Shown here: one piece after another, positions 1 to 32,355 of the stretch
Layout of the letters: the number at the start of each line of letters is the position of its first letter
How positions within the stretch are numbered: position 1 is the first letter of the stretch
Source: a virus
DNA: 32,355 nucleotides
IMG/VR virus record: IMGVR_UViG_3300020469_000155
Location: 1-32,355 of that record
Strand: one strand, 5' to 3'
Notes under the pieces: model-generated
Seen by the model: only the letters and a program-made list of their open reading frames with translations
What the model was told of the DNA's origin: nothing
Database searches by the model: none
Made by a program: the position numbers and the translations under genes

Positions 1-324
1 ATTACGGGCAAACTCAAGTCTAGAAGTTTCACCCTTGGTGATCGCGGAGTGAAGCATTGGAAAGGTGGACAAGTTGCGATGAGCATGAAGAACAACGATG
101 CAATCCAAGTCAGTTTAGAGACAAAAGACCCTGACAATGCATCCGAGCAAGTGCTTACTCATACGGCATCTTCCACGGAGGATACATTGTTTAGATTCGG
201 GGGCAGACGGCGTGGATATTCCGCCAATTTGGAACTTACAATCTCTGCGGGTAACCCGACCATTCGTCATCTGCTAATGCAGGGATCAGTCGGACAACTC
301 GGAGCCAGGAGGAATGTAGCCTAA
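1..324 (+). CDS. C-terminal part of a phage tail/structural protein (5' cut by window edge)
   Basis: The reading frame is open from base 1, so this is the end of a longer gene; a GTG at 49 is internal rather than a convincing start. The visible 107 residues end in a segment reading RGYSANLELTISAGNP then IRHLLMQGSV. I associate this pattern with the C-termini of large tail proteins in marine podovirus-like phages, but that is recollection and not a search result. Its stop overlaps the next start by one base (taATG at 322-326), placing it at the head of the tail/internal virion operon. Specific function is unknown; a virion component is inferred from position. Confidence 0.6.
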   Translation: MTGKLKSRSFTLGDRGVKHWKGGQVAMSMKNNDAIQVSLETKDPDNASEQVLTHTASSTEDTLFRFGGRRRGYSANLELTISAGNPTIRHLLMQGSVGQLGARRNVA

Positions 325-635
325 TGGCAATCACCGCAACAGTCACCCGTAACATTACGGCGAACACGGGGGTCGAATTAAATCCTGCATTTTTAAATAC
401 CCTTGGTTTACCAACTGTGGTCGTACCCTCCATCTCCGCCACAAGTGTAACGCTCGAAAACTTTACAGTTTCGAATCTTCCGAGCAATGGAACGACTGGA
501 CGAATCGTTTTCGTATCCGATGGAGACGGGGGCAATCCATGCCTTGCGGTGGATAACGGAACAGCCTGGTTGCGCATCAATTTAGGGAGTGCGGTTAGTG
601 CATCCACTGCGGAGAACTACATAATTGCCGAATGA
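324..635 (+). CDS. Small hypothetical virion-associated protein (103 aa)
   Basis: A 103-residue acidic protein rich in Thr, Ser, Val and Asn with alternating hydrophobic residues, as expected of a beta-rich structural or decoration protein. Residues around 70-85 read VSDGDGGNP then LAVDNGTAWLRI. This resembles the short strand-turn-strand module seen in phage fibre and head-fibre proteins, where a measured value is presented at a surface. No signal peptide or membrane segment is visible. It starts on the last base of the upstream stop and its own stop overlaps the next ATG (ATGA at 632-635). It is therefore translationally coupled inside the tail operon. Function is inferred from context only. 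Confidence 0.65.
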   Translation: MAITATVTRNITANTGVELNPAFLNTLGLPTVVVPSISATSVTLENFTVSNLPSNGTTGRIVFVSDGDGGNPCLAVDNGTAWLRINLGSAVSASTAENYIIAE

Positions 636-970
636 CAATTTTAGAACAGACCAAGGAATTTTACGATCAACTCGGATGTAGTATGTTTGCGGATATATCC
701 GCCTATGCCGCTAGGGGATATGTCCACATCACTCCACAACTTTTAATTTTAGGAAAGACAGTAAGGACTGACATTGATGTTCATCCTGACGATCAATGGA
801 ATGTGGTTGCTCCTGACGCATGGTATGTGCGGACAGCAGTTGGAGGAAATGCAATCAGCGAATTTATCAATCTCATTCCGCATCCATTGCCCTATGTGGG
901 TTGGATGAGACAATTAAAACAGAAGCCCGTTAAGTGGTACGAATTTAACAGAATTAATAGGAGAAAATAA
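632..970 (+). CDS. Hypothetical protein in the tail operon (112 aa)
   Basis: A 112-residue protein, coupled to the upstream gene by an ATGA overlap. The N-terminal half is amphipathic; the middle carries a strand-rich stretch with WNVVAPDAWYVRTAVGG, and the C-terminus is strongly basic (KQKPVKWYEFNRINRRK). I do not recognise the family. Position between a tail-protein C-terminus and the first large internal virion protein suggests a minor virion or assembly factor. No membrane segment or catalytic motif is apparent. Confidence 0.6.
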   Translation: MTILEQTKEFYDQLGCSMFADISAYAARGYVHITPQLLILGKTVRTDIDVHPDDQWNVVAPDAWYVRTAVGGNAISEFINLIPHPLPYVGWMRQLKQKPVKWYEFNRINRRK

Positions 971-972
971 TC

Positions 973-3156
973 ATGGGAGGATCAAGCGCACCACCACCAA
1001 TTCAAGCAAATTACTCGGAAGCTCTTTCAGACTCTCTACGGGCGCAAGTTGACTTGTTGCGCGGAACGGGAGACTTTGAGGATACGGGCGGACTTGCTGA
1101 ATTACTTCGTGAATACGAAGCACCCGTGCGTCAACAAACCGCACAAATTGACACGGATGTTCTCCGTCAGACTTTGCTTGGTACTGAGCGTGAATTTCAA
1201 GTCGAGCAAGACCCTGAAACAGGAAAGTTTGGAATTGCAAATGCAGAGGTTGTAACCGACGAGCAAGGCGAACCACAAACTATAGGTGGTGGTCGGTATC
1301 AGATTGTGCAGACAAGTGCTGGAAGTGAACCTGTTGCAAAGGCTGGCGGTAAGGGTCCAGGTGGTACAGCAGGAGTCAGTCCAACATATAAAATTCTTGA
1401 TACGCAGACTGGGGGAGTCACCGCAACTGTCGGAGGGCAACAGTTTGGGAGTACTAATCCAGTTGCTTCGGCTAAAATGGACCCAGGTTTAAGAGGTTTA
1501 AATCTTGATTCAGCTACTGCTATGGAACTTGAGGAAGTTTCAAAGCAATTCCGTAATCTTGAAAATACAATTACAGAAGCGGGTGGAGATGTGGATGCCG
1601 CGCAGGAAGAAATTGCAAAACAATTTACTTTTGAAAATCCAAACACAGGTGAACCTCTTCGCGAGGGAGAGACAATCACGATCCGCGAAAGCGATGGCAT
1701 GGTTGATTTGCTCGGTGATACCCGAAAAATCGAGCAAACAGTTGCCCAACCCGACTTTGAAGAATATGTTCGCTCAAACCCTGAGTATATGGAAGCAGTT
1801 GCCGCCGACAATTCAATGCGACAATCGCAGGGACTGCCAACTAGAACACTCGCAGAATGGGGGGAAGCTCATTACAATGCATCAGGAAAAGCGGCGGGTG
1901 ATGAAGTACCACAAAAATTTGTACAGGAAACCACGGGCCGTCAGGCAGGATTTGACGAACAGGGAAAATTCCTCGGAAGCGCCGCACTAGCCGAAGACAT
2001 ACAAGCAGGACAACTCTCACGTCAAAGAGAGCGAGACATTTCAGATGTTGAGCGACTGAGCGGACGATTCTCCGACATAATGGAGGACTATAAGCCAACC
2101 ACGACAAGTGGACTTGCCAAAGCGCAGGATGCAATCCTCGCAAGGGGTGATGAATTAATAGGTGATAAAGAAAATGGAGTCACAAGACCAATCACCGAAC
2201 CAACTGCATTGAGTAAAGTTGGTACTGAGCAAAATTATCAAATGATGGGAGAAGCAGGACTTGGGCAAGTAGATAACCAGGACACTCTCAGGCAAGCCCT
2301 TCTCGGACAAGCCAAGTCAGCATTGTCGGATGGATTGACCGCAAGAGAACAGCAACAAATCGAACAAGCTTCACGGGCAAGACAGACTGCGGCTGGAAGA
2401 ATATTTGATCCTACTTCCACCATTCAGGAAGCACAGGCAGTCATCGAGGAGGACCGAAACCGTCAGATGCAGAATCGTGCATTTGCACAGTCCGCGCTCG
2501 GACAGGAAGCGGCCCTTCAAACGGGTGATGTAACAAGAGAGATGACCGCTGATCAATTTGATGTTGGTGCGAAAATGGACGCTCAAAGATTAAACGAGCA
2601 ATTGCGTCAGCAAGGATTGCTCGGATACGTCGATGCAGTTGCCCGAACCGCACAATTGGAAGATCAATACACCCTCGATCCATTTCGTGCGATTCTTGGC
2701 AGAGGTGGGGGAGGCAGTCTAAGCGGCGGTCAGGGAGTGCTGGGAAGTGCGATGTATGGCTTGCAAAGCGGTCCGCAATACCTCAATCCTGAAGCGGGGC
2801 TAGGGTATCAAAGCAACATGTACACGAACCAAGCAAATATGTTTGCCGCACAACAATCGGCTGATGCAAATAGACAGGCAGGATTGTTCGGAGGGCTTGG
2901 TTCGCTTGGCGGTGGAATAGCACAAGGTTTGGGAACCGCAGGTAAGTTGGCAGCGCTTTGTTGGGTCGCTCGCGAAGTTTACGGACCAATGAATCCACAA
3001 TGGTTGATGTTCCGGGAGTGGATGTTCAAGGAATCACCGAAGTGGTTCTTTAATTTGTACATCGAGTACGGTGAACGCTTCGCCAATTGGATAAGCAATA
3101 AACCAAGAATTAAGTCTGTCATCCGCAAGTGGATGGATTCGAAAATAAGAGGATAA
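973..3156 (+). CDS. Putative internal virion / ejection protein with C-terminal CWVAREVYG module (727 aa)
   Basis: A 727-residue protein starting MGGSSAPPP, a Gly/Ala/Pro-rich start common in ejection-type proteins of short-tailed phages. The body is long, Gln/Glu/Ala-rich and largely helical, with repeated RQALLGQ and LRQTLLGTE elements. Near the end, Gly-rich stretches (RGGGGSLSGGQG and GLFGGLGSLGGG) precede a compact C-terminal module of about 65 residues beginning CWVAREVYGPMNPQWL and ending in a basic helix. I know this module as a recurrent tail-end of phage structural proteins. SD AGGAG precedes the ATG. It is the first of three successive large genes resembling the T7 gp14-gp15-gp16 layout; the ejection role is inferred from that arrangement and composition. 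Confidence 0.7.
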   Translation: MGGSSAPPPIQANYSEALSDSLRAQVDLLRGTGDFEDTGGLAELLREYEAPVRQQTAQIDTDVLRQTLLGTEREFQVEQDPETGKFGIANAEVVTDEQGEPQTIGGGRYQIVQTSAGSEPVAKAGGKGPGGTAGVSPTYKILDTQTGGVTATVGGQQFGSTNPVASAKMDPGLRGLNLDSATAMELEEVSKQFRNLENTITEAGGDVDAAQEEIAKQFTFENPNTGEPLREGETITIRESDGMVDLLGDTRKIEQTVAQPDFEEYVRSNPEYMEAVAADNSMRQSQGLPTRTLAEWGEAHYNASGKAAGDEVPQKFVQETTGRQAGFDEQGKFLGSAALAEDIQAGQLSRQRERDISDVERLSGRFSDIMEDYKPTTTSGLAKAQDAILARGDELIGDKENGVTRPITEPTALSKVGTEQNYQMMGEAGLGQVDNQDTLRQALLGQAKSALSDGLTAREQQQIEQASRARQTAAGRIFDPTSTIQEAQAVIEEDRNRQMQNRAFAQSALGQEAALQTGDVTREMTADQFDVGAKMDAQRLNEQLRQQGLLGYVDAVARTAQLEDQYTLDPFRAILGRGGGGSLSGGQGVLGSAMYGLQSGPQYLNPEAGLGYQSNMYTNQANMFAAQQSADANRQAGLFGGLGSLGGGIAQGLGTAGKLAALCWVAREVYGPMNPQWLMFREWMFKESPKWFFNLYIEYGERFANWISNKPRIKSVIRKWMDSKIRG

Positions 3157-3160
3157 TATC

Positions 3161-4612
3161 ATGGCAAGAAGACCATTTTTTTCAGGCAATTACGGATCAT
3201 CACTTGGTTCAACCGCTAATGCGGCAAATCTAATCGCCCAGGCGGGAGCCGCGCAGGGAAAGATGTTTCAGAATTTGGGTTCTGACATTGGCGGGGCAAT
3301 TGAGAAATATGGGTTGAACAAGGAGAAGCGGGCAAAGCTTACCGATAAAATTGAAAATCGCATAAAATTAGACCCAAGCATTGCGCAACGTTTAACAACG
3401 TCAGGTGATGAGGATTATGATAAAAAGAATCTAACACTTATGGAAAAACTGTCTACAGGAGAGCTTGGACTGAAAGGTTTAGAAACTTTGGATAGTGCAA
3501 TGGCAACGATCAGAGAGGTCGATCTCCAAAAACAGCAGGAGCAAGATAGCAATATTAAAACTCAAATGTCTGAGCTTTTGCTCAAAGAACAAAACAATAA
3601 AAATAAAGCTACTGAGGAAGCTTTAAAATTAGCACAAGCAAACAAGTTGTTTGTACAGCAATCTACACAAGGTCTCGTTAGTCGTCTTGCGGGATTGTCA
3701 AAAGATAAGCAAAAAGAAGCATATGACTCTTTTGATCCAACTTCAAAAGAGATGGTTCGAAGAGCCGAGTCTATAATGAGCGGTAATTTTGATCCAAGTA
3801 ATTTTATGCCTACCGCTTCGGAAAGGTTAGGTATGCAATCTGATTTGCTCAAAATAGAAGAACTTCGTGGTAACATCAAGCGTGATGAAGAAGCAAGAAA
3901 AGATCGACAAAAGGCCAGTCAAGCAGGTGTATTTGAAGCACCTCCAAATGCAATGTTTATCAATGAAGATGGACAGGTAGCAAGGGTAGGCACGCCAAGC
4001 GAAAATATTGCTCCACCTGTTGCAAGTCCTGAAACAACACCACCGACGGTTTTCGATCCTGTCGATGCAAAAGCTTTCAGAGGGCAATTCACACCACAGA
4101 TTGTAGACACACTTGATAGAGCATACTCATATTTAACAGGTGAGTCATTACCAGGAACTGATCAAAAAGAAATTAAGAAGCAAATACAGAATTTATCAAC
4201 TATTGGTAATGCGATTACTCCTGTTTTACTTGCGGAATTAGGGGGCAAAGTTACAAATTTAATGATTGAAAGAGTTGAAAAAAATATACCATTAGCAACA
4301 GATAATGTCACAAAAGGTAGGGAAAAAATTGGTCAATTAGTTGATCTCGCAAAGTCACAATTATCGCGCGCTGAAACATTTATAGAAACACTGAATCCAG
4401 GTACACAAGCATACGCTGAAGCATTAGGGGTAAAAAGATTTTTGGAAGTAAATATACCGATGCTTGAGCAGTCAATTGGTGCTGATCGGCCTAGCTTTTC
4501 AGACCCAAGTATAGAGCGTATATTAGGAAATAATAAAAAACCGAATGATTTGCCTATAGTACCTTCAAATCGGTCAAAACTAACCCAAGAGGACTTATTG
4601 AAAATGTTATAA
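3161..4612 (+). CDS. Putative internal virion protein (483 aa)
   Basis: A 483-residue, Lys/Glu/Gln-rich, mostly helical protein. The N-terminus has a Gly/Ala/Asn-rich segment (SGNYGSSLGSTANAAN), then coiled-coil-like helices (about residues 45-175) and a proline-rich linker near residues 275-305 (PPVASPETTPPTVFDP). A second helical domain follows (about 310-450). It begins four bases after the preceding stop with a GAGG Shine-Dalgarno. Placement between two other large helical virion-type proteins suggests an ejected core protein. I do not recognise a specific family and see no enzyme motif. Confidence 0.65.
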   Translation: MARRPFFSGNYGSSLGSTANAANLIAQAGAAQGKMFQNLGSDIGGAIEKYGLNKEKRAKLTDKIENRIKLDPSIAQRLTTSGDEDYDKKNLTLMEKLSTGELGLKGLETLDSAMATIREVDLQKQQEQDSNIKTQMSELLLKEQNNKNKATEEALKLAQANKLFVQQSTQGLVSRLAGLSKDKQKEAYDSFDPTSKEMVRRAESIMSGNFDPSNFMPTASERLGMQSDLLKIEELRGNIKRDEEARKDRQKASQAGVFEAPPNAMFINEDGQVARVGTPSENIAPPVASPETTPPTVFDPVDAKAFRGQFTPQIVDTLDRAYSYLTGESLPGTDQKEIKKQIQNLSTIGNAITPVLLAELGGKVTNLMIERVEKNIPLATDNVTKGREKIGQLVDLAKSQLSRAETFIETLNPGTQAYAEALGVKRFLEVNIPMLEQSIGADRPSFSDPSIERILGNNKKPNDLPIVPSNRSKLTQEDLLKML

Positions 4613-4622
4613 AGGTCAAGGT

Positions 4623-7600
4623 ATGGAAACTCTTACAAACAAACAAGCAATTGCCGAGTTACGAAAAAGGGGTGTGACTGAAACCGAAATAAATTTTCGT
4701 ACAGAAGATAATAAATACAACAGATTAAAAAGTTTTCTTTTTGAAAACGCGGGTCTGCAAGGTGAAGAGGATTATCAAAAAGCTAAAGAAGAATTTAAGA
4801 AAGTTAGTGCTTCAAGGGCTAAACTTTTTGCTGACTTCGAGGCACAAGCGGCAGACGATCCTTCACTAGCGGCTAAAATTGATGCCATTGGAAGAGGTTT
4901 AGTGCAAGGTCCGGCACAACTTTTTGACTTAGGGGTCTCAGGTATACAGGCTGGCTTGGAAACAATTTTGACTGACGAGGGTATGGATTTTGTGGGACGA
5001 GATCCATATAATTTAAGTAAGGCACTGCAGGATGCGGGTCTTGGGTACTATGACTCGCAAAAAAACAAAACACGTGCTTTTGAAAATGTCGAAGAAGGTC
5101 CAAAGAGTTCAATCACAGGCAGACCACAAGCATTTTTGAGCGATATGCCAGCATCAACCCGACCATTTGCGGTCGGAGGTGAAGAGATTGGTCTTGCGGC
5201 TTCAATGTATATGCCTATTGCAATGGCGGCAAGAGGAGCGCAAGGAGCAAAATTAATAGCCCCGCAACTAAAGGAAAACACAAATATACTAGGAACTGCG
5301 ACCAACAAAGTTAAGGATTTAGCAAGCAAGCTTTCCAAAGAAACAGGAATAAGTGGCACTGTTGATGACATGGTAAAATTTGCCGCAAAAAACCCTGCTA
5401 CTTTTGCGAGCGTTGAGGGATCAGTTGCCGCTTTATCGGGTATCGGTGGGGGAGTAGCAGAGTCAATAGCTCCTGGTGATCCAACTGCACGAATGATTGG
5501 CTCAGTGAGCGCGCCCCTTTCAGTTGCTAGTTTGCCAATTTTTGCTGGCAAGTCTTATAAGATTATCAACGGAATGACAGGTGGTCATATTGAAAAAATA
5601 AAAAGAGCAATTGGAATGAAATTGTCGGCTCGAGAAGGTGCAGAAAAGGCTACTGCAAAATTACTGCAAGCTGAAATTACCAAACTTGGTGGAGATTCAA
5701 CCGAACTGGCAAACGCAATTACAAAAATAATAAAAGAAAATCCAAATCTAAAAAAATCACCATTGTCACCGGGTCTTCTTACGGGGGACCAAGGCTTGTT
5801 GGCAATTGAGCGGTCGCTAATTAACAGTGATGCAAAAATATCAAAGGATGCCGCAGAACAAACTAAGAAGTCCATAAACGAAATGAACCGTCTTTTTCGT
5901 GCTTCTGTAAATATTGCTGATGGAGACCCGGAGATTTTACGCATAATATCACAGGCAAGAATAGACCAATTAAATGCGGCCACGGGTTTGCGGGTTAGCC
6001 AAGCTGTGCAAAAACTTAAAAATGCAGAAGCAAATATTAGTGTTCTTGGAACTCCAAATCCACAGGTTGTAAAAGAACAAGCCGCGAAAGATATAAAAAA
6101 AATATTTAATGATACGTATAAAGATTTACGAGCAACTGAGAATCAATTATGGGGTAAAATTGACAAAACTTTACGTCTAAGCGGAACAGAGACTGATTAT
6201 GCATTGATGAAACTTTCCTCAGAAGAAGGTGGATTGGTAGGTATTGAACTACCAAATGTACTAGGTAAGATGCAGGATTTAAAATTTAAACCTAAAGCAG
6301 GAATGTCTTCAGTTTCTTCGGGTGATCTTTTGGAAGCTAGATCACAAATTAGTGCGCAAATCAGAAAATCTTTAAGTGGTGATGCAACATCGCAACAACG
6401 TGATCTTGCAAGAAGATTAATTGAAATAGAAAACGGTATACTTAATGATTTGAACAGTGGTTTGGATCAGACTGTTTCAGCACAATTGGCATTGGCAAAC
6501 GCATCGACACGTAACAGGTATGAGTTTTTAGATATACCAGTTGTAAATAAAATGTTTTCCAAGACTATACAAGGTGGAGAATTATCGAAGCCCGATGTTA
6601 TACTTGACAAAATGTTAATGCCAGGGACTCAAAGCAGTTTTCAAGGATTTAATGACTTAATGAAAGCTGGAGCAAGAGGTAATTATCTTAAAGATATGCA
6701 AAATCCATTGGCAAAATTTTATTATGCAATGGCAAATCAGACAGTAAATCCAAATGGTGAAGTTGATTTGACGGCCCTCGGTGGATTTTTAAAGAAACAC
6801 GAAAATGGACTTAAAGCACTTGGTATCTACGACAATTTGCAGAACCCAAAAATTCAAGCTCATTTGGTCAAGCGTTTGCAAAATTCAACTTCGCAAATGC
6901 AAACAAAATTTAATTCAAAATCTATGGCAAGTAAAGTGATAGGGGTTGATGCTACCACTATGCCAACATTTTTTGCAAGCATACTAAAATCTCCAAATAG
7001 AGGTGCAGATTTAAGAAGATTACGAAATTTGTCTCTAAAGAAAGTAAAAGGAGTAGATAATCGTGAAGCAATTGATGGAATCAGATCAAGTATTGTTGAA
7101 AATCTTTTTAAAGAAAGTACGGTCCCATATAGTGCTACGGGAATTACAGAAGAATCCACAGAACTGATGCTAGGTCAAAAACTGCGACAGCAATTGGATG
7201 CCAAGCAGGGTAAAAACACATTACGCGACGATCTCGTCAATAGTGGGCTTTTTTCAAAGGAGGAAATCTCAGGAATTGATCAAATGTCAAAAAGAGCAGA
7301 CGAATTTGCCGCATCAGTGGTACAAAGAACCGAAGGTGCAACTTTGCCAAATGTGCCACCAGGTTCAGATTTTCTTGTCGATATAGTTGGAAGACTCGCT
7401 GGATCGACAGTTGCAATGGCGAGTCCATTTGGTCAAAATTTAGGCCACGATTTAATCATAGCACAAATAGGCTCGAAAGCAGGAAAGAATTTGTTGGATA
7501 AGATGCCGACCCTCAAGCTGAAAGAAATTTTAGTGGAAGCAATGCAGGATAAAGTTCTGATGAAAGCTTTATTGGAAAAAGATATTGGTGGTGCATCTAC

Positions 7601-7937
7601 AAAATCAAGAAATTTAAAACTTGGAGCCTTACTTGCAATGAAAGGCATAATTGGTGAAGATGAGGTTTATGCAATTGAAGACAATGACGGTATGACTGAA
7701 GCACTTGAAAGTGCAATTGGGCAACTTGCAAGAGAGGGAAACAGTGCTTCGGATATCATGAAAAAATTTGAAATAGAGGCTCGCAGAGAAGGCACAACAG
7801 TGGGACCATACAAACTCGATCAAGTGCAATCTCTACTCGGAATGAGTTTTGAGGACAGAGCGTCAGTTGTAAAAAACCTAGAAGTTAAAAAGCAAGGTCA
7901 GTATAGACTCAGCCGCAGACCCGCCAAGCGTAAATAG
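4623..7937 (+). CDS. Very large putative internal virion / DNA-ejection protein (1104 aa)
   Basis: The longest gene in the window. It is mostly helical, with hydrophobic Gly/Ala-rich segments in the first third. One is at about residues 187-215 (EEIGLAASMYMPIAMAARG); another at about 260-315 contains AALSGIGGGVAESIAPG and SAPLSVASLPIFAG. Such segments are typical of large podovirus proteins that leave the capsid and help form a conduit across the cell envelope (T7 gp16-like role), but no lytic transglycosylase motif was identified. The C-terminus ends in basic residues (RLSRRPAKRK). An AAGG site precedes the ATG, and the gene is the last before a strong terminator. Confidence 0.65.
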   Translation: METLTNKQAIAELRKRGVTETEINFRTEDNKYNRLKSFLFENAGLQGEEDYQKAKEEFKKVSASRAKLFADFEAQAADDPSLAAKIDAIGRGLVQGPAQLFDLGVSGIQAGLETILTDEGMDFVGRDPYNLSKALQDAGLGYYDSQKNKTRAFENVEEGPKSSITGRPQAFLSDMPASTRPFAVGGEEIGLAASMYMPIAMAARGAQGAKLIAPQLKENTNILGTATNKVKDLASKLSKETGISGTVDDMVKFAAKNPATFASVEGSVAALSGIGGGVAESIAPGDPTARMIGSVSAPLSVASLPIFAGKSYKIINGMTGGHIEKIKRAIGMKLSAREGAEKATAKLLQAEITKLGGDSTELANAITKIIKENPNLKKSPLSPGLLTGDQGLLAIERSLINSDAKISKDAAEQTKKSINEMNRLFRASVNIADGDPEILRIISQARIDQLNAATGLRVSQAVQKLKNAEANISVLGTPNPQVVKEQAAKDIKKIFNDTYKDLRATENQLWGKIDKTLRLSGTETDYALMKLSSEEGGLVGIELPNVLGKMQDLKFKPKAGMSSVSSGDLLEARSQISAQIRKSLSGDATSQQRDLARRLIEIENGILNDLNSGLDQTVSAQLALANASTRNRYEFLDIPVVNKMFSKTIQGGELSKPDVILDKMLMPGTQSSFQGFNDLMKAGARGNYLKDMQNPLAKFYYAMANQTVNPNGEVDLTALGGFLKKHENGLKALGIYDNLQNPKIQAHLVKRLQNSTSQMQTKFNSKSMASKVIGVDATTMPTFFASILKSPNRGADLRRLRNLSLKKVKGVDNREAIDGIRSSIVENLFKESTVPYSATGITEESTELMLGQKLRQQLDAKQGKNTLRDDLVNSGLFSKEEISGIDQMSKRADEFAASVVQRTEGATLPNVPPGSDFLVDIVGRLAGSTVAMASPFGQNLGHDLIIAQIGSKAGKNLLDKMPTLKLKEILVEAMQDKVLMKALLEKDIGGASTKSRNLKLGALLAMKGIIGEDEVYAIEDNDGMTEALESAIGQLAREGNSASDIMKKFEIEARREGTTVGPYKLDQVQSLLGMSFEDRASVVKNLEVKKQGQYRLSRRPAKRK

Positions 7938-7998
7938 TTGACAAAATCGAGCGCAACGACTAGACATAGACACATAGTATTTAAAACTTTTGGTTTTT

Positions 7999-8027
7999 AG
8001 CGGGTGGGGACACCCGCTTTTTTTTTT
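7999..8027 (+). terminator. Intrinsic terminator at the end of the virion operon
   Basis: A perfect 8-bp stem AGCGGGTG / CACCCGCT (7999-8006 and 8011-8018) with a GGGA tetraloop runs into a ten-base T tract (8018-8027). It lies 62 bp after the stop of the 1104-residue protein and separates late transcription from the integration module. Confidence 0.9.
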
Positions 8028-8124
8028 GACTTTAACTTTTTTAAAAAAAAAACTTGCAATCGCATAAGACATTAAATACACATGATTGCATAGACTGCAT
8101 TCCGAGTCTAATCGTTCTCAAGAA

Positions 8125-8145
8125 ATTAAACAGAATATTAAACAG
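8125..8145 (+). repeat. Direct repeat ATTAAACAG x2, possible integrase arm-type sites
   Basis: Two exact 9-bp copies of ATTAAACAG (8125-8133 and 8137-8145) lie one helical-turn-like 12 bp apart, about 40 bp upstream of the tRNA identity segment. Paired short direct repeats flanking a core are the usual form of arm-binding sites for tyrosine integrases. The assignment rests on position and spacing only. Confidence 0.35.
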
Positions 8146-8185
8146 GTCGTGGCCCTGAGATTTGACTTGCAACTATGTCGCAAGT

Positions 8186-8235
8186 AGAGACTCTTAATCT
8201 TTTGGTCGTGGGTTCGAATCCCTCCGCCGGTACCA
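8186..8235 (+). other. attP: attP core candidate: 3' half of a tRNA-Lys(CUU) gene
   Basis: The segment folds as a tRNA 3' half. The anticodon stem is AGAGA/TCTTT (8186-8190 and 8198-8202) around loop CTCTTAA with anticodon CTT (Lys). A 5-nt variable region follows, then a T arm GTGGG-TTCGAAT-CCCTC with one T-T mismatch, the acceptor strand CGCCGGT, discriminator A, and encoded CCA (8233-8235). Upstream bases do not supply a matching 5' acceptor strand (ACCGGCG expected), so this is not a whole tRNA. A tRNA 3' half directly upstream of an integrase is the classic attP arrangement that restores the host tRNA on integration. The target would be the host tRNA-Lys(CUU) gene. Confidence 0.8.
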
Positions 8236-8288
8236 AGTAAATCTGCTTGGATTCAGCGACGATTGTTTAGGAAAATTACACAATCACA

Positions 8289-9368
8289 ATGGCTGAAAAT
8301 AATACTTTACATACACCAAGCACTTTAATAAAAGAATCGGATATATCTCAACCCCGTCTTCTCGAACGCAATGGAAAATTATACACTGAGTTCTATTGCG
8401 AGGGAGACAGAATCCGTAAAAGCTTGCATACAAGCGATCTTAACGAGGCAAAGCGAAAAGAAAAACTCGCCATTGCTGACGAGATCAATCGTCGGATAAG
8501 TCTGCAATGTCCCTTGATAAAACATTTTTATGATTTTTATTTGTCTAATAGATTAATGAAGTCGCGCCAAGCGTCTGATTCAACTAAGCCAAAAAACATA
8601 AATAAAATGGAAACTGTCCTTCGATTTTACGGAATCGACTCGGCACAACAGGATATTCGGCAGTTTGCTCGGAAGACAGAAAGAGGTATTCCAATATGCG
8701 AAGATTTTGTACATATCCACGGACCAAATGGTATGAGAATGGCGCGCAGTTTGTTCTCAAAAGAGTGGATAAAATTTTACAAAAGAGCGGGGATTGATAC
8801 TTCTTGGTTTGCCAACTGGATAAGTTTGAGTTTGGAAGCGCCACCAATCCAACCTTTTTACCGAAATGAAGATGAAGAAGAACTCATCATCATGAAGTGC
8901 GAATCATGCAAGGAAACAGATATAGAGATTTATAAAGCGTACGCACTGGCGTACGGACTCGGCCTCCGATCCTCGGAGATATTACGAGCTAAGTACTCAG
9001 ATTTATGGAAGACAGGAAATCATCATGTCATCCGCATACACAATCCAAAGAGTGGCGGTTTGTACCAGGACCGTGCGTGTGATCCGTACTGGTGGCAGGA
9101 AATAAAATCCCTATCCACGAATGACGATGATTTGATTATCACTTGTATAAGGGACCGCATTGTGCGCGAGTTCCCGCAATTTTTAAGACAAGAATGTATG
9201 GTCAATGACAAAAGACCAGTTCATAGACTTCGCAAGATGGCGGGTGACCGCGTCATGCGATTAAACGGTAACAATGCTTTTATTGCCCAAAGAGTGTTAG
9301 GTCATTCGAGTGTCGAGTTGACCGCAAAAGTGTACGTAGGTATGCCGGACATAAAAGCCAGCCGTTAG
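8289..9368 (+). CDS. int: Tyrosine recombinase / phage integrase
   Basis: A 359-residue site-specific recombinase. Residues about 22-66 form an AP2/arm-type N-terminal domain (NGKLYTEFYCEGDRIRKSL), followed by a core-binding domain (about 75-185). The C-terminal catalytic domain shows the expected set: Arg227 in GLGLRSSEIL, a likely beta-hairpin Lys254, His312-x-x-Arg315 (VHRLRKMAG), His339 in RVLGHSS, and the nucleophile Tyr349 ten residues from the end. It would act on the adjacent tRNA-Lys-derived attP. No clear Shine-Dalgarno is near the ATG; the leader is A-rich. No excisionase gene was recognised next to it. The family assignment is firm. Confidence 0.95.
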   Translation: MAENNTLHTPSTLIKESDISQPRLLERNGKLYTEFYCEGDRIRKSLHTSDLNEAKRKEKLAIADEINRRISLQCPLIKHFYDFYLSNRLMKSRQASDSTKPKNINKMETVLRFYGIDSAQQDIRQFARKTERGIPICEDFVHIHGPNGMRMARSLFSKEWIKFYKRAGIDTSWFANWISLSLEAPPIQPFYRNEDEEELIIMKCESCKETDIEIYKAYALAYGLGLRSSEILRAKYSDLWKTGNHHVIRIHNPKSGGLYQDRACDPYWWQEIKSLSTNDDDLIITCIRDRIVREFPQFLRQECMVNDKRPVHRLRKMAGDRVMRLNGNNAFIAQRVLGHSSVELTAKVYVGMPDIKASR

Positions 9369-9426
9369 ACCAAACTCACCCCCCTTTATCAAGAACAGAA
9401 TATACCCATATCAATAAAAACTACTA

Positions 9427-9690
9427 ATGCCTACAATGAAAACAGCTATTGACCTAGATGGAATGCGGATTGAACACCAAGGCGGGGATGTAATAATGAT
9501 TACATCTGAAGCGCCGACCACTATACTGATCAGCGATTTGATCGCTGAACTTTCTTCTCTTCAACAAACTGAAAGTGCAGGGGTAGAGATAGCTTATAGT
9601 CATTCTCCGCAATCACCTTACAACCAGCACGAAGGATCATATCAAAAAGAGCGGCCTGTCCAAGTCCAGTGTCATCAGAAATCTTCTTAA
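9427..9690 (+). CDS. Small hypothetical protein converging on the RHH gene (87 aa)
   Basis: The first 45 or so residues (DLDGMRIEHQGGDVIMITSE then ILISDLIAELSSLQ) look like a genuine small alpha/beta protein. The rest, rich in Gln, Ser and His, lies antisense to the ribbon-helix-helix gene. An A-rich leader precedes the ATG; a second ATG four codons in (9436) could be the start. If real it overlaps the opposing gene by 161 bp. Function unknown. Confidence 0.4.
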   Translation: MPTMKTAIDLDGMRIEHQGGDVIMITSEAPTTILISDLIAELSSLQQTESAGVEIAYSHSPQSPYNQHEGSYQKERPVQVQCHQKSS

Positions 9691-9754
9691 CGGTTTTTCT
9701 TACAGATGCAGAAAGGCGGATCGAGATGGGTTTTGTAGTATATTCTTTAGTCAT
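9530..9754 (-). CDS. Ribbon-helix-helix (CopG/Arc-type) DNA-binding protein
   Basis: A 74-residue protein whose N-terminal half fits the ribbon-helix-helix fold. A strand KPISIRLSASV is followed by helix A (RKTVKKISDDTG) and helix B after a turn (GQAALFDMILRAGCKVI). RHH dimers bind operators by their antiparallel strands, and phages use them as repressors or lysogeny regulators. The gene is the only minus-strand gene between the integrase and replication operons and is divergent from the SSB gene. It is therefore well placed to control the 9755-9811 intergenic region. A TTGACA box (9784-9789, minus) lies upstream. No Shine-Dalgarno is visible. Fold assignment is moderately firm; the repressor role is inferred. 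Confidence 0.65.
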   Translation of the reverse strand: MTKEYTTKPISIRLSASVRKTVKKISDDTGLGQAALFDMILRAGCKVIAENDYKLSLPLHFQFVEEKKVQRSNR

Positions 9755-9762
9755 GAATACTT

Positions 9763-9789
9763 TTCATACCAAACTACAATCAATGTCAA
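9763..9789 (-). promoter_or_regulatory. Possible promoter for the RHH gene
   Basis: On the minus strand a perfect TTGACA (9789-9784) is followed after 15 bp by TATGAA (9768-9763), within a 57-bp divergent intergenic region. The spacer is shorter than the usual 17 bp, so confidence is limited. An operator for the RHH protein would be expected to overlap this site. Confidence 0.35.
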
Positions 9790-9811
9790 CTACTAAAAAT
9801 AATAAACAATA

Positions 9812-10384
9812 ATGGGATTCTTAGACAATATAACACGACCCCCTACAAGCGGGTCAAACGGAGGAAGTAAAAACTATATGAAACTTCAAAAGGGAGAAAA
9901 TAAATTTCGAATCGTCGGAAGTCACGATGATGGAGGTTTCATCAATGGAATGGTCGGATGGTCAGAAAATAAGGAGGGTAATCGTCAACCCCATCGATGG
10001 AAAATTGGTGAGGAAGAACCACGCAAATTCGAAGACCGTCCGAAAGAATTCTTTGCAATCAAAGTATTTAATTATGCGGAAGAAAGAGTTCAAATCCTGG
10101 AACTTACACAGAAAAAATTAAAAAATGATTTAGTATCTTATTGCGAAGATGATGAGTGGGGCGATCCCCGCAAGTATGATATTACAATCATTCGATCCGG
10201 AACTGGACTCGAAACATCCTATGCAATGGTCCCGAAGCCGCACAAAAAGATGTCCGCTGAGTACCGCGAAATTGCACTTGGCACGGAAGTCAACCTGGAA
10301 GCTCTTTACACTGGCGGCGATCCATTTGCTCAAGCAGAAATAGAAGCAGAAGAAGAAGAGGATAATAGAGAGGAGCCATTCTGA
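9812..10384 (+). CDS. Putative single-stranded DNA-binding protein
   Basis: A 190-residue protein with a compact N-terminal OB-fold-like region and a highly acidic tail (AEIEAEEEEDNREEPF) typical of SSB and gp32-type proteins, where the tail recruits replication partners. The region around residues 23-33 (MKLQKGENKFRIV) and the block with VFNYAEERVQILELTQ, WGDPRKYDITIIRSG and LETSYAMVPKPHK resemble phage ssDNA-binding proteins found beside recombination exonucleases. It opens the replication operon, has an A-rich leader without Shine-Dalgarno, and its last base is the first base of the next ATG. The role rests on pattern and context. Confidence 0.7.
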   Translation: MGFLDNITRPPTSGSNGGSKNYMKLQKGENKFRIVGSHDDGGFINGMVGWSENKEGNRQPHRWKIGEEEPRKFEDRPKEFFAIKVFNYAEERVQILELTQKKLKNDLVSYCEDDEWGDPRKYDITIIRSGTGLETSYAMVPKPHKKMSAEYREIALGTEVNLEALYTGGDPFAQAEIEAEEEEDNREEPF

Positions 10385-11358
10385 TGCTGAGAACCGACAT
10401 CAGTAATGAAGCTTATCATGCATCCCCTGAGTTGTCCCGTTCAAGGGCGTATGATTTAGTTAAACTAACTCCCGCACATGTAAAGTATTCACTCGACCAC
10501 CCGACTCCTAGCACACCCGCCCTGCTCATGGGCGGGTGCTTCCACTCGGCAGTGTTGGAACCCGCCAAGTTGGAATATGAATATGGTGAGATGCCTACTG
10601 AGATAGATGGTAAGAGTCCTGCCACGAAGCATTACAAGGAAGCATTTGAGCAAATGAAAGCTGATTATCCTGAGCGACGATGGTTGAGTGCAAAGGATTA
10701 CAATACATGTATGGAGATGGCACAATCAGCACTTGATAATCCCGTCCTACGGGAATACCTGAGTGATTTAGACAGTCTCATTGAAGCCACTGCATATTTT
10801 CACATGGAAGGTGCAAACTGCAAAGTCAGACCCGACTTATTTAATACCGGCGCGGAGGTGGTGATTGATTTGAAATCAACGATGGATGCAAGCAAGCATG
10901 GATTCGCAAAATCCGTGCGTCAATTTGGATATGGATTTCAGGCACACTGGTATCTTGAAGGACTGCGAAGGGTAGGATATTCACCCAAGCAATTCATATT
11001 CATAGTTGTGGAAAAAAAACCGCCTTACTGCACTGCATGTTACCGTCTGCCCGCAGGAGAAGTTCAAAGACACTCGGAGAGCATGAGACGGGCGTGTGAA
11101 TTATGGGCTACCTGTCAATCGAGCGGTATATGGCCCGGTTATTCAGAAAGTGTGGAAACTTTGGATGTATCAAATCGACACAATCGACATTCAATATCTG
11201 AGATCAGTCGATTATTTAATGTCAGTCGATCATACATCTACAAAATTATTGAGGCATATGATTTAGAAACTATTCGGTTTGGAAACAAAAACACACTCGA
11301 CTTCACAGGGTTTGAACAGGCTCTAAGGTGGGAATCGGAGGGAAAGGAATTAGCATGA
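10384..11358 (+). CDS. RecE/Cas4-like PD-(D/E)XK exonuclease with an extra C-terminal helix-turn-helix
   Basis: A 324-residue nuclease of the RecE/RecB-like superfamily. It shows the leading LLMGGCFHSAVLEP block (His54) and a metal-binding set Asp151 (VRPDLF), Asp162 and Lys164 (VVIDLKST). The Gln186-x3-Tyr190 signature (FQAHWYLEG) of the AddB/RecB/Cas4 branch follows. Such enzymes resect 5' ends for annealing-type recombination and act with the SSB encoded just upstream. The usual C-terminal WPGYSESVETL is followed by about 55 additional residues (RHSISEISRLFNVSRSYIYK and downstream) that read as a winged helix-turn-helix. This is an unusual fusion. No separate Beta/RecT annealase is seen. 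Its stop overlaps the next ATG (ATGA). Confidence 0.85.
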   Translation: MLRTDISNEAYHASPELSRSRAYDLVKLTPAHVKYSLDHPTPSTPALLMGGCFHSAVLEPAKLEYEYGEMPTEIDGKSPATKHYKEAFEQMKADYPERRWLSAKDYNTCMEMAQSALDNPVLREYLSDLDSLIEATAYFHMEGANCKVRPDLFNTGAEVVIDLKSTMDASKHGFAKSVRQFGYGFQAHWYLEGLRRVGYSPKQFIFIVVEKKPPYCTACYRLPAGEVQRHSESMRRACELWATCQSSGIWPGYSESVETLDVSNRHNRHSISEISRLFNVSRSYIYKIIEAYDLETIRFGNKNTLDFTGFEQALRWESEGKELA

Positions 11359-11555
11359 CAGAGGTGGAAAAATTAGATTTAAAAAACATTCGTGGAGGAC
11401 TGGACTTTGCAAAGGCACAATTGGATGAACATAATTTTAATGGTGCATTGGAAGTTCAGCATGTGGTGCTTGACCGCATAATATCTTTCCTTGAGGGCGA
11501 TCACATGGAGGACAATTCTTCTCCTGACCTTATTGCACCCAATGGGGAAGATTAA
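11355..11555 (+). CDS. Small acidic hypothetical protein (66 aa)
   Basis: A 66-residue acidic, helical protein starting at the ATGA overlap with the exonuclease stop (MTEVEKLDLKNIRGGLDFAK). An upstream in-frame start exists but would lie wholly within the exonuclease gene. A predicted helix-rich body (LDEHNFNGALEVQHVVLDRI) could mediate protein contacts. Function unknown; operon position between nuclease genes suggests an accessory of recombination. Confidence 0.6.
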   Translation: MTEVEKLDLKNIRGGLDFAKAQLDEHNFNGALEVQHVVLDRIISFLEGDHMEDNSSPDLIAPNGED

Positions 11556-11892
11556 CTCCCGCGCCAAAGGCGCTAGGTATGAGCGTGAACTAGCTCGCTA
11601 CTTATCGGAAAACGGATTTCCTGAGTCCAGGCGAGGACAGCAGTTCTCCGGCTCGGCAGATTCGCCCGATGTGGTGAGCGACTTCCCGTTTCATATCGAA
11701 GCAAAAAGAACTGAGCGTCTTATGCTCTATGATGCAATCACTCAATCAATTCGTGATGCAGGAGACAAACCCCCCTGTGTAATTCACAGAAAAAACAACT
11801 CGGAGAATATGTTCACTTGTCGTTTGAGCGATTTGGTGGCTCTCCTCAACGCAAAACAATGGAATGAAGATAGCGGCATTAGTAAAGATTAA
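11542..11892 (+). CDS. Holliday-junction resolvase-like PD-(D/E)XK nuclease
   Basis: A 116-residue nuclease of the archaeal-Hjc/phage-resolvase type. The start MGKINSRAKGARYERELAR carries the conserved early Glu and Arg. DSPDVV supplies the catalytic Asp, and FHIEAKRTERL supplies the E-x-K pair. The C-terminal CVIHRKNNSENMFTCRL matches the beta-strand that closes the fold in small phage resolvases. I chose ATG 11542 because homologous proteins begin within a few residues of the KGxxxERE motif; a longer frame upstream runs antiparallel to nothing and is not needed. It would process branched intermediates made by the exonuclease/SSB pair. It overlaps both neighbours. Confidence 0.8.
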   Translation: MGKINSRAKGARYERELARYLSENGFPESRRGQQFSGSADSPDVVSDFPFHIEAKRTERLMLYDAITQSIRDAGDKPPCVIHRKNNSENMFTCRLSDLVALLNAKQWNEDSGISKD

Positions 11893-12532
11893 ACATGGAA
11901 AGATTTGGAAAGCATTGGAAACTTTGGGTTGGTCACAATCAGAACTTGCGCGACAAGCTGATGTATGCCCCAGTATTATCGGCGAAATAGTTAATTTAAA
12001 AAGAAGACCCTCACAAAAAATAGTAAATAAAATTGAATTAGCATTTTTAGATGCCGGAGTTTGCGTTGACGTGTTGAGCGAGTGGCCCGAAATGTTTACC
12101 ATGAAAGGCAAAAGCATGTCTTATTATCAAGACATTGAAACGGAGCGTTTGTTACAAAATCAGTCATTAAGTTTGGAAAACAACGAGTTAATACAAATGT
12201 TTTTTGATAAGCTAAGTCCATTGGAGATTGATATTATTATGATGAACAGAGTGGAAAATATCTCAATGGTAGAGATTGGCAAGAAGTACGGATTATCAAC
12301 GGCCGTAGTTAGTATTCATTCAAGAAAGCTGGACAAAAAGATTTATGAGTTCAATCAAAAGCTTGGACTTGATGGTACTAAATCAAACAAAGCGCTATCA
12401 ATGTACTTTGGAGTCCAAGAAAAACCTATTTGGCTTAATGAAAAACCTTTCAAGTTTATCGAAACAGAAAACAAAAAAGCATTCAGCGGAAGGTTTCCGC
12501 ATCTTTCAAAAAGAATTGTTAAAAATCGATGA
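11864..12532 (+). CDS. Regulator with N-terminal XRE-type HTH and a sigma-region-4-like second HTH
   Basis: A 222-residue protein with two recognisable DNA-binding units. Residues about 12-55 form a Cro/cI-type helix-turn-helix (WSQSELARQADVCPSIIGEI). Residues about 115-160 (KLSPLEIDIIMMNRV, SMVEIGKKYGLSTAVV, SIHSRKL) read as a sigma-70 region-4-like HTH. The C-terminal 60 residues are basic and unassigned. No Shine-Dalgarno is obvious; it overlaps the resolvase gene by 29 bp. It could be a middle/late gene activator or a sigma-like adaptor; the domain readings are mine by eye, the role is inferred. Confidence 0.6.
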   Translation: MKIAALVKIKHGKIWKALETLGWSQSELARQADVCPSIIGEIVNLKRRPSQKIVNKIELAFLDAGVCVDVLSEWPEMFTMKGKSMSYYQDIETERLLQNQSLSLENNELIQMFFDKLSPLEIDIIMMNRVENISMVEIGKKYGLSTAVVSIHSRKLDKKIYEFNQKLGLDGTKSNKALSMYFGVQEKPIWLNEKPFKFIETENKKAFSGRFPHLSKRIVKNR

Positions 12533-13002
12533 AAAAACAGGACGAAAAAGTTGAAATAAGACTACGCATACCCAAGTTGCATCATGATATATTACAAGAG
12601 TATTGTAGACTTTACGGCACAACCCCATCTGCCGCACTTTGCGGCTATATTTGGGATGTTTTAGGGAGGTTTTTGGTAAAAAGCCTCACGCGCGTGGATA
12701 TTCTCTCCAAGAATATTAATATTAACTATAGCGCTGAATCCGCAAAAAGTGGCAAATCCAATTCCAAGCCACGCAAGAAAAAAGCAACTGCCATATCCGA
12801 TGATTTCGATCCACCCAAAAGCATAACCGATGAAGAAGGATTAAACCATAAGCTTGCGGTTGATATGTTCATTGACTGGGCAAAAAGTAATGGTCATCTA
12901 AAAGCCGACTGGATCGCCACATTTCGAAACGCCTGTCGTGGATGGTTGAAGGACCGAGTACCGCAGAACAAGGATGAGTGGAAAGGTATCAAACGAGTGT
13001 GA
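12529..13002 (+). CDS. Helicase-loader-like protein (DnaT-type C-terminus) (157 aa)
   Basis: A 157-residue protein. The N-terminus (KVEIRLRIPKLHHDILQEYC) resembles a ribbon-helix-helix segment; a basic linker (SNSKPRKKKATAISDD) follows. The C-terminus FIDWAKSNGH, then LKADWIATFRNACRGWL, matches the helical tail of primosomal DnaT-like and phage replication proteins that hand single-stranded DNA to DnaB-type helicases. It sits directly before the helicase gene and overlaps it, as loaders commonly do. No ATPase motif is present, so an AAA+ DnaC-type loader is excluded. The loader role is inferred from the tail and the context. Confidence 0.6.
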   Translation: MKKQDEKVEIRLRIPKLHHDILQEYCRLYGTTPSAALCGYIWDVLGRFLVKSLTRVDILSKNININYSAESAKSGKSNSKPRKKKATAISDDFDPPKSITDEEGLNHKLAVDMFIDWAKSNGHLKADWIATFRNACRGWLKDRVPQNKDEWKGIKRV

Positions 13003-14261
13003 CTGATTTCTCACTGGCAGAAATAGCAGTTCTCTCTTCTTCGATGCGTGACGAGACTGGCCGATCCTCGGCAATTGCACTTGAACATTTAATCGAGGAT
13101 GATTTTTCCTCACCCACCCGCCAATCGATATTCCGCGCAATTGCCAAACTCGCACCCGAGGTAAATGAAGTGGACATCATGATTGAACATCCCGAACTTG
13201 TGGATGAAATCACTGATATATCGAAGCACTATGGCGGTGGACGCATTGACCGCTACATCGACCAGGTGATTGAGCAAAGAAATACCAAGGCAATTCATAA
13301 AGCTATTCTCCATGCACAGGATGATCTCAATGACAACACACTCACTGCGGAGGATGTGGCTGGCAATTTCTCCCGTCTCGTATCTCAAAGCCTCGGCAAA
13401 CGAAAGGGACAGGTGAGTGTAAAAACAGCAGTCACGGAAGCGGAAGCTGAATATCTCGCGATCGATGCGGGCGGAGTATCCGCCATATCCACGGGATTCA
13501 AGGGATTAAACGGACTGCTCAATGGCGGATTCCGCGAGGGATGTCTCTATGTACTTGCCGCACGACCGGGAATCGGGAAATCAGCACTTGCGATTCACTT
13601 CACCCACGAATGCGCCAAGCAGGGACACCGCACAAGTTACTGCTCACTTGAAATGCAAGCCAACGAATGTGCGGGGCGATTGCTCACGAATGTGAGCGGA
13701 GTCCCGCGCCCAACCATGAAGAACTCACTCAATCACATTGACAGAAGAAGACTGAGTGAAACCACCCAGTCGATTAAGACATGGCCCATCACATTCAAAG
13801 ATGACCAGGAAGCCACCCTAGAGAGTCTCCGCGCCTTTCTCGCACAGCAACGCATGGAGGGAGAACTCGGCTTGGTAGTGGTGGATTATTTACAACTCCT
13901 CTCCGCCAAGGGCTATGACTCACGAACTCAGGAGGTATCCGAAATATCACGAACCTTGAAACAACTCGCTGTTTCTCTCAACTGCTCAGTACTTGCCCTT
14001 TCTCAACTCAACCGCGCCCTTGAAGTACAGAAGCGCAAACCCGCGCTCTCGGATCTCCGAGAATCGGGCAGTATCGAGCAGGACGCGGATGCGGTATTGC
14101 TCCTTTCTCCCAGTGATGATGACATCATTAACCTGGAGGTTGCGAAAAATAGAAACGGTGAGCAGGGAATGACTAAGCTCGAATTTGATAAACGAGTGGG
14201 GAGATTCACGCATCACACGGAAGCGCGTCTTCACGATGAGAAGAAAGAGTTTTCGTATTGA
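12999..14261 (+). CDS. dnaB: Replicative DNA helicase, DnaB family
   Basis: A 420-residue DnaB-type helicase that would unwind DNA ahead of the replication fork as a hexamer. The N-terminal helical domain occupies about residues 1-110 and the RecA-like motor follows. Walker A is ARPGIGKSA (188-196), the H1a glutamate region is YCSLEMQ (214-220), and Walker B is VVVDYLQLL (293-301). The sensor is LALSQLNR (332-339), the arginine-finger segment LRESGSIEQDADAVLLL, and the C-terminal strand KNRNGEQG. I prefer GTG 12999, whose GTGA overlaps the upstream stop; an in-frame GTG at 12978 adds seven residues. No DNA polymerase gene follows, so host polymerase use is likely. Confidence 0.93.
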   Translation: MTDFSLAEIAVLSSSMRDETGRSSAIALEHLIEDDFSSPTRQSIFRAIAKLAPEVNEVDIMIEHPELVDEITDISKHYGGGRIDRYIDQVIEQRNTKAIHKAILHAQDDLNDNTLTAEDVAGNFSRLVSQSLGKRKGQVSVKTAVTEAEAEYLAIDAGGVSAISTGFKGLNGLLNGGFREGCLYVLAARPGIGKSALAIHFTHECAKQGHRTSYCSLEMQANECAGRLLTNVSGVPRPTMKNSLNHIDRRRLSETTQSIKTWPITFKDDQEATLESLRAFLAQQRMEGELGLVVVDYLQLLSAKGYDSRTQEVSEISRTLKQLAVSLNCSVLALSQLNRALEVQKRKPALSDLRESGSIEQDADAVLLLSPSDDDIINLEVAKNRNGEQGMTKLEFDKRVGRFTHHTEARLHDEKKEFSY

Positions 14262-14314
14262 AGACTACTTTGGGTTACACAAGACTTCAGAAATGCCGTT
14301 TAAGCTACAGCATT

Positions 14315-14392
14315 GTACCTTAAAAAGCGTTTTGATCTCTTACGAGGGTAAAGACTCATGTTGAGAAACAAAACGCTTTTTTAAGGGGGTAC
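14315..14392. terminator. Long imperfect inverted repeat, probable bidirectional terminator
   Basis: GTACCTTAAAAAGCGTTTTG (14315-14334) pairs with CAAAACGCTTTTTTAAGG followed by GGGTAC (ending 14392), with small bulges. The 34-nt middle (about 14335-14368) can form a further short stem (CTTAC/GTAAAG and TCTC/GAGA). A-run and T-run flank the arms, so it can terminate both the plus-strand replication operon and the converging minus-strand small-gene operon. A structured small RNA is an alternative reading. Confidence 0.6.
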
Positions 14393-14404
14393 GGGGTTGA
14401 GGAG

Positions 14405-14755
14405 TTATTTCTCTTCCTTCTCAAGTAAAATGTCATTTGCATCTACAAACTCTTGAATGAATGATCTTACTCGCTCCATTGACTCATCACTCATGGATTT
14501 ATAATCATTAGAATTTCCATCTAGTATGAGGCCGGAGTACTTATGCCAATATTCGTCCATAATGGTATCAATGAAATAACTATATCCAAAGTTAGGATTT
14601 GGTACATCTTTCCAACGAAAAACAATTTGCCATTGATTAACGCCTTTTTCATTCCACTCCTCCATATTAGGGTCGTGCTTTGCTTTCTTAATAAAGATAT
14701 CCAATGCGTCACCTTGTTCTGTGGTTTCATTTAAAACTCGATCTAAAAGTTTCAT
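14405..14755 (-). CDS. Hypothetical acidic protein, last gene of the minus small-gene operon (116 aa)
   Basis: A 116-residue acidic protein beginning MKLLDRVLNETTEQGDALD, with a Shine-Dalgarno AGGAG eight bases upstream and an ATGA overlap with the preceding miniprotein. The middle (WQIVFRWKDVPNPNFGYSYF) is strand-rich and aromatic. The C-terminus is a Glu-rich helix (FVDANDILLEKEEK). Family not recognised. It ends ten bases before the bidirectional hairpin. Confidence 0.7.
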   Translation of the reverse strand: MKLLDRVLNETTEQGDALDIFIKKAKHDPNMEEWNEKGVNQWQIVFRWKDVPNPNFGYSYFIDTIMDEYWHKYSGLILDGNSNDYKSMSDESMERVRSFIQEFVDANDILLEKEEK

Positions 14756-14886
14756 CGCATTTCTCCTTTCATACCTTGGCGCTTTTGCCAAGCTTGAACC
14801 GCTTTGGGCGCGAACCGCATCACAAAAAAGATGATGAGGCCCACGCACAAGCGCGCTATGGTGTCGGACTCGTTTGGCTTAGTCAT
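14752..14886 (-). CDS. Single-span membrane miniprotein (44 aa)
   Basis: A 44-residue protein with a single hydrophobic segment (LCVGLIIFFVMRFAP, about residues 13-27), a short acidic N-terminus (MTKPNESDTIA) and a basic C-terminus (AWQKRQGMKGEMR). The charge pattern predicts N-out/C-in insertion. A GGAGAAAGC leader sets the start; it overlaps its upstream neighbour by 8 bp and the downstream start by ATGA. Phage miniproteins of this form act as holin-like, exclusion or host-takeover factors; which applies here is unknown. Confidence 0.65.
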   Translation of the reverse strand: MTKPNESDTIARLCVGLIIFFVMRFAPKAVQAWQKRQGMKGEMR

Positions 14887-15097
14887 TGCTTTCTCCTTCC
14901 AAATCCGCAAGTAATTCTTTGACCTCAATACGAACTCCTAATGCCCAACTTAGAGGGCCATCCATATCATCGTCTTTCTTCCAATCCTCAATTTGCTGAT
15001 CAATCATGGAATACTCCCGCAATTCGTTGATCACGCGAATAACCCTTTGTTTCATCTCATCAGTCATAGGTTTCTCTTTCTCCTCAATGATCCTCAT
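14879..15097 (-). CDS. Small helical hypothetical protein (72 aa)
   Basis: A 72-residue charged protein (MRIIEEKEKPMTDEMKQRV, then INELREYSMIDQQIEDWKKD) predicted to be mostly helical and highly acidic. The start at 15097 is supported by an exact ATGA overlap with the preceding gene; an internal ATG at 15067 is less likely. No known family recognised. Confidence 0.65.
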   Translation of the reverse strand: MRIIEEKEKPMTDEMKQRVIRVINELREYSMIDQQIEDWKKDDDMDGPLSWALGVRIEVKELLADLEGESND

Positions 15098-15261
15098 CCT
15101 TCGTCCCCCTCTACTATGGCTTCAGAATTAGTAACATTAAAATCGCAATCTCTTAGCGTTTCATAGCAATCCAATTCTCTTGCCAATTGCTCTGCTTCCT
15201 CTTGAGTTTCTGCCTCAATCTCGTAGCTATTGTAAATCGTTACCTCTACTTTGTACCTCAT
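15094..15261 (-). CDS. Small DpnD/PcfM-like acidic protein (55 aa)
   Basis: A 55-residue protein with a beta-strand start (MRYKVEVTIYNSYEIEA) followed by a helix rich in Glu/Ala (TQEEAEQLARELDC). This arrangement resembles small DpnD/PcfM-type proteins found in plasmids and phages. ATGA overlaps join it to both neighbours, which fixes both ends. Function of such proteins is not established. Confidence 0.65.
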   Translation of the reverse strand: MRYKVEVTIYNSYEIEAETQEEAEQLARELDCYETLRDCDFNVTNSEAIVEGDEG

Positions 15262-15602
15262 CCCTCACCCCCGTCTACCTTGGCGAGAACCTCGCGGAGT
15301 TTGTCGCTCATGCTCATATCATCCTTGAAATAATATGGAAGACTGGCTCCAATTGATTCAAGGTTTTCAACTACTTTGGATAAATCCAGTAACATCTCAT
15401 ACATATCCGGAGCCGCCGCGATCAAGCGCGCGTTGCCTCTGGGGTCTTCAGCTATCCAATTTTCGACAAGTGCAACTTGAACTTTACCATGCACATGGTA
15501 ATAGTCTTCACCTAATCGCACATGCCAAGGCCCAGGCGTGAATGTGGCGTGTTTCTCTTTTGTATCGTTCATAGTATTTTTTCTTTCTTTGTTATCGTTC
15601 AT
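15258..15602 (-). CDS. Hypothetical phage protein with TPGPW motif (114 aa)
   Basis: A 114-residue protein. After a charged leader it reads ATFTPGPWHVRLGEDYYHVHG and later NWIAEDPRGNARLIAAAPDMYEMLLDL. This TPGPW plus ANARLIAAAPDMYE pattern is a widespread phage protein family of unknown function. Start 15602 has a GAGGAG site encoded in the upstream gene's tail; an internal ATG at 15572 follows an A-rich leader that is duplicated at 15928, and may be the ancestral start. The stop overlaps the next ATG (ATGA). Confidence 0.8.
   Translation of the reverse strand: MNDNKERKNTMNDTKEKHATFTPGPWHVRLGEDYYHVHGKVQVALVENWIAEDPRGNARLIAAAPDMYEMLLDLSKVVENLESIGASLPYYFKDDMSMSDKLREVLAKVDGGEG
15544..15595 (-). 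repeat. Leader/start duplication, copy 1 (functional gene)
   Basis: About 52 bp covering an A-rich leader (ATAACAAAGAAAG, AAATACTATG) and the first codons MNDTKEKHA of the TPGPW gene are repeated almost exactly at 15900-15951. Here the reading frame continues into the full protein. Confidence 0.85.
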
Positions 15603-15609
15603 GCTTGTA

Positions 15610-15879
15610 TTACTCCTCATAAATCTCGTTACTGATTTCTTCAGCCTCAAGCTTAATATGCTCCCATGCCATTTCGATTATTTGGCCTTTTGTAAATTCG
15701 GCATCCAAATCGTCAACGAAAAATGAGGAGCAAGTAAATTGTCCATTAAAAGAGAAACCTTCCAAGGCATAAAAGGGTAGTTCCCATTCTCCAAAAGAGA
15801 ACACAGGTTGTTCAACTCCAACATTTAACTCTGAAGCTAATCGTTTAAGTTTTCTAAATTGCATGATATGAGCCAACAA
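15610..15879 (-). CDS. Hypothetical acidic protein (89 aa)
   Basis: An 89-residue protein (MQFRKLKRLASELNVG near its start, then FSFGEWELPFYALEGFSFNG) with an aromatic, strand-rich middle and an acidic helical C-terminus (WEHIKLEAEEISNEIYEE). Its last codons encode the GAGGAG ribosome site for the next gene. Start may be 15879 or the internal ATG 15864. It resembles small phage proteins dedicated to binding; no family recognised. Confidence 0.65.
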   Translation of the reverse strand: MLAHIMQFRKLKRLASELNVGVEQPVFSFGEWELPFYALEGFSFNGQFTCSSFFVDDLDAEFTKGQIIEMAWEHIKLEAEEISNEIYEE

Positions 15880-15899
15880 CCCAAGGTCATGGCGTGTGT

Positions 15900-15951
15900 G
15901 TGGCGTGTTTCTCTTTTGTATCGTTCATAGTATTTTTCTTTCTTTTGTTAT
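15900..15951 (-). repeat. Leader/start duplication, copy 2 (13-codon remnant ORF)
   Basis: Second copy of the leader plus first codons of the TPGPW gene. From ATG 15928 it reads MNDTKEKHATHTP and stops at TGA 15889-15887, where the intact copy continues (ATFTPGPW). Similarity persists a few bases past the stop. It is a decayed partial duplicate or a 13-residue leader peptide ahead of the 89-residue gene. Confidence 0.7.
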
Positions 15952-16127
15952 TATAGGTTTAGTGTTAATTGCTTCGCGCGTGTGCGCTTCTCTTTACGCT
16001 TAACGCGGATCGTTCCACGATCACTCGCCTTGCGCTTGTCCCGTTTTTCCCGTGCAATGCGTGCGCGCTCGCCCTCCTCAAGGGCTTGTTTCAGAGCTTG
16101 GGGGAAAAGTTTACTTGCGTGGATCAT
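15951..16127 (-). CDS. Small very basic protein (58 aa)
   Basis: A 58-residue protein, roughly 40 percent Lys/Arg in its second half (REKRDKRKASDRGT, VKRKEKRTRAK). It begins with an amphipathic helix (LFPQALKQALEEGERAR). The start is set by an ATGA overlap with the preceding stop. Such charge suggests nucleic-acid or ribosome binding. Family unknown. Confidence 0.6.
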   Translation of the reverse strand: MIHASKLFPQALKQALEEGERARIAREKRDKRKASDRGTIRVKRKEKRTRAKQLTLNL

Positions 16128-16297
16128 GATTTTGCGTATTTTCTAATTAGTGCTTTATGAAAAGCAATAACTCTATCTTCATTAATTTGCCCGTAGCGTA
16201 AAAAATCTTCAAAACTCAAATTAAGAACTTCAAACTCTTTTGTCGAAAGCGGGTAAGTAATATCATCCTTTAGCTTTTTTATTATTTGTTCGATCAT
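16124..16297 (-). CDS. Small hypothetical protein (57 aa)
   Basis: A 57-residue protein (MIEQIIKKLKDDITYPLSTK) that is helical with a basic C-terminus (FHKALIRKYAKS). The ATG follows AAGGAGAAACTAGC, the same ribosome-binding leader used by the gene one position upstream, and overlaps the preceding stop by ATGA. Function unknown. Confidence 0.65.
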   Translation of the reverse strand: MIEQIIKKLKDDITYPLSTKEFEVLNLSFEDFLRYGQINEDRVIAFHKALIRKYAKS

Positions 16298-16521
16298 GCT
16301 AGTTTCTCCTTGGTAAGTATTCGTTCCGCAAGTTTTGTACTTTTATGCAAAGTCAAGAAACCAAAACAAGCACGCAAGTTAGTTGCTAAAATGTGCTTGT
16401 TTTCATGCATCATGCACATGCAAACATAGCCTTTCCCGAAAACACTTTCTTCGTTGTAAATGTCTATAAAATCTAGCACGCCATTTTTTTGACGTGTCCA
16501 TTTAAAGTTATCTAATTTCAT
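16294..16521 (-). CDS. Hypothetical protein (75 aa)
   Basis: A 75-residue protein beginning MKLDNFKWTRQKNGVLDF, with a Cys/Met-rich strand (GKGYVCMCMMHENKH) and a basic helical end. The start at 16521 has an excellent AGGAGAAACTAGC leader; a longer frame upstream would overlap the membrane miniprotein. Clustered Cys, Met and His could bind metal, but spacing matches no motif I know. Confidence 0.6.
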   Translation of the reverse strand: MKLDNFKWTRQKNGVLDFIDIYNEESVFGKGYVCMCMMHENKHILATNLRACFGFLTLHKSTKLAERILTKEKLA

Positions 16522-16522
16522 G

Positions 16523-16615
16523 CTAGTTTCTCCTAAGTAGTGTTTGAATCGCAATCCAAGCGCCCGCAATGAGCCACGGGAGCCAAAGGCAAAGGGTGAG
16601 TTCGTAATGTGTCAT
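16523..16615 (-). CDS. Membrane miniprotein (30 aa)
   Basis: A 30-residue protein dominated by one hydrophobic, Trp-rich span (LTLCLWLPWLIAGAWIAIQT, about residues 6-25) and ending in RRN. The ATGA overlap with the upstream stop and the 1-bp gap to the next start make translation plausible. The positive C-terminus predicts it stays inside. A holin-like or exclusion role is possible but unproven. Confidence 0.55.
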   Translation of the reverse strand: MTHYELTLCLWLPWLIAGAWIAIQTLLRRN

Positions 16616-16854
16616 GCTTCGCAAGTCTCCTCGGTTTCAACATGCTCCTTTAATTCATCCCATTTGATTTCTTGAAGGTCGAGCATGTCTGCGAGTATCT
16701 TGTCACATACATTATCGCTATCGGCTAAAGAGCTTACCCGCTCCTCTAACTCCTCCTTGATCCAATCAAGGATGCTTTCAGTATGTGGTTCATACCATAG
16801 GTTGATCAACCATGTGGAGCGGTTAGTCCATCCATTGTAAGTATTGTTTTTCAT
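16612..16854 (-). CDS. NGWTNRSTW-type phage protein, first gene of minus operon (80 aa)
   Basis: An 80-residue protein whose start (YNGWTNRSTWLINLWYEP) matches a widespread small phage family with the signature NGWTNRETW; the function of that family is not known. The remainder is acidic and helical (EELEERVSSLADSD). The leader is A-rich (TTAAATACTATG) with no Shine-Dalgarno. It heads the minus operon, about 100 bp from a candidate promoter region. Confidence 0.8.
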   Translation of the reverse strand: MKNNTYNGWTNRSTWLINLWYEPHTESILDWIKEELEERVSSLADSDNVCDKILADMLDLQEIKWDELKEHVETEETCEA

Positions 16855-16927
16855 AGTATTTAATTTTTTTTGTGTGTTATGAGGGAAAGACCCTCGTTCG
16901 GATATCTAAACTACTTAACGTACAAAT

Positions 16928-16975
16928 GTAGTATGTCAAACAGTATTTGTAGTTTACTGCATTCAGGCATCGTAT
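16928..16975. promoter_or_regulatory. Promoter/operator region of the minus small-gene operon
   Basis: Minus-strand TTGACA (16959-16954) with only weak TAAGTA-like -10 matches. It is overlapped by related half-sites TACAAATGTAG and ACTACAAATACT in opposite orientations, as expected for a dimeric repressor. The -10 box is poor, so activation or another sigma factor may be involved. Confidence 0.35.
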
Positions 16976-17055
16976 AAACCCCTCTAAATCAACATCTTAG
17001 CGTTATAAAAAAATATCGTTTTTTTTTAGCGGGCGGATGATGTGGCAGAAATAAG

Positions 17056-17100
17056 GTTTAGAGAGTTTAGAGAGTTTAGAGGGTTTAGAGGGTTTAGGAA
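17056..17100 (+). repeat. Tandem 9-bp iterons GTTTAGAGR (4.7 copies)
   Basis: Four full head-to-tail copies (GTTTAGAGA twice, GTTTAGAGG twice) and a partial fifth (GTTTAGG) run without gaps. An inverted CCTCTAAA lies at 16981-16988. Short tandem iterons next to AT-rich DNA and a dyad are typical of replication origins and initiator-binding sites. Confidence 0.8.
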
Positions 17101-17147
17101 TTAATTCATTTCTACTCCGACATGCCTTTTTTTGGTACGCCGAACAC

Positions 17148-17191
17148 GAAATAACGCATCAACATATCATGATGCGTTGATATGTTATTTC
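17148..17191. repeat. 44-bp imperfect dyad (origin- or operator-like)
   Basis: Perfectly centred at 17169/17170: GAAATAAC, ATCAAC and ATCA on the left pair with TGAT, GTTGAT and GTTATTTC on the right, interrupted only by two symmetric 2-bp GC/AT mismatches. A dyad this long next to iterons suggests an initiator- or regulator-binding site, or a cruciform. Confidence 0.75.
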
Positions 17192-17471
17192 ACGCAATGC
17201 AGTCCACCGCCAAACCTTACAAATTGCAAGCAATCGATTGGCGCAATTGGCGCACATGGCGAGAAATGCCAGTAAACATGCGGTCTAACAAAAGACTTCG
17301 AATCTTTTGTGACCCACCGGCAACGCGCGTCAACGCTACGCGCTACGCTATGCAGGGGGGGCGGGGGTCCGCGCATGTCCGCGCTAATTTATATATTATC
17401 ATCACACCCCCCACGAAATTTTTCGCTATATGTTTTTGGTGTGCTTGCGGTAGTCGTGTGTATTATATGCT

Positions 17472-17888
17472 TTATCGTGTAAACACGCCCCAGTCCTCAC
17501 GGAACTTTTCGTGCTTTGCCTTGGAGTCCGGGTTGTGTGGATACAGGGATATTCTAATTGCACTGTCTATGGCGAGTAATGGAATGAGATACCAGGTTGG
17601 CAATTTTTCGACATAAGCGGCGAGTACATCCACCTTGGTTGGATCAATTGATTGTTTAGCGGATGATCCACTAGCGGTGGTAATCATATATCTGCCCAAT
17701 CCTCCCCGTGATTTATCATGTACTTTATCAGCGGTTCCTTTGATTTGTACTTTATAGGACCGCCCTGCCTGGTTCATTACTAAGCAGTCCTGTGGAAGAT
17801 AGTCTCCGAGCGGGATGAATACTTCGAGGTTTCGCTCAAGAGCTTCAGTGAAGAATATTTGCTCGTATATATTACCCTTTCTTTTCAT
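17472..17888 (-). CDS. PD-(D/E)XK family endonuclease-like protein (138 aa)
   Basis: A 138-residue protein resembling the PD-(D/E)XK group found in small endonucleases. KGNIYEQIFFTEAL gives the early Glu, VFIPLGDYLPQDCLV gives the catalytic Asp, and YKVQIKGTA gives a Q-x-K version of the E-x-K pair. The mid-region GRYMITTASG and the strand LPTWYLIPLLAI fit the rest of the fold. It overlaps the upstream gene by 17 bp and is transcribed with it. Roles of relatives vary (restriction, homing, DNA repair). The Gln in place of Glu may alter activity. Confidence 0.7.
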   Translation of the reverse strand: MKRKGNIYEQIFFTEALERNLEVFIPLGDYLPQDCLVMNQAGRSYKVQIKGTADKVHDKSRGGLGRYMITTASGSSAKQSIDPTKVDVLAAYVEKLPTWYLIPLLAIDSAIRISLYPHNPDSKAKHEKFREDWGVFTR

Positions 17889-18354
17889 CAACCACTATAG
17901 TTTCAGCATTCTTTGCATTCCCCTTGAGTATTGAGCGTACTTTATCGGGTGACATATCTGACGCGCCGAGTTTGACTGATGCATTGGCGGTAATATTGGT
18001 TGGTCTTCCTGAGATGGTCATGAATTTATCGAACAGCATACCCACGGCATAGGCTTTATTTTGCGGGGGTATTTTATCAATTGAGTCATGTAGATCATTG
18101 AGAGAATCCGTGACCATATGCTGCAGTTTTTTGGACACTGCGTTGAGAAATTCCTGCTCGGTCATTTCCATGCCGTACTTCATGGCATTTTGTATTCTCA
18201 GTCTGCTTTCTTCCTGCCGTGAGGAAAGGACAATATTTTCACATTCCTGTTTATGGGTGGATGTTTTGGATGCTATCTTTGCGGCGGAAGTGATAATTTT
18301 ATCCTTCAGCTTGGCATCGAAGGCATTGAGTTTTTTGGGTATCCCTCTTGGCAT
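17872..18354 (-). CDS. Hypothetical protein, possible small-terminase-like (160 aa)
   Basis: A 160-residue protein starting MPRGIPKKLNAFDAKLKD, with a basic N-terminus, a long charged helical region (TEQEFLNAVSKKLQHMV) and a C-terminal block KIPPQNKAYAVGMLFDKFM followed by SGRPTNI. The latter resembles a segment of phage small-terminase-like proteins (proline, then G-x-L-x-DK, then G-x-PT). A TATAAA box ten bases upstream of ATG would leave almost no leader. It is divergent from the HTH gene and on the strand opposite to the large terminase, which is unusual, so the assignment is tentative. Confidence 0.5.
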   Translation of the reverse strand: MPRGIPKKLNAFDAKLKDKIITSAAKIASKTSTHKQECENIVLSSRQEESRLRIQNAMKYGMEMTEQEFLNAVSKKLQHMVTDSLNDLHDSIDKIPPQNKAYAVGMLFDKFMTISGRPTNITANASVKLGASDMSPDKVRSILKGNAKNAETIVVDEKKG

Positions 18355-18413
18355 TGACTGAATTTTATAAGTTTTTATTTGACTTGTCCACAATAAACTA
18401 CACAAGGATACAT

Positions 18414-18854
18414 GTGGCTATAAAGATGACTGGCAAACAGGCGATGAAGATACTGAAGGAAGCGGGTATTTCACGGGATGAATTTGCGGGAATTATGGGC
18501 ATTAAATGCAGTACTATGCGTACTTGTTTATATGGAAACCGAGTATCTGCGAAGATGGTGGTTAAATTGAGCGAGCTTGCGGGTGAGGAGATTGAAAAGC
18601 GCGAGATTGCAGATGTGGATGAAATGATTGAGGAAGTGATTGCACCAATCAAGGAGGTGGAGAAGCGAGTTGAACAGGCGGAGGAATTAATTGGTCGTGT
18701 ATATTTGAAACCGAGAAATCCCTATCGCTATGATGTTGAATTTGCGGATGGCAGTCATGGCTGGTTTCGCGCAAAGCCAAACAGTTATTTTATAGGTGAT
18801 GAGGTACGTCTTAGAAAAGCGGATCGTGGATGGGAGGTTGTGCGATGTGGATAA
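18414..18854 (+). CDS. HTH regulator with C-terminal small beta-barrel (146 aa)
   Basis: A 146-residue protein. Residues about 5-50 are a helix-turn-helix of the antitoxin/Cro type (QAMKILKEAGISRDEFAGIM and CSTMRTCLYGNRVS). A coiled coil follows (about 60-95, IEEVIAPIKEVEKRVEQAEE), then a beta-rich end (YRYDVEFADGSHGWF, GDEVRLRKADRGWEV) like a small OB/KOW barrel. GTG 18414 has AAGGA five bases upstream; ATG 18426 is a weaker alternative. Its stop overlaps the methyltransferase start by 8 bp, so a controlling role over that gene is plausible but inferred. Confidence 0.65.
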   Translation: MAIKMTGKQAMKILKEAGISRDEFAGIMGIKCSTMRTCLYGNRVSAKMVVKLSELAGEEIEKREIADVDEMIEEVIAPIKEVEKRVEQAEELIGRVYLKPRNPYRYDVEFADGSHGWFRAKPNSYFIGDEVRLRKADRGWEVVRCG

Positions 18855-20166
18855 TCCCCAAAACATTATCAGCTTTTGTACCGGCTACGGAGGGATTGAG
18901 CTTGGACTTAGAAGAGCGGGCGTGGATGTTAGAGTCATCTGCAATGTGGAGATCGAAGCCTTCGTCCAAGCCAACCTGGTTGCGAAGATTGAAGAAGGGA
19001 GGATGGATAACGCACCTATCTTCTCGGATCTTAAAACCTTCCCTGCATCAATCTTTCGAGGAAAAATTTGTGGACTCATTGGAGGATATCCATGCCAGCC
19101 ATTCAGTAGCGCAGGGAAGCGACAAGGAGCAAAAGACCCAAGACACTTGTGGCCATATATCCGAAAGCACATCCGGGCAATTAGACCTGTTTGGTGCTTT
19201 TGGGAAAATGTCGCAGGACACACCACGATGGGGCTATGGCGAGTCCTGTCCGATTTGGAAGAAGATGGTTACCGATGCGCGTGGGGCATATTCAGCGCGG
19301 AAGAAGTTGGCGCTCCACACCAAAGGAAACGAGTGTTCATCTTGGCCTACCGCGAGTGCGAGGGATCACAAGGGTGGATATACGGGGGGCAGAATAAGGA
19401 ACGGGAAAGTGTCGATGGATACTCTCGATGTGGCGGTACAGGCACACACGGACGGAGGGATTCTGAGCAAGTGGGCAACACCACAAGCCTCCGACCACGT
19501 GGAGGGAGCGAGAACTGCGAAGGAGAGCAATCAGAAGTGCTTGGGGAGAGACTTGAATCAGATGGAGAATTGGCCCACCCCGACAGGCACGGAAAGGAGC
19601 GGGACGAACCCGCAGACGGGCAAGGGGCATGGACTCAGCAAAGCAGCGAAGATGAACTGGCCCACCCCGCGAGCCGGGAACCCCGGCAGTCGCAAGCCTG
19701 GAACGGGGGGGAAGATATTGGCGGAGGAAGCGAAGAAGAATTGGGGAACTCCGGCATCGAACGATGCGAACAAGACTCCGCATTGCGAGATAAACAGCAA
19801 GCAAGGGGGGTTGAGCAAGTCTGTAGGGATCGAGGAAGCGAAGAAGAATTGGGGGACACCGCAAGCGAGGGATTGGAAGGGCGCGCAGGGGAGGGCGTAC
19901 AAGGGGGGAGCGAAGGACTTGCCTGCGCAGACGGAGGGAGTGCCACCACACAATGGCCTGCAAGACCAGGAGAAGAGCAATACGAGTGGGAAGAACCACG
20001 GGTCACCGAAGCTCAATCCGAATTGGTGCGAACAACTGCAAGGCCTCGAAGTGGGGTGGACCCAATTACCAACCGAGTGGATCGGCTCCGACTCTTAGGA
20101 AATGGTGTTGTCCCCCAAACAGCAGAACTAGCATGGAAGACTTTATGGAAGGAAATGAACCAATGA
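18847..20166 (+). CDS. C5 cytosine-specific DNA methyltransferase (frame 1), overprinted by a second gene
   Basis: A 439-residue enzyme that transfers a methyl group from S-adenosylmethionine to cytosine C5. Motif I is FCTGYGG (residues 10-16), motif IV is GGYPCQPFSSAG with catalytic Cys83, motif VI is ENV (120-122), motif VIII is HQRKR (158-162) and motif X is GNGVVP (about 418-423). Between VIII and X lies a roughly 250-residue, Gly/Glu/Ser-rich, low-hydrophobic insertion with repeated ELAHP, ELGN and ELGD units. That is where the target-recognition domain normally sits. I chose GTG 18847 (GGGAGG nine bases upstream); an ATG at 18796 adds 17 residues. No cognate restriction gene is certain, so it may be orphan and protect phage DNA. 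Confidence 0.88.
   Translation: MDNPQNIISFCTGYGGIELGLRRAGVDVRVICNVEIEAFVQANLVAKIEEGRMDNAPIFSDLKTFPASIFRGKICGLIGGYPCQPFSSAGKRQGAKDPRHLWPYIRKHIRAIRPVWCFWENVAGHTTMGLWRVLSDLEEDGYRCAWGIFSAEEVGAPHQRKRVFILAYRECEGSQGWIYGGQNKERESVDGYSRCGGTGTHGRRDSEQVGNTTSLRPRGGSENCEGEQSEVLGERLESDGELAHPDRHGKERDEPADGQGAWTQQSSEDELAHPASREPRQSQAWNGGEDIGGGSEEELGNSGIERCEQDSALRDKQQARGVEQVCRDRGSEEELGDTASEGLEGRAGEGVQGGSEGLACADGGSATTQWPARPGEEQYEWEEPRVTEAQSELVRTTARPRSGVDPITNRVDRLRLLGNGVVPQTAELAWKTLWKEMNQ
19070..20098 (+). CDS. Overprinted WPTP-repeat protein (frame 2), inside the methyltransferase gene
   Basis: A 342-residue reading frame entirely inside the methyltransferase gene. GTG 19070 has GAGG eight bases upstream and gives VDSLEDIHASHSVAQG. 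Next come KTQDTCGH, LDLFGAFGKMSQDT and ARGAYSARKKLALHT. Six units follow: SWPTASARDHKGG, KWATPQASDHVEG, NWPTPTGTERSG, NWPTPRAGNPG, NWGTPASNDANK and NWGTPQARDWKG. The end is KLNPNWCEQLQGLEVGWTQL. I recognise this overall pattern from phage proteins lying beside or over C5 methyltransferases; their function is unknown to me. A longer frame reaches ATG 18830. The region is T-poor, which by itself keeps frames open, so the motif pattern is the main evidence. Confidence 0.7.
   Translation: MDSLEDIHASHSVAQGSDKEQKTQDTCGHISESTSGQLDLFGAFGKMSQDTPRWGYGESCPIWKKMVTDARGAYSARKKLALHTKGNECSSWPTASARDHKGGYTGGRIRNGKVSMDTLDVAVQAHTDGGILSKWATPQASDHVEGARTAKESNQKCLGRDLNQMENWPTPTGTERSGTNPQTGKGHGLSKAAKMNWPTPRAGNPGSRKPGTGGKILAEEAKKNWGTPASNDANKTPHCEINSKQGGLSKSVGIEEAKKNWGTPQARDWKGAQGRAYKGGAKDLPAQTEGVPPHNGLQDQEKSNTSGKNHGSPKLNPNWCEQLQGLEVGWTQLPTEWIGSDS
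19724..19854 (+). repeat. 23-bp direct repeat within the overprint
   Basis: GAGGAAGCGAAGAAGAATTG plus GGG occurs at 19724-19746 and again at 19832-19854. It encodes EEELG in frame 1 and EEAKKNWG in frame 2, so the repeat unit is dual-coding and suggests the insertion grew by local duplication. Confidence 0.85.
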
Positions 20167-20282
20167 CCGACGAAGAATTTGAGGCAAGAGCGTTGTACGA
20201 TGATTACCAGGAGGAATTGTGCAAAGACCGCAGAATAAGCGAGGGCAGGGGATGGATGAACGAAGAGGAAGAAAATGAGTGA
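20163..20282 (+). CDS. Small acidic hypothetical protein (39 aa)
   Basis: A 39-residue protein (MTDEEFEARALYDDYQEELC), highly acidic and helical, starting at an ATGA overlap with the methyltransferase stop and overlapping the next start. Function unknown. Confidence 0.55.
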   Translation: MTDEEFEARALYDDYQEELCKDRRISEGRGWMNEEEENE

Positions 20283-20499
20283 ACAACTCGCTACCTACCA
20301 GGAGATTTTACGCGGATGGCGATATTTTTGGTCGCAGACCGAGATTACACATTTTGAAAAGGACAAGGATGGCAAGCATATACTCGACAAGAATGGAGCG
20401 ATGATTGCGGTACGCACGGATAAACAACGCCAGTTCCCGACCAAGATGAATTCATATTTTAAAAATCATGACAGACGCGAAAAGAAAAGTGATCCATGA
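20275..20499 (+). CDS. Small hypothetical protein (74 aa)
   Basis: A 74-residue protein (MSEQLATYQEILRGWRYFWS) ending in a basic tail (HDRREKKSDP). Overlaps its upstream neighbour by 8 bp. No recognised family; charged and soluble. Confidence 0.6.
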   Translation: MSEQLATYQEILRGWRYFWSQTEITHFEKDKDGKHILDKNGAMIAVRTDKQRQFPTKMNSYFKNHDRREKKSDP

Positions 20500-20647
20500 G
20501 GTCAAGGCATTGCTTCATCGATGGTCTGAGGAAAGTGACTTGGAGGATAGGGATTTATTGAAGTGTTTAAGTGAGGCGGTGGATGAATATTTCGATGATG
20601 ATGTGGTTGATTTTGAAAGTGATATTGAACTGGAGGATGAGGAATGA
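20468..20647 (+). CDS. Small acidic helical protein (59 aa)
   Basis: A 59-residue protein (MTDAKRKVIHEVKALLHRWS) with an extremely acidic C-terminus (DDDVVDFESDIELEDEE). Overlaps the previous gene by 32 bp and the next by ATGA. Such Asp/Glu-rich miniproteins can mimic DNA, but nothing specific supports that here. Confidence 0.55.
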   Translation: MTDAKRKVIHEVKALLHRWSEESDLEDRDLLKCLSEAVDEYFDDDVVDFESDIELEDEE

Positions 20648-20811
20648 ATATATATTTGCCTACGGGAAAAAAGGTGGAGAGTTGGCCTCAATGGGTCAAG
20701 CGGTTGGAAGATGAGAATAAAAAATTAAACGATCAAAACAACGAGTTGCGCGCGGAAAATTTACAACTCAAAGCAAGATGTTGTGAGATATGGAAGGAAA
20801 AAAATGAATGA
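20644..20811 (+). CDS. Coiled-coil miniprotein (55 aa)
   Basis: A 55-residue protein with a leucine-zipper-like coil (VKRLEDENKKLNDQNNELRA, continuing into LQLKARC) from about residue 19 to 48, and paired cysteines (RCC). ATGA overlaps on both sides fix its ends. Likely a dimeric accessory factor; no known family. Confidence 0.6.
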   Translation: MNIYLPTGKKVESWPQWVKRLEDENKKLNDQNNELRAENLQLKARCCEIWKEKNE

Positions 20812-21017
20812 AAGTGCCGGAAGGTTGGAACCCCGATTATTGGAAAAGATACGGGCGAGCAATACCACTTTCCGTTGCCGAATATGTACCATTCGACTTA
20901 TCCAAGCGGAATCATCCGACATTGAAATTAAGCCCCGAAACATTGGAGAGGATACGCAAGGCTGGTCAGTCGGTGAAGCGGAAATCCCGACCAACACGCT
21001 CGAAGAGGCAATCATAG
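20808..21017 (+). CDS. Small basic hypothetical protein (69 aa)
   Basis: A 69-residue protein (MKVPEGWNPDYWKRYGRAIP) with a proline-rich middle (VPFDLSKRNHPTLKLSPETL) and a basic end (SVKRKSRPTRSKRQS). Start set by ATGA overlap with the coiled-coil gene. Basic tail suggests nucleic-acid contact; unassigned. Confidence 0.6.
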   Translation: MKVPEGWNPDYWKRYGRAIPLSVAEYVPFDLSKRNHPTLKLSPETLERIRKAGQSVKRKSRPTRSKRQS

Positions 21018-21042
21018 TGGGTATGGAGATACAGGCGAGGGA

Positions 21043-21489
21043 ATGAGAACCAGGTACGAGACTCAGCATGATCTTGATAATGAAAATGAAATTGCTGACT
21101 TCTTGGAAAAGGAGTGGGGATGTGAGTTTATAAAACTCGATCCTGTAAAGTGGAAAGTGGATTACTTGATTAGATCGATAAAAAACAAAGGCAAGTATGC
21201 ATGGTGTGAGATCAAGCGGGCAAATATAAACTTTGGTCAGTATTTATTTATGATCAGTTATAAGAAGATCGAAGCCGCCAAGGCACTGTATGAAACTTCG
21301 GGTCAAAATTTCATGCTTATTTTTCGATGCAAGGATGTATTGTGCTATCATACATGGGACTTTAAAAAGAAGTACAAATTTGAATATTCGGGACGAACAA
21401 TGACAACACGGGACAGTCATGATATTGAGCCTGTGTTTCGGATCGAGCCGGATGAGTGCGTCAAGCTCAACAAGTTTAATAATGCGTAA
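21043..21489 (+). CDS. Second PD-(D/E)XK-like nuclease (148 aa)
   Basis: A 148-residue protein (HDLDNENEIADFLEKEWGCE) with the pattern D-x(n)-E-x-K. The N-terminal helix supplies Glu, KVDYLIRSI supplies Asp, and YAWCEIKRANI supplies the Glu and Lys. The following FGQYLFMISYKKIEAAKALY matches a conserved strand-helix pair of small phage nucleases. It sits after the methyltransferase and four small genes, and could be the partner of a restriction system or a recombination enzyme. Family recognised by eye, substrate unknown. Confidence 0.6.
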   Translation: MRTRYETQHDLDNENEIADFLEKEWGCEFIKLDPVKWKVDYLIRSIKNKGKYAWCEIKRANINFGQYLFMISYKKIEAAKALYETSGQNFMLIFRCKDVLCYHTWDFKKKYKFEYSGRTMTTRDSHDIEPVFRIEPDECVKLNKFNNA

Positions 21490-21754
21490 AGTTTTATTAC
21501 TTGGTTTGTTTTTAACTTCCTGTTTTCACAGTCAATGGTCGGATGAAGTAACTGCGATTATACAACAGGATGCAAAAAATAAACGCCATGAATTATTACT
21601 GCTCGAAGAGATTGCAAATGCGGAAATCAATGACGATATGGACGCATTTAAGTTTTTTTTCGAGGAATATATTAAGGTACAACGCTTGAATATAAATGAG
21701 GATTGGAAGGAGCATCCCGAATACATCGAGGGTGGATTGAATATAAAGTATTGA
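21482..21754 (+). CDS. Small phage lipoprotein (90 aa)
   Basis: A 90-residue protein with a classic lipoprotein signal: MRK, a short hydrophobic core (VLLLGLFL) and a lipobox LTSC with the acylated Cys at residue 14. The mature part is charged and helical (IIQQDAKNKRHELLLLEEIA), ending in an aromatic tail. It overlaps the upstream gene by 8 bp and precedes the terminase. Phage lipoproteins at the cell surface often block superinfection by masking a receptor; that role is inferred. Confidence 0.75.
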   Translation: MRKVLLLGLFLTSCFHSQWSDEVTAIIQQDAKNKRHELLLLEEIANAEINDDMDAFKFFFEEYIKVQRLNINEDWKEHPEYIEGGLNIKY

Positions 21755-21757
21755 ACT

Positions 21758-23434
21758 ATGCCCAAGATAACCTACGCAGATGAGATTGATGCTCACTTTG
21801 GCATCCCGTGGACTGATGATTTAAAGTACGAGAAGGGAGAACTTGCATGTGCATTGAGCGCGGAGGAAATTGACGCACTGCCACAGGATCGGGCAGAGAT
21901 GTTGAGTCGTTTAATGATTGACCAACCAAACAGCGAAAAAGAAGACCCGATTGAATGGGGATGGACATTGCCTGGATGGAGACGGGTGATGGATCGATGG
22001 AAAGACACAAAGATTCATGTGATACTTGGTGGGAACAGATCAAGTAAAACAACTCTATGTTCAAGACTTTTAGTTCACCTGGCACAGGAGATTCCCGAAG
22101 CTGAGATTCGCAGTATGCATGTATCCGAGGAACGCAGTATTGCGGATGCACAACGCTATATTTGGGAAGCGCTTCCTGCCCGATACAAGCGGGCAAAGAA
22201 AAAGAGTACCAATCATTCTTTGCAATACACACAGAAAAACGGATTTAATTCGGGCAAGGCAATCCTGCCACCTAGTACACCAGGTGCGGAGCGTGGGAGT
22301 ACCATAAGTTTTAATAACTATCGCCAGTTCATGGCGGACCCGCAAATATTCGAGGGTTGGTCAGCACATGCAATTCATTGCGATGAAGAGGTAAGTGAGG
22401 CAATATTTAATACTTTACTTGCTAGATTGACTGATTTTTCGGGTCGTTTATTACTTAGTTTTACAACTCTTCAAGGATACACTCCATTGATAAATAGTCT
22501 ATTGAAGGGTGCGGAAACAGTTGAGAAAAGACATAGCAAACTTCTTGGTCGGGACTTACCTGTCGAACAAGTCTCTGCAAACTGGCCCGATTGCAGGATT
22601 TATTATTTTTGGTCGGAAATGAGTCCCTTTGTAAATGCGGATGAATTAATCCGCACATACTCCAAGCAACCACTGGAGGTCAAGCTTGCCCGATTGTATG
22701 GCATTCCGAGCAAAGCCGTGGAAGGTAGGTTCCCAAAATTCAATAGGGAAACAAATGTTATTCCGCACGAAAAGATTCCATTTATACAGGATGACACACG
22801 CAAAGTCACACGATACATGGTGGTTGATCCCGGCGGCTCGAAACCGTGGGTGTGCATATGGGCGGGAGTTATGCGGGATGGAAGTATTTATATTTACCGC
22901 GAGTTCCCCGACACCACGATGGGTCAATGGGCATTACCACATGTCAATGGGGTAGGGAAGAGCGTGGGCAAGCCTGGTCCCGCCCAAAGACCACTCGGAT
23001 ATGGATACACAGATTACAAGAATTTATTCGAGGATATGGAACAGGATGAGGAAATATTTGAACGTATTGTTGACCCGCGAATGGGCGCGGCAACGGTCAG
23101 GGAGAAAGAGGGGGAAAGTAATATTATTACGACTATGGGAAATCTTGGATTTGTCATGCGTCCCGCACCGGGCGTGGAAATCGAGACGGGGATTGCAAAG
23201 ATAAATGATGCGTTATCGTGGAACGATACTGAGCCAATGACCGACGAGAATAAACCAAAGCTTTATATTTCAGACAGATGTGAGAATACAATTACCTCGA
23301 TGATGGAATATACGGGCCAGTCCCGCGCTGAACATTTTAAGGATCAAATTGACTGTATTCGATATCTCATGGTCAGTGGTGCTGATCATGTCACCAGTGA
23401 AAGTATGATGGTTACTGGTGGGGGTGGATATTAA
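21758..23434 (+). CDS. terL: Terminase large subunit
   Basis: A 558-residue DNA-packaging motor. The ATPase Walker A is GGNRSSKTT (residues 91-99). The segment ISFNNYRQFM precedes the Walker B HCDEEV (Asp209, Glu210-211), and LLLSFTTLQG acts as coupling motif III. The RNase-H-like nuclease begins at VVDPGG (Asp357) with further acidic residues near IVDPRMG and FKDQIDCI. It cuts and translocates phage DNA into proheads through the portal encoded next. No Shine-Dalgarno is near the ATG, which lies 3 bp after the lipoprotein stop. The gene ends just before a hairpin. The small subunit partner is uncertain. Confidence 0.95.
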   Translation: MPKITYADEIDAHFGIPWTDDLKYEKGELACALSAEEIDALPQDRAEMLSRLMIDQPNSEKEDPIEWGWTLPGWRRVMDRWKDTKIHVILGGNRSSKTTLCSRLLVHLAQEIPEAEIRSMHVSEERSIADAQRYIWEALPARYKRAKKKSTNHSLQYTQKNGFNSGKAILPPSTPGAERGSTISFNNYRQFMADPQIFEGWSAHAIHCDEEVSEAIFNTLLARLTDFSGRLLLSFTTLQGYTPLINSLLKGAETVEKRHSKLLGRDLPVEQVSANWPDCRIYYFWSEMSPFVNADELIRTYSKQPLEVKLARLYGIPSKAVEGRFPKFNRETNVIPHEKIPFIQDDTRKVTRYMVVDPGGSKPWVCIWAGVMRDGSIYIYREFPDTTMGQWALPHVNGVGKSVGKPGPAQRPLGYGYTDYKNLFEDMEQDEEIFERIVDPRMGAATVREKEGESNIITTMGNLGFVMRPAPGVEIETGIAKINDALSWNDTEPMTDENKPKLYISDRCENTITSMMEYTGQSRAEHFKDQIDCIRYLMVSGADHVTSESMMVTGGGGY

Positions 23435-23436
23435 AA

Positions 23437-23480
23437 AACCGCCTACGGGAGAGAAACACTAAAAAACCCCATAGGCGGTT
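23437..23480 (-). terminator. Hairpin between terL and portal, T-run on the minus side
   Basis: AACCGCCTA-CGGG (23437-23449) pairs with CCCC-A-TAGGCGGTT (ending 23480). Reading the minus strand, the stem is followed by TTTTTT, the form of an intrinsic terminator. Plus-strand reading is followed by ACACAC with no T-run. It lies directly upstream of the portal promoter. Confidence 0.7.
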
Positions 23481-23521
23481 ACACACACACACTATATATA
23501 ATATTTAGTAATACTATGCAT

Positions 23522-23550
23522 TTGACTAGTCAACTACAAATGACTATAAT
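23522..23550 (+). promoter_or_regulatory. Late promoter P1 (portal)
   Basis: TTGACT (23522-23527), 17-bp spacer, TATAAT (23545-23550). A near-consensus sigma-70-type promoter in an AT-rich 128-bp gap. The spacer and the following TTGCTACA are shared with the promoter at 27560, suggesting a common regulator. The expected transcription start (about 23557) is only a few bases before the portal ATG. Confidence 0.85.
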
Positions 23551-23561
23551 TTGCTACATCT

Positions 23562-25634
23562 ATGCAAAGTAGCTCCGATCCCGAACTGTTGTATGTTTCC
23601 AAGGAACCCGACATTGGATATTTACAGGAAACCTACCAACGGACAAAGAGTGATTTAGGTGAATGGATTGACCGCAGACAAAGGGATTATGACACCCGTA
23701 ATTGTTTATGGAGCGGAAAGTCGGATGATTTTAAAAAGCATTCCAATTTAAGTGCCACGGGTGAGGTGTTTCCTTGGGAAAGTAGTTCTGATCAAGAGAA
23801 TCAATTAGTGCATGAGACAATCAATACGATGGTTGCACAGTCGCTGAATGCGATCAGACGCGCTCAGATTGTTGCCAATCCAATAGAATCCGATGATATT
23901 GAACGCTCAAATGTAATCAGTAATTTTATTCGCTGGTTGATTAATTCGAGAATGGATGAATTTTACGACCAGGTTGAACTAGGACTGAATCATTTGTACG
24001 AGAAAGGAATGATGGTTCATTATTGTTATTGGGAATCCAAAGACCTGAAACAACAACAAACCATTCAATTAGCGGAGATTGCACAGGCTCTTCCACAGAT
24101 TGCACAGGCAATACAGGATGGCAGTATGGATGAGGAATTATCATCCGCAATCAAGGATCAGTTCAAAGTATCCAAGGCAAAAGCCCGTGGTATGCTCAAA
24201 GAAATGCGGTCAGATGGAGAAACCACAATTCCCGTGACCCGTCGAGTGATTAATCAACCAAGAGTAAAAGCACTGGCTCCCGATGAGGATGTGTTTTGGC
24301 CCTCCTATACAATTGATCCACAGGAAGCACCCTATGTTTTTCATGTGATTAATATGACACCCGAGCAATTACGCTCAAAGATAAACACGGAGGGATGGGA
24401 CGAGGAATTTGTTGATGCCGCAATCGATCTTGCACAACAGGGTGAAGCGGACACTCCGATAAATAATCTTCGTTTGCAGGAGGAAGTCATTCGGGATGAC
24501 GATGAAACAATAAGAATTATATATTGCTATCAGCGTCTTTTGGACGAAGAAGGAACTCCTGGTATTTATTGCACGATAATGACGAGCCGTGTGCCTGACT
24601 TATATGCCAAGCATCAACTGCTGGATTATGGACATGGTAAATATCCATTTGTTGTCACGACCTACGAAAAAACAAGTAAGCGATTATATCATTCGCGCTC
24701 AGTTTCTGAGCTTGGAGAGGGACCGCAAAACATTTTAAAGATCGAAGAGGATGCATCCATTGATCGTCAGAGCATTTCCACATTACCACCTCTGCTTGTA
24801 CCTTACGGAAGGAGTCCGAGCAAGTGGGGACCGGGTGTACGTGTTCCATATCGCACACCTGGCGAGTACAGATTTGCAGATGTTCCTCGATTTGATGGTG
24901 GTTCCGTACAGGTGCGTCAATATGTGAAGGAAGGATTTGATCGATTGATTGGAAGAAACGCACCGGGAGTTGATCCAATCGAAGCACAAATGAAGCAACA
25001 AAGAAACATTGATAAAGTGTTTCAACATTTGCGTATGGTCATTGATCAAGTCTACACACTCTATCAACAGTACGGACCTGACGCTGAATTTTTCCGTGTC
25101 ACTGGCATGAATGACATGCAAAAGTTCATGAAGGGAACACCCAATGAAAGATTTGATTTTTATTTGCAATTTGATGCGGCAACTCAAGACCCGAATCAAA
25201 TGCTTGAGCGTGTAAAAACAATTGCCGATCTTGGTGGATTGCTTGACAAGAATGGAACCTTGGACACTGAGCGATTATTGCAACTTGCAATTGGACAGGT
25301 TTTACCTGGTGCATCCGAGAAAATATTATTGCCCAAAGAAACTGCCTCTCAAAATGCGGTCAATGAAGAGCGTCAAACAATTTCAGAACTTGTTGCCGGA
25401 GTACCGCCCAATGTAAAACCACAGGATGCGCATGAATTAAAGATGCAAGTATTCCAGCAGTGGTTGTCACAACCTGACATTCAGCAAAAAGCACAGCAAG
25501 ACCCCGCCTTGCAGGAGCGTATTCAAAATTACATGAGTCAGCGTCAAATGCAGATTCAGCAACAGCAAAATGCTCAAATTGGCAGACTCGGCGCAATGCC
25601 CACGCAGTTCGGACAAACTGCATCTGCCGCATGA
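23562..25634 (+). CDS. Portal protein (head-tail connector)
   Basis: A 690-residue portal-type protein: helical N-terminus (DIGYLQETYQRTKSDLGEWI), a central region with WESSSDQENQLVHETINTM and alternating strands (ITMSRV-like CTIMTSRVPDLYAK), and a C-terminal Gln-rich barrel (RQMQIQQQQNAQIG). It forms the dodecameric DNA gate at the capsid vertex. Length and position immediately after terL fit. The ATG lies about 5 nt from the predicted transcription start, with a stop codon in frame upstream, so the mRNA appears leaderless. A specific family (T7 gp8 versus P22 gp1 type) cannot be assigned by eye. Confidence 0.85.
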   Translation: MQSSSDPELLYVSKEPDIGYLQETYQRTKSDLGEWIDRRQRDYDTRNCLWSGKSDDFKKHSNLSATGEVFPWESSSDQENQLVHETINTMVAQSLNAIRRAQIVANPIESDDIERSNVISNFIRWLINSRMDEFYDQVELGLNHLYEKGMMVHYCYWESKDLKQQQTIQLAEIAQALPQIAQAIQDGSMDEELSSAIKDQFKVSKAKARGMLKEMRSDGETTIPVTRRVINQPRVKALAPDEDVFWPSYTIDPQEAPYVFHVINMTPEQLRSKINTEGWDEEFVDAAIDLAQQGEADTPINNLRLQEEVIRDDDETIRIIYCYQRLLDEEGTPGIYCTIMTSRVPDLYAKHQLLDYGHGKYPFVVTTYEKTSKRLYHSRSVSELGEGPQNILKIEEDASIDRQSISTLPPLLVPYGRSPSKWGPGVRVPYRTPGEYRFADVPRFDGGSVQVRQYVKEGFDRLIGRNAPGVDPIEAQMKQQRNIDKVFQHLRMVIDQVYTLYQQYGPDAEFFRVTGMNDMQKFMKGTPNERFDFYLQFDAATQDPNQMLERVKTIADLGGLLDKNGTLDTERLLQLAIGQVLPGASEKILLPKETASQNAVNEERQTISELVAGVPPNVKPQDAHELKMQVFQQWLSQPDIQQKAQQDPALQERIQNYMSQRQMQIQQQQNAQIGRLGAMPTQFGQTASAA

Positions 25635-25735
25635 AGAAATTTATCAAGATCGGTCAAACGGTCTATCGACCACCATTAACAAGGAGACGTAATGATGCGC
25701 AAGAAGTCCAAGTACATGAGCAAAGGCGGACGTAA
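25631..25735 (+). CDS. Possible miniprotein overlapping the portal end (34 aa)
   Basis: Starts at the ATGA overlap with the portal stop and reads MKKFIKIGQTVYRPPLTRRR, basic and proline-rich. Its second half overlaps the 18-residue ORF in another frame. Coding is uncertain. Confidence 0.3.
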   Translation: MKKFIKIGQTVYRPPLTRRRNDAQEVQVHEQRRT

Positions 25736-25748
25736 GAAACGCCGCTAA
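25692..25748 (+). CDS. Tiny Arg/Lys-rich peptide (18 aa)
   Basis: An 18-residue peptide MMRKKSKYMSKGGRKKRR with an AAGGAG site five bases upstream and the next ATG directly after its stop. Half of its residues are Lys or Arg. It resembles the tiny basic peptides common between portal and scaffold in aquatic phages; function unknown. Confidence 0.5.
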   Translation: MMRKKSKYMSKGGRKKRR

Positions 25749-26414
25749 ATGTCGTACCTCATCGCCAATATCCCCCAGTTTAAGTGCTGGGTTCGCAAAG
25801 AGTTTACTCACAATCACATGAAGTACGAAGGAGAATATATACATGCTTTGGTAATTGCGGTCTGCGCGATTCCTGACCGATGCCTGTCTTTTCAAGTTGT
25901 ATTCACTGGTTGCGATGAGGATGACCCAAACCCTCACGGGGGGGCGATGTGGGCGAGAATGCCAATAACCGCTTTAATTGCAGATGTACCTTACGAAGAA
26001 TGGCCCGAAAAATGCCCCACCCATATCGCACAACCTTGGGACTGTCCATCCCGCGACATAGCAGTCACCAAGCTCGACCGTGTAAGTTCAAGCCCGTGGA
26101 TTGCAAAGATTGACGGAAAGTTTTACAAGGCAATTTATTATTTCACGGTTGATTTCACGGGCAACTCAATTGCCGATGATCCCGCCCAGCACAAGCAAAG
26201 TCACATCCTTGAATTGACCGAGGGTCCGTGGAAGGGACAGATTATAGCCCTTCCAAACAACCGCGTTCGTGTAACGAACCCCGCTTTGTGGTTAGTCGGA
26301 GAAGGAGCGCCTGACTTCGTGCCAAGTCAATATTTACACTCTGCTGAAAAGCACGACAGTTACACTGATTGGCGCGCAACATTTGATAACCTCTATGCTG
26401 ATGAAGACAAATGA
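25749..26414 (+). CDS. Conserved phage protein of unknown function (221 aa)
   Basis: A 221-residue protein (FKCWVRKEFTHNHMKYEGEY then IHALVIAVCAIPDRCLSFQV) that I associate with a widespread head-module family in marine phages. It has strands with conserved Trp/Tyr, PHGGAMWARMPITALI, and a C-terminus with EGAPDFVPSQYLHS. No catalytic motif seen. It follows the tiny peptide without gap and its end overlaps the next gene by 4 bp (ATGA). Probably virion-associated. Confidence 0.7.
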   Translation: MSYLIANIPQFKCWVRKEFTHNHMKYEGEYIHALVIAVCAIPDRCLSFQVVFTGCDEDDPNPHGGAMWARMPITALIADVPYEEWPEKCPTHIAQPWDCPSRDIAVTKLDRVSSSPWIAKIDGKFYKAIYYFTVDFTGNSIADDPAQHKQSHILELTEGPWKGQIIALPNNRVRVTNPALWLVGEGAPDFVPSQYLHSAEKHDSYTDWRATFDNLYADEDK

Positions 26415-26659
26415 GTATTACTTATCGAGGTGAGCGTTTTAGTGGTTATAATAAACCAAAGAGGACACCTGGTAAGTCCAAGAAATTTGCCGTACTTGCA
26501 AAAGAGGGGGAGAAAGTACGACTCGTTCGTTACGGTGATCCTAATATGCGTATTCGAAAGAGTGAACCCGCCAGGCGTAAATCCTTCCGAGCAAGACATA
26601 AGTGCGATGAAAAGAAATCTAAATTAACCGCAGGATATTGGAGTTGTAAGAAATGGTAA
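26411..26659 (+). CDS. Small basic conserved phage protein (82 aa)
   Basis: An 82-residue basic protein with the recurrent phage pattern YRGERFSGYNKPKRTPGKS, then FAVLAKEGEKVRLVRYGDPN and the end RRKSFRARHKCD, YWSCKKW. Two Cys near the end (HKCD, YWSCK) might bind metal. The family occurs in marine phages; its role is unknown. ATGA coupled to the upstream gene. Confidence 0.75.
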   Translation: MSITYRGERFSGYNKPKRTPGKSKKFAVLAKEGEKVRLVRYGDPNMRIRKSEPARRKSFRARHKCDEKKSKLTAGYWSCKKW

Positions 26660-26766
26660 AAAAACTATCAGCAAAGCAGAAGAAAATTGCAGGGGCGGCA
26701 AAGCCCCGCAATAGAATCACGAAGTCCGACTTTGTGGCCTTAAAGAGGCGGAGGAAGAAAAAATAA
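26653..26766 (+). CDS. Tiny basic phage protein, KLSxKQKKI family-like (37 aa)
   Basis: A 37-residue protein MVKKLSAKQKKIAGAAKPRN followed by ITKSDFVALKRRRKKK. The K-L-S-x-K-Q-K-K-I start and the I-T-x-x-D-F-x-x-L-[KR] end recur in small phage proteins of this position. Overlaps the preceding stop. Function unknown. Confidence 0.65.
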   Translation: MVKKLSAKQKKIAGAAKPRNRITKSDFVALKRRRKKK

Positions 26767-26783
26767 ATGCAATTGTGGAAGAG

Positions 26784-26930
26784 ATGGAAGCAAAAATCTC
26801 GATGCTACGAGAAGACAGTCGAATGTGTACTTACAGAATTTCTTTTCATACTGAGCGCCGATCAAAGATACAGCAGGACATAAAAGAACTGAAACAAAAG
26901 ATTAAAGATGAGCAAAAACGTACCAACTAA
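26784..26930 (+). CDS. Small coiled-coil protein (48 aa)
   Basis: A 48-residue charged helical protein (MEAKISMLREDSRMCTYRIS, then a Lys/Gln-rich helix DIKELKQKIKDEQ). Start is uncertain: GTG 26775 is in frame. It overlaps the next gene by 23 bp. Another frame (26767-26883) is less protein-like. Confidence 0.4.
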   Translation: MEAKISMLREDSRMCTYRISFHTERRSKIQQDIKELKQKIKDEQKRTN

Positions 26931-27063
26931 CAAAGCACTTTATTCCCGCGTCAAATCAGAGGCGAAAAGGAAGTACAAGGTTTGGCCAAGTGCATATGCG
27001 TCAGGTTGGTTGACAAAAGAGTACAAGCGCCGAGGAGGGAAGTACAAGACTTCTAAGAAGTAA
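26908..27063 (+). CDS. Small conserved basic protein with WPSAYASGWL motif (51 aa)
   Basis: A 51-residue protein: LYSRVKSEAKRKYKVWPSAY followed by ASGWLTKEYKRRGGKY. The WPSAYAS motif with following KEYKRRGGKY is a well-known small domain in phages and giant viruses, usually fused to or near the next type of sequence. Overlaps the next ATG by one base. Confidence 0.75.
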   Translation: MSKNVPTNKALYSRVKSEAKRKYKVWPSAYASGWLTKEYKRRGGKYKTSKK

Positions 27064-27272
27064 TGGCTAGGAAAAGTGGCGGACTAACCAAGTGGTTTAA
27101 GCGTGGTGGCTGGGTTGATTGTAAGACAGGAAAACCATGCGGTCGTAAATCCGCCAAGAAAAGCAAGCGACCATATCCTGCTTGCCGCCCGACTATGGCA
27201 CAATGCAAAAAAAGTGCAGTCAAGAAAAAGACAGGACCAAAACGAGTAAGTTGGAAAGGAAAGAAAAAATAA
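27063..27272 (+). CDS. Small conserved Cys/Lys-rich protein (69 aa)
   Basis: A 69-residue protein: GLTKWFKRGGWVDCKTGKPC, GRKSAKKSKRPYPACRPT, then KKTGPKRVSWKGKKK. The WVD-x-K-x-GKPCGR and YPACRP blocks recur with the WPSAYAS domain in phage and viral proteins, so the adjacent genes represent a split version. Four cysteines could bind zinc; function unknown. Confidence 0.75.
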   Translation: MARKSGGLTKWFKRGGWVDCKTGKPCGRKSAKKSKRPYPACRPTMAQCKKSAVKKKTGPKRVSWKGKKK

Positions 27273-27496
27273 AAACATACCACGAAGTAAATCCCGAAGA
27301 AGCAATTCAAGCCCTTAGTTTTTTAAAGAACGATCCACACTTTAAGAAATACATTGAAATGCGCGAAAGTATGCGTGAAGAAACCATTCGCCAGTTGCAG
27401 TCCGAGTCTGTGATCGAGTCAACTAACAGACACTTTATGATGTCGGGTAAACTCGAAGCAATCGACGAAGAACTCGATATTTTGCACAAACTTTAA
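27203..27496 (+). CDS. Helical protein at end of the portal operon (97 aa)
   Basis: The C-terminal 75 residues (YHEVNPEEAIQALSFLKNDP, FKKYIEMRESMREETIRQLQ) are a clear acidic coiled-coil helix protein. The start is uncertain: ATG 27203 overlaps the Cys/Lys-rich gene, and a TTG at 27251 is also possible. Gene ends 25 bp before a strong terminator. Unassigned. Confidence 0.55.
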   Translation: MQKKCSQEKDRTKTSKLERKEKIKTYHEVNPEEAIQALSFLKNDPHFKKYIEMRESMREETIRQLQSESVIESTNRHFMMSGKLEAIDEELDILHKL

Positions 27497-27520
27497 ATAT
27501 TTTCGCTCAGTCATAAGTGT

Positions 27521-27558
27521 AGCCCTTGCGGTATTGGGGTGACCGCAAGGGCTTTTTT
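27521..27558 (+). terminator. Strong intrinsic terminator before the scaffold gene
   Basis: A perfect 12-bp stem AGCCCTTGCGGT / ACCGCAAGGGCT (27521-27532 and 27542-27553), loop of nine, then a T-run (27553-27558). It is immediately followed by promoter P2, so it closes the portal-operon transcript. Confidence 0.93.
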
Positions 27559-27559
27559 G

Positions 27560-27588
27560 TTGCCTTTGTCAATACAAAAGACTATATT
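27560..27588 (+). promoter_or_regulatory. Late promoter P2 (scaffold/capsid)
   Basis: TTGCCT (27560-27565), 17-bp spacer, TATATT (27583-27588). Aligned with P1, the spacer (GTCAA-TACAAA-GAC) and the following TTGCTACA are nearly identical, far more than a plain sigma-70 promoter requires. Confidence 0.8.
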
Positions 27589-27618
27589 TTGCTACACTAG
27601 GCTACTCGCCTTGCTCAA

Positions 27619-28716
27619 ATGATGGAAACAATTACTGAAGAGGTTATCTCGGAATCCTCCCAAACATCCGTGGACAGTCAAACGCAAGAGGACGGTAACG
27701 TCTCAATGGCAGAATTTGCGGATCAATTATTGAAACGCAGACAAACCGAAGAGCCGGAACCCGAATCATCTTTAGAAACGGACGAACCCGCTGACCAATC
27801 TGCGGAGCCTACGGAAGCTTCTGAGGAACAACCCGCCGAGGAAATCGAAGCAACGGAGGAAACTTCAGAGCAGACACAACCTCAAGATGTTCTCAACAAA
27901 TTCAATATCGACCTGGACAGTCTGTCCGAGGAGGAGAGCCGCCAATTAGCAAAGTCGCTGAACGCATCTGCGATCAAACGATTTGGCAGACTTACCGCGC
28001 AGAAAAATGCTTTACTTGCAGAAAATGCCGAGCTTCAAGAAAAAGCCCAGCAACCAGTAGTAAACGCAGAAGTACCGCAATTCCTCAAGGACAATGCCTT
28101 GTACAATATCACCGACGAAAACGGATTGACCAAAGAAGTCGAGAATCTAACTACGCTCATCGAATGGGCGGAAGAAGGACTCGATAATGAGGCACAATAC
28201 GATGACAATGGAGATGAGTACCTGATCAAGGACGGAGACAAAGTGTATGGCAAAACGGAACTCAAGCGTATCCGCAACAATGCAAAGAAAATTCTTCGCA
28301 AGGATGCACCCGCCCGCCATGCATGGATCAAGGAACGAACCGCGTCCGATCAACAGGCAATGCAGACCTTTCAGTTTTTAGGGGAACCTGAATCTGAGGA
28401 CTACAAATTGTTCATGCAGGTCAAAGCTTCACCGCTTTATAAACCATTGGTCGAACATTTACCAAACAGCAATTTTGCTCTCGGATTAATGGTCGAAGGA
28501 TTAAAAACGGTACAGGCAAGACAGGCACAGGCAAGCAAGCCCAAGCCCAAACCCAAGGCTCCAGTAGCGAGCGTGGAAGCGGGTTCAAGCAGACCAAAGA
28601 CTCCACAGGCGAAAAAGAACAAAGAGGTTGATGCCGCGAAGCGTAAATTCGACGCATCGGGATCAATGGCGGATTATCAAAATTATATTCGAATCAAGCG
28701 TGTAAACGCAAAATAA
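27619..28716 (+). CDS. Capsid scaffolding protein
   Basis: A 365-residue protein with a very acidic, Glu/Thr/Ser-rich N-terminal third (ESSLETDEPADQSAEPTEAS), a coiled-coil middle (LTAQKNALLAENAELQEKAQ) and a basic C-terminus with Lys/Pro repeats (KPKPKPKAPVA) and KRKFDASGSMADYQNYI. This charge gradient and its position directly before the capsid gene are typical of phage scaffolds, which leave during maturation. No Shine-Dalgarno precedes the ATG; the gene follows P2. Confidence 0.8.
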   Translation: MMETITEEVISESSQTSVDSQTQEDGNVSMAEFADQLLKRRQTEEPEPESSLETDEPADQSAEPTEASEEQPAEEIEATEETSEQTQPQDVLNKFNIDLDSLSEEESRQLAKSLNASAIKRFGRLTAQKNALLAENAELQEKAQQPVVNAEVPQFLKDNALYNITDENGLTKEVENLTTLIEWAEEGLDNEAQYDDNGDEYLIKDGDKVYGKTELKRIRNNAKKILRKDAPARHAWIKERTASDQQAMQTFQFLGEPESEDYKLFMQVKASPLYKPLVEHLPNSNFALGLMVEGLKTVQARQAQASKPKPKPKAPVASVEAGSSRPKTPQAKKNKEVDAAKRKFDASGSMADYQNYIRIKRVNAK

Positions 28717-28748
28717 CAATCTTAAAATTATCAAGGAGATAAACTAAA

Positions 28749-29714
28749 ATGCCACAAGCCGCATCGTACAACGTTAGTACTAATCGTGAGAGCATATCTG
28801 ATATTCTTACCGTGCTAACCCCGGAAGCCACTCCATTTGTGAGTATGGCAAAAAAAATTAACGCAACTGGAACCTTCAACGAAGTCGTTGTGGATGACCT
28901 CTCGGTCGCCTCATTCGATGGAGTTAATGAAGGTGAAGATGTTCAAAGCTTCGACAATAAAGCCGCAAAACGCGCTCGTATTGGGAATTACATTCAATCT
29001 TTCCGACGCACCTACGCTGTTTCAAATATCCAGGAATTAGTGGACAGTGCTGGAGTCGCAAATGAGTTCGCAAATTCGGAAAGTTTTGCCATACGAGAAT
29101 TAAAACGTGATATTGAGGCCGCAGTATGCTCTAATCAAGATCGTCAAGCCGATTCAGGCGCTGGCGCACCTTACAAAACCCGTGGAATGTTTAAGTTCCT
29201 TGGAGACGGAGGTCAACCATCTGATATTCCTGAGCGTTTTCAGTGTGTTGCTTCTGACACCACAGGCACTCAAACCGAATCAACCTTCAATAGTGTCTTA
29301 CAATCTCTCTATGAAGCCAACGGAATGCCAGGTGGTCAGCTTACTCTTATTGCCGGACCTGACTTGAAGAAAGAAATCAGTGACTTCTCCCGTCAAGCCG
29401 GAGGAGCAGGATTTGCATATCAAGTCACTCAACCAGCAGAGAGCAAGAAAATAACCTTATCAGTCAATGTCTATGAAGGAGATTTTGGCGTTGTAAATGT
29501 CCTGCCTAGCACAAATTTGAGGCGGACGAGCGGAAGCGCAACTTTGGATAAAGACGCAGGACTTCTTGTCGATCCTGACTATGTAGGACTTCATGTCTTG
29601 GAAGCTGAATCTAATGCAGAACTTGAGAATCAAGGTGGCGGAAGACGCGGGTATGCTTCGATTATCGCTGGTCTTTGCGTGATGAGTCCTAAAGCCCATG
29701 GATTTTTTGCTTAA
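28749..29714 (+). CDS. Major capsid protein (SU10/HK97-like)
   Basis: A 321-residue capsid protein. The start RESISDILTVLTPEATPFVS matches the SU10-type HK97-fold family, with a FRRTYAVSNIQELVD helix, an A-domain strand region (LTLIAGPDLKKEIS) and a Gly/Arg-rich loop near the C-terminus (ENQGGGRRGYASIIAGLC). An AAGGAG site precedes the ATG. It follows the scaffold and precedes a small decoration-like gene. Confidence 0.9.
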   Translation: MPQAASYNVSTNRESISDILTVLTPEATPFVSMAKKINATGTFNEVVVDDLSVASFDGVNEGEDVQSFDNKAAKRARIGNYIQSFRRTYAVSNIQELVDSAGVANEFANSESFAIRELKRDIEAAVCSNQDRQADSGAGAPYKTRGMFKFLGDGGQPSDIPERFQCVASDTTGTQTESTFNSVLQSLYEANGMPGGQLTLIAGPDLKKEISDFSRQAGGAGFAYQVTQPAESKKITLSVNVYEGDFGVVNVLPSTNLRRTSGSATLDKDAGLLVDPDYVGLHVLEAESNAELENQGGGRRGYASIIAGLCVMSPKAHGFFA

Positions 29715-29740
29715 TTCTTAACAATAAGGAGACTTACAAA

Positions 29741-30187
29741 ATGGGACAGTTAACAAATAACGAACTTGTTGGTGATTTCACCGACATTATCACGCTCGAC
29801 TTCGAGGACATCAAATCCGCAGGAACAACTGCAACTGCATTTGCAACAATACCCGCTGGTGGCGGAGTGGATGTGGCAATGGTTTTCGAAGCTGAAGCAA
29901 CCGCTGGAGCAACCGACATCACGCTTAACGTTGGAACCACTATTGGTGATCCCGACGAGTTCATCGATGCACTTGATGTGGACGCAATGGGTGTGTCAGT
30001 TGCAAACACAGGTGAATCATTCGTACAGGCCGCAGGAAATACGACCATCGCTGGTGGATCGTTACCCGTAGCACTTAATACGGCAGATACATTAGTATAT
30101 TACAAATTCGGAGGAACGACAGGAGACTTGACAGCAGGAAAATTTGTCATTGGTCTTCGCGTCTTAAATCTCGGACGGTTTGCTTAA
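29741..30187 (+). CDS. Putative head decoration / head-fibre protein (148 aa)
   Basis: A 148-residue beta-rich protein with Gly/Ala/Thr-rich strands (TTATAFATIPAGGGVDVAMV, SLPVALNTADTLVYYKFGG), typical of decoration proteins that clamp capsomers. An AAGGAG site precedes the ATG. Position after the capsid gene supports the call; family not certain. Confidence 0.65.
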   Translation: MGQLTNNELVGDFTDIITLDFEDIKSAGTTATAFATIPAGGGVDVAMVFEAEATAGATDITLNVGTTIGDPDEFIDALDVDAMGVSVANTGESFVQAAGNTTIAGGSLPVALNTADTLVYYKFGGTTGDLTAGKFVIGLRVLNLGRFA

Positions 30188-30197
30188 ACCTTAATTT

Positions 30198-30236
30198 GTT
30201 TTGGGTCTAGCCCCCCTTCGGGGGGGCAACCCGAAA
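30198..30236 (+). terminator. GC-rich hairpin after the decoration gene (attenuator-like)
   Basis: GCCCCCC-TTCG-GGGGGGC (30210-30227) is a very stable stem with a tetraloop, extended by TTTGGGT / ACCCGAAA. No T-run follows, so partial termination or mRNA 3' protection is likelier than full termination. It lies between the abundant capsid products and the lower-need connector genes. Confidence 0.75.
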
Positions 30237-30250
30237 CCTTACATTTTATT

Positions 30251-30616
30251 ATGGCGGAAATATTCTTACCTAAGTGGAAGGATCAAGGAAAAGGAAACGG
30301 TTCTAAGTTTATGAAAAACTTGGATCGTTACTTACGATACGAAGTGGACATGGAACATCACGAATCCGCCATGCGTGAAGCAATGGTCCGCAAAGAAAAC
30401 AACGAGATGGGCGTAGCAAAAGGAGACGGTATTGGACAACTCAAAGGAACTATTCCTGCGCGCGAATATTTCCGCTGGCATCAATCACATCGTGGATGCT
30501 GGGGCGATAAGAGCTTTATAAAAGAGTTCTTCCGTGACAATCCATCCTTTCGCGCAAAATCATTCAATAATAAATCCTTCAGTGGAAAAACATTTTCTAA
30601 GCCTACCTCCAAATGA
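30251..30616 (+). CDS. Hypothetical head-module protein (121 aa)
   Basis: A 121-residue basic protein (FLPKWKDQGKGNGSKFMKNL) with HQSHRGCWGDKSFIKEFF and a C-terminal run of Phe/Lys/Ser repeats (SFNNKSFSGKTFSKPTSK). No Shine-Dalgarno; A/T leader after the hairpin. Overlaps the next ATG by ATGA. Unassigned. Confidence 0.65.
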   Translation: MAEIFLPKWKDQGKGNGSKFMKNLDRYLRYEVDMEHHESAMREAMVRKENNEMGVAKGDGIGQLKGTIPAREYFRWHQSHRGCWGDKSFIKEFFRDNPSFRAKSFNNKSFSGKTFSKPTSK

Positions 30617-31449
30617 GAATAGTCGCGGTCAATGATATGGTAACAAATCTCGCCTCGATGGCGGGCATTGATACATTATTGACTTCAGAAACAAATGCCG
30701 CCATCCGAAGCTTCAATCGCTTTGGTCGATTGGGATGGGAACGCGCCAGGTGGCCCGAAGCTGTGCGTTTCGAGCAAAAAATCCCCGATGTTCAAGTTAG
30801 AAATGTCAACATTTCAAATGGCGGTAGCGGATATACTGGCACACCAACGGCCTCATTTTCGGGCGGTGGTGGATCAAGTGCCGCCGCCACACTAACCAAG
30901 AACTCGGACAATGAAGTAAATGGAGCCGCAGTTACTAATCATGGCACGGGTTATACATCTGCTCCGACAGTAGCAATTACGGGCGGGTCGGGAAGCGGAG
31001 CAACCGCAGTAGCCACAATTATAAGTGTGCTTGAATTTGGAAATACAATAGCAGAAGTATTACGCATCACCGAAAATGATCCCTATGAAGTGGGATTTGC
31101 AAAAGAAGTAGCTTATCGAGTTGAGCATTCCTCGACATCAACCTCAGACTTTGGACAGGCAGTCCTAGTTGACCGGGCAAGCACAGCACCCGTTTATGTC
31201 TTATATCGATCCCCGTTTCCAGGATATTCAGCGGGAGATAATTATCCATACTTTCTTTCCGAGTACGCAATACTTGGAGCCTTTGCCGATATGCTTACTG
31301 CAGATGGTCAAATGGAAAAAGCGGCGGCGGTACAAAACGAAGCCGAAGCAGTCATTCTTGCTCAGTTGGACCTACTCGAACGTCAACAAGGGCAGACTCA
31401 ATCAATTCAATTCATAACTTACGGAACAACTTCACCGATAGGAATATAA
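30613..31449 (+). CDS. Putative head-tail adaptor / tail tubular protein A-like with GGSGY repeat insertion (278 aa)
   Basis: A 278-residue protein. The ends (MVTNLASMAGIDTLLTSETN, RFGRLGWERARWPE; then VLYRSPFPGYSAGDNYPYFL, ILGAFADMLTADGQMEKAAA) look like a podovirus adaptor. Residues about 64-135 carry two copies of a Gly/Thr/Ser-rich repeat (NGGSGYTGTPTASFSGGGGS and NHGTGYTSAPTVAITGGSGS), a beta module known from phage tail proteins. It starts at an ATGA overlap and follows the connector order. The adaptor role is inferred. Confidence 0.65.
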   Translation: MRIVAVNDMVTNLASMAGIDTLLTSETNAAIRSFNRFGRLGWERARWPEAVRFEQKIPDVQVRNVNISNGGSGYTGTPTASFSGGGGSSAAATLTKNSDNEVNGAAVTNHGTGYTSAPTVAITGGSGSGATAVATIISVLEFGNTIAEVLRITENDPYEVGFAKEVAYRVEHSSTSTSDFGQAVLVDRASTAPVYVLYRSPFPGYSAGDNYPYFLSEYAILGAFADMLTADGQMEKAAAVQNEAEAVILAQLDLLERQQGQTQSIQFITYGTTSPIGI

Positions 31450-31453
31450 CATC

Positions 31454-31708
31454 ATGGCAAACGAATACAGAGGACTTGGTCTCAATGGAGGTCAATATAT
31501 CAATGATACAGCATCACACACAGGTGACTTCTTTTGCATCGTAGCAACTGAAGACACTGTACTAGCAAGTCTGACATCCAATATCGACAACATTGCTGAT
31601 ATTTGCACCGGGCAGGACGCAACATCATTAGGAGCAAACACAGCAATTTACGGCAGAATTACAGGCATCCAACTGACAAGCGGTGCAGTAATCGCATACA
31701 AGATGTAA
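31454..31708 (+). CDS. Small beta-rich virion protein (84 aa)
   Basis: An 84-residue protein (GDFFCIVATEDTVLASLTSN, AIYGRITGIQLTSGAVIAYK) fitting a recurrent small phage protein, probably a head-tail completion or decoration factor. No Shine-Dalgarno is evident in the short gap before the ATG. Function inferred from position. Confidence 0.65.
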   Translation: MANEYRGLGLNGGQYINDTASHTGDFFCIVATEDTVLASLTSNIDNIADICTGQDATSLGANTAIYGRITGIQLTSGAVIAYKM

Positions 31709-31710
31709 TC

Positions 31711-31920
31711 ATGATTACTCTCGATCTCAATGTTGGTGTACCCAAGCCTCACACGGGCAGTGGTGTACCGTCCATTGATGAGATGATCAAGCTTGAGCAG
31801 GGAGGATTTCTGACAACAGAAGCTAAACAGTTCATACGTCTTAATTTTCCACCTTTCTTAGCAACCGAACTAGATGAAACTTTAATTACGGAAGCATCCG
31901 AACAAATTCAAACTCAATAA
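31711..31920 (+). CDS. Small hypothetical protein (69 aa)
   Basis: A 69-residue protein (MITLDLNVGVPKPHTGSGVP) with a helical acidic C-terminus (LDETLITEASEQIQTQ). ATG 31711 lies two bases after the upstream stop. Unassigned; tail-module context. Confidence 0.55.
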   Translation: MITLDLNVGVPKPHTGSGVPSIDEMIKLEQGGFLTTEAKQFIRLNFPPFLATELDETLITEASEQIQTQ

Positions 31921-31926
31921 ACTAAA

Positions 31927-32355
31927 ATGAACCGCAAGATTACCGAACTTACCGAACTAAATGCCACCCCAGCAGGGGCGGATATTGTCGCAATTGTTGA
32001 CTCCCCCGGTGGAGGAGCAGAAACAAAAAAAATAACCGTCACCAATTTGCTTGGTAGCGCTCAACCGCTCGACGCACAACTCACCGATGTTGCGGGACTT
32101 GCCGTCACCGATGGCAACTTCATAGTTGGGAACGGAGCAAACTTTGTTGCCGAGAGCGGAGCAACTGCACGGACAAGTCTTGGACTTGGCGATGCCGCCG
32201 AGAAAACAGTTGGCACGGCCAACAGTAATGTCATTGCAGTTGGCGGAAGTGGAGGAGTTGACCTTGGCGGGAATGCTCTGAGTAACTTTGATGCGAGTGT
32301 TAATGAACAGACAGGCACTACCTACACGCTTCTAGCAAGTGACCTTGGAAAGATT
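31927..32355 (+). CDS. Tail fibre protein, N-terminal part (cut by window end)
   Basis: Open to the last base; 143 residues visible. It begins MNRKITELTELNATPAGADI followed by VAIVDSPGGGAETKKITVTN, a typical start of phage fibre proteins, then LGSAQPLDAQLTDVAGL and ARTSLGLGDAAEKTVG repeats and TTYTLLASDLGK. These are triple-beta-helix/fibre building blocks. Receptor-binding parts lie outside the window. Confidence 0.85.
   Translation, partial: MNRKITELTELNATPAGADIVAIVDSPGGGAETKKITVTNLLGSAQPLDAQLTDVAGLAVTDGNFIVGNGANFVAESGATARTSLGLGDAAEKTVGTANSNVIAVGGSGGVDLGGNALSNFDASVNEQTGTTYTLLASDLGKI

Follow-up and report, generated by a model that had tools for sequence, protein, structure and literature searches.

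Two reading frames at the methyltransferase locus

The window, by which we mean the whole 32,355-base virus record that was analysed, contains matches to an integrase, exonuclease VIII, a DnaB-like helicase, a terminase (weak) and a major head protein, so the record would appear to be a temperate tailed phage or a part of one. It carries a gene for the large subunit of a C5 cytosine methyltransferase (hereafter alpha), whose frame is open already from a GTG at 18796, and nested with it in the +1 frame a second gene (hereafter beta), whose frame is open from 18797 to 20098 and spans nearly the entire alpha gene (Table 1). The initial annotation had drawn attention to two open frames over the same DNA, and both are indeed present, as are the base-for-base match of their repeat units (ELAHP in frame 1, GAATTGGCCCACCCC, is NWPTP in frame 2) and the frame-2 ending LNPNWCEQLQGLEVGWTQL.

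Alpha matches the C5 methyltransferase model PF00145 with E=4e-32 over residues 23-189 (P0002), that is, over motifs I-VIII only, and is placed in that family by an AdoMet-binding motif I, the catalytic PCQ of motif IV, the ENV of motif VI and a motif VIII. Against TIGR00675 its score lies under that model's cut-off, and the matches of HaeIII and HhaI to alpha end at motif VIII. In these comparisons with Pfam, TIGR, HaeIII and HhaI, motif IX and the recognition domain expected in monomeric C5 enzymes are absent from the alpha chain: beyond motif VIII there follow about 230 codons without matches, and then motif X. PCQ, ENV and LGNxV are invariant in our alignment of alphas (A1).

Beta begins with an N-terminal region and a hairpin core; six W[PGA]T[PA] cassettes in tandem follow, and after these a putative motif-IX equivalent. 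No Pfam or NCBIfam model matched it. All 35 betas of a second alignment (A4), on the other hand, match PHROG 1008, which is labelled 'DNA methyltransferase'.

Table 1. Features of the alpha and beta genes, in positions of the window
Feature	Position	Strand	Remarks
Shared ribosome-binding site GGGAGG (18832-18837) and overlapping double start ATGTG	18832..18849	+	Beta ATG 18845, alpha GTG 18847, one-base overlap
Beta, nested small subunit	18845..20098	+	ATG start, 417 aa; +1 frame; phrog_1008 'DNA methyltransferase', E=2e-29
Alpha, C5 cytosine methyltransferase large subunit	18847..20166	+	GTG start, 439 aa; motifs I-VIII and X, without motif IX
Catalytic segment, motifs I-VIII	18862..19362	+	Frame 1; Pfam match residues 23-189; frame-1 third positions change fastest
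Cassette 1, WPTASARDHKGGYTGGRIRNGKVSMDTLDVAVQ...	19343..19471	+	82% identical to a cassette of Salmonella phage L002, alphas 33% identical
Cassette 2, WATPQASDHVEGARTAKESNQKCLGRDLNQMEN	19472..19570	+	12 related cassettes, those listed 94-100% identical; differences mainly at frame-2 third positions
Cassette 3, WPTPTGTERSGTNPQTGKGHGLSKAAKMN	19571..19657	+	Protein identical in L006; 10/10 nucleotide differences at frame-2 third positions
Cassette 4, WPTPRAGNPGSRKPGTGGKILAEEAKKN	19658..19741	+	11 related cassettes; 83-98% nucleotide identity
Cassette 5, WGTPASNDANKTPHCEINSKQGGLSKSVGIEEAKKN	19742..19849	+	Matches the final cassette of L007 at 97% identity
Cassette 6, WGTPQARDWKGAQGRAYKGGAKDLPAQTE, plus linker	19850..20011	+	Last in the window, first in L006 (93% identical)
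Putative motif-IX equivalent, LNPNWCEQLQGLEVGWTQL	20012..20068	+	Frame 2; aligned to canonical motif IX
Motif X, RVDRLRLLGNGVVPQTAELAWKTL	20074..20145	+	Frame 1; invariant R430 and L434-N436 (A1); frame-1 third positions again fastest

Both frames are constrained

When the codons of frame 1 were shuffled synonymously in 5000 trials, the +1 frame stayed open for 170 codons on average and for 399 at most, against 416 observed (p=0.0002), which is more than chance and upholds the earlier view that the overlapping gene is real; the +2 frame of the window was unremarkable in the same shuffling. The result was similar in each of 18 diverse homologues, with p between 0.001 and 0.016 for the +1 frame and, again, nothing remarkable in the +2 frame.

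Stop codons tell the same story from both sides, where the counts, like those of substitutions below, are descriptive, as the loci share ancestry. The +1 frame of 60 alpha-selected loci holds 3 stops against 120 expected, and their +2 frame 462 against 458. Conversely, the alpha frame across the cassettes of 138 distinct loci, nearly all of them beta-selected, holds 17 stops where 575 would be expected given the beta protein and the codons that it uses, while the third frame of the same loci has 828 against 801. As a control, 69 loci of single-chain viral C5 methyltransferases gave 704 stops against 709 expected, i.e. no effect; unlike the locus of the window, these enzymes are without a +1 signal. 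Stops are thus avoided reciprocally, and each of the two frames is under constraint.

Pairwise comparison of related viral loci further showed which frame dominates where. Substitutions at frame-1 codon positions 1, 2 and 3 amount to 0.21, 0.14 and 0.30 in the catalytic part, 0.19, 0.08 and 0.09 in the cassette region, and 0.16, 0.06 and 0.37 at motif X. The variable codon position accordingly switches, from the third position of frame 1 in the catalytic part and motif X to the third position of frame 2 in the cassette region, which makes frame 2 the coding frame of the insertion and frame 1 that of its flanks. A sliding window located the switch at about 19,340-19,430, and through 19,426-19,900 only some 1-10% of first and second positions of frame 2 change. 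Lack of constraint on frame 2 had been named in the initial annotation as an outcome that would tell against the overlapping gene; substitutions and stop counts both show frame 2 to be constrained.

Start of the nested gene

In loci of the window lineage, the double start RTGTG offers beta an ATG or GTG and alpha a GTG two bases downstream. The longer string RTGTGGATA is kept in nearly all loci of this lineage that reach that far upstream, usually with a purine-rich site before it. The best start for beta is the ATG at 18845. A GTG at 19070 had originally been put forward as the start of frame 2, and we abandon it here: it is not conserved, T or L stands at that place in most relatives, and the frame is open from 18797.

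The extent of beta is also reflected in alpha. In the window lineage, alpha shows synonymous change at third positions of 0.24 over motifs I-III and of 0.45 at motif X. By the same measure the Paenibacillus phage lineage, in which frame 2 is closed upstream of motif IV, has 0.52 before motif IV, 0.23-0.32 across motifs IV-VIII and 0.59 at motif X. In other words, synonymous change in alpha is approximately halved where beta overlaps, and the places differ between the two lineages; beta therefore appears to be translated from well upstream of the cassettes, with starts that differ by lineage. Taken together with the conserved double start, this favours separate initiation of the two genes over frameshifting.

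Cassettes are exchanged between betas

When 120 betas were cut at W[PGA..]T[PA], 354 units with a median length of 38 aa resulted, from one to six per beta (13 of the 120 have a single one). These fall into 23 families of at least three members, the largest of which (72 units) was formed by single-linkage clustering and contains a mixture of types. Members of one family turn up in genes with alphas only 25-40% identical, and cassettes resembling cassette 1 of the window are also visible in N15, SEN4, S9a and ESSI2. Within the lineage, cassettes 2 and 4 retain 83-98% nucleotide identity, and most of the differences lie at third positions of frame 2. Cassette 6 stands last in the window and first in L006, and the order has therefore changed. 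Altogether, cassettes have been gained, lost and reordered as modules and are common to distant genes.

Tandem interchangeable modules ahead of motif IX are a property of multispecific phage C5 enzymes and are present here in beta. The exchange is as expected if the cassettes are exchangeable target-recognition domains, a role that they would have by analogy with those enzymes. Two betas (L047 and L140) have a second motif-IX-like stretch within the cassette array (TNPALLEWLMGYEQEF and TNPELLEWMMGYQRAF), perhaps the trace of a duplication.

Motif IX, motif X and the fold of beta

The end of beta follows the pattern LNPxWVE(W/Q)LMG(F/L)PxGW, or LNPxWVExLMGxPxGW in shorter form. A profile of beta aligned with the C-terminal halves of single-chain phage C5 enzymes only at their motif IX (RKLTPKECWRLQGFPDW), with P=0.0045 and a probability of 7.7%, a weak homology at the sequence level, and in a fusion search the end motif fell on HhaI 247-289, in the same register and non-significantly. 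When an artificial alpha-beta-X fusion was compared with Pfam, the C5 model was not extended into beta and nothing was gained over alpha alone; the beta profile found chance matches only (RpoD) among PDB sequences. AlphaFold models of beta alone, made for a one-cassette beta and for that of the window, reached mean pLDDT values of 59 and 50, too poor for identification of a fold, which would be unsurprising for a domain that folds together with a partner.

At two loci (L132, 4771-6000, and L185) the recognition region, motif IX and motif X all lie in the beta frame, an AquI-like layout in which the genes still overlap. Motif X can therefore sit on either chain, as would be expected of two halves of one enzyme.

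Distribution and annotation

Among the alpha-selected loci, a nested beta accompanies alpha in all 74 with a usable alpha ORF (61 by the strict pattern and 13 on inspection), and no methyltransferase relative lacking the open frame 2, which the initial annotation would also have counted against the overlapping gene, was found among these 74. A genome scan by beta, from which the best 80 of 430 confirmed relatives were retained, placed beta at +1 in 71 of 73 distinct loci, the others being one frame-changed variant and one locus without the alpha part. Recurrence of the arrangement in phages, which had been suspected at the outset, is borne out. It was also seen in 20 viral loci close to the window and in 45 near a Paenibacillus phage beta. 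Together with the scan, these sets place the arrangement in Bacillota, Pseudomonadota, Bacteroidota, Nitrospirota, Acidobacteriota, Planctomycetes and others, with a large share of MAGs, and it is found in coliphage N15 (gp58), BcepC6B (gp33), SEN4, eiAU, Haboob, Lc-Nu (ORF40), mycobacteriophage Spikelee (gp77) and E. coli prophages. Three loci (L038, L057 and L140) were considered as same-frame fusions and rejected as such, since their frame changes shift alpha and beta together; these changes are either natural mutations or sequencing errors.

Annotation mostly records alpha alone, and in one case (Salmonella phage L002) beta alone. The nested gene has been annotated as 'Mte8-like' in coliphage K1ind2, and as gp56 'g55 internal gene' in Paenibacillus phage Shelly and its relatives.

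Alpha and beta as probable halves of one methyltransferase

The motif content of the two chains appears complementary. Alpha is without motif IX and beta seems to supply an equivalent, which leads us to read the two frames as halves of one enzyme: alpha (catalysis) and beta (target recognition and motif IX) very probably make up a single C5 cytosine methyltransferase encoded in overlapping frames. Alpha would bind AdoMet and contribute the catalytic PCQ and ENV as well as motif X, with a polar linker between motifs VIII and X, and beta would be a small domain made up of a conserved core, motif IX and, between them, six target-recognition cassettes open to exchange. Assembled, the two chains would form a methyltransferase for several sequences, with roughly one target to each cassette, and a temperate phage could use it to protect its DNA by methylation from several host restriction systems; cassettes would be gained, lost or reordered by recombination. 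Against this reading stand the weak sequence homology of motif IX, a Pfam C5 model that stops short of beta, the poor models of beta alone and the published placement of the recognition domain of M.EcoHK31I in its large subunit. The frame-2 product had been suggested to be an accessory, an inhibitor or a specificity partner of the enzyme. A specificity partner fits, but an unrelated accessory on a complete enzyme does not, given that frame 1 is without motif IX and frame 2 has a putative equivalent.

We also think it likely that the locus exemplifies a class of multispecific C5 enzymes that extends across the bacteria and is carried mainly by phages. The whole specificity repertoire of this class would reside in a +1-frame subunit hidden in the catalytic gene, and its cassettes would be swapped as DNA modules open in two frames. 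In the window lineage the genes of this class are almost co-extensive, with overlapping starts, and many genes annotated as 'DNA cytosine methyltransferase' would be half-enzymes.

A variant of this reading, possible though rather unlikely, keeps the split enzyme and lets one cassette or the whole array set the specificity, the other units being spacers or decayed copies; it is a weaker form of the best explanation, and its likelihood overlaps with that of the latter. Such a variant would accommodate the one-cassette betas and the cassettes without assigned targets. Related loci, however, preserve individual cassettes well in frame 2, and the intact recurrence of cassettes in distant hosts is unexpected for spacers.

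Programmed frameshifting could instead produce a single chain, if ribosomes left frame 1 for frame 2 downstream of motif VIII and returned to it ahead of motif X. The parts would then follow in single-chain order (motifs I-VIII, recognition region, IX, X), and some variants (L132 and L185) do join parts in one frame. We nevertheless regard frameshifting as very improbable: constraint on beta is already seen far ahead of any point at which ribosomes could shift (in the window lineage opposite motifs I-III, in that of the Paenibacillus phages opposite IV-VIII), beta has a conserved start of its own in the window lineage, alpha is kept open through the cassettes (17 stops where 575 were expected), which would be needless for a shift into frame 2, and M.EcoHK31I consists of two polypeptides.

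It is hard to credit, too, that beta is a separate protein, an inhibitor or regulator of a complete alpha whose overlap is incidental, even if the lack of a Pfam or NCBIfam match and of an identifiable fold in the AlphaFold models would agree with it. Alpha is without motif IX, and over its VIII-X region the other frame is the better conserved of the two; beta accompanies every usable alpha checked (74/74), cassette exchange fits target recognition, and motif X can be on either chain. Lastly, that frame 2 is a chance open frame arising from G+C-rich repeats in a methyltransferase gene is refuted, for although codon bias by itself yields a rather open +1 frame (about 170 codons on average in the simulation), it does not account for the window (p=0.0002), the 3 stops in place of 120 at 60 loci, the switch of the variable codon position or the absence of any effect in single-chain enzymes.

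Comparison with known systems

The split enzyme proposed here, alpha with beta, invites comparison with M.EcoHK31I, the small gene of which was reportedly placed inside the large one, in another frame, in a 1995 paper. The window is alike in this respect, its beta gene overlapping alpha in the +1 frame. M.EcoHK31I (YGGCCR) is a two-polypeptide C5 enzyme with motifs I-VIII and X on the large subunit and motif IX on the small one (PMC3404938), and the alpha of the window likewise carries I-VIII and X and not IX, a likeness to the published description. The M.EcoHK31I sequence (X82231) was not among the E. coli matches inspected. The predicted recognition domain of M.EcoHK31I was assigned to the large subunit (PMC3404938). 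Unlike in M.EcoHK31I, which was described as a single enzyme, the recognition cassettes here appear in beta, in arrays of one to six and in phages and prophages; these findings suggest a recognition domain in the small subunit, at least at this locus type. M.AquI (CYCGRG) also consists of two polypeptides, the second of which has motifs IX and X (PMC3404938), but in the window motif X is on alpha, and we saw the AquI layout only in L132 and L185.

The C5 enzymes of Bacillus phages carry TRD arrays and are multispecific (PMC12707154, PMC8936443). Like those of SPR, SPbeta, phi3T and H2, the enzyme of the window would have tandem target-recognition domains in a variable region; whereas those enzymes are one polypeptide from one frame, its modules lie in a separate beta subunit in the +1 frame. 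Type I HsdM and HsdS likewise separate catalysis from a swappable specificity subunit, by analogy only, as these enzymes are unrelated and their genes adjacent.

PHROG 1008, 'Mte8-like' of K1ind2 and gp56 of Shelly are beta proteins as well, and we found no account that treats these betas as the specificity half of a split enzyme or describes their cassettes, and no paper on a widespread nested beta. The initial annotation had supposed a recurrent, undescribed overlapping-gene system; recurrent it is, but 'undescribed' goes too far, as M.EcoHK31I is a split C5 enzyme already on record and the betas are gathered in PHROG 1008. With nesting known from one enzyme and TRD arrays from Bacillus phages, it is the combination and its breadth that appear to be unrecorded.

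If the proposal is right, a familiar phage and prophage annotation denotes half an enzyme, and the part that chooses the sequence is missing from most records examined. This would help to explain orphan phage methyltransferases without an assignable target. It would also put right where the recognition domain lies in split C5 enzymes, and methylomes could then be used to read the specificities of a whole catalogue of natural cassettes. The locus would also be a case of long-lived dual coding in which a modular domain evolves by exchanging cassettes without closing the other frame, and constraint can be measured on each of the two at more than 100 loci.

Other genes in the window

Two PD-(D/E)XK proteins are encoded near the methyltransferase. 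One, an endonuclease matching PDDEXK_5 (E=6e-14), lies at 17472-17891 on the minus strand, about 1 kb upstream of the methyltransferase and opposite in strand to it; the other, at 21043-21489 (+) downstream of the methyltransferase, matches PDDEXK_14, a phage putative endonuclease (E=9e-18). Three large proteins of 727, 483 and 1104 aa, without a PHROG match, are encoded at 973-7937 (+). The gene at 25749-26414 (+) has no Pfam match, and its product matches PHROG 3704, labelled ferredoxin (E=8e-29).
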